Source: a virus. From it: 44,429 nt of DNA. Below the pieces are notes generated by a model. The model was not told the origin of the DNA. It saw only the letters and a program-made list of their open reading frames with translations, and did not search any database. Both the position numbers and the translations under genes were made by a program. The stretch covers positions 1 to 44,429 of IMG/VR virus record IMGVR_UViG_3300010430_000116; one strand, 5' to 3'. Positions 1 through 44,429 of the stretch are shown one piece after another. Position 1 is the stretch's first letter, and every line of letters starts with the position of its first letter.

Positions 1-123
1 CATCGTCTATACCTAGAGTATCTCTAATCTGCAAGGTTAGTTTACTGTTAGTTATAGTGTTACCTGAAGGGTCATAAGTAATAATCACAGGGTCTATAGC
101 CCTACTAACAATCATTAAACGAC
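1..123. repeat. Terminal direct repeat, left copy
   Basis: Bases 1-123 are identical to 44307-44429. The repeat lies inside one reading frame that continues correctly across the join, so this is best read as the overlap of a circularly permuted assembly and not the physical end of the packaged DNA. Confidence 0.95.
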
Positions 124-568
124 CTTTAACACTCTGGAATTGAACTCTAGTTGAAGTAGCTAAAGCTGTAGTACCCTCACTTGTACCTGACTTAACATCA
201 TCTAAATCCAACAAGAAGTTCTCTCTAGCACCAGATACATCTGAAGCTGTAGCATCATTAAAGTAAATCTTGTTCCCTAGTTGAACAACAATGAATATCT
301 TAGCTGCATTATTATTGACGTTATCCCAGCGATATATGTTAAAAGCAGCAGTAGAGGTCATAGGAGCAGCACCTTCAGTGATACTTCCTGTAGTCCCAGC
401 TGCTTCTTCTGTCAATCCTTTTCTAACTCTAATACGTAGAGGGTCATAATCCATCTGCACATTAAGTAAGTCAGCAGCAGATTGTTCAGGGAATTGTAGA
501 GGGTTAGCCTCTGTGTTCAATCCATTGACTGGAACTAGATAGTCCTTATCTCCTCTGACTAAAGGCAT
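1..568 (-). CDS. Tail nozzle/stabilisation-type protein, N-terminal part (crosses map ends)
   Basis: The gene starts with ATG at 568 (MPLVRGDKDY...), runs off the left end and continues in frame at 44306 to a TAA at 44089-44091, giving 261 residues. The N-terminus (VNGLNTEANPLQFPEQSAAD) has the look of large podovirus tail proteins that sit below the adaptor (T7 gp12 or P22 gp10 position). It lies directly after the adaptor and a small gene, as expected for that role. Homologues I recall are about 700-800 residues, so this product is short: the rest of the protein is encoded in the same frame beyond two stop codons (see 43915-44088 and 42631-43902). The functional name is inferred from position and general resemblance. 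Confidence 0.6.
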   Translation of the reverse strand, partial: MPLVRGDKDYLVPVNGLNTEANPLQFPEQSAADLLNVQMDYDPLRIRVRKGLTEEAAGTTGSITEGAAPMTSTAAFNIYRWDNVNNNAAKIFIVVQLGNKIYFNDATASDVSGARENFLLDLDDVKSGTSEGTTALATSTRVQFQSVKGRLMIVSRAIDPVIITYDPSGNTITNSKLTLQIRDTLGIDD

Positions 569-569
569 A

Positions 570-812
570 TTAAGCTACCTTCTTTTTAGTTGCTGTCTTC
601 TTTACAGCAGGTTTCTTTTGGTGGTTTGCTAAATAATTCTGAATAGTTATTTCTGCATCGCGAGGACTAACAAACTTCCCTTTCAAACTATCGTGCAGTT
701 CACCACCTGAACCAAAGCAAATCTCATATAAGGCTGCATTTGTTGATTGCTTGTAACCAATTTCTTTACCACCACTAGTCACACCTAGTTTCATAAATCT
801 AGCGTCTGCCAT
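570..812 (-). CDS. Small lysine-tailed protein in the tail gene cluster
   Basis: An 80-residue protein starting MADARFMKLG; the ATG at 812 is preceded by a GGAAGGG ribosome site and overlaps the end of the adaptor gene by 14 bases. A longer in-frame start at 857 would overlap more and has no better site. The C-terminus is strongly basic (KKPAVKKTATKKK), which suggests contact with DNA or with acidic virion surfaces. I recognise no family. Its place between adaptor and nozzle-type genes points to a virion or assembly role. Confidence 0.65.
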   Translation of the reverse strand: MADARFMKLGVTSGGKEIGYKQSTNAALYEICFGSGGELHDSLKGKFVSPRDAEITIQNYLANHQKKPAVKKTATKKKVA

Positions 813-1572
813 AACCACGTTCCCTTCCTTTTGTTCCTGCATTACCAACTGAACCATATTTAGTTCTAGCTTTAATTAATCCTGCTTCACCTTTACGTTT
901 ATCTGAGAATAAAGGCTCTTCTCTTAAATATTCTGAAGCTCTAGCTCTAACTAGCTGAGCAAAGTGTGGTTGGAACCACTCAGGTAAATCTATTACCCAA
1001 TCATCTGTCTTACTAAATGTAGCATCTACTGTAGCTACACATTGAGTCTTACTATTCTGTAATACACTGTCTACATTAGAATCAAAAGAATCAAACACAA
1101 GGTATTCATCATCGAAACTAGTGTAGTAATCTGGAGCTTTCTCATTAAGGACAGTGAACTGTATTCCTGAAAAATCTGTAACAATCTGTGTTTTATTTTG
1201 ATTAGTGCTTCGCGCATTGATTCTCTCCAGGAAATCATCTGGTCTGCAATAGTTTACTGTCTGGTAAACTAATGTTGAATCTCCTGCATCACCAGTGGCT
1301 TTGTTATAACGAATTACAGACTCATTTAAACGGATAACAGTTGAAGGTAGTTTTAAGTAATTTGGTTTAGTTGAATCAGCTACAGAATCTAGCTGGATAA
1401 TATTTCTATGTCTTCCCCAATCACGTATATCAGTTACAACTTCATCGAAGATAATCTTAGCTATATCTGCTACTTGGTCAGCTTCAGTTGAATCATCTAT
1501 ACTGTTAACAGGAAAACCATCAGTAGCATTAAGATAGCTTTGCACTACGTCTAGTAAAGTATAACTTGCCAT
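799..1572 (-). CDS. Head-tail adaptor (tail tubular protein A, gp11-like)
   Basis: 257 residues. The N-terminal region (LDVVQSYLNATDGFPVNSID, then a helical stretch ending DIRDWGRHRN) follows the pattern of T7 gp11-type adaptors, where an acidic helix pair ends in a conserved GW-like turn. The C-terminal helix (ARASEYLREEPLFSD) also fits. In this family the protein forms a ring under the portal and joins it to the tail nozzle. It lies downstream of the capsid genes and upstream of the nozzle-type protein, the usual order. The gene ends in TAG and overlaps the next start. Confidence 0.7.
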   Translation of the reverse strand: MASYTLLDVVQSYLNATDGFPVNSIDDSTEADQVADIAKIIFDEVVTDIRDWGRHRNIIQLDSVADSTKPNYLKLPSTVIRLNESVIRYNKATGDAGDSTLVYQTVNYCRPDDFLERINARSTNQNKTQIVTDFSGIQFTVLNEKAPDYYTSFDDEYLVFDSFDSNVDSVLQNSKTQCVATVDATFSKTDDWVIDLPEWFQPHFAQLVRARASEYLREEPLFSDKRKGEAGLIKARTKYGSVGNAGTKGRERGYGRR

Positions 1573-1627
1573 ATCTACCCTTTAGTTAATTGAAAGAAGG
1601 GGCCGAAGCCCCTGTCTATGTTAGAGC

Positions 1628-2089
1628 TTAAGGTAGCTCTGCGAATGTTACTACTAAACGAGCATCACCAGCAGTATAAGTACCAGTAGTTACTACCGAT
1701 ACAATTGCATCGTTAGCGCCTGAAGAAGCACCAACTAAAGCTCCACCACCTACATGTATAGAGTTAGCAGTTAGGTTAGCAGTTACAATAGCAGCATGTA
1801 AGCCATCTGCGTCAATAACAGTACCGTCTGTTTGCTCTAGACCAACAACTAAGTTAGTTCCACCTACCCATGCAGTACCAACTTTCAGTAATGCAGACTC
1901 TACATAAGAGTTAGCAGGAACTTCGATTAGCATTGAGTTACCATCATCTGCATCAGGAAGGTCATCATAAGAAAAACGGTATTCAATTTCCTTACGAGAG
2001 CCGTAGCTTGCTACGATAGCACCATGTTTCTGTTCACGTACAGCAGGTCCAGTATATGTTTTACGACCGCCAATTGATTCTAAAGACAT
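1628..2089 (-). CDS. Capsid decoration or head-fibre-like protein
   Basis: 153 residues, rich in Gly, Ala, Val and Thr with alternating hydrophobic residues, as in an all-beta virion protein. It has no signal peptide or membrane segment. It directly follows the major capsid protein gene with a 50-base AT-rich gap and its own start, a position often used for decoration or head-fibre proteins. No family is recognised with certainty; the role is inferred from position and composition. Confidence 0.55.
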   Translation of the reverse strand: MSLESIGGRKTYTGPAVREQKHGAIVASYGSRKEIEYRFSYDDLPDADDGNSMLIEVPANSYVESALLKVGTAWVGGTNLVVGLEQTDGTVIDADGLHAAIVTANLTANSIHVGGGALVGASSGANDAIVSVVTTGTYTAGDARLVVTFAELP

Positions 2090-2139
2090 TTTTATTTACC
2101 TTTTTGTTTGTTTAATATTTATCTGAATTATTTTTACTA

Positions 2140-3081
2140 TTAACTGAATTGAGTTAATAAGCAATAAACAGACTCAGGACGGTAAGTAGAGAAGCCCCAA
2201 CGAGCTGTAGCATACCACTTGTCACGAAGATTATCATCATCGCGTGCCATACGAGCTGATGGTGATTGACGAATAACGCCCATTACTGGCTTACAGTCAT
2301 CGTCAGCTACACACATAGCAATGTTACAAACACCGCTAGTAACTGCAACAGAATCAACTGTCTCAGATGCAATTGCAGGTAATAAGTTAGACACAAAAAT
2401 GTCAAACCCGTGTATATTACGAACAAATCGGTGGTTACGAGCAAAGCCAGTCTCGATGATGCCTCGGAATTGAGGGTTATCAGAAGACACTACTTGTGTA
2501 CCTTTGTTTAACTTATTCTCTACAGAAGAGTCAACAATTAAGATACGACCAACTTCAGGTACGTTAGCTTTATCGAAAGACCATTTAATATCAGCAATAG
2601 CGTCAATTACATTTTGAGCTGTAGCACCAGAAGCTAATGCTTTACGGTGTTCGCGGCCAGAGATAGTGTTAGTATCAGCAGCTGTTTGAACATCATTACA
2701 CGCTTGGTAAATGTCAGTTTCTAAAGCTTTATCAAAAGCATATAAAGATTGTTTAACACGCTTACGGAACATTTCAGAAGCTACGGCCATATCTTGCTTT
2801 GCTTTATCTGTCATGTAGAAAGCATCGGCTGGATAATCTGTAACACTTAAAGTGATACGGCTAGTATCAATTGATTTAAAATCTAAAGGAGAATCTTCAG
2901 AGTAATCAGTTAAAGTTACTTGGCCGATTTGACTAACATTTAGCTCATCTCCGTGAGGAAAAGCAGCAGACATGTCAGAGAACAAGCCCATACCTAAGAT
3001 GTTATCTTCGAAGGATTCTTGAAGCATATCGTTATACACTTTTTGGTGGATAGCTTCAATATTAGTTGATGTAGTAATCAT
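2140..3081 (-). CDS. Major capsid protein
   Basis: 313 residues, the right size for an HK97-fold coat protein of a podovirus. The N-terminus (STNIEAIHQKVYNDMLQESF) and the stretch VTDYPADAFYMTDKAKQD fit capsid proteins of this type, in which an N-arm precedes an E-loop and a long spine helix. It lies after the scaffold gene and before adaptor genes, which is the standard order. The gene is followed by an AT-rich gap before the next ORF. Confidence 0.85.
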   Translation of the reverse strand: MITTSTNIEAIHQKVYNDMLQESFEDNILGMGLFSDMSAAFPHGDELNVSQIGQVTLTDYSEDSPLDFKSIDTSRITLSVTDYPADAFYMTDKAKQDMAVASEMFRKRVKQSLYAFDKALETDIYQACNDVQTAADTNTISGREHRKALASGATAQNVIDAIADIKWSFDKANVPEVGRILIVDSSVENKLNKGTQVVSSDNPQFRGIIETGFARNHRFVRNIHGFDIFVSNLLPAIASETVDSVAVTSGVCNIAMCVADDDCKPVMGVIRQSPSARMARDDDNLRDKWYATARWGFSTYRPESVYCLLTQFS

Positions 3082-3121
3082 TTTGGTTTATTTCCTGTTT
3101 TTAAGGTTTGGTTAGAAATTA

Positions 3122-3823
3122 CTATTGTTTAGCTAACTGCTCTACATGCTTAGCAAACTCTGTGGTATTCATCTCATAAAGCTTCTTAGTAGGCTTTGGT
3201 TGATGTAAACTATTTGTATTCACTTGGCCTGTAGGTGTAGCTTGTTGTCGTGTAGTATCTACATCTAAGAGTTTAAGCAATACCTTGCTCTGTTTAGGGT
3301 CTTGGGCCATACCGATAGCAGTTTCAAAGTCAATGCCAATCTCTGCGGCTTTGTCTCGTACTACTTTATCTACATGGTCAGCACCATAAGTTGCAGTTAG
3401 TTTAGCTTGTACCTCAGTAAATGTACTCTGACGTAGTTGCTCTAACTGAGCTTCTTGAGCTTTAGCATCACGCTCTTGTAAGATGCGAGTTACTACTTCT
3501 TCCTGCGACTCAACATTAGCTACTTCATTAGGCAAAGTGGTGTTCTCGCTAACAGGGGCTTGTTGTGATTGCAGTTTTGTGAGAGCTTCTTCTAACTTAA
3601 GTGATTGTTGCGTTTCAGCTTTCAATCGAGCTATCTCAGCCTGATACTCAGCTTCCTTAGCTTTCATCTCAGTTATAAAGTTATCCGCATGTTCAATCTT
3701 CTTAGAAGCTGACTCTGCGTCATACTCTCGTTCTCCAACTTTAAAACTCATTGCTGTGGTAGGCTCTGAAGTAGTTGCTGAAGGTTCTTGTGTGGTTTGG
3801 TCGCCACTTGCAAATGTATCCAT
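3122..3823 (-). CDS. Capsid scaffolding protein
   Basis: 233 residues, very rich in Glu, Gln, Ala and Lys, with a predicted long coiled coil in the middle (about residues 40-120) and a low-complexity Thr/Ser/Gln N-terminus. This composition and the place between portal and major capsid protein are typical of podovirus scaffolding proteins, which template procapsid assembly and are then released. The C-terminus (KKLYEMNTTEFAKHVEQLAK) is helical and mixed-charge, as expected for the coat-binding end. Confidence 0.8.
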   Translation of the reverse strand: MDTFASGDQTTQEPSATTSEPTTAMSFKVGEREYDAESASKKIEHADNFITEMKAKEAEYQAEIARLKAETQQSLKLEEALTKLQSQQAPVSENTTLPNEVANVESQEEVVTRILQERDAKAQEAQLEQLRQSTFTEVQAKLTATYGADHVDKVVRDKAAEIGIDFETAIGMAQDPKQSKVLLKLLDVDTTRQQATPTGQVNTNSLHQPKPTKKLYEMNTTEFAKHVEQLAKQ

Positions 3824-3853
3824 AGTTCTTTAAATATTCCTATTTAGTTTAAG

Positions 3854-4120
3854 TTAATCTTGAATCTTTAGATCTTTTATAACAGAACGTAGCACTTCAC
3901 GTCTACCTAAGTTCTTAGCTCTGTTGTACTTAGATTGGAACAAAGAGATTGGTGACTCTCGTTCTTCCTCTAACATAATCTTCTCTAATTTACTTTCTAA
4001 TTCTTTAACTAACATCTCACATATCTCAGCTCGTTGCCAATAAGCATATTGTGTTAGCTTCTCGCCTAACTCTAGTTTAGGTACGCCTAGCATAAAGGTA
4101 GGGACTCGTTTCTTACTCAT
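3854..4120 (-). CDS. Hypothetical protein between portal and scaffold
   Basis: 88 residues, MSKKRVPTFMLGV.... The ATG at 4120 overlaps the portal stop by 8 bases and is served by GGAGGG seven bases upstream; a TTG at 4126 is in frame but poorer. The protein is helical and charged, with a Glu-rich centre (ESKLEKIMLEEERE) followed by an Arg/Lys-rich end. No family is recognised. Position suggests a head-assembly accessory protein. Confidence 0.6.
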   Translation of the reverse strand: MSKKRVPTFMLGVPKLELGEKLTQYAYWQRAEICEMLVKELESKLEKIMLEEERESPISLFQSKYNRAKNLGRREVLRSVIKDLKIQD

Positions 4121-5897
4121 CTTCAAACCCTCCTAACATAGCTTCTTCTTCCTGGTTAAGCATTTCTTCTTGCAAGGTAGGTTCAGCTAGTTCCATAGCT
4201 AGTTCTTGTTCACCTTGAGCTTGTATACGTTGGGCTTCCATAGACTCATGTATAGCAGCATAATCTTCAAAGATACCTTCTTCTTGTGTCTCAGTTAACT
4301 CAGCTAATAGCTTAGCAACATTACGACCTGAAGTATGGGTAGCAGATTGTTGATATAAAGGAGTAGAGGATAGTTGAGTTAATGTACCCATTACTTGGTT
4401 CTTACGAGCAAAGCGTCTAGCACCTTGAGCAATAAGAGAGCCAGCTACCTTTAGGTCTTCTCTACTAATATCCATGAAAGGGATGATACCTGATTCAATC
4501 TGACCAGGAACCTGAATAACTGAGCTTAGGTTATCTCTAGCTACAGCTAATTCAGCAGTTAAAACTTGTTCTAAAAATCTTTCAAAGTCTTGAGCTTTGT
4601 GGATGAAGCCACGCATACCACCTTCAGTTAAGGCTGTAACTTCACCTAATGTTTTCTCACCTGCACTACGGAAACCAGTAATATCTCCAGGTAATCTAGC
4701 AGACCTACGAGCTTCATTCTCTAGGCGGTCAATGTGCAAGTCAAAAGAGAAGAACTGTGTGTTAATACCTAGTTCAACTACACCACCACCTTCAGGAGCT
4801 AGATATTCAGTAGAACCAGTTTCATCATCATAGATAGCTTCTACATCACCTTGATACACTCGGTCTGGAACTATAAGCTTATCTAGAGCATCAGACTTAG
4901 CATTCTCTCTGTGATTAACTTGGTAGTTAAGACCTACAATATTATCTAGTGGACCCATAGCCCATAAGCTGTCTGGTTTTATTTCCCATGCAGCATTGTA
5001 GATATGAGCCTTACCGTCTGCTGTGTCAATCTCTTGGTTAAGAAGAACAAACTGGTCATCAGAAACAATGATTTGACGATTAACAAGAAGCTCACCTGAG
5101 TCATTGTCGTACAAGTCGCCATAGAAATATAGAAGTTCAATTGTACCTGAAGTAATATATTGTTCATATGAACCAAAACCTGCTGGTACATATTGCTGGT
5201 CCTTGTTGCTGTGAGGGAAAGAAGTGCGAGAACCAGTAGCTCGTCTTTCACTTAATATCTCTTCAACTACTACTGGGTCTAATATCTCTTTATCACCACG
5301 CTTCTTAAGTTCACCTAGTGTAATTACCTCACGGATAATTTTGGGAGTTTCTTTAAAACTACAAGCTGTAGGGTCAAATACTATATCATAAGGAGAAATA
5401 CGAACAAGCTTAGGTCCAATATATCCAACTTTATCTTCACCTTGTGTTTCGTCAACAAACGAGACATGGCAAAAAGCATTACCATAAGTCACCAAATCTG
5501 AGATTAGCTTACGTACCTCTGGTACAAAGTTACCAATACGATGACGATTCTTTAAGAAAGACTTAACTTTAGTGCGTAGTTCAAAGTTAGCTGAAGCTCT
5601 GTCGCTAGGAGCAAAATCAAACCAGTCATCATGAGGGATAGTTACTTGGTTAATAATAGCCTCTAAGTCTTGAGCAATAGGAGCTACTACTGGAATATGT
5701 GTTGTATGTTCAAATGGACTATTGAAATTAGGAAGAGTAGTTGTGTCTGTGGCATACTTATATGCTTCAACTTCTTTCCACTTCTCTAATGCTGGTTCTC
5801 TATATGAGTTCCATTCACTCCATTTATATGTAATGACAGAAGCTAAATCTACATCTGTTTCAATAGTTTGAAATGTATTTAAGGTTTCCCCTGACAT
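4113..5897 (-). CDS. Portal (head-tail connector) protein
   Basis: 594 residues, acidic, starting one base after the TerL stop. It has the features of podovirus portals: an N-terminal helical region (YKWSEWNSYREPALEKWKEV), a DDWFDFAPSDR segment, the GNAFCHVSF strand of the wing, a long central helix region and an acidic Gln/Glu-rich C-terminal tail (ELAEPTLQEEMLNQEEEAML) like the barrel of large portals. The dodecamer forms the DNA channel and docks TerL. Adjacent TerL, scaffold and capsid genes support the call. Confidence 0.85.
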   Translation of the reverse strand: MSGETLNTFQTIETDVDLASVITYKWSEWNSYREPALEKWKEVEAYKYATDTTTLPNFNSPFEHTTHIPVVAPIAQDLEAIINQVTIPHDDWFDFAPSDRASANFELRTKVKSFLKNRHRIGNFVPEVRKLISDLVTYGNAFCHVSFVDETQGEDKVGYIGPKLVRISPYDIVFDPTACSFKETPKIIREVITLGELKKRGDKEILDPVVVEEILSERRATGSRTSFPHSNKDQQYVPAGFGSYEQYITSGTIELLYFYGDLYDNDSGELLVNRQIIVSDDQFVLLNQEIDTADGKAHIYNAAWEIKPDSLWAMGPLDNIVGLNYQVNHRENAKSDALDKLIVPDRVYQGDVEAIYDDETGSTEYLAPEGGGVVELGINTQFFSFDLHIDRLENEARRSARLPGDITGFRSAGEKTLGEVTALTEGGMRGFIHKAQDFERFLEQVLTAELAVARDNLSSVIQVPGQIESGIIPFMDISREDLKVAGSLIAQGARRFARKNQVMGTLTQLSSTPLYQQSATHTSGRNVAKLLAELTETQEEGIFEDYAAIHESMEAQRIQAQGEQELAMELAEPTLQEEMLNQEEEAMLGGFEDE

Positions 5898-7493
5898 CTA
5901 TGCTCTCCGGCTACGTCTAGCTCCACCGAAGCGGCTACTAGCTTTAATTACTGTTCTGTTTGAATTATGTCCTGAACGACTCTGTAAAGGCTTAACACAA
6001 CGAGCTACAGCCATTGCTACAGCATCTTTTAAATCATCATGTGGAGGTCTAGCTAGTTTTAGTTCTTCTTCTAGTAGACGAGAGTAACCACCTTTATTGT
6101 GGTAGATAGTACCGTTGTGATAACGGTCATGTAAGACTTGTGCTATACGTTCTTCTTTCTTTCCTTGGTGAGATACATGAGCTGAACCTTCAACCTTTAA
6201 TGTACCACCATTACGTCTAACTTCATCTTGTAGGTACTTCTTAATGAAATGACCAGCTGAGTTAGTTTCAACATAAAACTCTTTGAAGTTCCAGTAGTTA
6301 TGTAGCTCTATGATACGGTCATAGTATACATTAGGTTTATCTGTCTGGAATCTATCTAGTTCTAGTACGTAGATGTAACCTTCATGGTCAACACCTACAA
6401 CAGCTATTGCTGTAAAATCTCTACGTTTAGCATTCTTAGACTGACCATCAGACCAAGCTAAATCCGCTGCTGCATATATTCTAAGAGGTTTGTCATCATA
6501 AGACCATCCAGAACCTTCTTGCTTGAGTCTCTTAGGTTCTAGGTAATGAAAGCAATCAGATTTGATTACATTGGTAGACTCATCATTGGGGTCATTATAA
6601 TACTGAGCGAAGAAGTTTGTCAAGCCATTTTTACTAAGTTTAGCTTTTTTAATTGCTAGTTCTCTTGGGTCAAACCCATAAGAGTTGCCATCAGGCATTT
6701 GTGTTCTAGGCCAACAGAAGTTACCTGTACCATCTCTAGTAGGACTATCTTCTACAACTGTCTCAAAAACCTTCCACAAAGTCTCTTGTTGTTCTTCACC
6801 AGACTCAGGGTCTATCCAGATAGCAGCCTCTTCTTTTAGATGAGAATATAAATCATCTGGAGAATAGCGAGTACCTACAGCGTAGGACTTACCACCTGGG
6901 CTTAATATCTTACTGAAGTTTTCGTAACAAGCAAGGACTTCAGCTTTATCTGCATCTGACTTCCAGTTTTCATCAGTAACCAAATCATCAAAGATGTTAA
7001 CTTTACAGTGCATACCAGTGTTAGTACCGCGAACAGTACCAGCACGAACAGTAGGGTCAGCAGAGTTTTTAGCGTCTGGGTGGTCAATCTTGAATTTAAC
7101 ATTCTGCCAATAATGTGTTGGCTTGTGTTTAACTTCTCCACGTTCTTTCACCCAGTTTAAATGTGTAGGCCATAAGGCTCTATGTCTGTCTGACTTCAAT
7201 ATAGACTTAATGAAAGCTAATTGCTTCTCAACTAAATCTGAGTTATATGAGACATAGTTAATAGTAATTGTAGGGTCTTTAGTTATTAACCAACTAGCAA
7301 AAGAAGCTATAACAATAGACTTCTGGTGGTCACGAGGAACTAATACGCATTTAGAATCAGACTCATCAAACTGTAAGAAGTCAAACATATCCATATGGAC
7401 ATCACCAAAGTATCTATCTGGTAACACCCATTGTATGTAAGCTTTGAAAGAGCTTTCACATTCCTTTTTTAACTCTCCTAGTTGATTAGACAT
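5898..7493 (-). CDS. terL: Terminase large subunit (packaging ATPase-nuclease)
   Basis: 531 residues. A Walker A-like loop VPRDHQKS lies at about 52-59 and a Walker B NIFDDLVTDE at about 166-175. The C-terminal RNase H-like nuclease shows AADLAWSDGQ, a VETNSAG strand and HDDLKDAVAMA near the end, matching the acidic triad of T7-type TerL. The enzyme pumps DNA through the portal and cuts concatemers. Its stop abuts the portal start. The gene is separated from the candidate small terminase by a whole tailspike gene, which is unusual. Confidence 0.92.
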   Translation of the reverse strand: MSNQLGELKKECESSFKAYIQWVLPDRYFGDVHMDMFDFLQFDESDSKCVLVPRDHQKSIVIASFASWLITKDPTITINYVSYNSDLVEKQLAFIKSILKSDRHRALWPTHLNWVKERGEVKHKPTHYWQNVKFKIDHPDAKNSADPTVRAGTVRGTNTGMHCKVNIFDDLVTDENWKSDADKAEVLACYENFSKILSPGGKSYAVGTRYSPDDLYSHLKEEAAIWIDPESGEEQQETLWKVFETVVEDSPTRDGTGNFCWPRTQMPDGNSYGFDPRELAIKKAKLSKNGLTNFFAQYYNDPNDESTNVIKSDCFHYLEPKRLKQEGSGWSYDDKPLRIYAAADLAWSDGQSKNAKRRDFTAIAVVGVDHEGYIYVLELDRFQTDKPNVYYDRIIELHNYWNFKEFYVETNSAGHFIKKYLQDEVRRNGGTLKVEGSAHVSHQGKKEERIAQVLHDRYHNGTIYHNKGGYSRLLEEELKLARPPHDDLKDAVAMAVARCVKPLQSRSGHNSNRTVIKASSRFGGARRSRRA

Positions 7494-7502
7494 TCTTATC
7501 TG

Positions 7503-7541
7503 CTACCTAGCATTATTTTTCTTTTTACCATCACCATCCAT
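7503..7541 (-). pseudogene. 12-codon relic of the basic HNH-like gene
   Basis: The minus strand reads MDGDGKKKNNAR and then TAG. The gene at 29484-29774 begins MAGDGKKKKNAKKR, with nearly the same codons (one base change in codon 2, then few changes up to the TAG). Both lie just downstream of a beta-helix tailspike gene. This is best explained as the remaining start of a second copy of that gene, cut off by deletion or by a nonsense codon. It keeps a GGAGA ribosome site, so the peptide may still be made. Confidence 0.6.
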
Positions 7542-7552
7542 ATTATCTCTCC

Positions 7553-9949
7553 TTAATACCATCCACTTTTACTTCTTTCAACAAAGAATGTGCCATCATA
7601 AATAAATTCTATAAGATGCCTAGTGAATGCAGCATTACCAGTATCTGAATACCCTGTTTTAAAGTTAGCTCCCCATGTTACAGCGTGCCCACCTGTACCA
7701 TCTTGTTGAAACTGTACAGTTAATATATCCCCGTTAGTCACGTTTGTTGGGTTGTTCACTGTAATATTGCCAGTAAGTGTTCCGACTTTCACATATGAGC
7801 CTGAGTTCATGTTGGGTGTTATACTTGCAGAATAACCTGTATCTATTTTCCTAAGATTCTCACTCTTAACTAATGACCTGCCATAGTCTATAGTAGATAA
7901 CGTTTGATTATCACTTTCTATAATCACTATGTCGTTCTCTGCTTTAGCTGTAGCAAAATTGATATCAGTTGTACAGGTTAAAGCATTAAGCTTTATGTTA
8001 TTTCGTCCTGCTGTATTGTAATCTATTGCGGTTAAGCAATTCTTAGCTGCTACATTAACATCTACCCTAGAAGAACTAACATCTACACCTACTGAGCCAG
8101 TAGAATCATAATTTTCTATAACAGCAGAAGCTATGGTGCAGTCAGCATTTATATCTATACCTTTCTGAGCAATAGATGTTGCTGATACTTGAGAGGTTCT
8201 TAGCTGGTCAACATATGTCTCTGCATTAACTTGAAGAACTCCACCATCCGTGCCTGATGTTCTTTCTTGGTCTGAGTTTCTAATAAAACCTATCTGTGCA
8301 ACTGAGTCAACTTTAACACCATAAAATGCACCCGCATTATTTGTATTGTTTTTCAATACTAAGATGTAACTAGCAACATTTGCAGAAGTGTTGAATATCA
8401 ACCCATGTTTAGCTGATGCGTCAGTGTAAATGAATTTAGAGTTGGAGTTTGCCAAAGTAATCTGTGCGCCATTAGCATCATGTCCACATGCACAGGAGTA
8501 GGCATGAATCGACCCAATCTCTAAGTTACCTACAGAGTTGTTACCTGTAGACTCTTGGAAGAAGCCGCCCCAAGCAGAAGCCTTTATCTGAATATTATCT
8601 ATATTAGAATCGTTAGGACCACGGTAATACCAGCCATGCTTATTTGAATTAGAGATATAGACATTCTTGCCGCTAGATTCATGCATGTTTAAGAAGTCAT
8701 GTAAATCATCACCAGAAGTTGAGCTTCCTGGTATGCCTGCCTCAGTCCATACGCCATGACCAACGGTATTAATGACACCTATATCTTCAAATAGCCACTT
8801 GCCACCGTATATATGTAAGCCGCCAGCATTAGCAACATTAGCCCTATTGCCGTCTATGGTCATATTTCGGATTTCAAAACCCATTATTAAACCGTTAGGG
8901 TATGGCGAATAGTAGTCCCACAAGTCAGTCCCTTGCACGGTTTCAAAATCTTTGCTTTGTACTACAGCCTCATTAGCTGCAAACGTTGCGCTATCTAGTG
9001 GTTTTATATATGTAGTCGTCCATGAATCACCGATAAGTTTTACATCTGATTCTACTTGAAGTTTCCCGCTTGTTCTATATATCCCTTTAGGATGGTAGAC
9101 TTGTCTACCCCCAGTAGGTTTATTAGATACGTCAGCAGCGTAATCATAAGCAGCTTGAAGTGCTGAAGTATCATCTGAAGTATTATCCCCTGCTGCACCG
9201 AACTGCTTGACGTTGATATGTCCCCCAGCTATTAAATTAGCCTGATGGGTAGCTAAATCTATAAATGACCCGCCATCATCTGTACCAGTGCCAGCGGCAA
9301 CAATCCTATACTCAGACCCACCTCCATCACCTACAGAAGTATAGCCCCAAGTCTTAACCTTCATACCTATTTGTAGGCCACTAGAAGCAACCATATCGGC
9401 TACAGTGTCAAAGGTTAAAGCGTCTAAGTGAACTGCCACAGTAGAACCATCATAAGTTACGTTAGCAGCCCCTACTTGGTCTGTACTCTCTTGTAATTCA
9501 TTAACTAATACCTCTACTATGTCTCCAACTTCTACACCCTCAGAGAGCGTTACAGACGTTGTAGTAGTCTCAGAGTAAGCAGTAGCTTCCTGACGTACAC
9601 CATTAATATAGATGGATAGGTTGTTACTACCAATTACATACTGAGGAGTAACAAAAAGAGTTTGGCCAGCTGTAGCTGTATGTTTCTGTTTCAATGTCTG
9701 TGTAGTCTTAGTGCCTACAGATTGAGCATTGAACTGACGTAATGTTACTGGTTCACTAGGAGTTACAGCATCAGGTAGATTTAGAATTTGGTTAGAATCC
9801 ATATCTAAATCAGCTTCCATGTTATTAGGTGAGTCACCCTTACGTGAAAGTGTATCTGTAATTGCTGTAGCTATATCATCTAGATTACTATCTATCTGTT
9901 GCTTAGAAGCGTAGTTTGAGCCTAAACTTGTTTTAGTATATCGAGCCAT
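7553..9949 (-). CDS. Tailspike 1 (receptor-binding beta-helix protein)
   Basis: 798 residues. The N-terminus (about 1-90) resembles podovirus tail-fibre anchoring regions (SNYASKQQIDSNLDDIATAI, then MDSNQILNLPDA). A middle domain at about 178-245 (FDTVADMVASSGLQIGMKVK...GDGGGSEYRIV) is shared with the second tailspike. HINVKQFGAAGDNTSDDTSA is the typical opening of a pectate-lyase-type right-handed beta-helix, which fills the next 400 residues. The C-terminal end (NITVNNPTNVTNGDILTVQF) looks like a trimerisation or carbohydrate-binding cap. It probably binds and perhaps degrades surface polysaccharide. It lies between terS-like and terL genes. Confidence 0.85.
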   Translation of the reverse strand: MARYTKTSLGSNYASKQQIDSNLDDIATAITDTLSRKGDSPNNMEADLDMDSNQILNLPDAVTPSEPVTLRQFNAQSVGTKTTQTLKQKHTATAGQTLFVTPQYVIGSNNLSIYINGVRQEATAYSETTTTSVTLSEGVEVGDIVEVLVNELQESTDQVGAANVTYDGSTVAVHLDALTFDTVADMVASSGLQIGMKVKTWGYTSVGDGGGSEYRIVAAGTGTDDGGSFIDLATHQANLIAGGHINVKQFGAAGDNTSDDTSALQAAYDYAADVSNKPTGGRQVYHPKGIYRTSGKLQVESDVKLIGDSWTTTYIKPLDSATFAANEAVVQSKDFETVQGTDLWDYYSPYPNGLIMGFEIRNMTIDGNRANVANAGGLHIYGGKWLFEDIGVINTVGHGVWTEAGIPGSSTSGDDLHDFLNMHESSGKNVYISNSNKHGWYYRGPNDSNIDNIQIKASAWGGFFQESTGNNSVGNLEIGSIHAYSCACGHDANGAQITLANSNSKFIYTDASAKHGLIFNTSANVASYILVLKNNTNNAGAFYGVKVDSVAQIGFIRNSDQERTSGTDGGVLQVNAETYVDQLRTSQVSATSIAQKGIDINADCTIASAVIENYDSTGSVGVDVSSSRVDVNVAAKNCLTAIDYNTAGRNNIKLNALTCTTDINFATAKAENDIVIIESDNQTLSTIDYGRSLVKSENLRKIDTGYSASITPNMNSGSYVKVGTLTGNITVNNPTNVTNGDILTVQFQQDGTGGHAVTWGANFKTGYSDTGNAAFTRHLIEFIYDGTFFVERSKSGWY

Positions 9950-9955
9950 GTTTTA

Positions 9956-10495
9956 TTATTTCACTCTCTTTAAGAAGTTCTCAGCCTCTTTGCCTAGGCT
10001 ACTTGTATTATTCTGTGTGTTAGGTCTACCAGCTTTCTTCTTGGTAGCTCCTTTAGCTTCATCTTTAATCTCAGCTAATACAGCTTTAGCTGCTGTAGTA
10101 TCTTTCTCTTGTACTTTCTCTTTAAGAACAGCCATAGCTTCAGACTTAACCTTAGCTGCTTTATGCTCTCTCCAAGCCTTTAAACCAATATGAGCTTGAG
10201 CAGGGAACTTACCACCTGACATGAACCAGTCTAAACCACACAGCTGATTCCAGTTAGCCATATTACCAACTAATTTAATAGCAGCATCATACTCATCAAT
10301 AGCTTCCATATAAACCTTATACGCAGAAGGAAGAGTATCAAACCCTTCAGGAGCATAATCACGAAGCTTCAATGTATAAGAAGGAGGATATTTCTCTCTG
10401 GTCTTTTTATTATTTGTTTCCCAAAAAATTGCATTAGTAGCAAATCTATTCTGAGAGTCATATAGCAACTCTTCAGGAACTAAACAATCAGTCAT
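9956..10495 (-). CDS. Candidate terminase small subunit
   Basis: About 179 residues from the ATG at 10495 (MTDCLVPEELLYDSQNRF), which has AGGAG 8 bases upstream; an upstream ATG at 10519 lacks a good site. The protein has a central helical core (YKVYMEAIDEYDAAIKLVGN), a helix-rich basic segment with KVKSEAMAVLKEKV, and a Lys/Gly/Pro AT-hook-like stretch KKKAGRPN near the C-terminus. Size, helicity, basic tail and location upstream of terL, separated only by the tailspike, suggest TerS, which recognises phage DNA and recruits TerL. No catalytic motif is expected, so the call stays moderate. Confidence 0.5.
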   Translation of the reverse strand: MTDCLVPEELLYDSQNRFATNAIFWETNNKKTREKYPPSYTLKLRDYAPEGFDTLPSAYKVYMEAIDEYDAAIKLVGNMANWNQLCGLDWFMSGGKFPAQAHIGLKAWREHKAAKVKSEAMAVLKEKVQEKDTTAAKAVLAEIKDEAKGATKKKAGRPNTQNNTSSLGKEAENFLKRVK

Positions 10496-10799
10496 TCTTA
10501 TTTCTCCTATTGTTCTCATTATCCTTATGTATCACAGCTAGGTCTATGCGAAGGTCAGTCATTGTACTAGATAGTTCCTTTAGTACAGAAGTGTTCTCTT
10601 GTAACACCTTATTCACTGCCTTCATTTCTTCCTTAACTGGCTCAAGCTTTAAGTCTATCTGCTTATCAGCTTCATTCTTTGTGTAGCTTTTCTCTTCTAG
10701 CCTATCTACCTTGTTCCATAACATTCTAAAGACAGGTATGAAGACAGCAGCCCATAGCCATTTGAGTGAGCTAATCCCTATTGTTGTTTCTGCTGGCAT
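10488..10799 (-). CDS. Membrane-anchored coiled-coil protein of the lysis cluster
   Basis: 103 residues from the ATG at 10799 (MPAETTIGIS), which has AAGGA upstream; the long upstream extension overlaps the holin gene and is unlikely. One membrane segment at about 12-29 (LKWLWAAVFIPVFRMLW) is followed by a charged coiled coil to the C-terminus. This shape fits an inner-membrane spanin or a small holin/antiholin partner. It sits directly after the holin-like gene. No overlapping outer spanin frame was seen, so the exact role is open. Confidence 0.6.
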   Translation of the reverse strand: MPAETTIGISSLKWLWAAVFIPVFRMLWNKVDRLEEKSYTKNEADKQIDLKLEPVKEEMKAVNKVLQENTSVLKELSSTMTDLRIDLAVIHKDNENNRRNKND

Positions 10800-10806
10800 A
10801 CTCTTA

Positions 10807-11166
10807 TTATCCTTTCCCATCCAGCTTGAACCCTTGTTGCTTAAAATACCACCTAAGCCCAAAAGATGCAGCCATAATACCAAATAGACCAAACTGATAC
10901 CAGTAAGGTAATTGTGTTACAAACTCTATCCAAGCTAAAGATTTCTCTGGATAGAACCAAGCAACCACTAAAGGAGCTAACCACACAATAGTTATTAACT
11001 CATCTTTCCAACTATATTGTGCTTGTCTCTGTGCCTCTAAGTCCCAGTCACCTTCAATCTTAGCTAGTTGCATGTGACGAGCAGCTTCAGCTTCATTCTT
11101 AGACTTCTTTAGGTCTACCCATGATGTAAAGATGGAACTGATTGCTGAAGTGATTATTTGCCACAT
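10807..11166 (-). CDS. Holin-like protein (3-TM family)
   Basis: 119 residues. The N-terminal helix (MWQIITSAISSIFTSWVDLKK), an amphipathic charged region, the SWKDE motif at about 52-56 and then two membrane segments (TIVWLAPLVVAWF and FGLFGIMAASFGLRWYF) match the three-segment holin family also found in gene transfer agents. Such proteins open the inner membrane for the endolysin. It lies beside another small membrane protein, forming a lysis cluster, while the endolysin itself is far away in the early arm. Confidence 0.65.
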   Translation of the reverse strand: MWQIITSAISSIFTSWVDLKKSKNEAEAARHMQLAKIEGDWDLEAQRQAQYSWKDELITIVWLAPLVVAWFYPEKSLAWIEFVTQLPYWYQFGLFGIMAASFGLRWYFKQQGFKLDGKG

Positions 11167-11206
11167 AGGAAGCCTTAAAGGAAGGGGAAGGTCATTGCAA
11201 CCTTCA

Positions 11207-11395
11207 TTAGTTTAGCTCAGGAAGAAGCTTATCTGACTCTAGATTAGAATGGTCCGGGAGGTGAGAATTGTTTGATTTAGAGAAGATGTAAAGACCATAA
11301 TTAAAGTCTTCAAATGGGTCATGGAACAACTGTGTTCTATACCCATCTTCTGTTGGTGTTTCGTAACACCCATCTTCATCATTGAAGTAATACAT
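11207..11395 (-). CDS. Small acidic hypothetical protein
   Basis: 62 residues, acidic and aromatic (MYYFNDEDGCYETPTEDGYR). It has a clear AAGGA ribosome site and its own upstream promoter (11415-11443), so it is probably expressed. No family recognised. It is the first gene after that promoter and precedes the holin. Confidence 0.6.
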   Translation of the reverse strand: MYYFNDEDGCYETPTEDGYRTQLFHDPFEDFNYGLYIFSKSNNSHLPDHSNLESDKLLPELN

Positions 11396-11414
11396 ATTTA
11401 GTCCTTATAATACC

Positions 11415-11443
11415 AGTGTATCATGGATTTGGTTAATTGTCAA
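11415..11443 (-). promoter_or_regulatory. Sigma70-type promoter, minus strand
   Basis: TTGACA (11443-11438), a 17-base spacer and TACACT (11420-11415). It reads into the small acidic gene and the lysis/packaging block. The upstream flank (11454-11469) shares 16 identical bases (ACGTATAAAATAAATT) with the early-arm element at 18093-18108, although part of it is the end of the upstream gene. Confidence 0.6.
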
Positions 11444-11461
11444 GAAATAATTAAATTTATT

Positions 11462-11752
11462 TTATACGTGAACTACAGGCTTGCACTTGTAGCTGAACTT
11501 AGTCTTATGACCTTCTATTGTAACTGGTCTTTCACTAATTGAATTGTTTAACACTGAACGGGTAGCTAGTTTATCTTCACCTACAAAGACATAACATAGA
11601 GCATCATTATCTGTAGGATTAACTAGAACTATCTGAAAGGAGGTGAGAGATTTAGAATCAGCTATGTAATATATCTTTTGTTTAAATATGTTACCTCTAG
11701 CTAATATACTTGAACTTAATATTATCGCTAGAAGTAAACATATTCTTTTCAT
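11462..11752 (-). CDS. Secreted hypothetical protein
   Basis: 96 residues with a Sec-type signal peptide (MKRICLLLAIILSSSILARG; no lipobox cysteine). The mature part is short and beta-rich with two cysteines. AGGA lies six bases before ATG, and the gene starts next to the PhoH stop. Function is unknown; a periplasmic protein near lysis genes could act in lysis or exclusion, but nothing in the sequence decides this. Confidence 0.65.
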   Translation of the reverse strand: MKRICLLLAIILSSSILARGNIFKQKIYYIADSKSLTSFQIVLVNPTDNDALCYVFVGEDKLATRSVLNNSISERPVTIEGHKTKFSYKCKPVVHV

Positions 11753-11754
11753 CT

Positions 11755-12414
11755 CTAATCCTCGTAAGCTTGCACTATGAGCTTAGCCATACCTGACCTC
11801 ACTACATCATCAGAACAGAACTCATAGCTAGAACAGCCTCTAACGCTCTCTAAGCGCTCTACAGCATCTAACAACCCACTAGTACCACTAATCATCTGTT
11901 GTAAGCCCAGAGAGCCATTCAGAACCATTGTAGAGTATTTACCAATACGACTTAACAACATAAACATCTGAACCTTAGTACTGTTCTGCATTTCATCTGC
12001 TATAACAAAACAATTATCAAAAGTCTTACCTTGCATAAAACCAAGAGGAATAGCTTTGATGTTCTCATGTTTAATCTGAGACTCATACCAACCTTTACCA
12101 AACTTAGAGATGAATATTTCTTTAACTGGTTCTAAGTAAGGAGCATACTTCTCTTCTAACTCACCTGGTAGATAACCTAGCTTCTCTCCAGCTTCTACAG
12201 CAGGTCTAGTTATAATGATTTGATTTATCTGTTTACTGTAGAGCTTATCAGCAGCTAGAGCTACAGCACAATAGGTCTTACCAGTACCAGCTGGACCTAA
12301 ACCAAAGGTTATAGTGTTAGTCTCTATTGAGTTGAGGTATTCAGCTTGAGCTTGATTGAGAGGAGTGACTTTATCTGGAGCAGAGTAATTAGAACTAGAC
12401 TTCTTCTTTGTCAT
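11755..12414 (-). CDS. phoH: PhoH-like P-loop ATPase
   Basis: 219 residues. Walker A is GLGPAGTGKT at about 38-47, followed by the family motif TRPAVEAGEKLGYLPGELEEK and YLEPVKE. The Walker B is CFVIADEMQN, with Met where Ala is usual. Sensor region NGSLGLQQ replaces the common TGD. PhoH-like ATPases are frequent in marine phages; their role is not settled (RNA helicase or nuclease-linked ATPase activity is proposed). It is an early gene of the minus-strand arm. Confidence 0.85.
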   Translation of the reverse strand: MTKKKSSSNYSAPDKVTPLNQAQAEYLNSIETNTITFGLGPAGTGKTYCAVALAADKLYSKQINQIIITRPAVEAGEKLGYLPGELEEKYAPYLEPVKEIFISKFGKGWYESQIKHENIKAIPLGFMQGKTFDNCFVIADEMQNSTKVQMFMLLSRIGKYSTMVLNGSLGLQQMISGTSGLLDAVERLESVRGCSSYEFCSDDVVRSGMAKLIVQAYED

Positions 12415-12450
12415 TAGTGAACAATCCTTTAATGATGTGAAGTAGGAAGC

Positions 12451-12603
12451 TTAACATAGCTTGCTAGATTTATCAAGAAGCTTAGCCTTAGCTACAATCT
12501 CTTTCTGTTTAGCTATAGCTCCTTTCATAGCTTTCCTATATATCTCTTCTCTTTGCTTATCGGAATAGTCTAAGAAGAACTTAGATAGTTTAGATTTAGT
12601 CAT
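12451..12603 (-). CDS. 50-residue basic hypothetical protein
   Basis: MTKSKLSKFFLDYSDK... with repeated Lys and Ala, a single amphipathic helix predicted through the second half. It overlaps the upstream gene by 8 bases (ATGACTAA-type junction), ends in TAA at 12451, and fills an otherwise empty gap before PhoH. No family recognised. Confidence 0.6.
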   Translation of the reverse strand: MTKSKLSKFFLDYSDKQREEIYRKAMKGAIAKQKEIVAKAKLLDKSSKLC

Positions 12604-12817
12604 ATAGTTTAGTCTTTGTTCCAGTAAGGTAAGCTTCTTCTAAGCAGCATTTAAACTCGTATTCCATGAAAGACATACCTTCAGGTCTACTAGCTACATC
12701 ATACTTAGCTAAGCCTAACGAAGCTCTAAGCTTATTCCTTTCTCTTAGTTCTTGTCCTTGCTTATATTCAAGTTCTTCTAAGTTATCTGGAATGATTGGA
12801 TTAAAACTATTATTCAT
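12596..12817 (-). CDS. First gene of the minus-strand arm, hypothetical
   Basis: 73 residues, helical and charged (NLEELEYKQGQELRERNKLR), no cysteines in a metal-binding pattern. It is the first gene downstream of the minus-strand promoter in the control region. The leader just before it can form a 6-bp hairpin (12841-12858). No family recognised. Confidence 0.6.
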   Translation of the reverse strand: MNNSFNPIIPDNLEELEYKQGQELRERNKLRASLGLAKYDVASRPEGMSFMEYEFKCCLEEAYLTGTKTKLYD

Positions 12818-12840
12818 ATGTATATTATCTCTTATCAGAA

Positions 12841-12858
12841 CTCTAGTTGTAGCTAGAG
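12841..12858 (-). promoter_or_regulatory. Leader hairpin before the first minus-strand gene
   Basis: CTCTAG and CTAGAG form a perfect 6-bp stem with a 6-base loop, 23 bases before the ATG at 12817. It is short and not followed by a T tract in the minus direction, so it is more likely a translation or RNA-stability element than a terminator. Confidence 0.35.
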
Positions 12859-13312
12859 CAAATATATTTTATAAAATTTAGATACAACTCGGGCATCCTT
12901 CTACAAGTGTTCCTAGAGCAAGGGAGTATATAGTGTATAGTGAGCGTATGTGGTAACTAGCGAACTATGTCTAAGCTTAATCTAAACTTATCTATATCTA
13001 ACTTAATCTGTAACTTGTCTTATTCTTGACTTAGCTTAGTGCTTTTATTGAATACTCTTTATCCGCAATATCTTTGTTTGTTCTATGCTATGCACAGGTT
13101 AGGTAGTTAACTCTCTACCTTATCTAGCTATCTTAGCTATCTTGCTCTGAGGTCTCTGTGAGATGTATGCGTATTATCCTCGCTTATTAGATAAGCTTCA
13201 TGTAGAGTTAGAATAAATTAGAAGTTCACTCTACAACTGGACTAGGCCCTTAACCAGCAAGTATTCAATTCAAAAGTCATGTATATAAACTATTTCACTA
13301 GTCTATATTACA

Positions 13313-13341
13313 AGTCTATCACACTTTAGCTAATCTGTCAA
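13313..13341 (-). promoter_or_regulatory. Main minus-arm promoter candidate
   Basis: TTGACA at 13341-13336, a 17-base spacer and TAGACT at 13318-13313. It is the best sigma70 match on the minus strand in the control region and would give a leader of about 490 bases before the gene at 12817. Confidence 0.6.
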
Positions 13342-13360
13342 CAACTAATTAACAAATAGT

Positions 13361-13388
13361 TTGACTTTGTTGTTTATTTGTGTTATAT
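13361..13388 (+). promoter_or_regulatory. Main plus-arm promoter candidate
   Basis: TTGACT at 13361-13366, 16 bases, TTATAT at 13383-13388. Its -35 lies only 19 bases from that of the minus promoter. AACAAATA and TATTTGTG inverted half-sites flank the element and could bind a repressor or activator. Confidence 0.5.
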
Positions 13389-13404
13389 CTCTAAATTTAT
13401 CTTT

Positions 13405-13419
13405 ATGTCCTAAGGACAT
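13405..13419. promoter_or_regulatory. Perfect 15-base palindrome
   Basis: ATGTCCT-A-AGGACAT, 7-bp arms around one base, about 10 bases after the predicted start of the plus transcript. It could be an operator or an RNA hairpin at the 5' end of the early message. Confidence 0.4.
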
Positions 13420-13708
13420 GCAGAGAAATTCATCCCCCAAGGAAGTGTTAGCGAGCCTCGTGCGAGCTTTATAGTTTATGTCAAGCATTAACTCTAATAA
13501 ATATAATAATCCCCTTAAAGGAGTTAAGCCCCGTATACAAAAATATTTGTAAATTTTTTATAGGTGTCTTGCAATATAAGAGGCATACCCCTAGTCCCCC
13601 CTGTCCCCTTCTTTTGTTATAGTCCCCTTAGAATATACTTATATTAGGAGTTGCTAATATATAAAAACTAAAGAATTAGTAGGTGTCAAACCCCTTCTTT
13701 ATATTCCC

Positions 13709-13875
13709 CACGTAAATAGTTATCCACAGGTATTATACTTATCCACAGACTTATCAACAGGTTACATTAACATCATGTAAATAACTTCTTGTCCCCATGT
13801 AAATAATATGCTATACGCGCACGCGCAATACATTTATAAACACAATAGGTTACCTGTATAGGTAGTTGTATAGGT
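13709..13875. other. Candidate replication origin: DnaA boxes and iteron-like repeats
   Basis: Two perfect TTATCCACA boxes (13720-13728, 13739-13747) and one near box TTATCAACA (13751-13759) stand in a row. They are bracketed by CACGTAAATAG (13709-13719) and two CATGTAAATAA copies (13774-13784, 13796-13806), then three ATAGGT copies at 13845, 13858 and 13870 with 12-13 base spacing. Surroundings are AT-rich. This is the pattern of DnaA-type origins. The region sits just upstream of the early arm, where T7-like phages also start replication. Confidence 0.5.
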
Positions 13876-13917
13876 TATATCACTGGTCTTACCAGTTAAC
13901 TTCCTCACTGGTCGGAG

Positions 13918-13945
13918 TTGTTTTATTCTTTGAGTCTGGTATATT
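13918..13945 (+). promoter_or_regulatory. Second plus-arm promoter candidate
   Basis: TTGTTT at 13918-13923, 16 bases, TATATT at 13940-13945. It would start a transcript near 13952, about 146 bases before the first early gene, and so defines a structured leader. Confidence 0.4.
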
Positions 13946-13961
13946 TGAATCATAGCAACAC

Positions 13962-14079
13962 GGAACAACCCATGCACGCTGACCTAGGCAATTATCGATA
14001 GGCTGTTAGCCCCGAGAAGGGATCGACTAGCAGACACGTTGTTTCAACTAAGACTATTCAATGAGTAGCTTTAGTTGAA
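13962..14079 (+). promoter_or_regulatory. Structured leader of the early operon
   Basis: Possible nested stems: GGAACAAC (13962-13969) with GTTGTTTC (14038-14045), CTGTTAG (14003-14009) with CTAGCAG (14027-14033), and CCC (14011-14013) with GGG (14019-14021). A separate 9-bp stem, TTCAACTAA (14043-14051) with TTAGTTGAA (14071-14079), ends just before the ribosome site of the first gene and overlaps the outer stem by three bases, so the two may exclude each other. The stretch is less AT-rich than its surroundings. No known RNA family recognised. Confidence 0.4.
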
Positions 14080-14097
14080 TTAATAGGAGAATAGAAG

Positions 14098-14232
14098 ATG
14101 ACAACAGTAATATATTACGGTGTTAATGAAAGTACAGATGTTATGTGCTATGAGGGTGATGAAGATAGCTGTGTTACTTGGTTTAAGCGTAGGTACCCCG
14201 AGTTAACAGTTTTTAAATCATTTTGCAGGTAG
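14098..14232 (+). CDS. First early gene, 44-residue hypothetical protein
   Basis: MTTVIYYGVNESTDVMCYEG..., ending FKSFCR. GGAGA lies about nine bases before the ATG. The acidic N-terminal half and basic end resemble other very early phage takeover peptides only in size. No family recognised. It is the first frame after the structured leader. Confidence 0.6.
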   Translation: MTTVIYYGVNESTDVMCYEGDEDSCVTWFKRRYPELTVFKSFCR

Positions 14233-14332
14233 TTTATAAATTGAGTGGTATTCACACTGGGAGTATCACTTGATGTATAAATTACTAGGGCTTGGCCCGT
14301 CAGATTTAAACTAACCATAGAGAGAATAGAAG

Positions 14333-14809
14333 ATGAAAAGCAATTGGATTAAGAAAGTGTTCTTTGGTACTAACAAAGAAACTGGAGAACGTGTATGGTT
14401 AGATGCTCCTAGCTGGAGTTGTGGTTGGTATTGGGGCTTTGGTTATCTAGGTAGCAAGAATTGTCATTATCATTTAAGTAACTACCGATGTAAAGAGCAT
14501 GTGTTTAAGCTAGAGGATGGTAGCTACAAGGTGCTTACAGAACAGAGAAACAAGAGTATATACGATTGTCTGCTTGAAGACTACGACCTAAACCCCAGGA
14601 TAAAAGACAACCTTTGGAAGTTCTGCGAACTGGTTGGAACTTGCTATTCTTTAAAAGAGACAGCAGAGGTCCTAGGTAGAGGTGGTTCGCATTACACTAC
14701 TAACCCATGTCAAGAAGTTATTAAGAATGAAGAAGAGGTTGAACGCATCAATAAAGAGGTGCTCCCTTCTTTGTTTAATGAATTGCATAAGATATTCGTA
14801 GGAGAATAA
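14333..14809 (+). CDS. Conserved-looking phage protein with WYWGFGYLG motif
   Basis: 158 residues. The N-terminal half holds LDAPSWSCGWYWGFGYLG and NCHYHL, a cysteine/histidine and aromatic cluster that I have seen in small early proteins of several enterobacterial and marine phages, always without assigned function. The C-terminal half is helical. GAGAG precedes the ATG. A 100-base gap with weak stem-loops separates it from the first gene. Confidence 0.7.
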   Translation: MKSNWIKKVFFGTNKETGERVWLDAPSWSCGWYWGFGYLGSKNCHYHLSNYRCKEHVFKLEDGSYKVLTEQRNKSIYDCLLEDYDLNPRIKDNLWKFCELVGTCYSLKETAEVLGRGGSHYTTNPCQEVIKNEEEVERINKEVLPSLFNELHKIFVGE

Positions 14810-14811
14810 CA

Positions 14812-14904
14812 ATGACTAGACTTAACAAAACATTTTATATTGACGGGCTAGTATTTAACAGCTGGTTAGGTGTGTTAGATTATCTAGGGGTGATGTATGG
14901 TTGA
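14812..14904 (+). CDS. 30-residue hypothetical peptide
   Basis: MTRLNKTFYIDGLVFNSWLG... with AGGAG seven bases upstream, starting two bases after the preceding stop and overlapping the next start by 8 bases. The spacing and ribosome site support expression; it has no recognisable domain. Confidence 0.5.
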   Translation: MTRLNKTFYIDGLVFNSWLGVLDYLGVMYG

Positions 14905-15121
14905 GGATAATTATAGATTGAATTGGTGTAAGAAGAATATCAGTACGGACATATTAAAAGTGTTTGTTGATGAATGTAACACGAGCTTAGTGAATAAAAC
15001 TGAACTTGGTTTGTCAACTGGTTCTAAAGTATGGTTAGTATATCCAACTCATACTATAGAAATTTGGTTAAGTGAGTGGGGTGGTGTTGAGAAGCTACCT
15101 AAAATGGAGGTAGTGAAATGA
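14897..15121 (+). CDS. Hypothetical early protein, 74 residues
   Basis: Mixed alpha/beta sequence (VDECNTSLVNKTELGLSTGS, VWLVYPTHTIEIWLSEWGG). It overlaps neighbours at both ends, as in a translationally coupled operon. No family recognised. Confidence 0.6.
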   Translation: MVEDNYRLNWCKKNISTDILKVFVDECNTSLVNKTELGLSTGSKVWLVYPTHTIEIWLSEWGGVEKLPKMEVVK

Positions 15122-15435
15122 GTACAGGTTTATTACAAAAGATACATAGCTTTGCTAAAGATAGTCCTGAGAGAGAAGACCTAGAGTTTGACTTGGTTGA
15201 TATCACCTTCAAAATATCTGAGCTAATGAGTGAGAAAGAGAGCAAAGGTCAGGTTAGATTTGATGGTGTTGAGTATGATACATTGGTTGACTTAGCTTTG
15301 TTTGGCTTTGCTTGTGATGTTGTTAACAAGTATTGTTTGTTGTATGACCTTGACTCAACATACGAGCTAGTCAGTGCATATAAGAGCTATATAGATGAAC
15401 TTAATGAAGCAAGTAGATTATTAGAAGGGGAATAA
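15118..15435 (+). CDS. Acidic helical hypothetical protein, 105 residues
   Basis: Acidic (EREDLEFDLVDITFKISELM) with helical C-terminal half; starts with an ATGA overlap after GGAGG of the previous gene's end. No motif recognised. Confidence 0.6.
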   Translation: MSTGLLQKIHSFAKDSPEREDLEFDLVDITFKISELMSEKESKGQVRFDGVEYDTLVDLALFGFACDVVNKYCLLYDLDSTYELVSAYKSYIDELNEASRLLEGE

Positions 15436-15437
15436 CG

Positions 15438-15620
15438 ATGAGAGTTAGAGAAGTAGCACCAGAGGGCTTTAAGCCACGTACAATAGCTATAACATTAGAG
15501 AGCGAAGAGGAAATGCACAAGCTATTAACAGACATTAAATATATACCAGATGTAACAATTAAGGGCTATCCTTTTGTCACTGGACTATTGATACAACTTA
15601 GAGAGGAGTTACTAAAGTAA
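15438..15620 (+). CDS. Hypothetical early protein, 60 residues
   Basis: Begins MRVREVAPEGFKPRTIAITL and continues with an ESEEEMHKLLTDIKY helix, a compact alpha/beta pattern. The start follows a GGGGAATAACG site. The stop overlaps the next ATG (TAATG). Function unknown. Confidence 0.6.
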   Translation: MRVREVAPEGFKPRTIAITLESEEEMHKLLTDIKYIPDVTIKGYPFVTGLLIQLREELLK

Positions 15621-15859
15621 TGGCTAACAATAACATATTATTCACTTCAAGCAATTGCCCTGGTTGTGTACCAGTGAAGAAACTAATTGATGATAGTATT
15701 CTTCCAGTAGACATAATACTAGTCGATAGTGCTGAAGGTAATGTACTTGCTAACACCTACAAGGTTAGGAGCTTGCCTACACTGTTATTAGGTGGTGGTC
15801 TATATGCTGGTACTACTGCTTGTATTAAAGCTCTTAGAGAGCGTTACAAAGAGGAATAG
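15620..15859 (+). CDS. Glutaredoxin/thioredoxin-fold protein
   Basis: 79 residues with beta-alpha-beta start ILFTSSNCPGC: redox pair Cys13-Pro-Gly-Cys16, then VDIILVDSAEGN and the cis-proline loop RSLPTLLL, followed by a GGGLYAG turn. This is a minimal glutaredoxin. Family members reduce disulfides, often for ribonucleotide reductase, but no such reductase is encoded here. Another possibility is a partner of the T7-type DNA polymerase, which in T7 borrows host thioredoxin. Confidence 0.75.
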   Translation: MANNNILFTSSNCPGCVPVKKLIDDSILPVDIILVDSAEGNVLANTYKVRSLPTLLLGGGLYAGTTACIKALRERYKEE

Positions 15860-15862
15860 ATT

Positions 15863-16504
15863 ATGACTAAACAAGAGAGCTTTAGCTCGAATAATTACAA
15901 CAAGCTTTGTACAACGCTCAGTGATATCAAGTCCAAATCTCCGTGTGTAAAAGGATGGGAGCTACTGCTAAGGAACTCAACTGAATTCAAAAAAGACGAT
16001 CCTATGAGCTTAATGCATATTTTTAAATCTAACGGAATTAAGGACGCTGTGTGGGCACTAAGATGCTTTGACCATAAAGACTATTGCTTGTTTTTGGCTG
16101 ATGTAGCTGAAAGTGTTTTACATATTTATGAGAGAAGGTTCAACTCTAAAGCCCCGCGAGAGGCTATTGAAGCGATAAGGCTTTACAAGACAGGTGAAAT
16201 AGGAGCGAAAGATTTAGAGGTTGCTGCTGATGCTGCTTATGTTGCTTATGGTGATACCTGTACTACTGCTAATGCTGCTTATGCTGCTAATGCTGCTGCT
16301 TATGCTGCTGCTTATGCTGCTGATGCTGCTGCTGCTGCTGCTTATGCTGCTTATGCTGCTTCTGATGCTGCTAATGCTGCTTATGTTGCTTATGCTGCTA
16401 ATGCTGCTGCTTATGCTGCTGATGCCACTCATGCTGCTAGACTTGAAAAATGGGCTGAAATAGAGCGATTATTTAGCCAGCATTTTGGAGGTCAAAATGA
16501 CTAA
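15863..16504 (+). CDS. Phage protein with alanine-rich AAY repeat
   Basis: 213 residues. An N-terminal domain of about 115 residues (KSKSPCVKGWELLLRN, GIKDAVWALRCFDHKDYCLF) is followed by roughly 75 residues of Ala-rich repeat (units such as AAYAANA and AAYAADA) and a short C-terminal helix LEKWAEIERLFSQHFGG. Similar Ala-repeat proteins occur in many phages and in some predicted immunity proteins; none has a firm function that I know. The repeat probably forms long helices. At DNA level it is a run of GCT codons with GAT, AAT and TAT between. Confidence 0.7.
   Translation: MTKQESFSSNNYNKLCTTLSDIKSKSPCVKGWELLLRNSTEFKKDDPMSLMHIFKSNGIKDAVWALRCFDHKDYCLFLADVAESVLHIYERRFNSKAPREAIEAIRLYKTGEIGAKDLEVAADAAYVAYGDTCTTANAAYAANAAAYAAAYAADAAAAAAYAAYAASDAANAAYVAYAANAAAYAADATHAARLEKWAEIERLFSQHFGGQND
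16220..16438 (+). repeat. GCT-rich codon repeat inside the alanine-repeat gene
   Basis: About 220 bases made almost only of GCT codons mixed with TAT, GAT, AAT and GTT. The pattern is nearly periodic and could expand or contract in 9-base units by slippage while keeping the frame. Confidence 0.85.
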
Positions 16505-16550
16505 TTACAACGAACTGTCAGATTTTGAGATGAGTAAGGAAGGTGAGTGA
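16497..16550 (+). pseudogene. 17-codon fragment resembling the start of a phage ABA-sandwich (DUF2591) protein
   Basis: MTNYNELSDFEMSKEGE followed by TGA. The words YNELSDFE closely match the usual N-terminus of DUF2591 proteins found in many phages (YSELSDFEINK...). It overlaps the upstream stop and ends on TGATG, coupling into the next gene. Probably a relic of a longer gene that now serves as a translational bridge. Confidence 0.4.
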
Positions 16551-17008
16551 TGGACATTAAAGAAGTTTGGAGAGTATTCAAAGCATCATCCGTACAAGAC
16601 ATGGATATGCAAAAATCATTTAAAAGAGCCTGCACGCCTAACAATTGTATTGGGATTCTTGAGGAAAACGAAAAGCTACAACAAGAAAACCAAGAGTTGA
16701 AAGCTGGGCGGGACCAAAAGATAAAAGAGCTTAGAGCGCAAAACTATAGGCTAGCGGGAATTTTGCTTAGGTACAAGGACTACATTGAAGAAGGTATGAA
16801 TCAAGTATTTATTGAAAAACTTGTAAATAAGTATTCATCCAAACAATCCCTAAAAGCTATTCAGGCTGAGGCTATAAAAGAGGCAGTTAGTAAGCTTGAA
16901 CGGCCTGATGTACCTCTCGCTCCAGTTTTTATATTGAATACTGACTTGCTTGAATACGCAGACAACCTTGTCGCGAGTGATAACGAAGTATTAAAAGGAG
17001 AAGGGTAA
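16550..17008 (+). CDS. Coiled-coil hypothetical protein
   Basis: 152 residues from the ATG at 16550 (a GTG just before is in frame). The middle (ENEKLQQENQELKAGRDQKI) is a clear coiled coil. Such proteins in phage early operons often carry an Ead/Ea22-like layout (coiled coil, then YIEEGMNQV.. helices), but I cannot confirm a family. Overlaps both neighbours by one base. Confidence 0.6.
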   Translation: MDIKEVWRVFKASSVQDMDMQKSFKRACTPNNCIGILEENEKLQQENQELKAGRDQKIKELRAQNYRLAGILLRYKDYIEEGMNQVFIEKLVNKYSSKQSLKAIQAEAIKEAVSKLERPDVPLAPVFILNTDLLEYADNLVASDNEVLKGEG

Positions 17009-17280
17009 TGAATAGAGAGATTAATGATTGGGTGGAGGATTTCACTATAGCTAAGGTAGTGATGTTCTGTGTAGGTTTAATATTGCTTTGTTTGGCTCTG
17101 TATACACACTCAGTCAACAAAGATGATGCTACTAAGTACAGACTACTGGTAGCTAAACAAAACAGCTGTACAGGCTTTACAGGGAGTTCTTGTTATATAC
17201 GTGTACTGAGTGCTAGCGATGTACATTTACTCAAAGAAGCTAAGAAGAAAGCTATGGTTAACTATGGAGTACATGATTAA
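17008..17280 (+). CDS. Small inner-membrane protein
   Basis: 90 residues with one membrane segment at about 14-31 (VVMFCVGLILLCLALY), a charged N-terminus inside and about 60 residues likely periplasmic, with two cysteines that could pair (NSCTGFTGSSC). Unknown function; superinfection exclusion proteins have this shape, which is only a suggestion. Confidence 0.6.
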   Translation: MNREINDWVEDFTIAKVVMFCVGLILLCLALYTHSVNKDDATKYRLLVAKQNSCTGFTGSSCYIRVLSASDVHLLKEAKKKAMVNYGVHD

Positions 17281-17759
17281 TGAAAGTTACAAGAACAGAC
17301 TTGTACAAGTTTAAGAAAGAGATGCAAAGATTATCTAATGATGGGTATGATGTTGAGTTTGACCTGGGTAGCAACATGTTTATCAAGCGATATGCAAGCA
17401 ACCTACGCTTCTCTATTACTTATAAGCATGGGTATGGTAAGTCTAAGAATATAGCTACTTGTTATAGAGATTTAAACAATGATGGACATATAGCTAAGAT
17501 GATGCAGCTTAAACCAATCTTAACTAAGCCAACAACCTTAGAGCTTGACACAAGTGAGTATAAGACTATACCAGATTCAGACAACAGGTATATGATAAAC
17601 AAGTATGGAGATATAATCAGAAATACAGAGAATGGGTATAAAGATATTAATGTTAGGCGAATAGCTAATCTCAGATTAGGTAATAAGATTGCTAGAGATT
17701 ATGATGTAGATAGTCTAGTACATAAAGTATTTTACTCTAAGGAGAAAGAAAATGTTTAG
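17280..17759 (+). CDS. Protein with NUMOD4-like DNA-binding motif but no HNH centre
   Basis: 159 residues. The C-terminal half reads YKTIPDSDNRYMINKYGDII and then VDSLVHKVFYS, which follows the NUMOD4 layout of homing endonucleases (W.pI...Y.vSn.G.v.. followed by vhrlva..F). No H-N-H or GIY-YIG catalytic motif follows, as the protein stops there. The N-terminal 90 residues are basic and of unknown type. It may be a degraded homing endonuclease or a regulator built from its DNA-binding part. Confidence 0.5.
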   Translation: MKVTRTDLYKFKKEMQRLSNDGYDVEFDLGSNMFIKRYASNLRFSITYKHGYGKSKNIATCYRDLNNDGHIAKMMQLKPILTKPTTLELDTSEYKTIPDSDNRYMINKYGDIIRNTENGYKDINVRRIANLRLGNKIARDYDVDSLVHKVFYSKEKENV

Positions 17760-17949
17760 TTGCAATAGATGTAGATGGTCTGGTAGTGAAGACCAAGTAG
17801 AGAGGATTAGCTTAGGTATGACCCAAGGTTGTTACTGCCCTAGATGTGCTAGCCCTGTGTTCTTGAGAGGAGAGTTAAACAAAGAATATAGAAGTCCTTT
17901 CCAAGATGATGAACCATTAAAGAAAGATAGTAGAGAAGATAAGCTTTAG
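17752..17949 (+). CDS. Zinc-ribbon protein
   Basis: 65 residues with Cys4-x2-Cys7 (CNRC) and Cys-x2-Cys (CPRC) about 21 residues later, giving a four-cysteine zinc ribbon, then a charged tail. The pattern differs from the T7 primase zinc domain in spacing and flanks. It closes the first block of early genes and is followed by a regulatory gap. Role unknown. Confidence 0.6.
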   Translation: MFSCNRCRWSGSEDQVERISLGMTQGCYCPRCASPVFLRGELNKEYRSPFQDDEPLKKDSREDKL

Positions 17950-18014
17950 CTAGATGATGATAGTTTATTCTTAGCTAGATAGATATTAACTAAGCTTAGA
18001 TAAGATTAACTATT

Positions 18015-18043
18015 TTGTTTATGTTCCCTATCGGGAATATTAT
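18015..18043 (+). promoter_or_regulatory. Promoter candidate with palindromic spacer
   Basis: TTGTTT (18015-18020), 17 bases, TATTAT (18038-18043). The spacer holds TTCCC-TATC-GGGAA (18024-18037), a palindrome where a repressor would block polymerase. It is in the only long gap of the early arm before the HNH/replication block. As RNA the palindrome would be a weak hairpin without a T tract. Confidence 0.4.
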
Positions 18044-18068
18044 ATAGGTTACACCTTTTTTGTTTAGT

Positions 18069-18117
18069 CTGTCAAGTCATCTAGACGTCTAAACGTATAA
18101 AATAAATTACTTGACAG
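18069..18117 (+). promoter_or_regulatory. Regulatory element, copy A
   Basis: Bases 18070-18113 align without gaps to the minus strand at 31801-31758 (about 34 of 44 identical), including TGTCAA, the palindrome TAGACGTCTA and the end ATAAATTACTTG. This copy is framed by a perfect 8-base inverted repeat, CTGTCAAG (18069-18076) and CTTGACAG (18110-18117). It lies 13 bases before the ATG of the gene at 18130, so it could be an operator or promoter part. Confidence 0.6.
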
Positions 18118-18129
18118 TAGGGGAATAAC

Positions 18130-18378
18130 ATGCTTAACCACAAAGAAACAAACCATACAACCAAAGGTAACTACAACAAAGCTGATGCTGAAATCTATAT
18201 GATTAAGCAAGGACTTATCGGAGAGAAGGAATGTTTTTGCACGCAGCTTTGCGATATTCCCGACCCTTGTTGCCTTGAATGCGAAGGGAGCGGCACGGTT
18301 AAAAGACTACAGGAGCATTTGAAGAAGTACGGTATGGAAAAAACGACCCATAAAATTAAACGGAAAAGTAGAAAGTAA
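18130..18378 (+). CDS. Cysteine-rich small protein
   Basis: 82 residues. A cluster of seven cysteines occurs in the middle (CFCTQLC, then PCCLECEGSG); the CxxCxGSG part resembles one DnaJ-type zinc knuckle. The C-terminus is strongly basic (KTTHKIKRKSRK). Start has AGGGGAATAAC upstream. No family assigned; a metal-binding nucleic-acid protein is likely. It is the first gene after regulatory element copy A. Confidence 0.6.
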   Translation: MLNHKETNHTTKGNYNKADAEIYMIKQGLIGEKECFCTQLCDIPDPCCLECEGSGTVKRLQEHLKKYGMEKTTHKIKRKSRK

Positions 18379-18427
18379 ATTATTTCTGTGATAGAATGTC
18401 ACAACTATTTAAGACTTGGAGAGCAAT

Positions 18428-18916
18428 GTGGACTATTTGACACAAAAGTATGTTAAGGAACTTTTTGAATATCAAGATGGCGAACTGATATGGAAATCTA
18501 ACAGGGGTAAAAATCAAACCAAAGGTAAAATTGCAGGTAGCGAAAAGAGTCACAACTATAAGCGTATTAGGTTTAATGGTAGGACTCACTATGCTCATAG
18601 ACTAATCTTCCTTTATCACCATGGCTACCTACCTAACATGATTGACCATATCAACGGCAATAAGTTTGACAATCGTATTGAAAATTTACGAGAGTGTAAT
18701 AAATCTACAAATGCTATTAACTCTTGTGTAAGCAGCCGCAATACCTCTGGAGTGAAGGGTGTGTATTTTGACAAAGCAATATCTAAATGGTGTGCTACCT
18801 TAACTATCAATGGTAAAAATAAGTTTATAGGTAATTTTGATGACATAGAGCTTGCTGAACTTGTTGTAAAAGAAGCAAGAGAAAAATACCACGGGGAGTT
18901 TGCTAGACATGAGTAA
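18428..18916 (+). CDS. HNH homing endonuclease with AP2 domain
   Basis: 162 residues from the GTG at 18428 (MDYLTQKYVKELFEYQDG is the usual N-terminus of this family); a TTG at 18416 is in frame but less likely. The HNH core is MIDHINGNKFDNRIENLREC at about 70-90, followed by the AP2 DNA-binding domain TSGVKGVYFDK...KWCATLTINGK at about 110-150. Such enzymes are free-standing mobile genes that cut phage DNA lacking them. It overlaps the primase-helicase start by 8 bases and sits where that gene's zinc domain would be. Confidence 0.88.
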   Translation: MDYLTQKYVKELFEYQDGELIWKSNRGKNQTKGKIAGSEKSHNYKRIRFNGRTHYAHRLIFLYHHGYLPNMIDHINGNKFDNRIENLRECNKSTNAINSCVSSRNTSGVKGVYFDKAISKWCATLTINGKNKFIGNFDDIELAELVVKEAREKYHGEFARHE

Positions 18917-20495
18917 GTTCCCTGGAAAACCTAAGAGGTCAGAGATGAATGAAAGCGTACAAGAAGTCCTCAAGTATCCAATATGGGCTATAGATGGTAC
19001 TAATGGTACTGTTGACAGAGGTATAAGCAAGGAGACTTGCACACACTTTGGTATTCGTACCTTATATAGTGAAGTTAGCCAGAGAGTAGAAGCACACTAC
19101 TTCCCTGTCACTAAGAAAGATAAATTAGTTGGTTGGATTAAGGTGAGTCCAGGATTAGCTAAGAACAATGGTAGGTTCCAAATAGTCGGTGATGTGTCAG
19201 TTGATTGTGATTTACTAGGTACACAACAAGCTAACAGAAAAGAAAGCCCTTATGTTTGGGTAGTAGAAGGGGTATGGGACTTATGCTCTGCTTACCAATC
19301 TATCTACAATAACCAGAAAGAGGGACAACCTAAGCGCCATCCAGCTATAGTAAGTTTACTACTTGGTGTTGGTAATGCTCAAACTAATGTTGGTGCTAAC
19401 ATAGAATTCCTGAATGACTTTAAGGAAGTGAGAGTTTGTTTTGATAATGATTCTAGCTCTGATGTTAATCACGGACAAGAAGGAGTTGAGCAAGTAGCAC
19501 TAATAGCCCCAGATATAAAGAGTATATTACTACCTTGTAATGATATAAATGAGCTAATGTTATCTGAGGGTGAGTACGAAGTATACAGAGAGCTTCTGTT
19601 TAATGCTAAATCCTTCGAGGTAGAGAGTGTAGTGCAAGGTGGAATAGACCTGAGTGAGCTTGTAACACCATTAGAAGAGGGTGTCCATGTAAGCACCTTA
19701 CCTAAGACCATGAACATCTTACACGGCCTTAGAGAAAGAGAAATGACTATAGTGTTAGCTCCTACTGGTGTAGGTAAAACCACTGTATGTAAAGAGATTG
19801 GCTATGCTTTGGTTAAACAAGGTCACTCTGTAGGTCATGTATTCTTAGAAGAGGACTTAAAAAAGACACAACAAAGCTATATAGCATTAGATAATGATAC
19901 ACATTTACCTAAGTTTAGGGCTAATCCTGAGTGTATATCACCCCAAGCTGTACAAGAAACATACGATAGTTTGATTAATACACCTAGAACTATGTGGATG
20001 AAACACTTTGGTAGTCTCGCATGTAAGACTTTAATAGATAAGTTCCATTGGATGTACATTAAAGGTATGAAGTTCATCATCTTAGACCACATATCTATGG
20101 TTATATCTGGTCAAGAATCAAGCAATGAACGTAAAGACATTGACATGTTACTGACAGAACTAGCTGCTTTCACTACTGCTACTGGTGTTCACCCTATAAT
20201 TGTTAGTCATATTAAGCGAGTTAACAAACAAGCACCAAGAGATAAGGAAGGAAATGTTGATTATCCTTACTGGGATGAAGTAGATGCTACTCAAGCTCGT
20301 GGTTCTGGTGCATTTGAACAACTGGCTTGGAACATTATGTGTATTGAACCTGAAGTTAAAGAGGATAAATCAAGAGGGAATATCCGAACAAGAGTTGTTA
20401 AGAATCGCGAATGGGGTACTCTAGGTGTAGGTGATGTACTCACTCAGAACCAACAGACAGGAAGATTACAGGTGGTGACAGCAGATGAGTATTGA
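18909..20495 (+). CDS. DNA primase-helicase, gp4-type, without zinc domain
   Basis: 528 residues from ATG 18909. VDRGISKETC at about 35-44 equals the T7 gp4 linker motif that follows the zinc domain there. TOPRIM motifs: VVEGVWDLCSA at 118-128 and CFDNDSSSD at about 177-185. The DnaB-type helicase has Walker A APTGVGKTT at 284-292, a FLEED segment and Walker B FIILDHIS. The T7 zinc domain, needed for template recognition by the primase, is absent: the protein is like the short gp4B form. The start is inside the HNH gene's end. Confidence 0.88.
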   Translation: MSKFPGKPKRSEMNESVQEVLKYPIWAIDGTNGTVDRGISKETCTHFGIRTLYSEVSQRVEAHYFPVTKKDKLVGWIKVSPGLAKNNGRFQIVGDVSVDCDLLGTQQANRKESPYVWVVEGVWDLCSAYQSIYNNQKEGQPKRHPAIVSLLLGVGNAQTNVGANIEFLNDFKEVRVCFDNDSSSDVNHGQEGVEQVALIAPDIKSILLPCNDINELMLSEGEYEVYRELLFNAKSFEVESVVQGGIDLSELVTPLEEGVHVSTLPKTMNILHGLREREMTIVLAPTGVGKTTVCKEIGYALVKQGHSVGHVFLEEDLKKTQQSYIALDNDTHLPKFRANPECISPQAVQETYDSLINTPRTMWMKHFGSLACKTLIDKFHWMYIKGMKFIILDHISMVISGQESSNERKDIDMLLTELAAFTTATGVHPIIVSHIKRVNKQAPRDKEGNVDYPYWDEVDATQARGSGAFEQLAWNIMCIEPEVKEDKSRGNIRTRVVKNREWGTLGVGDVLTQNQQTGRLQVVTADEY

Positions 20496-20568
20496 TGTTA
20501 AACATGAACTAAGTTACATGAAGAACAAAGAACAAATTAATACAATATTGAGAATGAGGTGGGTATGA
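20485..20568 (+). CDS. 27-residue peptide after primase-helicase
   Basis: MSIDVKHELSYMKNKEQINT..., starting with an overlap of the primase-helicase end and ending by overlap with the next ATG. Translational coupling at both ends supports it, but its size keeps confidence low. Confidence 0.4.
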   Translation: MSIDVKHELSYMKNKEQINTILRMRWV

Positions 20569-20771
20569 ACACATACATACTAAACCAATACACTACAGTG
20601 ACACCACCTACTGCTGGTGAACCCTTGGTTAACATACCCAAAGGCACTGTCTTCAAGATAAATGATGATAGTAATACTTTCGTCTATGGAGATAACAAAC
20701 TTCACTTGACTGATAGACAGATATTAGATTTAATGGACAGGTCAAGTTACTATCCAATAGAGGAGGAATAG
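20565..20771 (+). CDS. Hypothetical protein, 68 residues
   Basis: Begins MNTYILNQYTTVTPPTAGEP and continues through a VFKINDDSNTFVYGDNKLHL stretch; beta-rich then a short helix and an EEE end. The ATG at 20565 is preceded by GAGGTGG; the in-frame GTG at 20559 is less likely. Lies between primase-helicase and polymerase genes. Unknown. Confidence 0.55.
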   Translation: MNTYILNQYTTVTPPTAGEPLVNIPKGTVFKINDDSNTFVYGDNKLHLTDRQILDLMDRSSYYPIEEE

Positions 20772-20773
20772 AC

Positions 20774-20917
20774 ATGGGATATTTCAGTAGAATGGACCTT
20801 GAGTATAGAGACAATCCTTACGAAGAGGATGAGAACATGGGTGATGAATCATTCAACCCAAACAGAGAGTACTACGATAAGTATACAGATGACTATGAGG
20901 AGGTAGAAGATGAGTGA
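20774..20917 (+). CDS. Very acidic 47-residue protein
   Basis: MGYFSRMDLEYRDNPYEEDE... ends DDYEEVEDE; about one residue in three is Asp or Glu. GGAGGAATAGAC precedes the ATG. Overlaps the next gene. The extreme acidity suggests a DNA mimic or a binder of a basic partner; this is inference only. Confidence 0.55.
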   Translation: MGYFSRMDLEYRDNPYEEDENMGDESFNPNREYYDKYTDDYEEVEDE

Positions 20918-21218
20918 GTATAAACCTGATGGTTGGGCTATAATTAAACATGGAAAGGACTTCTTCATCTTTGGTAGCTGGTCTGGTAGTTTTGCTTCTG
21001 GTGACCATTGGCGTAGAAATAGTGGTGTTACTGGTTATAAAGAAGATGAGAACTATTATCATTTCAAAGGTGACTCTGGTTCTGTCTACTCTTGCAGTAA
21101 ACATAGTAATCACATAACAGCTTATAACAGCACTGTATTACTCGCTTCAGTGGATGGTAATGATAATGCAAGTATAGTCAGTATAGAGGAGTTCCTGGAG
21201 GAGTTTGACAATGACTAA
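20910..21218 (+). CDS. Conserved-looking phage hypothetical protein
   Basis: 102 residues, beta-rich: GSWSGSFASGDHWRRNSGVT and FKGDSGSVYSCSKHSN. This pattern recurs in small phage proteins of unknown function near replication genes. Acidic C-terminal helix EEFLEEFDND. Translationally coupled at both ends. Confidence 0.65.
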   Translation: MSEYKPDGWAIIKHGKDFFIFGSWSGSFASGDHWRRNSGVTGYKEDENYYHFKGDSGSVYSCSKHSNHITAYNSTVLLASVDGNDNASIVSIEEFLEEFDND

Positions 21219-21735
21219 ATTAGTCTTTGACCTTGAATGGAAGGTTCCTGAAGATGGAGATGTACTAAGGGATGCTGAACATCTATGGTGTGCTTGTTTT
21301 AAGACAGTTGGTGTAGAATCTTGGACTCAATTCTCTGGTGAATCTCTTAACTTACTACCTAAGTTTATTAGTGAACTAGGCAATCCAACCTTCATAGGCC
21401 ACAATATTCTTGGTGCTGATATGGAGATGCTACGTAGGTTCTATGGAATTAACTACACTGTCTTACCTGACACTATTATGGGTAATCCTTGCACCTTCAT
21501 AGACACTCTCACGCTCTCTCGTAGACTATGGCCTGATAGACTGGCAGTGAAAGGTACTAAGAGCATACATGGCCTGGAAGCCTGGGGCATTAGAACAGGA
21601 GTTAGTAAGCCACAGGTACATGATTGGAGTGACCAACCTATAGAGGTTTATTTGAATAGATGCAGAGAAGATGTACTTAATAATGAAGCGACCTATGAAA
21701 TGCTAATGAAAGAACAGGAGAAATTGTATGGGTAA
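21211..21735 (+). CDS. 3'-5' proofreading exonuclease (separate DNA polymerase domain)
   Basis: 174 residues from ATG 21211, with GGAGGAG upstream. DnaQ-fold motifs: Exo I FDLEW (Asp7, Glu9), Exo II GHNILGADMEML and Exo III YLNRCREDVLNN. The stretch GTKSIHGLEAWG matches T7 gp5 (KSIGSHSLEAWG). In T7 this is the N-terminal domain of one 704-residue enzyme; here it ends at a stop and the polymerase follows 180 bases later as its own gene. Confidence 0.88.
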   Translation: MTKLVFDLEWKVPEDGDVLRDAEHLWCACFKTVGVESWTQFSGESLNLLPKFISELGNPTFIGHNILGADMEMLRRFYGINYTVLPDTIMGNPCTFIDTLTLSRRLWPDRLAVKGTKSIHGLEAWGIRTGVSKPQVHDWSDQPIEVYLNRCREDVLNNEATYEMLMKEQEKLYG

Positions 21736-21925
21736 TGAAGAAGTACCTTGTAAAGAACACCCAGGTGCACCTCACGGGTTTTTAAGAGGCTTATCCCATT
21801 CACAAGGAAGATATGTCTGTGAGTGTGAGCATTGGGAGCCAGAGCAACTAGAACTAGATTTAGATGAACCAAATAATGGTACACATATACCAACTAATGG
21901 TATAGGAGGAGATGATGACTCCTGA
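21728..21925 (+). CDS. Small Cys/His protein inserted between exonuclease and polymerase genes
   Basis: 65 residues: CKEHPGAPHGFLRGLSHSQG, then YVCECEHWEP, with Cys and His placed for one zinc site, then a very acidic tail (EPEQLELDLDEP, GGDDDS). Similar short proteins with CKEHP..PHGF..SHSQ..YVCECE occur in many phages. Its position in the gap of a split polymerase suggests it could join or regulate the two parts; no function is known to me. Confidence 0.65.
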   Translation: MGNEEVPCKEHPGAPHGFLRGLSHSQGRYVCECEHWEPEQLELDLDEPNNGTHIPTNGIGGDDDS

Positions 21926-23456
21926 ATTAGCTATGCAAATGGGACAGAAAACTGACCACTTGATGTCCTTACAAGAAAGAACTGGTGTTAAGTTTGACAT
22001 AGAAGCAGCTAAGAAGTTATATGAGTATTGTTGTGAAGAGATGTTACGTATAGAGAATGAAGTTGAACCTCAACTACCTGAATGTGATTTAAACAAAGGA
22101 GACTTAAAGACTGTTACGCCTCCTGCTAGACAGATGAAAGCTGGCAAGGATGGTCCTATCCCTAGCTCATATAGCGAGAAGTTCTTTGATACAATAGAGC
22201 TTAATGAACAAGGGGAGTGGATTGGTACTAAGGATGGGGTTATGGTTACGTTGCCTTGTGATAATGCACCTCTATACACACAAGGGCCAATGAAGCTTAA
22301 GCATCAAGCACAGCTAAAGGATTGGTTAACTAGTCAAGGATGGAGGCCCACCTTATGGAACTTCCAGAAGAAGGATGGTAAGTTTGTTAGAGAGAATGGT
22401 AAGTTAGTTAAGACTAGTCCTAAGTTCCATGAACAAGGTAATCTATGCCCTAACCTAGAACTACTTGGTGCTAAGGTTGAGATAATTAAGCCTATTGTTA
22501 GATGGCTAAGCTTACGTAATAGACGTAGTGTTATACACAATCCAGAGAAAGAAACAGGCTGGTTAGCTAATGCTAGGTTGTCCGTAGATGGTCGTTTAGG
22601 TGCAGGTAGGGGAGGATTAGCTGCTAGTTTAAGACAGAAGCATGCAACAGTTGTTAATGTACCTAGACCTGGAAGTGTATTAGGTGAAGAGATGAGAAGT
22701 CTATTCATAGCTCCAGAAGGTAAGGTGATTGTAGGTTGGGATGCTTCAGGACTAGAGGCTAGAGTAGAGGCCCATTATACATATAAATATGATGGTGGTG
22801 TGTATGCAACTGAACTACTCGAGGGTGATATACACAGTAAGACAGCTAAAGCAGTTTTTGGTGAGGACATACCAGTAGATGAAGAAGGTAAGGTTGTAGG
22901 TGAGTTTCGCAATCCAGCTAAAGGTATTAAGTATGCATTGACCTATGGCTGTTCAGCTAACAAACTAGCAGACATGGTGGACGAACCACTACCTAAAGCT
23001 AAGGAGATGTACAATGACTTCTGGGAAGCTAACTGGCCTTTGACTAAGTTTAAAGAAAATCTCATTAAACATTGGAAACAAAAGAATGAGAAGGGCATTT
23101 ATTGTTATGTCACTGGTTGTTATCTTCACAGCAGAAGTGAGCATAGCCTTGTCAATCTTGTATTTCAGCACACAGGTGCTACCATTATGGATATATCAGG
23201 TTTATTTATGGACAAATACCTGGGAGGCATTCAATACGATGCTGACAATATACCTTATTATCTTTATAAAGGTTATATGGTTAAGAGAGTGATATACATG
23301 CATGACGAATACCAGTATGAATGTGATGAAGCTATAGCTGATGAGGTAGGAGAGCTAGGTGTTAAGTCTATTATCAAGGCTGGAGAATATTTAAAACTTA
23401 ATGTACCACTAGATGCTGAGTACATGAAGGGAATGAATTGGTGTGAGACTCACTAA
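21915..23456 (+). CDS. Family A (T7-type) DNA polymerase, polymerase domain only
   Basis: 513 residues from ATG 21915, with AGGAGG. Motif A VGWDASGLEARVEA (Asp276), motif B RNPAKGIKYALTYG (Arg332, Lys336, Tyr340) and motif C MHDE (463-465) are complete. LLEGDIHSKTAKAVF equals the T7 NGDIHTKN helix. The segment at about 50-150, ending in LKDWLTSQGWRPTLWN, corresponds to the T7 thumb with its thioredoxin-binding insertion. It lacks any exonuclease, which is supplied by the gene at 21211. Confidence 0.92.
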   Translation: MTPELAMQMGQKTDHLMSLQERTGVKFDIEAAKKLYEYCCEEMLRIENEVEPQLPECDLNKGDLKTVTPPARQMKAGKDGPIPSSYSEKFFDTIELNEQGEWIGTKDGVMVTLPCDNAPLYTQGPMKLKHQAQLKDWLTSQGWRPTLWNFQKKDGKFVRENGKLVKTSPKFHEQGNLCPNLELLGAKVEIIKPIVRWLSLRNRRSVIHNPEKETGWLANARLSVDGRLGAGRGGLAASLRQKHATVVNVPRPGSVLGEEMRSLFIAPEGKVIVGWDASGLEARVEAHYTYKYDGGVYATELLEGDIHSKTAKAVFGEDIPVDEEGKVVGEFRNPAKGIKYALTYGCSANKLADMVDEPLPKAKEMYNDFWEANWPLTKFKENLIKHWKQKNEKGIYCYVTGCYLHSRSEHSLVNLVFQHTGATIMDISGLFMDKYLGGIQYDADNIPYYLYKGYMVKRVIYMHDEYQYECDEAIADEVGELGVKSIIKAGEYLKLNVPLDAEYMKGMNWCETH

Positions 23457-23460
23457 CTAG

Positions 23461-23489
23461 TTGACAATACAAACAAATACATTTAAAAT
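23461..23489 (+). promoter_or_regulatory. Strong promoter for the SSB gene
   Basis: TTGACA (23461-23466), 17 bases, TAAAAT (23484-23489), in the 65-base gap before the SSB gene. With the terminator at 24148 it makes SSB a separate unit within the early operon. Confidence 0.7.
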
Positions 23490-23521
23490 ACTTTTACAAA
23501 CTACATAGGAGACTAGCTATT

Positions 23522-24109
23522 ATGGCTAAGAAAGAATACGAACACAAGGCAATCAATGCAGAACTAGTGATGGTTGACTTCGATACAGATATACCTAAAC
23601 GTGCTGGTGGTTCATACCAAGGCACTAACATTGTATACAAGGCTTTTAACAAGGTTAATGAGAAAGGATTTACTACAAAGACCTTTGAGTTTAAGCCTGA
23701 ACTCCGCTCACAACTAGAAGCTTTATCACCTAAAGATAAGTTCACTCTTAATATGTACAAAGAGAAAGACAGTAAGTTCTGGAATGTAGACAGTGTAGCT
23801 CCAGGACATGTGCAACAGCATTCTCCTAGTAGTACTCCAGCGCAGGGAAGCGCACCTTCTTTTGATTCTAATGCTCCTAATCCAGCAGCAGTAGGACAAG
23901 TGTTAAACCTAGCTCTAGACTTAAAACTGGTTAGTTCTATTGATGAACTGTTCAATCCAGTTAAAGCTCGTGAGGTAGTAGCTAAGGTTAAAGCAGCTAA
24001 AGAAGCCATTGCTTCTGTATGGAATGAGGAAATCTTTGAGGAAGACGAGAAAGCTAAACATTCTTCTCATAGCCATACACAAGAGCTTAATGACGATATT
24101 CCTTTTTGA
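23522..24109 (+). CDS. Single-stranded DNA-binding protein
   Basis: 195 residues, starting after AGGAGA. The N-terminal ~100 residues are beta-rich (INAELVMVDFDTDIPKRAGG, TFEFKPEL, KFTLNMYKEKDS); a flexible Ser/Pro/Gln linker follows, then a helical part and the C-terminus ELNDDIPF. The DDIPF end is the partner-binding tail of bacterial SSB and suggests docking to host SSB partners. In T7-like phages the equivalent protein (gp2.5) coordinates polymerase and helicase. Confidence 0.78.
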   Translation: MAKKEYEHKAINAELVMVDFDTDIPKRAGGSYQGTNIVYKAFNKVNEKGFTTKTFEFKPELRSQLEALSPKDKFTLNMYKEKDSKFWNVDSVAPGHVQQHSPSSTPAQGSAPSFDSNAPNPAAVGQVLNLALDLKLVSSIDELFNPVKAREVVAKVKAAKEAIASVWNEEIFEEDEKAKHSSHSHTQELNDDIPF

Positions 24110-24147
24110 TTCATTGAGGAGTCTATACAGGGATGATGATAGTATTT

Positions 24148-24175
24148 AAGGGAGCATGACGCTCCTTTTCTTTTA
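24148..24175 (+). terminator. Intrinsic terminator after SSB
   Basis: GGAGC (24151-24155), loop ATGAC, GCTCC (24161-24165), followed by TTTTCTTTT. Stem extends by A-T pairs. It should cut transcription after SSB and partly reduce expression of the downstream genes. Confidence 0.8.
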
Positions 24176-24190
24176 TCTAGGAGAACATAG

Positions 24191-24358
24191 ATGAATAAAG
24201 AACAACAAGAGAAGCAAATTAGAGAGCTTATGAGAGAGCTTCTAGACTCTTCTGAGATGAGTACAGTGCAGCTAGAGAGACTAGAGTTCTTAATAGGTGT
24301 GTTAGCTATAGAGAGAGCAGGAGGACCAGAGGGTATCTTTGGTAAGACATTGTGTTAA
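24191..24358 (+). CDS. 55-residue helical protein
   Basis: MNKEQQEKQIRELMRELLDS..., an amphipathic helix with many Glu/Leu, ending GGPEGIFGKTLC. GGAGAACATAG precedes the ATG. The stop overlaps the next start. Unknown role. Confidence 0.55.
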   Translation: MNKEQQEKQIRELMRELLDSSEMSTVQLERLEFLIGVLAIERAGGPEGIFGKTLC

Positions 24359-25095
24359 TAGCCTTGATAGATGCGGATATTCTTACATATTCTTTACCAT
24401 TCAGTTTACAAGAAGGTTACAAGGAAGATGCTACACTACCTGAAGGTAATGAAAGACTCTTAGGCCCAAGGATAGATGAGTTCATTAACAATGTTATGAA
24501 GGCTACTGGAGCTGATGACTATAAGGTTGGTATTAATGGTAAAGATAATTTTAGACTACGCTATCCAACGTATAAAGCAAATAGGAAGTCTATGGTTAAG
24601 CCTATCCTACACCATGCAGCAAGGGATTATCTGGTTGAGCATCATCTTGCTACTGTTGTGGATAACATGGAAACCGATGATTGGTTAGCTATAAACCAGA
24701 CAGAAGCTTTAGACAATGACTACGGGTTTGAAACTGTTATTTGCTCTATAGATAAAGACCTTCTTCAAGTTCCAGGTAAGCACTACAGATGGCCTATACC
24801 ACAAGCTAAAGAACCTAAAGCTGAACATTTGTTGGTAACTTTTGACCAAGGTTTGGCAAGTCTTTATAGACAAGCTCTCACTGGAGATACAGTTGATAAC
24901 ATTATAGGACTTAAAGGTTATGGCCCGAAGAAAGCAGAGAAGCTTATCCATGAAGAACTTACAGAGAAGGAAATGTATGAGACTTGCCTTGAACATTACG
25001 AAGGAAAGGAACGTACAGAGCAAGAGCTTATAGATAATATGCACCAGTTGTATATGTTGAGGTATGAAGATGATGAATGGGAGAAGCCATTGTGA
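24352..25095 (+). CDS. 5'-3' exonuclease (FEN/T7 gp6-type)
   Basis: 247 residues from the GTG at 24352, coupled to the previous stop. Metal-site motifs: LIDADIL, FRLRYPTYKANRK, METDDWLAI and SIDKDLLQV. The helix-3-turn-helix is LTGDTVDNIIGLKGYGPKKA at about 182-201. Such enzymes remove RNA primers and degrade host DNA or process concatemers. Usual length for the phage family. Confidence 0.85.
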   Translation: MLIALIDADILTYSLPFSLQEGYKEDATLPEGNERLLGPRIDEFINNVMKATGADDYKVGINGKDNFRLRYPTYKANRKSMVKPILHHAARDYLVEHHLATVVDNMETDDWLAINQTEALDNDYGFETVICSIDKDLLQVPGKHYRWPIPQAKEPKAEHLLVTFDQGLASLYRQALTGDTVDNIIGLKGYGPKKAEKLIHEELTEKEMYETCLEHYEGKERTEQELIDNMHQLYMLRYEDDEWEKPL

Positions 25096-25283
25096 AGATG
25101 ATGGATATAAAAGACCTGATTGAGATGAAAAAAGCTATATCTGAAGCTGATGTACCTGTTGAAGATAGGTGTATCTATCTAAATGAAAAAGCTTTTACCC
25201 TTGTCTTCAAGGATATGGGTTTATCGGATGATGAGATTGAACAATTTATTTCTGAACAACGTATAAGGTTTGGAGGAGCTTAA
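25077..25283 (+). CDS. Hypothetical protein after the 5' nuclease
   Basis: Up to 68 residues, helical and acidic (ADVPVEDRCIYLNEKAFTLV). Possible starts: ATG 25077, GTG 25092 (GGGAG spaced 6 bases) and ATG 25098. Overlaps the nuclease end. No family. Confidence 0.55.
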   Translation: MGEAIVKMMDIKDLIEMKKAISEADVPVEDRCIYLNEKAFTLVFKDMGLSDDEIEQFISEQRIRFGGA

Positions 25284-25696
25284 TGCCAAACAAACCATAC
25301 AACAACGGACAATGGACAGAGGCAAGGATGAGGTCTTTCATTATATCGGCTCTGAGAGGAGCTAGTCAGAGATGGGGACCAAAGAACGAATGCCTAAGGA
25401 AAGCTAGGGTAAGGAGAGGTTGGTACCTCTGTGAAGGATGTGGACAGGAAGTTCCAGCAACAAAGGAAGGGGTGTATAAGACAGGGAAGAAGAAGGGCAA
25501 GAAGAAACGGATTAAGAACATACTTGCTGACCATATAGACCCGATAGTAGACCCAAGGACGGGATTTAAGGACTATGATACATGGATAGAAAGATGCTTT
25601 GTAGAAGCAGATGGTTATCAAGCTCTGTGTCATGATTGTCATGAGCTTAAATCTAATGAAGAGAAAGCTATAGCGAAAGCTAGGAGAAAGAAATGA
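25283..25696 (+). CDS. HNH endonuclease
   Basis: 137 residues. Zinc pairs: CEGC at about 50-53 and CHDC at about 116-119, enclosing ADHIDPIVDPRTGFKDYDTW, the HNH core (His in ADHID). DGYQALCHDCHELKSNEEK matches the usual C-terminus of small phage HNH nucleases of this cluster. It sits where T7 has its endonuclease I, so it may do junction or host-DNA cutting; a homing role is less likely because it has no DNA-binding module. Confidence 0.78.
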   Translation: MPNKPYNNGQWTEARMRSFIISALRGASQRWGPKNECLRKARVRRGWYLCEGCGQEVPATKEGVYKTGKKKGKKKRIKNILADHIDPIVDPRTGFKDYDTWIERCFVEADGYQALCHDCHELKSNEEKAIAKARRKK

Positions 25697-25893
25697 AGAT
25701 TGAAATAGATGAGGAAGAGTTGCTTGTGAAGGTGTTACAAACTGAACTGAACAGCTTAACTACAACAAGGCTTCGCCATGCTCAACTAGGAGCTGATGAC
25801 TGGATGCATGGTAAGGCACTAGTTAATGCCATAGAGATTGTACTGATGCACTACATGCCTTTAAGAGAATATAAGGAGTTTATGAATGACTAA
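25693..25893 (+). CDS. Hypothetical protein, 66 residues
   Basis: MKIEIDEEELLVKVLQTELN... helical, with a recurring HGKALVNAIEIVLMHYMP segment as in small phage proteins of unknown role. ATGA overlap with the HNH gene. Confidence 0.6.
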   Translation: MKIEIDEEELLVKVLQTELNSLTTTRLRHAQLGADDWMHGKALVNAIEIVLMHYMPLREYKEFMND

Positions 25894-26062
25894 GTTTCAA
25901 ATGAAAATTGCTCATCCTTTACTGCTATTAGTTTCATCTGTGTTTTATATACTTTACATTGTTGTTACATCACTAGGACATGAAGCAGTTGAGTTCTTGG
26001 TAGTAGGTGTATCTTTGTTTTTATATGCTGAAATTATTGACCTAAAGAGGCGCTTAAAATAA
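25886..26062 (+). CDS. Two-segment membrane peptide
   Basis: 58 residues: MTKFQMKIAHPLLLLVSSVF forms the first hydrophobic stretch, and AVEFLVVGVSLFLYAEI the second; ends in Lys/Arg (IDLKRRLK). It overlaps both neighbours by 8 and 1 bases. A small holin-like or membrane-modifying peptide is possible; no family. Confidence 0.5.
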   Translation: MTKFQMKIAHPLLLLVSSVFYILYIVVTSLGHEAVEFLVVGVSLFLYAEIIDLKRRLK

Positions 26063-26847
26063 TGACTATGGGTAAGAAAGTGTTTATACTTCCAGACACA
26101 CAGGTACGAGCTGGTGTATGTACTGACCATTTAAAAGCTGCTGGTAACTACATAGCTGAACATGAACCAGACATAGTAGTCCATCTAGGTGACCACTATG
26201 ACATGCCCTCTCTTAATCGCTATGCCTCTAAACTAGAGATTGAAGGACAACGTATCAAGGAAGACATAGAAGCTGGTAATAAGGCCATTAAGAAGCTTTT
26301 ACGGCCAATCCATGCACTACAATCTAAGCAAAGGAAGCATAAGAAGAAGGTGTATAAGCCTAGACTCATCTACTTAAATGGTAACCATGACTGTAGTGTT
26401 AGGCTACCTAGACTGTACCAGGAACATCCAATACTAGAAGGGATGATTGAGGAACCTGATTTAATACAACTAGGATTCACTGAGGTTTATGACTTTTTAC
26501 AGATAGTGGACATAGAAGGAATTAAGTTTAGTCACTACTTTGTTAATCCACATTCAGCTAAGAAGATGCCCTTATCAGGGACTATCGACACTATGCTTAA
26601 GAACTGTGGGTTTAGTTTTGTACAAGGACACACACAAACTTATAAGTCAGGTAAGCATTTCCTAGCAGATGGAACTGTACGTATGGGTATAGTAGCTGGA
26701 GCTTTCTATTCTCATGATGAGCCTTATATGGGAACTCAAGGTAATGCTAGTCATTGGAGAGGCTGTATTCAACTTAATGATGTTAAGAATGGAGGTGGTG
26801 ATGTTGTAGAGCTATCTCTTGATTATCTTGTTAGGAAGTACCTATGA
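26062..26847 (+). CDS. Calcineurin-like metallophosphoesterase
   Basis: 261 residues. Metal motifs: LPDTQ (Asp12), GDHYD, GNHD and GHTQ, in the usual order, plus a late SHDEPY. A basic insert (KQRKHKKKVYKPR) lies before GNHD. Phage enzymes of this type cut phosphodiesters in DNA, RNA or nucleotides. Role may be DNA end processing or RNA repair; the substrate cannot be read from sequence. Confidence 0.8.
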   Translation: MTMGKKVFILPDTQVRAGVCTDHLKAAGNYIAEHEPDIVVHLGDHYDMPSLNRYASKLEIEGQRIKEDIEAGNKAIKKLLRPIHALQSKQRKHKKKVYKPRLIYLNGNHDCSVRLPRLYQEHPILEGMIEEPDLIQLGFTEVYDFLQIVDIEGIKFSHYFVNPHSAKKMPLSGTIDTMLKNCGFSFVQGHTQTYKSGKHFLADGTVRMGIVAGAFYSHDEPYMGTQGNASHWRGCIQLNDVKNGGGDVVELSLDYLVRKYL

Positions 26848-27137
26848 ATGATTTTATAAGCCTTTTTTTCTTTGTAGGTTTTATTGGCCTACTTATTAAA
26901 CATTATTTATACCCTTGGTATAGGAGAAATTTTATTATGGAAGGTTTAGATTTAGAGAACATGACAGCTATGGAGCTGCTAGTATTTGTAGCTGAGTCAG
27001 TTAATACTAGTGGTAACTATCTCACTCTTAAGTTATCAGATGGTGAAGAGACAGCAGTATTTCTACTTGACGCAATGACTGAAAGTGATTATGATACTAT
27101 GCTATCTGAAGAGAAAGAAAACAAGACAATACACTAG
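26844..27137 (+). CDS. Membrane-anchored hypothetical protein
   Basis: 97 residues: hydrophobic start (FISLFFFVGFIGLLIKHYL), then an acidic soluble part (LDLENMTAMELLVFVAESVN, ESDYDTMLSEEKEN). ATGA overlap with the phosphoesterase. An internal start (MEGLDLEN) could give a soluble form. Unknown role. Confidence 0.55.
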   Translation: MNDFISLFFFVGFIGLLIKHYLYPWYRRNFIMEGLDLENMTAMELLVFVAESVNTSGNYLTLKLSDGEETAVFLLDAMTESDYDTMLSEEKENKTIH

Positions 27138-27171
27138 AAGAACTAATGTTAGAACGACTAAGGAGAACAGT

Positions 27172-27477
27172 ATGGACTTAAATACATATTCACACGAAGC
27201 TATACAATATGCCTGTTATGAGCATGAGTGGTATCCCTTCTTTGCTTTAGGAGAAGAGGTGGGTGAGTTCCAAGGTAAGATTGCTAAGGAGCTTAGAGGA
27301 GATAGAGTTATAGACAAGGTAGAGAAGCTTAAAGAGCTGGGTGATATTCTCTGGGAACTAAACGCTTGTTGTATACAGCTAGACAGTAGTTTAGAGGAAG
27401 TAGCTAAAATGAACTTAGATAAGCTAGAAGATAGAGCTAGACGTAATCAATTGAAAGGTGATGGGGATAACCGCTAA
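27172..27477 (+). CDS. MazG-like nucleotide pyrophosphohydrolase
   Basis: 101 residues from ATG 27172 with AGGAGAACAGT. EEVGEFQGKIAKELRG (E-x2-E) and the second motif ELGDILWELN give the four-helix metal site of the MazG/all-alpha NTP pyrophosphatase family, followed by LEEVAKMNLDKLEDR. Phage MazG hydrolyses NTPs, dNTPs or (p)ppGpp-like alarmones. The longer frame from 27085 overlaps the preceding gene and is rejected. Confidence 0.82.
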   Translation: MDLNTYSHEAIQYACYEHEWYPFFALGEEVGEFQGKIAKELRGDRVIDKVEKLKELGDILWELNACCIQLDSSLEEVAKMNLDKLEDRARRNQLKGDGDNR

Positions 27478-27833
27478 TGACTAGACCAGATAATGATAAG
27501 ATATTTAAAACTAACTGCGGAATATCTCCTGGTGATGGAGGAGGGGCTACATGGTCAGTAGTTGACCCTCGCTCCCAAGCAGAAGGAGAGTTGTTAGATA
27601 GTTATGACATAGTGGATAAACCTAAACATTATGACTTCTTTCCTGACTTAGAAGCTATACAGATTATAGCTATGGTGCTTACAGAACAACAATATTTAGG
27701 GTATTGTCTAGGCAATCGTCTGAAGTATAGACTGAGAGCTGGTAATAAAGATAAGCTACAACAAGATATAGATAAGAGTGATAAGTATCTAGAGCTGTTT
27801 GAAGAGCATAAACATTTATGTAGGGAGCAATAA
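27477..27833 (+). CDS. DUF3310 protein
   Basis: 118 residues. VDKPKHYDFF, YCLGNRLKYRLRAGNKD and QQDIDKSDKYLELFEEH are the complete DUF3310 pattern, a common small phage family sometimes annotated as a nucleotide kinase without proof. Its first 35 residues are a Gly-rich linker. TAATG overlap with the MazG gene. Confidence 0.8.
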   Translation: MTRPDNDKIFKTNCGISPGDGGGATWSVVDPRSQAEGELLDSYDIVDKPKHYDFFPDLEAIQIIAMVLTEQQYLGYCLGNRLKYRLRAGNKDKLQQDIDKSDKYLELFEEHKHLCREQ

Positions 27834-27834
27834 T

Positions 27835-28062
27835 ATGTATGATATTGTCGACAAAGTATTGTCTACTTTAATGGGTTTACTTTTAGCTTTGGCTTTTGTT
27901 ATGTTTATAGGTGTGGTACTCTATTTACCATCTCCAGAAGAGAAGTGCCTAGCACTTAAAGAAGCTAATAACGCAGTGAAGCACACCCTTGTATATCCTA
28001 ATTGTGTACTTAAGTACTCAGATGGTTCTACTGAAACTATCTATATATCTAGTGGAGGTTAA
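27835..28062 (+). CDS. Small membrane protein
   Basis: 75 residues from ATG 27835 (MYDIVDKVLSTLMGLLLALA), one membrane segment to about residue 32 followed by a periplasmic part with two cysteines that may pair (KCLALK, PNCVLK). Upstream in-frame start at 27799 is inside the DUF3310 gene and lacks a ribosome site. Position before the endolysin invites a spanin or holin idea, unproven. Confidence 0.55.
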   Translation: MYDIVDKVLSTLMGLLLALAFVMFIGVVLYLPSPEEKCLALKEANNAVKHTLVYPNCVLKYSDGSTETIYISSGG

Positions 28063-28063
28063 T

Positions 28064-28303
28064 ATGTTCAGTGGTAAAACAAAACCAAGATACGTGGTAG
28101 TACAGGTTGGTGAATATTATTTTGTTAAGGATATGAAAGGTACCGTCTTAGGTTCTTTATATGCAGAACTTAGTTACCAAGGGGTTGCCAAAGGCTGGTG
28201 GACAACTCAAAACAGAGATAAGTATTGTCGGGAGACAGATATAGATAAGTGTAAATCAGTTGTTGACTATTTAAACTCTGAGGAGAAGGTGATATACCCA
28301 TGA
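28064..28303 (+). CDS. Hypothetical protein, 79 residues
   Basis: Starts MFSGKTKPRYVVVQVGEYYF (GGAGGTTAAT upstream), a beta-rich domain ending in a helix NRDKYCRETDIDKCKSVVDY. No family recognised. It overlaps the endolysin start by 4 bases. Confidence 0.6.
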   Translation: MFSGKTKPRYVVVQVGEYYFVKDMKGTVLGSLYAELSYQGVAKGWWTTQNRDKYCRETDIDKCKSVVDYLNSEEKVIYP

Positions 28304-28623
28304 ACATTAAACATAACGTACAATGTGCTGGTCTACACCCTGACCTAGTAGAAGCTATGATGAAGGTAGCTGTCTTGTATGACAATCTAGGGATTAAAGG
28401 AGTGAGAGCTTGTGTTACATCAGTTATGGATGGTAGGCATAGTAGTAATTCCTTGCACTATCAAGGTAAAGCTTTTGATGTTAGGACTTGGGCTGATACT
28501 AGGGGTAATCAAATGTCAGTTAATGAGAAAGAAGCTATAGCAAATAAGGTTAGAGATATACTTGGTGGTGACTTTGATGTAGTAGTAGAAAGCACACACA
28601 TACATATTGAATTAGACAACTAA
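28300..28623 (+). CDS. M15-type peptidase, endolysin
   Basis: 107 residues, a minimal L-alanyl-D-glutamate/D-Ala-D-Ala peptidase fold. Metal and catalytic residues: His53 and Asp60 in SLHYQGKAFDVRT, Glu97 and His100 in VVESTHIHIEL. It should cut the peptide stems of peptidoglycan. No signal peptide, so it needs the holin, which is encoded in the other arm. Confidence 0.82.
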   Translation: MNIKHNVQCAGLHPDLVEAMMKVAVLYDNLGIKGVRACVTSVMDGRHSSNSLHYQGKAFDVRTWADTRGNQMSVNEKEAIANKVRDILGGDFDVVVESTHIHIELDN

Positions 28624-28634
28624 GAGAGAATAGG

Positions 28635-28820
28635 ATGAAAGAATTAATATCAGAGTTTGGCTTACGTGTATTAGTTGGTGGTACAGATACAGCTAATTAT
28701 TTCTGTATTGAGAAGTTGATTGGTACTAGTATACAACAGATGGTTCTTGATGATGAAACTACTAAGCGTATCTATGATAAACTAAAGGAACATTATGAGG
28801 CTCCAGTAGATGAATCTTAA
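28635..28820 (+). CDS. Hypothetical protein, 61 residues
   Basis: MKELISEFGLRVLVGGTDTA..., alpha/beta with a helix at the end. GAGAGAATAGG precedes the ATG. Overlaps the last early gene. Unknown. Confidence 0.55.
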   Translation: MKELISEFGLRVLVGGTDTANYFCIEKLIGTSIQQMVLDDETTKRIYDKLKEHYEAPVDES

Positions 28821-29046
28821 AGATATAACCAATGAAGAAATTGAGGTGGTTACTTCTTGGTTGATAGATAGTAGGTTAGCTAAATCTAAATTAAAGAAAG
28901 CTTACTACAGGAAGAAGGGAGAGAACTTAGCTAAGAAGTATGGCTGGAAGTTCTACACTATTCTTCAGGAAGCTTCTCAATGTTGGCAAGAAGAAGCTCA
29001 GTCTCCCCAAGAGACAGAAGAAGAAGCAAAAGAAAAGGGGCGTTAA
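28810..29046 (+). CDS. Last gene of the early arm
   Basis: 78 residues, strongly charged: a basic middle (KSKLKKAYYRKKGENLAKKY) and an acidic end (ETEEEAKEKGR). Its stop codon lies inside the shared terminator hairpin at 29033-29057. No family recognised. Confidence 0.55.
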   Translation: MNLKDITNEEIEVVTSWLIDSRLAKSKLKKAYYRKKGENLAKKYGWKFYTILQEASQCWQEEAQSPQETEEEAKEKGR

Positions 29047-29057
29047 GCCCCTTAATT
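29033..29057. terminator. Shared terminator between converging arms
   Basis: AAGGGGC (29035-29041), loop GTTAA, GCCCCTT (29047-29053). On the minus strand the stem is followed by TTTTCTTTT, a strong terminator for the late arm; on the plus strand the tail TTAATTATCT is weaker. It overlaps the last codons of the early gene. Confidence 0.8.
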
Positions 29058-29085
29058 ATCTCTAGTTGTCCATTGTCCACGGACC

Positions 29086-29484
29086 TTACACACCCCACAT
29101 CACTACGTTATCTGGTAAAGTTGCATGACCACTAGTATACCAGAACTCTCCAGCAGCTGCACCAGCAGCCACCTGAGTAGCACCACTCTTAGTTATAGAG
29201 CTAGCACTAGCTGCTGTAATCCTTCCTTGTGCATCCACCGTTACATTAGCAAACACATAAGTTCCTGGAGTTACAGCTGTATTAGCTAGGTTTATAGTTC
29301 CAGTAGTAGTCACAGGACCACCAGTAAGACCAGTACCAGTACCTACAGACTTGACAGTACCATCAGCATTGAGAAGAGAATCAGCCCTCATAGCTTGCTG
29401 TATACTACCTAGCTCATTACCACTAAGCCTAGCTCTTCTGTTACGACCAACACTATTCTCTACTGGCTTAGGAGCTGTAGCCAT
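29086..29484 (-). CDS. Small tail-fibre-like protein
   Basis: 132 residues. After a basic N-terminus (VGRNRRARLSGNELGSIQQA) come Gly/Thr repeats (VGTGTGLTGGPVTTTGTINL) and TPGTYVFANVTVDAQGRITA, a sequence common in phage fibre and collar proteins. It is the last gene of the late arm and shares its stop/start junction with the HNH-like gene. Probably an accessory fibre tip or decoration. Confidence 0.65.
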   Translation of the reverse strand: MATAPKPVENSVGRNRRARLSGNELGSIQQAMRADSLLNADGTVKSVGTGTGLTGGPVTTTGTINLANTAVTPGTYVFANVTVDAQGRITAASASSITKSGATQVAAGAAAGEFWYTSGHATLPDNVVMWGV

Positions 29485-29774
29485 TACTTACCTCTCTTCT
29501 TAGGTCTACCGCCTTTACCGCCATTATCAGCACGATTAGCAGACCTACTTCTAACCCTAGTATTAGACTTAGCTGTAGAGCCACCACTTCTTAGAGGATT
29601 AACATGGTCTATATCCTTGTCATCTCCTTTCTTAACAGTGCCTTTCTTTAAAGCTGCTCGTCTAACTTTGTTCCTAGCAGCTCTCTTCTTCTTTTGTTCA
29701 GCAGTACCGTTGTACTTACGTTGTTGAACACTACGTTTCTTAGCATTCTTTTTCTTTTTACCATCACCAGCCAT
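29484..29774 (-). CDS. Basic HNH-like protein
   Basis: 96 residues, nearly a third Lys or Arg. The centre DIDHVNPLRSGGSTAKSNTR has the DxDHxxPxxxGG...N pattern of an HNH nuclease core, but no zinc cysteines are present. In phages this family lies next to tailspike genes. It may nick DNA or simply bind it. A short relic of the same gene lies at 7503-7541 after tailspike 1. Confidence 0.6.
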   Translation of the reverse strand: MAGDGKKKKNAKKRSVQQRKYNGTAEQKKKRAARNKVRRAALKKGTVKKGDDKDIDHVNPLRSGGSTAKSNTRVRSRSANRADNGGKGGRPKKRGK

Positions 29775-29786
29775 AGCCTACCCCTG

Positions 29787-31721
29787 TTAAAATTTACCTG
29801 CTTTAACTCTTAAAGTACCTGAACCTAAGTCAAGCACCCCTCCAGACTCGTTTTGAAATCTCACGCTAACTGTGTTGGCACTAGATACCCAAGAAGTAAC
29901 CGTAATACCTTGAAGGTCTAAGGAGAAAGATGTGGAAGTAAAATCCCCTAAATCAGCACCCGTACAAGTAACAGTTGTGGTTACTCCGTCACCATCTGCT
30001 AAAGATGAAGGATTATAGGTAGTTGACCCATAAACAGCATAAGGCTCAAAGTCTATAGAGCCGCCATAACCTTTAGTCGTATTAACCCAAAAAGGAGTTG
30101 AGAAGTCACTAGCTGCTTCATTTAATGTTAACGTACCTCGCTCATAGAAAGTGTTTACATCTGATGGAGGAGAAGTGCCTTTAAACAATAAACCACTTGT
30201 AGGTCTAGATAATAACTTGTCTCCACTAGTAATTGTACAGTCTGGGTCTATAAGAGCTGAAGTAGCAGAGCCTTGGAGTCTTAAACCATTAGTATTGATT
30301 GCAACTATCTCGTAAGCATCACTGGCATCCCAATCATTGTCAGTACCACCACTTAAGGTTGCTGTAATAGTTGTATCTGTGTTAGCTGTAACAGTACCAC
30401 TAGAACCATCAGTTGTGTTACTTATAGTCAAACCTACAAACTGGTCAGTTTGCCAGTTCTCGCCTGAGTCTGTTAGGACAGAAGCATTATTAGCCCCATC
30501 ATGAGTACCTGTAGCTGCTTTAGAGTCACAATTATCTAGGTTGAAAGTTGGCATACCTTTAGTAACAAAAGATATAAAATTATTGTTATAAATATGGCAT
30601 AAACCATCAGTATCCGCATAACCAGCTTCATTAGCAAATACTCCAGAAGTGTAATCACCTATATGAGTGTCGTTACTAAACCTTAAGTGAGTGTAGCTAC
30701 CTATAACAAAATTATTGCCTCCACCCCATATGTTACAATCATCGAACTCCATCCACACAGCGCCAGTTGAATCTATAGTATTCTTAGATGTAGTTGCTTC
30801 AATTGCTACTCGTAAACAATATACCCATCCAAACCCATCTATTAAGAAGCTATTCTCTGTAGCTGGACCTAGCACTGAATCATTCTCTTGTAGCTGCCCG
30901 TTTTTAATAAAGTAGTTTCGGACATTAGGGGCTGCTGCTGTACCGTTAGTTCCTCGTAGAACCTCTAACCTAGAGTTAGATTCAATCATCCTGCCAAAAT
31001 CACAACCAGTTGTAGTAACATCTCTTAATGTAACATCTGAGTTCTGGTGGGATATTACTCCACCATAAGAGTTTCTTAATGTTAAGTTCTCTAGCTGAAC
31101 ACCTTGAGTTTCATGTACCCAAAAAACATACCTTGTTGTAGAATTATTAGTACCATCTACAATAGTTCCAGCTTCACTAGCTCCTCTGAAAATAAGCTTA
31201 GCTTTCTTATCGTTAAGGGGCGAAGAGGCGTCACGCTCTACTGCTATGAGCTTTTTAGATACATCTACACAAGCACCTCTGCCAAATTCATCTTTACCAC
31301 CTACATCTGAATATGTCCCGTCTGCAATATTGATAACAACATCATGGCTTATGACAGTAGGTAATGAATCTAGAGCATATTGTATTGTCTGGAAAGCTCC
31401 AGCGCCAGAAGAGTAACCTTTGCCTATAGCGTCAGAACCCAACGCACCATCTACATAGATATCTAAATCATCTTTAGTTGACACTGTTTTTATAAGTCTT
31501 GCTTGATTACCAGCAGTTATATCATGAAATATATGGCCATCATCTGTACCTGTAGCAGCAGCTACAATCTCATACAAAGCACCTCCACCATCGTTAAGGG
31601 TAGTGTAACCTGCTGTCTGCACAACATCACCTATCTTTAGACTTTTAGCAGCAACCATCAAAGCTACTGTATCAAATATCTTGTCTTGTTTAATTGAGCC
31701 AACTGCCCTAGTTAAAGCCAT
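29787..31721 (-). CDS. Tailspike 2 (beta-helix receptor-binding protein)
   Basis: 644 residues. A domain at about 16-80 (FDTVALMVAAKSLKIGDVVQ...NDGGGALYEIV...GTDDG) is shared with tailspike 1 at its residues 178-245. It lacks the long anchoring N-terminus of tailspike 1, so it may attach to another fibre. From about 100 on, a right-handed beta-helix (FQTIQYALDSLP, VVINIADGTY, VQLENLTLRN) follows, ending in a compact beta domain. It has its own promoter and regulatory element upstream. Confidence 0.82.
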   Translation of the reverse strand: MALTRAVGSIKQDKIFDTVALMVAAKSLKIGDVVQTAGYTTLNDGGGALYEIVAAATGTDDGHIFHDITAGNQARLIKTVSTKDDLDIYVDGALGSDAIGKGYSSGAGAFQTIQYALDSLPTVISHDVVINIADGTYSDVGGKDEFGRGACVDVSKKLIAVERDASSPLNDKKAKLIFRGASEAGTIVDGTNNSTTRYVFWVHETQGVQLENLTLRNSYGGVISHQNSDVTLRDVTTTGCDFGRMIESNSRLEVLRGTNGTAAAPNVRNYFIKNGQLQENDSVLGPATENSFLIDGFGWVYCLRVAIEATTSKNTIDSTGAVWMEFDDCNIWGGGNNFVIGSYTHLRFSNDTHIGDYTSGVFANEAGYADTDGLCHIYNNNFISFVTKGMPTFNLDNCDSKAATGTHDGANNASVLTDSGENWQTDQFVGLTISNTTDGSSGTVTANTDTTITATLSGGTDNDWDASDAYEIVAINTNGLRLQGSATSALIDPDCTITSGDKLLSRPTSGLLFKGTSPPSDVNTFYERGTLTLNEAASDFSTPFWVNTTKGYGGSIDFEPYAVYGSTTYNPSSLADGDGVTTTVTCTGADLGDFTSTSFSLDLQGITVTSWVSSANTVSVRFQNESGGVLDLGSGTLRVKAGKF

Positions 31722-31750
31722 TGTGTTTTCCTCTTTATCATAATTTCTAT

Positions 31751-31779
31751 ATTATAGCAAGTAATTTATATTTTGTAAA
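31751..31779 (-). promoter_or_regulatory. Promoter of tailspike 2
   Basis: TTTACA (31779-31774), 17 bases, TATAAT (31756-31751), reading into the tailspike 2 gene 30 bases later. It lies within regulatory element copy B, with the palindrome TAGACGTCTA just upstream of the -35. Confidence 0.7.
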
Positions 31780-31801
31780 TAGACGTCTATATGGGTTGAC
31801 A
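31758..31801 (-). promoter_or_regulatory. Regulatory element, copy B
   Basis: 44 bases on the minus strand that align without gaps to 18070-18113 on the plus strand. It includes TGTCAA, CAT, the 10-base palindrome TAGACGTCTA and the shared end ATAAATTACTTG. Here it contains the -35 of the tailspike 2 promoter, so it can be read as an operator. Confidence 0.6.
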
Positions 31802-31825
31802 AGAGAGAAGAGTGTCAGCTATACT
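31796..31825 (+). promoter_or_regulatory. Plus-strand promoter opposing late genes
   Basis: TTGACA (31796-31801), 18 bases, TATACT (31820-31825). It points against the late arm in a gene-free gap of 196 bases and back-to-back with the tailspike promoter. No plus-strand gene follows, so any transcript would be a small or antisense RNA to the genes above 31918. Confidence 0.45.
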
Positions 31826-31917
31826 ACGCCTTTCTCTTCTTTCTTTTTGTTGGTTTTTCTTTCTTCTCTTTGTCTTTGATAATAGTTTATATCTAAGCTA
31901 ATATCTATCTAATCTAT

Positions 31918-32547
31918 CTATATCTGAATACCATAACCAATAATATTAAAAGCATCTACTCCAGTAACATTATCTCTAATCTTAAACACTATTTTATCTG
32001 TTGTTGCTTGCCTAAGTCTTAATCCCCAAGGTAACCCAAAAGTAACAGATAAGTCTACTGTAGGTATATACCCTTCACTGTTGCCAGATACATTGTTAGC
32101 TCTAAAGGCATTTGTTGTGTCACCAAAAGCAGGTTGACCTATCCCTAATCTAACAAACTCAAAGTTACTTGTTAAGCCTTCATGTATAACAACACTACCA
32201 AGGTCTTGTGTCTCCCAGCTAAACTGTACTCCATTGGTCAAAGCAGTTATATTACCAAACTTATTTAAAGTTGCACTAGCATCTGCTATCAGTATAGATA
32301 AAGTCTTAATATAAGTGTCTCTGTTTGTATCAGATAAGATACTGAACTCTACGTTAGTTGTAGAGCCGTCTACCCTCATGTCGTTAGTTCCAGTACCATC
32401 TTGTAAGAAATACTGCCTGAAAGGTTTAGAAGCAGATTCTTCAGCTTTTGGTGGGTGAGGGTGTACTACCACCCCTATCTGCCCTTCATCCTCTAGCTTA
32501 AGTTTATTGCCAGTTCCATACCCATCAATTATCTGGGTTTTAATCAT
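31918..32547 (-). CDS. Small structural protein, third tandem paralogue
   Basis: 209 residues. Starts IIDGYGTGNKLKLEDEGQIG, a variant of the DG.G.GY...VD..NR opening of its two upstream neighbours, then a beta-sandwich-like stretch (NRDTYIKTLSILIADASATL). ATGA overlap with the second copy. Probably a capsid- or tail-surface protein; no function is established. Confidence 0.65.
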   Translation of the reverse strand: MIKTQIIDGYGTGNKLKLEDEGQIGVVVHPHPPKAEESASKPFRQYFLQDGTGTNDMRVDGSTTNVEFSILSDTNRDTYIKTLSILIADASATLNKFGNITALTNGVQFSWETQDLGSVVIHEGLTSNFEFVRLGIGQPAFGDTTNAFRANNVSGNSEGYIPTVDLSVTFGLPWGLRLRQATTDKIVFKIRDNVTGVDAFNIIGYGIQI

Positions 32548-33128
32548 AAGTCATACTCAGTTACAGCTAAGAACACTTGAACATCCATAGATGTATTACC
32601 AGTTTGTGGTATTATACTGATACCTATAGAGGAACCTTGTGGTATTACTAATGTACCTGTGTTTATTAAATAAGCTCTTCCTGAATTTGGCTGTAGACTA
32701 TAATAAGCTATGTCTCCATTTGTTAAGGTACTTCCTTCAGCTCCTTTGAAAGCATCAATTGTAAGGGTCTTGGTACTTCCAAAGTTCTTGTTGATATTAA
32801 CATCTACAGCATTAGCTCCAGATACAATTGTACCAGTTGCAGGATTGCGCTTAACATTTAAGTCTAAATCACCTGAACCACCAGTTGAATTACCTAGCAG
32901 GTAACCTATAGTTGTTACATGAATATCTTTAATACCATTGTTCTTTAAGTACAGTAGTGCAGATTCATTAGCAGATGTCAGGTTAATAGTACCTGTGTTT
33001 ATATTATAAGTATCACCCTCTATGGCACTAGCTTGTGCAGCAGCTAAAGATACAGATAAAGTTTGTAATCTATTGTTAACATCTACTTTTGCTTGGTAAC
33101 CTGTACCTTTACCGTCATTGATAATCAT
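32544..33128 (-). CDS. Small structural protein, second tandem paralogue
   Basis: 194 residues: IINDGKGTGYQAKVDVNNRL, then TINLTSANESALLYLKNNGI and a beta-rich rest. The same opening and the YLKNN..IKDIHV part occur in the first copy (MYIKNTSTTKELHV). The pattern is common in marine phage virion proteins of unknown function. One-base TAATG junction with the first copy. Confidence 0.68.
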   Translation of the reverse strand: MIINDGKGTGYQAKVDVNNRLQTLSVSLAAAQASAIEGDTYNINTGTINLTSANESALLYLKNNGIKDIHVTTIGYLLGNSTGGSGDLDLNVKRNPATGTIVSGANAVDVNINKNFGSTKTLTIDAFKGAEGSTLTNGDIAYYSLQPNSGRAYLINTGTLVIPQGSSIGISIIPQTGNTSMDVQVFLAVTEYDL

Positions 33129-33697
33129 TATATTTTGTCCTCGTAATATACTTGCATTCTACAACAAAAATCACCAGCTGTATCTGTCTCTAGGGTGAGT
33201 GTCAATGAGTCATTAGTACCTAATACCAAAGCACCATCAAAATCCTCTGTACTATGACCTACATCATTAATCCAATGTTCAATCATAGTTCCATCTGTAA
33301 CTGTTACGCCATCACCACCAACATATATATTAGCTTCTGCGGTATTTGCTTTAGTAAAGTTAATGTTATTACTAATCCCATCAGTAGCATTACTAATTAA
33401 AGTACCAGTAGTAACATTTTTATATAACCTCCACTTCTGGATAGTTTCCCCGCAAGTACGGATATTCTTAACATGAAGTTCTTTGGTAGTTGATGTATTC
33501 TTGATATACATAATACCATGTTCTGTACCTGTGGTTGTTATATTAGTGAAAGGACCAGAAGCAAAAATATAAGCTTCACCATCTCTCTCAGAAACATCTA
33601 CCATCTCTGCTTTGGTAACTACTGCTGCTTTAGCCCTGTTGAACTTGTCAACCTCTAAGCGATAGCCTTTACCAGTACCATCCAAAATCATATTCAT
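33128..33697 (-). CDS. Small structural protein, first tandem paralogue
   Basis: 189 residues: ILDGTGKGYRLEVDKFNRAK followed by a beta-rich domain with GIMYIKNTSTTKELHVKNIR. Related to the next two genes in opening motif, length and layout. Located after the internal virion genes and before tailspike 2, so a virion-surface role is likely. Confidence 0.68.
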   Translation of the reverse strand: MNMILDGTGKGYRLEVDKFNRAKAAVVTKAEMVDVSERDGEAYIFASGPFTNITTTGTEHGIMYIKNTSTTKELHVKNIRTCGETIQKWRLYKNVTTGTLISNATDGISNNINFTKANTAEANIYVGGDGVTVTDGTMIEHWINDVGHSTEDFDGALVLGTNDSLTLTLETDTAGDFCCRMQVYYEDKI

Positions 33698-34366
33698 TTA
33701 GTTTAAGTCCTCTTTGTTTATAGATGTTTCATAAGCTTCTTCAGTTCTTGCGTTAAGCAACTCAAGTTCTTCTTTATTCTTTTGTATAGCGCAGATAGTT
33801 CTTTCAAAGAATTCTTCTAGCTTATCTAGTGATTCTGTATTACCTGCAATGTCTGTTAATAGTTCAGTTAAATCACCCACTAAGTCATCCACCCTGTCAT
33901 CGAGAGTAGCGAATTCACTACGCCAACCTCCACCACCACCTGAGTTATTCAGTATGGCATTGTTAATCTTCTTCAACCAACCATCTAAATCTTCTTTAGT
34001 GACTAGCCCATCTGTATCTAACTCTTCTCTGATAACCTGTATCTCAGGTACTATCTCAGTATTATCATTAGCTTTATATTCAGCCCAATCAATCATCTGC
34101 TGTCTAATCATAGACTCTATAGCTTCAGGAGATAGAGGTTGTTCCTTTAATACCTCTACTTCCTTTGTATGGACTTCCTTGACTACTTCTGTCTTATTGA
34201 TAGGTTGTGGTATCTGTTTAACAATATCGTCTATTGTAGGAGCTTGAGGGAGCTGAGAGATAACCTTCTGTACAAAGGCTAACTCCTCTTTTTCTTTCTT
34301 CTTACGCTCTAGTTCTTTCTGTTTAGAGAAGTTCCTAGCAGCAGCTAATAGTTTTAGACTAGCCAT
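33698..34366 (-). CDS. Coiled-coil virion-associated protein
   Basis: 222 residues. N-terminal basic helix (KQKELERKKKEKEELAFVQK), a Pro-rich middle (QAPTIDDIVKQIPQPI), a Gly5 hinge at about 145-149, then an acidic coiled coil to the end. This rod-hinge-rod form suits a fibre stem or linker for the following surface proteins. No family recognised. Confidence 0.6.
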   Translation of the reverse strand: MASLKLLAAARNFSKQKELERKKKEKEELAFVQKVISQLPQAPTIDDIVKQIPQPINKTEVVKEVHTKEVEVLKEQPLSPEAIESMIRQQMIDWAEYKANDNTEIVPEIQVIREELDTDGLVTKEDLDGWLKKINNAILNNSGGGGGWRSEFATLDDRVDDLVGDLTELLTDIAGNTESLDKLEEFFERTICAIQKNKEELELLNARTEEAYETSINKEDLN

Positions 34367-36510
34367 TACTTACTAGCCTTCTTCTGAAGCTCCTTAGCTT
34401 CTGCAAATGTTAGATTAGGGTTCTCTTGTAAGATTTGAGCTAACTCTTCATCTATAGTACTACCACTAGAAGCAATATTTAATTGCCTTTGTAGCCCTTT
34501 CAATGACTCTTGTACTTCTGGTTTATCTGCAAACCTACCAGCTTGCAATTCTTTCTGGAATCGCGCCAAGTCTTCTACGGCTCTTTTAGCAGTAAGTTCA
34601 TCATCAGATAAAGCTCTGATACGTTCCTCGTCTACTACTTGTTCTACAGGAACTTCCTTGATGAATGCTTCTGCATGATCTGTAGAGAATTTAGTTAGAG
34701 TACCGTCAACCTTAACATCAGGTAATTCCATAGCTTCGTGTAAGAAATCAGCCATTTCTTTCCTAGACATATCTTTAAAGAAAGGCTGCGCATGTTTACT
34801 AGCTTCCATCTCATCCAACCTTTTGTTAAGACGGTCTACTACCTTTTGCTCATTACGTTTGTTAGGAGTAGACGGCTGGAATGGACCTATCTCTGGTGAC
34901 TTAACCAAATCTGCTACTTTATATCTACCTTTATCAGAATCATATGTATATAGACTAGGGTCTTTAGCAAGAGCAGAACGTATACCCACATTCCTATCTA
35001 TGATTGCATCTCCATTAAAGTTTGTTTTAAACCTATCTATCTGGTCTTTTTGGTCTTGGTCTGCTATCTTATAAAAACGCTTAAATGAATCTGAATTTAA
35101 TAGGTCTGTGGCACGTACAACCTCGTTCTTATCGGTAGCTGCACTAGCAGCATGGAAGATAGAGATTAGTTGCTCAGTACCTTTACGTTGAGCTGCTGGA
35201 GTAAACTTAGAAGAAATGCCTTGGTCTACAAGTGATTGGAAAGTAGTGTACCAGTTATTGACAAGTTCATTACGTCTTTCTACATTAGACTCAGACATTA
35301 AATCCTCATCACCAAAACCTTTCTCAATTGATTCATTAAATGCAGATAAATCAACCTCTCCATTCTCGCCTATAGCAAGCAAAGCCCTTTTACCTAACTC
35401 ATCCATAATCTTACCGAAGCCAGGAGTATTGCCTTGCCTTAGAAGGAAAGCCTCACCCATAGCTCTCTCACCTAACACATCTTTCATTACAGCTAGAGAG
35501 CCCATAGATTTAAGATAAGTAATCTTGTTGCTATCTTGTATAGATTTTAAACTAATAGATAATTCTTTTACCTGGTCATCACTAAATTGCTCTAGGTTTG
35601 ATTGGTCTTTTTCAAACTGAGTTACACGTACTAGTCGCTCTTTTTCTATATGGTCCCTCTCTTTTTGGTTAGTTGTTTTGGAACTCAATATCCCGTAGAT
35701 TCTGTTGGTTTCATTTATAGCTTGTTGGAACAATCTTACACCGTTAGATTTAAGCTGCCTGGAAAGCGCTACTTGCTGCTCTGAAGGTTGGTCTTGTATG
35801 TCAATTAGAGATTGACTAGCAACAGAAATCTCATCATTAATCTGAGATTGCAATTCAGTGAACAGTAACCCAGCACTTGCTTTAGCTTGCGGTAAGTTAT
35901 TAGATTGTTGTAATTGCTTACTAGTGAGTTCCATAACTTGTCTAGTGGTATTATGCTGGTCAGTAAACACAGCCATATCCTCTAGCTCTTGTTCCGTAGA
36001 GTCGTTACGTAACATCTTGTTGTACTGGTCTTGACCGAACTTACTTATGAGTTTAGTTTTCAAGGTTACATCTAATTTAGCAGATCCACGGATAAATGAT
36101 TCAGCTTCAGCTTTCTCGCTTTGCTGTCTTGCTATCTCTCGTTGACGTTCTGTTAAAGCTTCAGAAGTCAAGGCTCTTCCTTCTGTAGTACCCGTACTAG
36201 TGGCAAACTGGCCTATAGCGGATTTACGAACATTTGCGTTAGTAGCTCCTTTACGTATTACATCACCTGCTAATCTTTGAGCCGTAGAAACACTTTGACC
36301 TTGATCTAAAGCACCTCTGTATGTTTCCATAGCTTTTTCTGTTAAACCAAAAGCCTCTTCCTCTTGAGCTGTAGCTCTACTACGTTGGATTCCACCTGCA
36401 ATGAAAGAAGCTACTTGAGCTAAAGGAGCAAGATTAGGACCACCTACGGGTGCTGAAACTTCTCCTGCTGGGATGCTTGTAGTCACATCTCGTTGAAAAC
36501 CATTTGCCAT
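34366..36510 (-). CDS. Internal virion protein (gp15-like)
   Basis: 714 residues, mostly helical, Gln/Glu/Lys rich. N-terminus (DVTTSIPAGEVSAPVGGPNL) is followed by long coiled segments. Size, helicity and the place next to the giant gene correspond to T7 gp15, which forms part of the ejected channel through the cell envelope. TAATG overlap with its neighbour. No enzyme domain seen. Confidence 0.7.
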   Translation of the reverse strand: MANGFQRDVTTSIPAGEVSAPVGGPNLAPLAQVASFIAGGIQRSRATAQEEEAFGLTEKAMETYRGALDQGQSVSTAQRLAGDVIRKGATNANVRKSAIGQFATSTGTTEGRALTSEALTERQREIARQQSEKAEAESFIRGSAKLDVTLKTKLISKFGQDQYNKMLRNDSTEQELEDMAVFTDQHNTTRQVMELTSKQLQQSNNLPQAKASAGLLFTELQSQINDEISVASQSLIDIQDQPSEQQVALSRQLKSNGVRLFQQAINETNRIYGILSSKTTNQKERDHIEKERLVRVTQFEKDQSNLEQFSDDQVKELSISLKSIQDSNKITYLKSMGSLAVMKDVLGERAMGEAFLLRQGNTPGFGKIMDELGKRALLAIGENGEVDLSAFNESIEKGFGDEDLMSESNVERRNELVNNWYTTFQSLVDQGISSKFTPAAQRKGTEQLISIFHAASAATDKNEVVRATDLLNSDSFKRFYKIADQDQKDQIDRFKTNFNGDAIIDRNVGIRSALAKDPSLYTYDSDKGRYKVADLVKSPEIGPFQPSTPNKRNEQKVVDRLNKRLDEMEASKHAQPFFKDMSRKEMADFLHEAMELPDVKVDGTLTKFSTDHAEAFIKEVPVEQVVDEERIRALSDDELTAKRAVEDLARFQKELQAGRFADKPEVQESLKGLQRQLNIASSGSTIDEELAQILQENPNLTFAEAKELQKKASK

Positions 36511-39500
36511 TACTGTTCACCTTCTTGTTTTAATTCAAGCTGTTTTCTTTCTAATTCTCTACTTACTGCACCTTTTGGTGTAAAGTAATCATCACCTATC
36601 ACATATCTACGCATAGAAGTACTAAACATTCTATCAAAAGTATTCCTACCCATCTGATTCCTCACTACAGAGCTTCTGACATCACGCCATATCAAAGGAG
36701 ACTTCTCGCGGATAGCTTCACCCATAAATGCCAATCTCTCTTGGAAATGCGCAACCTTCTCTTCATCCTTGTCTTCATAAGCACTGGCTAGTTCAGCTTG
36801 TATTGTAAGGAAGTCTTCTGTTGCATCTTTTATAAACTCTCTACGCTTCTTCTCACTAGTCATCAAGTCATTCATAGTTTGATATTTCTCGAAAGGAACA
36901 CCAACCAAGTTTAAGAAAGCTTCTGTTTTTGTTACATTAAAATACTTACGCTTGTTCCTATCTAATACCTCACCTGCATGTAAAGCATATAGAAATTTTG
37001 TTGTGTTGTTTAATGAACTTATTTGCTCTATTGTAGCAGCCATAGCAGCTTCACTAAAACCTTCTACAACGTTGCCATTATAAGCACCATAAGCCCTGAA
37101 ACCATCCTGGAACGCATCTATAACACCCATGCTAGTTGAACCACCAGCACCAGTTATAAAGTCTATAAAGTCTTTCTCAAATACATCTGTAGTCAAAGTA
37201 GATACAAAGTGGCCTATACCACCACGTTGTCCAAATGCAGTGTCAGCTTCAAAAGCTTCAAACATAAGAGCATCTAGCATACCATTGGTAAGTAATTTAG
37301 ATAAACCTTTATCCACCTTATCTCCATATTTATTGTCTAACCAACCAGACACAGTATCTACTAAAGGTATACCAGCAGAACCAAACATAGCAAAGTTAGC
37401 TAAACCTAGTCTCCACTTCTCTTGCTTAGTCAAATTCTTACCAAACATAACACCAATAGCACGAAAAGGATAAGACCAGAACTGAGTCATCAGAGGTATT
37501 GCATTATTGAATGCTCCTGCGCCTTCTCTTGCTCTAAAAGAAAGTTGTAAATCAGCCTTAGTCATACCTAGCATTAATGTATGAGTTCTATCTTGTATGT
37601 ACTTGCGACCTTCATCTGAAGTAGCAGATAAGCCTTTAGGGTTCACACCTTTCTTACTGTTCTTCCACTCTCTGCGAGCAGCACCATAAGCTGTTAAACG
37701 TGAACCACGCTCACCTTCATTAAAGAAGAATCTGCCCCTATCCGCTAGATTACCTGCTAAACTAGAACCTGTCTGCGCTCCTGCTACACCGTCTATATAA
37801 GCAATAGACTTATCCATGTAATTGAAACCATGAGTCTTAAACTCCCTTACATATTCAATAAAGTCATCTGGAGAATCAAACCCTAGTTCTTTAATACCAA
37901 CTTTTTTAGCCATAGCTTCAATAGCTTCATCATCCATATTCATAGCTATGCGACCCAATAAGCCAGTAGAGCCAGCTTGCATCCCTTCTTTACCTGTTAT
38001 CGCCATGATATTAACTGATTGGACGAACTGCATGATAAAAGAAGCAGGGTTGAATAGACCTAGTTTCATGTTGAATACGGCTGATTTAACACGTACAAAA
38101 GGGTCTTGAGCTGCTTTCTGTATAAGACTAGAGCGAACATTAGAACGTTTAGTTGATAAATCACCTAACCATGCCTTATTCATAGTAGCTGTCATCCAAT
38201 TACCAGCTTTTTCTAGTTGAGGTATTTTATCAAATGTCTTGTCAATCATATCCTCTGCTGTTCTGGCAAATCCTTCTTGATAATTTGTTTTGTAACCTAT
38301 TAAATCTTTTAACCAAGTCTGGTGATTCTTAATCTCTGCTTCGATAGCAGCTGGAGTGTTTGCTTTTACTTCGACAGTTAAGTAATCAATAGGGTGAGAC
38401 ACATCTTGCAAGTAATTACCATAACGCTTCTTCATGAAGTCTAAAGACCTTGCTTTAAAAGGAGCCCATCCTGCCATACTAGAAGAACGTTCCAGGTTAC
38501 GGACTATCGCATCAATAGGGTCTAGTATCTCTGCTTTCTTACCATCTACGTGATACATCTCTTCTTGACTACGATGCTTAGAGAAGCTTCTACCTTGATA
38601 TGTGGTTCTTACATCTTCACCTAGATCAGCAATGAAACCAGAGGAGTCCGTTACTACAGAGTCTCCATCACGAACAGCTTGTATCACAGGTATATCTTTA
38701 CCTTCAGATGTTATTATACGTTTCTTAACACCCCATGCTAAAACATCATCTGCTTTCTGAAAAGATACAGCACCATCAAACAAACCTAGCTTCCTGATCT
38801 GTTGGTCAGCTACTTCTGTAGTAATCTCTTCTGTTTGTCTAGCCTTTAATATCTTAAAAGCTTCTGTTAATTTATGAGCATAATCAGCACCCTGGTTCAT
38901 AGTATCTGACGCAGCTATTGTCAAATCATGTATCCTAGCGGTACTTCCATCATCATATATTTCCCTACGTGCAACTTTTACATAATGAGGGTGAGAATAA
39001 CCACCACGACCACCACCAGCCTTAGCCAATTGCCTATCATCCAAAGCCCTTTGCTTTATATTTTTTGGAATATACACATACTTTGTTTGCTTGGAACCCA
39101 AAGAACCAAAGAAAGAAGCTCCACTCTTATCTGAGATACGTACTAACTGATGCGTCTCATTCAGCTTCTCCAGATCTAACTTAGACATCTCTAAAGGGTT
39201 AGCTGTTCTAGCTCTTGTTGTATTTGTTTCTTGGAAAATAGTTATATGAGAAGTCAAGTCTCCAGATTCATTGGTAATCTTAGATATATCTTCTGCTTTA
39301 CCATTGATACGGTCAACATCTATAGAAAACCCATCTCCAATATCGTAAGTACCGTAACCTCTAGATAGTTCTGAACGGTATATAGTTGTATTATCTAACT
39401 GATAAGCCATCTCATCCAACTGCTTCATACTATGATAAGCAGCCAACTGCCCTTGAGTTACCCTTTTACCACGAAGTCTTAACCAATCAGTGGCAAACTC

Positions 39501-41210
39501 ACTATCAGTAGCCCATTTCTTTTCTCTCATATATTTCTGAGAAATTTGTTCAAAAACAGCTCTGTTTCTTTTGGTGATTACTGGGTTACCACCTTTCAAG
39601 CCTTTAGTGATACCTTTCTTAATTACAGAACTTGCAGCTTCCATTGTGGCATTGTGACTAGCTTCTGCTAATCTACCAGCAGATAGTAAAGTGTTATTAA
39701 TGATGTTATCAATGTTGTTGAAACCTCTTGTACCAAGTACTTCATCACTGAACCCTGCATCACTGTATGTCCACTTACCTTCAAGTACCCATCCTCCAGC
39801 AGAGTGTTCCTTCACTTTCATGAACTTACTATCTAGTTGTTCTAGGTACATCTCTGCACTTTCTTTGTCTATAAATCTTTGACCTTCTCTGTCTCCTAAC
39901 TTCGCTATGATATTACCAGAGTCATCAACAGACATATCTAAGAATTCACGTATAGGTTTATCTAACTCAACTTCGTTTAGAGCTTTTTGTATAAATTCCT
40001 CTGTATAAGCAGGAGATAAGCTATTGTTTACAATCCTGTTCAACTCTGTCTGCTGTGAACGTAACATCTTATCTACAGAACCAGAGAATGTAAAACCAGT
40101 CTCTGACGTAGGTTTAGTAGGTAGCATAACACCTACCTGATCTTCTATAGAACTGAACACATTATTCTGGTCTAAGTCTTTCAAACCTTGTTTAATAAGC
40201 TCATCAGCATTACCTGTCATGTTAGCCATAGCAGCTAATCCAGTAGTAGCGTCATCCATAACAACTGCTTTAGATTGGTTTAATGACTTTAATATAGGGT
40301 CAGCAGAGATAGTTTCTATGTCAGCTGCTTTTCTTAATGCCAGTCCTTTAACACCTGTCTTTAATAAAGCTGCTGCATCTCCAGCACCTACCAGACCTTC
40401 CATCATAAGACCTAGAGTAGTAGCATTATCATCAAACTCAGTACCAAACACTGCTTGGTTTAAAACTCCAGCTGCATAAGCAGGGTTTTCCCATAGAGAC
40501 TGTTGGTCTTTAAGTTGCCTTACTAACTCCTGTGCTGCTTGGTATCTCTCTTCTTCAGGTAACTCATCTATACGTCTAATGTTCTCACGTATAGTGTTCA
40601 TAGCATCACCATCAATGTTCATCCAATCTAAAGCTTCTTTACCTACCAGGTGTCCAGCTAGGTCGAGAGTATCACTTACTATGCTTTCATTCTCTTGAAG
40701 CTTCATTTCATTACCGATGATATTACCCCACATCATTCGATTAAGAGCTTCAACTTTAATTTTATCTTGTAAATCTATATTCTTACCACCAAGCTCTTGA
40801 GCTACTGGTGATATAGGGTTTGAAAACTTCTCAATAGCTAATCTTTCCATAGCTATCTGGCTCTTTGATAGTTCAGATATATCTAACATTTGTTTAGCAA
40901 CAAAATCAGCCTGTACGTCTGGGTTAGCTATTTGTTCTACTAACTCACGTTTCTTTACTGCTTCTCTTTGTATGAAATCAAAAGCACTAACCTCTTCCCT
41001 TGCACCTTCCGTATTACCATTCATTGTAAGGTTATTAACATAACGTTCCAAGTCTTGATTATTACCTTTTACTGCTATTTGGGATAGATTAGACATACGT
41101 TTCTTGTAGTCATCTGTATGAGCGCCTGATGCAACTTCATTCTCTATTACTTCAGGGATTAAGTAGCTATTAGAACTTTGTTCTTTCTTTTCTGGAATTA
41201 AATTAGCCAT
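36510..41210 (-). CDS. Giant internal virion protein (gp16-like)
   Basis: 1566 residues, the largest gene. It is helical throughout; a region around 1050-1110 (FNMKLGLFNPASFIMQFVQS) matches a motif often seen in large ejected proteins of podoviruses. No transglycosylase motif as in T7 gp16 could be found, so cell-wall opening may rely on another protein. It is expected to leave the virion with the DNA and build the trans-envelope channel. Confidence 0.75.
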   Translation of the reverse strand: MANLIPEKKEQSSNSYLIPEVIENEVASGAHTDDYKKRMSNLSQIAVKGNNQDLERYVNNLTMNGNTEGAREEVSAFDFIQREAVKKRELVEQIANPDVQADFVAKQMLDISELSKSQIAMERLAIEKFSNPISPVAQELGGKNIDLQDKIKVEALNRMMWGNIIGNEMKLQENESIVSDTLDLAGHLVGKEALDWMNIDGDAMNTIRENIRRIDELPEEERYQAAQELVRQLKDQQSLWENPAYAAGVLNQAVFGTEFDDNATTLGLMMEGLVGAGDAAALLKTGVKGLALRKAADIETISADPILKSLNQSKAVVMDDATTGLAAMANMTGNADELIKQGLKDLDQNNVFSSIEDQVGVMLPTKPTSETGFTFSGSVDKMLRSQQTELNRIVNNSLSPAYTEEFIQKALNEVELDKPIREFLDMSVDDSGNIIAKLGDREGQRFIDKESAEMYLEQLDSKFMKVKEHSAGGWVLEGKWTYSDAGFSDEVLGTRGFNNIDNIINNTLLSAGRLAEASHNATMEAASSVIKKGITKGLKGGNPVITKRNRAVFEQISQKYMREKKWATDSEFATDWLRLRGKRVTQGQLAAYHSMKQLDEMAYQLDNTTIYRSELSRGYGTYDIGDGFSIDVDRINGKAEDISKITNESGDLTSHITIFQETNTTRARTANPLEMSKLDLEKLNETHQLVRISDKSGASFFGSLGSKQTKYVYIPKNIKQRALDDRQLAKAGGGRGGYSHPHYVKVARREIYDDGSTARIHDLTIAASDTMNQGADYAHKLTEAFKILKARQTEEITTEVADQQIRKLGLFDGAVSFQKADDVLAWGVKKRIITSEGKDIPVIQAVRDGDSVVTDSSGFIADLGEDVRTTYQGRSFSKHRSQEEMYHVDGKKAEILDPIDAIVRNLERSSSMAGWAPFKARSLDFMKKRYGNYLQDVSHPIDYLTVEVKANTPAAIEAEIKNHQTWLKDLIGYKTNYQEGFARTAEDMIDKTFDKIPQLEKAGNWMTATMNKAWLGDLSTKRSNVRSSLIQKAAQDPFVRVKSAVFNMKLGLFNPASFIMQFVQSVNIMAITGKEGMQAGSTGLLGRIAMNMDDEAIEAMAKKVGIKELGFDSPDDFIEYVREFKTHGFNYMDKSIAYIDGVAGAQTGSSLAGNLADRGRFFFNEGERGSRLTAYGAARREWKNSKKGVNPKGLSATSDEGRKYIQDRTHTLMLGMTKADLQLSFRAREGAGAFNNAIPLMTQFWSYPFRAIGVMFGKNLTKQEKWRLGLANFAMFGSAGIPLVDTVSGWLDNKYGDKVDKGLSKLLTNGMLDALMFEAFEADTAFGQRGGIGHFVSTLTTDVFEKDFIDFITGAGGSTSMGVIDAFQDGFRAYGAYNGNVVEGFSEAAMAATIEQISSLNNTTKFLYALHAGEVLDRNKRKYFNVTKTEAFLNLVGVPFEKYQTMNDLMTSEKKRREFIKDATEDFLTIQAELASAYEDKDEEKVAHFQERLAFMGEAIREKSPLIWRDVRSSVVRNQMGRNTFDRMFSTSMRRYVIGDDYFTPKGAVSRELERKQLELKQEGEQ

Positions 41211-41782
41211 TATTGTTTAGAAAACCCCATAGTATCATTAGTACCGTCAGTAGCTCCAATCTCAGGAGCAGTAGTTTTATTCTTACCCCAGTTACTGCCA
41301 GCAGCTACTGAAGCAGCTACAGAACCGAAGGCTTGTGTTTGTCTTGCTTGCCATGTTTTGTTAGCAGCCTCTTGTACTCTACTGCTAGCTAAGCTTCTTA
41401 GTAGCTCTTGTTGTTGTAGGAAGTTTATATTGCCGCCTGTCTGAGCCTTAACCGAACCGATTGCACCTGAGGCTAGGCTAGAACCAGCTATACCACCAGT
41501 TTCAGCTAATGCAGCTAGCTGAGCTGCCTCTATTTGAGCTTGCCTTACAGCCTCTATAGCACCTCTTTGTTGTTCTAACCTACGAGCATTTTCTGCTGCT
41601 AGTGCAGCCTTACGTCTTTCTGCCTCTGCTCTGCGGCCAAACAAATCAAGAGGGTCGCCCAACAAACCAAGCTGTTTATCTGTTAGTAGTTTCTCACCTA
41701 CTATTTTACGACCACCTACTAAAGACCCTAAACCACCAGTAACAGCACTACTGGTTATATTATCAGCTAATCCACCACTCAT
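41210..41782 (-). CDS. Internal virion protein, gp14-like, copy 2
   Basis: 190 residues, Ala/Gln/Gly rich. The core (AVRQAQIEAAQLAALAETGG, then AIGSVKAQTGGNINF) is clearly related to the smaller protein at 42233-42631 (AVRRAQIERAAILAAGASQG, AVGSIQSQTGGSIGF). Such proteins form the outermost channel ring on ejection. Extra N-terminal part (about 50 residues) contains GGLGSLVGGRK. Confidence 0.72.
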   Translation of the reverse strand: MSGGLADNITSSAVTGGLGSLVGGRKIVGEKLLTDKQLGLLGDPLDLFGRRAEAERRKAALAAENARRLEQQRGAIEAVRQAQIEAAQLAALAETGGIAGSSLASGAIGSVKAQTGGNINFLQQQELLRSLASSRVQEAANKTWQARQTQAFGSVAASVAAGSNWGKNKTTAPEIGATDGTNDTMGFSKQ

Positions 41783-42267
41783 AGTCTATCAACCTCTTCT
41801 TTAGTAATACCTAGTAGTATTTGGTCATGGTACTCACCATTCTTAAAATAGGACTTAGATAACATCCCCTCAACTACAAGACCTACATTCATAGCAGCTT
41901 TAATAACGTAGTTGTGGTTCATACCTATAATAGCTTGAACTTTCTGTACACTACCTAGCTTAACTAAAAACTTTAATAAAGCTTTACACATACTTCTAAA
42001 CTTAAACCTATGTTCATACATTAAGTAAGGGTGGACCTGAACTGTATGTTTCTGCATAGGACTAACCTTACACACTCCAATTAACTCACCATCGACCAAG
42101 AAATCTAACCAAAGCTCTCTTTCATCTTGATGTATATTTGTTTTGTTTGGGTCTAATCCATCTTCAGCATACTTATCCCAGCATAGGAATAAAACCTGGG
42201 CTACTTGATTTAGGTCATCACTGACTTGAACATCAACCACGGAAGCCACGTGCCACGGATGACCCAA
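41779..42267 (-). CDS. GNAT-like protein (T7 gp13 position)
   Basis: Up to 162 residues; the TTG at 42267 or a GTG at 42249 or 42240 may be the start, none with a strong ribosome site. ELWLDFLVDGELIGVCKVSP, then HPYLMYEHRFKFRSMCKALL and IIGMNHNYVIKAAMNVGLVV follow the GNAT fold (beta strand, acetyl-CoA helix, N/Y near the end). T7 gp13 is likewise GNAT-like and needed for assembly. The gene sits between the two gp14-like copies. Confidence 0.65.
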   Translation of the reverse strand: MGHPWHVASVVDVQVSDDLNQVAQVLFLCWDKYAEDGLDPNKTNIHQDERELWLDFLVDGELIGVCKVSPMQKHTVQVHPYLMYEHRFKFRSMCKALLKFLVKLGSVQKVQAIIGMNHNYVIKAAMNVGLVVEGMLSKSYFKNGEYHDQILLGITKEEVDRL

Positions 42268-42631
42268 TAGCTACACCAGTAGCAGTAATAGATTCTTGTC
42301 TAGCAGCATCTTCTAATCTTCTACTTTGTTCTTGACGCAGAGCAAAGGTTTGCTGACTGAACCCTATACTACCTCCAGTTTGAGACTGTATAGAACCCAC
42401 AGCTCCTTGTACAGCACTAGAACCTTGTACTCCTTGAGAAGCACCAGCAGCTAATATAGCAGCTCTTTCTATCTGAGCTCTACGTACCGCTTGTTGTAGT
42501 TTACGTTGTTGGTCTAGCTTTCTACGCTTAGCTTGCAGTCGTCTAGCTTTCTTAGATGACTGTCTAGCCTCTTCTTGTTTAATTCCAGTAGATACAGCAG
42601 TCACTACGCCTATAATTGCACCAGCACCCAT
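42233..42631 (-). CDS. Internal virion protein, gp14-like, copy 1
   Basis: 132 residues: a hydrophobic start (GAGAIIGVVTAVSTGI), a basic coiled coil (KKARRLQAKRRKLDQQRKLQ), then AVQGAVGSIQSQTGGSIGFS and a helix. Closely similar in the second half to the 190-residue protein at 41210. Predicted ejected channel component; duplicated in this phage. Confidence 0.72.
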   Translation of the reverse strand: MGAGAIIGVVTAVSTGIKQEEARQSSKKARRLQAKRRKLDQQRKLQQAVRRAQIERAAILAAGASQGVQGSSAVQGAVGSIQSQTGGSIGFSQQTFALRQEQSRRLEDAARQESITATGVAIGSSVARGFRG

Positions 42632-43902
42632 TAGATGCCTCCTTTCATATTGTATTGAACTGTATAACCTAGTAGTTCAAAGTTCTTACCAGGAGTCTGT
42701 TCAAAGCGAATAGAGAGAGCATTACCCCTACCTCTAATCTTAATCTTGTTTGTAACTACAGTTTCACCTGAGTTAAAAGGACCAGCAGCATCAGGAAGAT
42801 AGAAACGTCTAAACTTATATGCTTCTTGGCTAGGACCAAACCTACCATTAGCATTTGTATCATTCCAATCCCATTTAGAACTAACATTACATGAGCTAGG
42901 CTTATCTAAATCTAAATCTCCACCACCTAAGTCTACCCAGTTCTCTTCTGTCTGTCTGAAATGAACAGTCATGTAAGGAGCAACTTTCTTGTTACTAGGC
43001 TTACCTAATGATTCAAAACCTGTATCTAAATAAGCTGTAGTGAAGTTAGAACCGAAGTCCTGGAATGATTCATTAATCTTCTCTGCAAAGCCATAAGAGA
43101 TTGTAGAACTAGCACCACCTACTACAGATTTAACATACATGTAAAGGTCTTCTGCCTCTAGTGCACCTTCTTTAACTGGTACTGCACCTATCAAACTCTT
43201 GTAAGTACCTTCAGCACTGAAATCTAAACCTGAGTTATATTTATTTACAAACCAACCTTTAGAACGAGTGTCTAGACTTAAGCTCTTATTAACTAAGAAT
43301 GGGTTATCTTTTGTGTCTGTATCACAATAGAACCATTCAATAGTCTTTTTTGTTTTGTTGTAGAACCCTGTAGCTGTGGTTTTCTGTGCAATAGATATTT
43401 GGTCGAAGAAGGTTTGAACTGTATCGAATGAAATGTTTTCTGGTTCAACTGTAGCAAACTTGTTCTGACTGATACGGTAGATGCCAGAACGTGACCAGTA
43501 TACCACAGAACCTTCAGCCTTGACAACTGTATTTTCACCAACACAACCTTCATCTGTTAATTTCTTGACAGAGAAACTTGTAGCTGTAAAACCACCATCT
43601 GGTCCTGATACATACCATACACCATTGTTAGCAAAGATTATTACACCTTGTAATAACTCAACCATCTGTATAATACGGTCAGCTCCATTGATAGGAATAG
43701 TACCGCCATCTGTAGCAAGTATATCACTAATCTGTTCTGCTGTAGGGTCATTCTTCTGGTAACACTTAGAAGCACTAGCTACAGATTGACCCTCTAATAA
43801 TTGACTGTAGTATACGATTGAATCTAAACCATAGAAGATACGACCAGCAATATAAGCTATACATTCTGGACGACCATCAATTGTTTCATTAGCAATTGCC
43901 AT
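42631..43902 (-). CDS. Tail nozzle/stabilisation-type protein, C-terminal part
   Basis: 423 residues. The ATG at 43902 has AAGGA made by the TAAGGA just upstream. RPECIAYIAGRIFYGLDSIV, then GVWYVSGPDGGFTATSFSVK and SRSGIYRIS follow the beta-propeller layout of podovirus tail nozzle and P22 gp10-like proteins. It is in the same frame as the gene ending at 44089, and no stop other than the two TAA codons lies between. It may be made separately and assemble with the N-terminal part. Confidence 0.72.
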   Translation of the reverse strand: MAIANETIDGRPECIAYIAGRIFYGLDSIVYYSQLLEGQSVASASKCYQKNDPTAEQISDILATDGGTIPINGADRIIQMVELLQGVIIFANNGVWYVSGPDGGFTATSFSVKKLTDEGCVGENTVVKAEGSVVYWSRSGIYRISQNKFATVEPENISFDTVQTFFDQISIAQKTTATGFYNKTKKTIEWFYCDTDTKDNPFLVNKSLSLDTRSKGWFVNKYNSGLDFSAEGTYKSLIGAVPVKEGALEAEDLYMYVKSVVGGASSTISYGFAEKINESFQDFGSNFTTAYLDTGFESLGKPSNKKVAPYMTVHFRQTEENWVDLGGGDLDLDKPSSCNVSSKWDWNDTNANGRFGPSQEAYKFRRFYLPDAAGPFNSGETVVTNKIKIRGRGNALSIRFEQTPGKNFELLGYTVQYNMKGGI

Positions 43903-43914
43903 TATTATTCCTTA

Positions 43915-44088
43915 TGGGACTTCTGAGCCTGGAGGTACATCTGTTTCATCTTGTGGACTTGAACCACCAACAGAGCCAGTAGGATTCTGAGGATTAGTCT
44001 GTAGTGTCTCTCTGTCTATATCGAAAGCATCTACTATGTAATGTCCTCTAGGTGCAGGAGAACTGCCAAATGTTTGGTCTTTAAGCCA
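43915..44088 (-). pseudogene. 58-codon open segment between two in-frame stops
   Basis: The stretch after TAA at 44089-44091 reads WLKDQTFGSSPAPRGHYIVD and continues to PPGSEVP, ending at TAA 43912-43914. It is in frame with both flanking tail genes and has no ATG or GTG start of its own. The words GSSPAPRGHYIVDAFDIDR look like normal tail-protein sequence, as though it belonged to one continuous protein. Either it is reached by readthrough or it is a silent remnant. Confidence 0.6.
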
Positions 44089-44429
44089 TTAAGGGTCAAA
44101 GATTAAATCACCTGAACTCTCAACCATACCTACCCATACTATATCTGCATTACTTGGATACTCTGAATGGATTGTATTAAACTCAGCTACTGGGTCTACA
44201 TAGGAACCAGCACTAGCTTTACGTCTAAGCTGATACCACCCTTGATTGTAAAGGTTATACTCATGTTCTTCTGCTAGTGATGCAGGTCTTTCATCTATAC
44301 CTAAGCCATCGTCTATACCTAGAGTATCTCTAATCTGCAAGGTTAGTTTACTGTTAGTTATAGTGTTACCTGAAGGGTCATAAGTAATAATCACAGGGTC
44401 TATAGCCCTACTAACAATCATTAAACGAC
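44089..44429 (-). CDS. Tail nozzle/stabilisation-type protein, part at the right map end
   Basis: The end of the gene that starts at 568 (positions 44307-44429 duplicate 1-123). It contains DTLGIDDGLGIDERPASLAE, ends SSGDLIFDP and stops with TAA. A 110-residue frame starting at 44421 is not a separate gene; it is the inner part of this one, in frame with the start at 568. Confidence 0.65.
   Translation of the reverse strand, partial: RLMIVSRAIDPVIITYDPSGNTITNSKLTLQIRDTLGIDDGLGIDERPASLAEEHEYNLYNQGWYQLRRKASAGSYVDPVAEFNTIHSEYPSNADIVWVGMVESSGDLIFDP
44307..44429. repeat. Terminal direct repeat, right copy
   Basis: Exact copy of bases 1-123; see the left copy. Joining the ends gives one continuous tail gene. 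Confidence 0.95.

Follow-up and report, generated by a model that had tools for sequence, protein, structure and literature searches.

The tail nozzle (tubeB) is encoded by two genes in RIO-1 (gp44 and gp40) and HP1 (gp18 and gp16), which are Pseudoalteromonas phages (Zobellviridae, Melvirus). The GenBank notes of RIO-1 describe gp44 as the N-terminal and gp40 as the C-terminal portion of PA11 gp38. In contrast, the nozzles of the same family in PA11 (Pseudomonas; gp38), CW02 (Salinivibrio) and SIO1 (Roseobacter) are unbroken, each encoded by a single gene of 711-771 aa, which is located between tubeA, a tail protein, and the genes of the internal virion proteins. Literature searches on split nozzle genes found no study on point. 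The HP1 virion proteomics paper (PMC5498523) treats ORF17, the gene between the nozzle halves, as structural and as a candidate for host-range determination.

The DNA analyzed here (the window), IMG/VR record IMGVR_UViG_3300010430_000116, is a circular contig of viral origin, 44,429 bases long. The split nozzle is already known from RIO-1, and the window phage is another member of this type. Its nozzle occupies the same genomic position as in PA11, CW02 and SIO1. It resembles RIO-1 and HP1 in having an N-chain of ~320 aa with a Gly/Pro-rich linker at its end, and a C-chain that begins just before an (A/F)GR(I/L)FY motif. It differs from both in an additional TAA within the N-chain, at a position where RIO-1 and HP1 carry no stop, and in having no gene between the halves. 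The adjacent arrangement, in frame and with 9 nt from stop to ATG, is also found in three Melvirus phages from oysters (PQ867846, PQ867847 and PQ867849), whose C-chains are 33-34% identical to that of the window, but whose N-chain is intact.

The interrupted frame and its identification as a nozzle

On the minus strand, a frame opens at an ATG, crosses the circular junction and runs for 261 codons to a first TAA. It stays open for another 58 sense codons, among which the stretch WLKDQTFGSSPAPR is encoded, up to a second TAA; GGA ATA ATA and the ATG of the next gene follow with the frame unchanged (Table 1). Translation reproduced exactly what the original prediction had described here, and the AAGGA site that it placed before the next gene was found as well. 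Apart from the internal stop, the N-chain frame of 320 codons has the usual length for the clade. The exact repeat at the contig ends is most likely a k-mer overlap left when the circle was assembled; taken as such, it leaves a true map of 44,306 bases. As its length is a multiple of three (41 codons), either copy preserves the frame. A contig-end artefact was ruled out, since the repeat leaves the frame intact and, once the circle is joined, the first stop is 215 bases inside it.

Table 1. Features of the nozzle locus and of the contig ends in the window.
Feature	Position	Strand	Evidence
Exact terminal direct repeat, 123 bp	1-123 = 44307-44429		Sequence
Nozzle N-chain, first part, starting with ATG 568; on the circular map it resumes at 44306	1..568	-	Translation across the junction
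Remainder of the N-chain frame, including the stop at the conserved position and the internal TAA	43912..44306	-	Translation, alignment
First TAA, N-chain codon 262	44089..44091	-	Alignment and genome-wide scan
Conserved block WLKDQTFGSSPAPRGHYIVDAFDIDRETLQ, 30 codons directly past the first TAA	43999..44088	-	Identity, alignment
N-chain terminal linker, variable, low-complexity	43915..43998	-	12-24% identity to relatives; low pLDDT
Second TAA, predicted to end the N-chain gene naturally, at the split point shared by the clade	43912..43914	-	Split in relatives
AAGGA, putative C-chain ribosome-binding site overlapping the second TAA	43909..43913	-	Sequence; six bases before the ATG
Nozzle C-chain, 423 aa, ATG at 43902	42631..43902	-	phrog_8094, C-chain identity, fold

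Both chains match the tail appendage family phrog_8094, the C-chain with an E value of 2.3e-99 and the N-chain part at 44092-44427 with 4.8e-17. The read-through frame was modelled with AlphaFold2 from an alignment of 34 rows (pLDDT 76.6). In a Foldseek search its best PDB matches were podovirus tail nozzles, with E values from 1.5e-18 to ~1e-8; the TM-scores are low (0.3-0.4), and the agreement with the beta-propeller nozzle is thus one of fold only. The matched folds comprise the tail tubular protein B of cyanophage A4 (9k09), the SU10 tail, P22 gp10 and the T7 tail, all of which, unlike the window nozzle, consist of a single chain; their sequence identity to the window is 8-14%. The fold search was performed with the window model, the AlphaFold model of the unsplit nozzle L031 being of lower confidence and left out. 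Together, the family matches and the fold identify the protein as a nozzle (tubeB), as had been proposed from the sequence. The named relatives are podoviruses of the Zobellviridae, to which the large terminase is ~52-55% identical. Megablast against phages returned no match to the window, whose lineage has no close named relative, and a search of sequenced prokaryote genomes gave one distant match.

The two TAA codons very probably result from two independent events, a clade-wide split of the nozzle gene and a nonsense codon or consensus error private to this record, and neither from recoding nor from programmed readthrough. The original prediction had described them as one feature; both stops stand in the sequence as described, but they are separate phenomena.

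The second TAA and the split of the nozzle gene

Judged from the comparison with related phages, the nozzle (tubeB) gene is naturally split, and the second TAA is simply the regular end of its first half. Two-gene nozzles were found in RIO-1, HP1, T2S1, Vibrio phage 1.208.B, five Melvirus phages from oyster metagenomes and many IMG/VR loci, and one-gene nozzles in CW02, PA11, SIO1, ICBM2, ICP2 and the IMG/VR loci L035, L028, L031, L032, L034 and L041. Wherever the linker can be aligned, the break falls at the identical point, in a Gly/Pro-rich stretch that immediately precedes the GR(I/L)FY motif. The window has its two chains in separate genes with the break before GRIFY, as in the RIO-1/Melvirus-type split. 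Split relatives have N-chains of ~320-370 aa and C-chains of ~390-430 aa, the latter 33-47% identical to that of the window. In a maximum likelihood tree of 32 nozzles, the 20 split and 12 unsplit ones lie on opposite sides of one branch (100/99), and the window groups on the split side with L016, L003, L002 and L014. A single change on the tree is therefore enough to account for the break; the direction of this change depends on the root. Residues 152-182 of the model, a span containing the second stop (residue 172), show a pLDDT below 50, in line with what is expected for a flexible linker.

The spacing between the halves varies within the clade. Some split relatives keep both halves in one frame, 0, 6 or 9 nt apart; in others they are out of frame, at -1 and -4 (overlaps of 1 or 4 nt), at 8, 14 and 17 nt and with most gene insertions. 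A TAAGGA or TAGGAG site overlapping the stop, like that of the window, is present in several relatives. The variable frames and spacing, together with these ribosome-binding sites, indicate that the C-half is likely to be initiated independently, with no need for readthrough. In this reading, the nozzle of RIO-1/Melvirus-type Zobellviridae is encoded by two neighbouring genes, the C-chain starting at its own ribosome-binding site adjoining or overlapping the N-chain stop. The two chains, interrupted within a flexible linker, would then presumably assemble as one nozzle subunit.

A fused full-length nozzle, produced as a minor product by programmed readthrough at the second TAA, would fit the shared frame of the halves in the window, L002, L003, L005, the three phages L007-L009 and L040. 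However, at least 12 other split relatives have the halves in different frames or separated by genes, and L005 has two in-frame stops between them. The C-chain is also preceded by a ribosome-binding site and begins with an ATG of its own, and no RNA structure was detected past the stop; this reading is highly improbable. In programmed readthrough, stop and frame are expected to be conserved, while here the first stop is absent from the relatives and the frame at the second one varies. A stimulatory RNA structure or a suppressor tRNA would also be expected; the RNA beside the two stops folds no better than shuffled sequences (z 0.20 and -0.57), and the phage genome encodes no tRNA.

Reassignment of TAA is contradicted by its normal use as a stop, as the original prediction had argued: it ends 39 of the 61 genes listed, 14 of them as TAATG, and a single case of internal TAA is found. 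That TAA codes for an amino acid in the late genes of this phage is barely conceivable, even if the nozzle is a late structural gene placed among tail and internal virion genes. Late genes end in TAA, several as TAATG, no other one contains an internal TAA, and no suppressor tRNA is encoded. Readthrough and recoding were thus rejected as explanations on the varying frames, the normal use of TAA and the lack of phage tRNA and RNA structure, and the readthrough option of the original prediction is likewise not supported. The naturally split two-chain nozzle that it had also offered holds for the second TAA and fails for the first, which is private to this record.

The apparent oddity of a double stop thus mostly reflects a clade-wide gene arrangement in which an essential part of the tail is encoded as two chains. 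Such a split is easily missed, since the halves are annotated as "tail appendage (x2)" or "hypothetical protein".

Between the nozzle halves, RIO-1 has three genes (L043, 995-2946), HP1 one (L011, 1930-2472), KZY1-k141_1263260 one (L046, 1927-2964) and the window none. The split point seems to accept gene insertions.

The first TAA within the N-chain

With a stop at codon 262, the N-chain of the window falls short of the ~320 aa or more of an intact one. In the alignment of N-chains and unsplit nozzles, all 27 other sequences have a sense codon in this column, an acidic one in the nearest relatives. The stop is therefore private among the records compared, the nearest nozzles being only ~50-60% identical to that of the window. 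Among the records open to search, an exact-pattern search for the first TAA gave no matches, and a degenerate one retrieved only the L005 contig, with a sense codon at that position. None of the homologues ends at the first TAA, and every relative seen has an intact copy of the gene.

The segment beyond it had been proposed for comparison with homologues, and proved conserved in part. The 30 codons of WLKDQTFGSSPAPRGHYIVDAFDIDRETLQ are 63-83% identical to the four closest relatives compared, against 36-56% for the remaining N-chain. Across the pairs of closest relatives, the amino-acid identity of the block is 60-83% and in most pairs exceeds that of the remaining N-chain. The rest of the segment is the variable linker. 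Within the block, 7-11 identical residues are encoded by different synonymous codons. High identity combined with synonymous changes points to selection on the protein that persisted up to recent times. The motif is common to split and unsplit relatives, and the block is modelled as folded, with a mean pLDDT of ~76-80. An intron or another RNA family was rejected as an explanation, as the window matches no Rfam family and the segment encodes conserved protein sequence.

The whole genome was scanned for stops flanked on each side by 30 in-frame codons of coding-like sequence, which gave three clear cases: 33698-33700 and the two TAAs of the nozzle. An ATG follows the stop at 33698-33700 at once and the second TAA after four codons; past the first TAA, alone among the three, the next stop is reached with no start codon in between. 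Of the 39 gene-ending TAAs checked elsewhere, 38 are followed by another stop in the same frame within 29 codons, and the remaining one abuts the next gene. The open frame past the first TAA is thus more than chance. Reinitiation inside the 58-codon segment, one of the options initially put forward, was eliminated, as no in-frame ATG, GTG or TTG occurs before the second stop. The TAATGG at the first stop opens only ATG GCT TAA, two codons in another frame.

The first TAA is most likely a nonsense change that arose recently and is present in the assembled population of the phage, or else an error in the consensus of the metagenomic assembly. If real and unsuppressed, it would leave a 261-aa N-chain without the conserved RGHYI block. 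With a conserved block lost that is predicted to be folded, a strong effect on the nozzle is to be expected under these conditions. Essential structural genes do not commonly have a deleterious stop fixed in their consensus, which counts against our main reading. That most virions carry the first TAA and either suppress it or tolerate it as a second cut in a split nozzle with a working 261-residue N-chain is unlikely.

Each of these two routes was weighed separately. A real stop could be read through by near-cognate decoding or by a host suppressor tRNA, giving a normal-length N-chain or a minor amount of it. The persisting conservation of the block and the uninterrupted frame up to the second stop are what a product that is still needed would show, but a very recent mutation would leave the conservation unchanged. 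No relative has a stop there, and the absence of phage tRNA, the unremarkable folding of the RNA after the stop and the frequent use of TAA as a gene end all argue against this possibility, which is distinctly improbable. It is very doubtful that the 261-residue N-chain is functional and the 58-codon segment a recent, decaying remnant. Such a truncated form is seen in no relative, it would lose a block that is predicted to be folded and is common to split and unsplit nozzles, and no start codon is available to make the lost segment as a separate chain. On the other hand, the clade already tolerates the natural break of the nozzle, and the lost end includes the variable linker of low model confidence.

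The reading as a recent nonsense change or consensus error also carries a warning. A lone stop in a metagenomic consensus should be backed by reads before any recoding or readthrough is deduced from it.

Other features of the window

Two genes near the nozzle, at 42233-42631 and 41210-41782, both match phrog_8168 (unknown function). This suggests a pair of paralogues, with a phrog_651 gene (head morphogenesis) at 41779-42267 between them. DNA polymerase A also appears to be split, into genes at 21205-21735, 21728-21925 and 21912-23456. Its parts correspond to the exonuclease (positions 669-829 of phrog_17) and the polymerase (835-1233), and a 65-aa ORF separates the two. DNA polymerases split in this way, and likewise carrying a small inserted ORF, have been described in the OM43 phages MEP401 and MEP402 (PMC10580990). 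Two HNH endonuclease genes are present, at 18416-18916 (phrog_99), directly before the primase/helicase gene, and at 25283-25696 (phrog_3106), and are possible homing elements.
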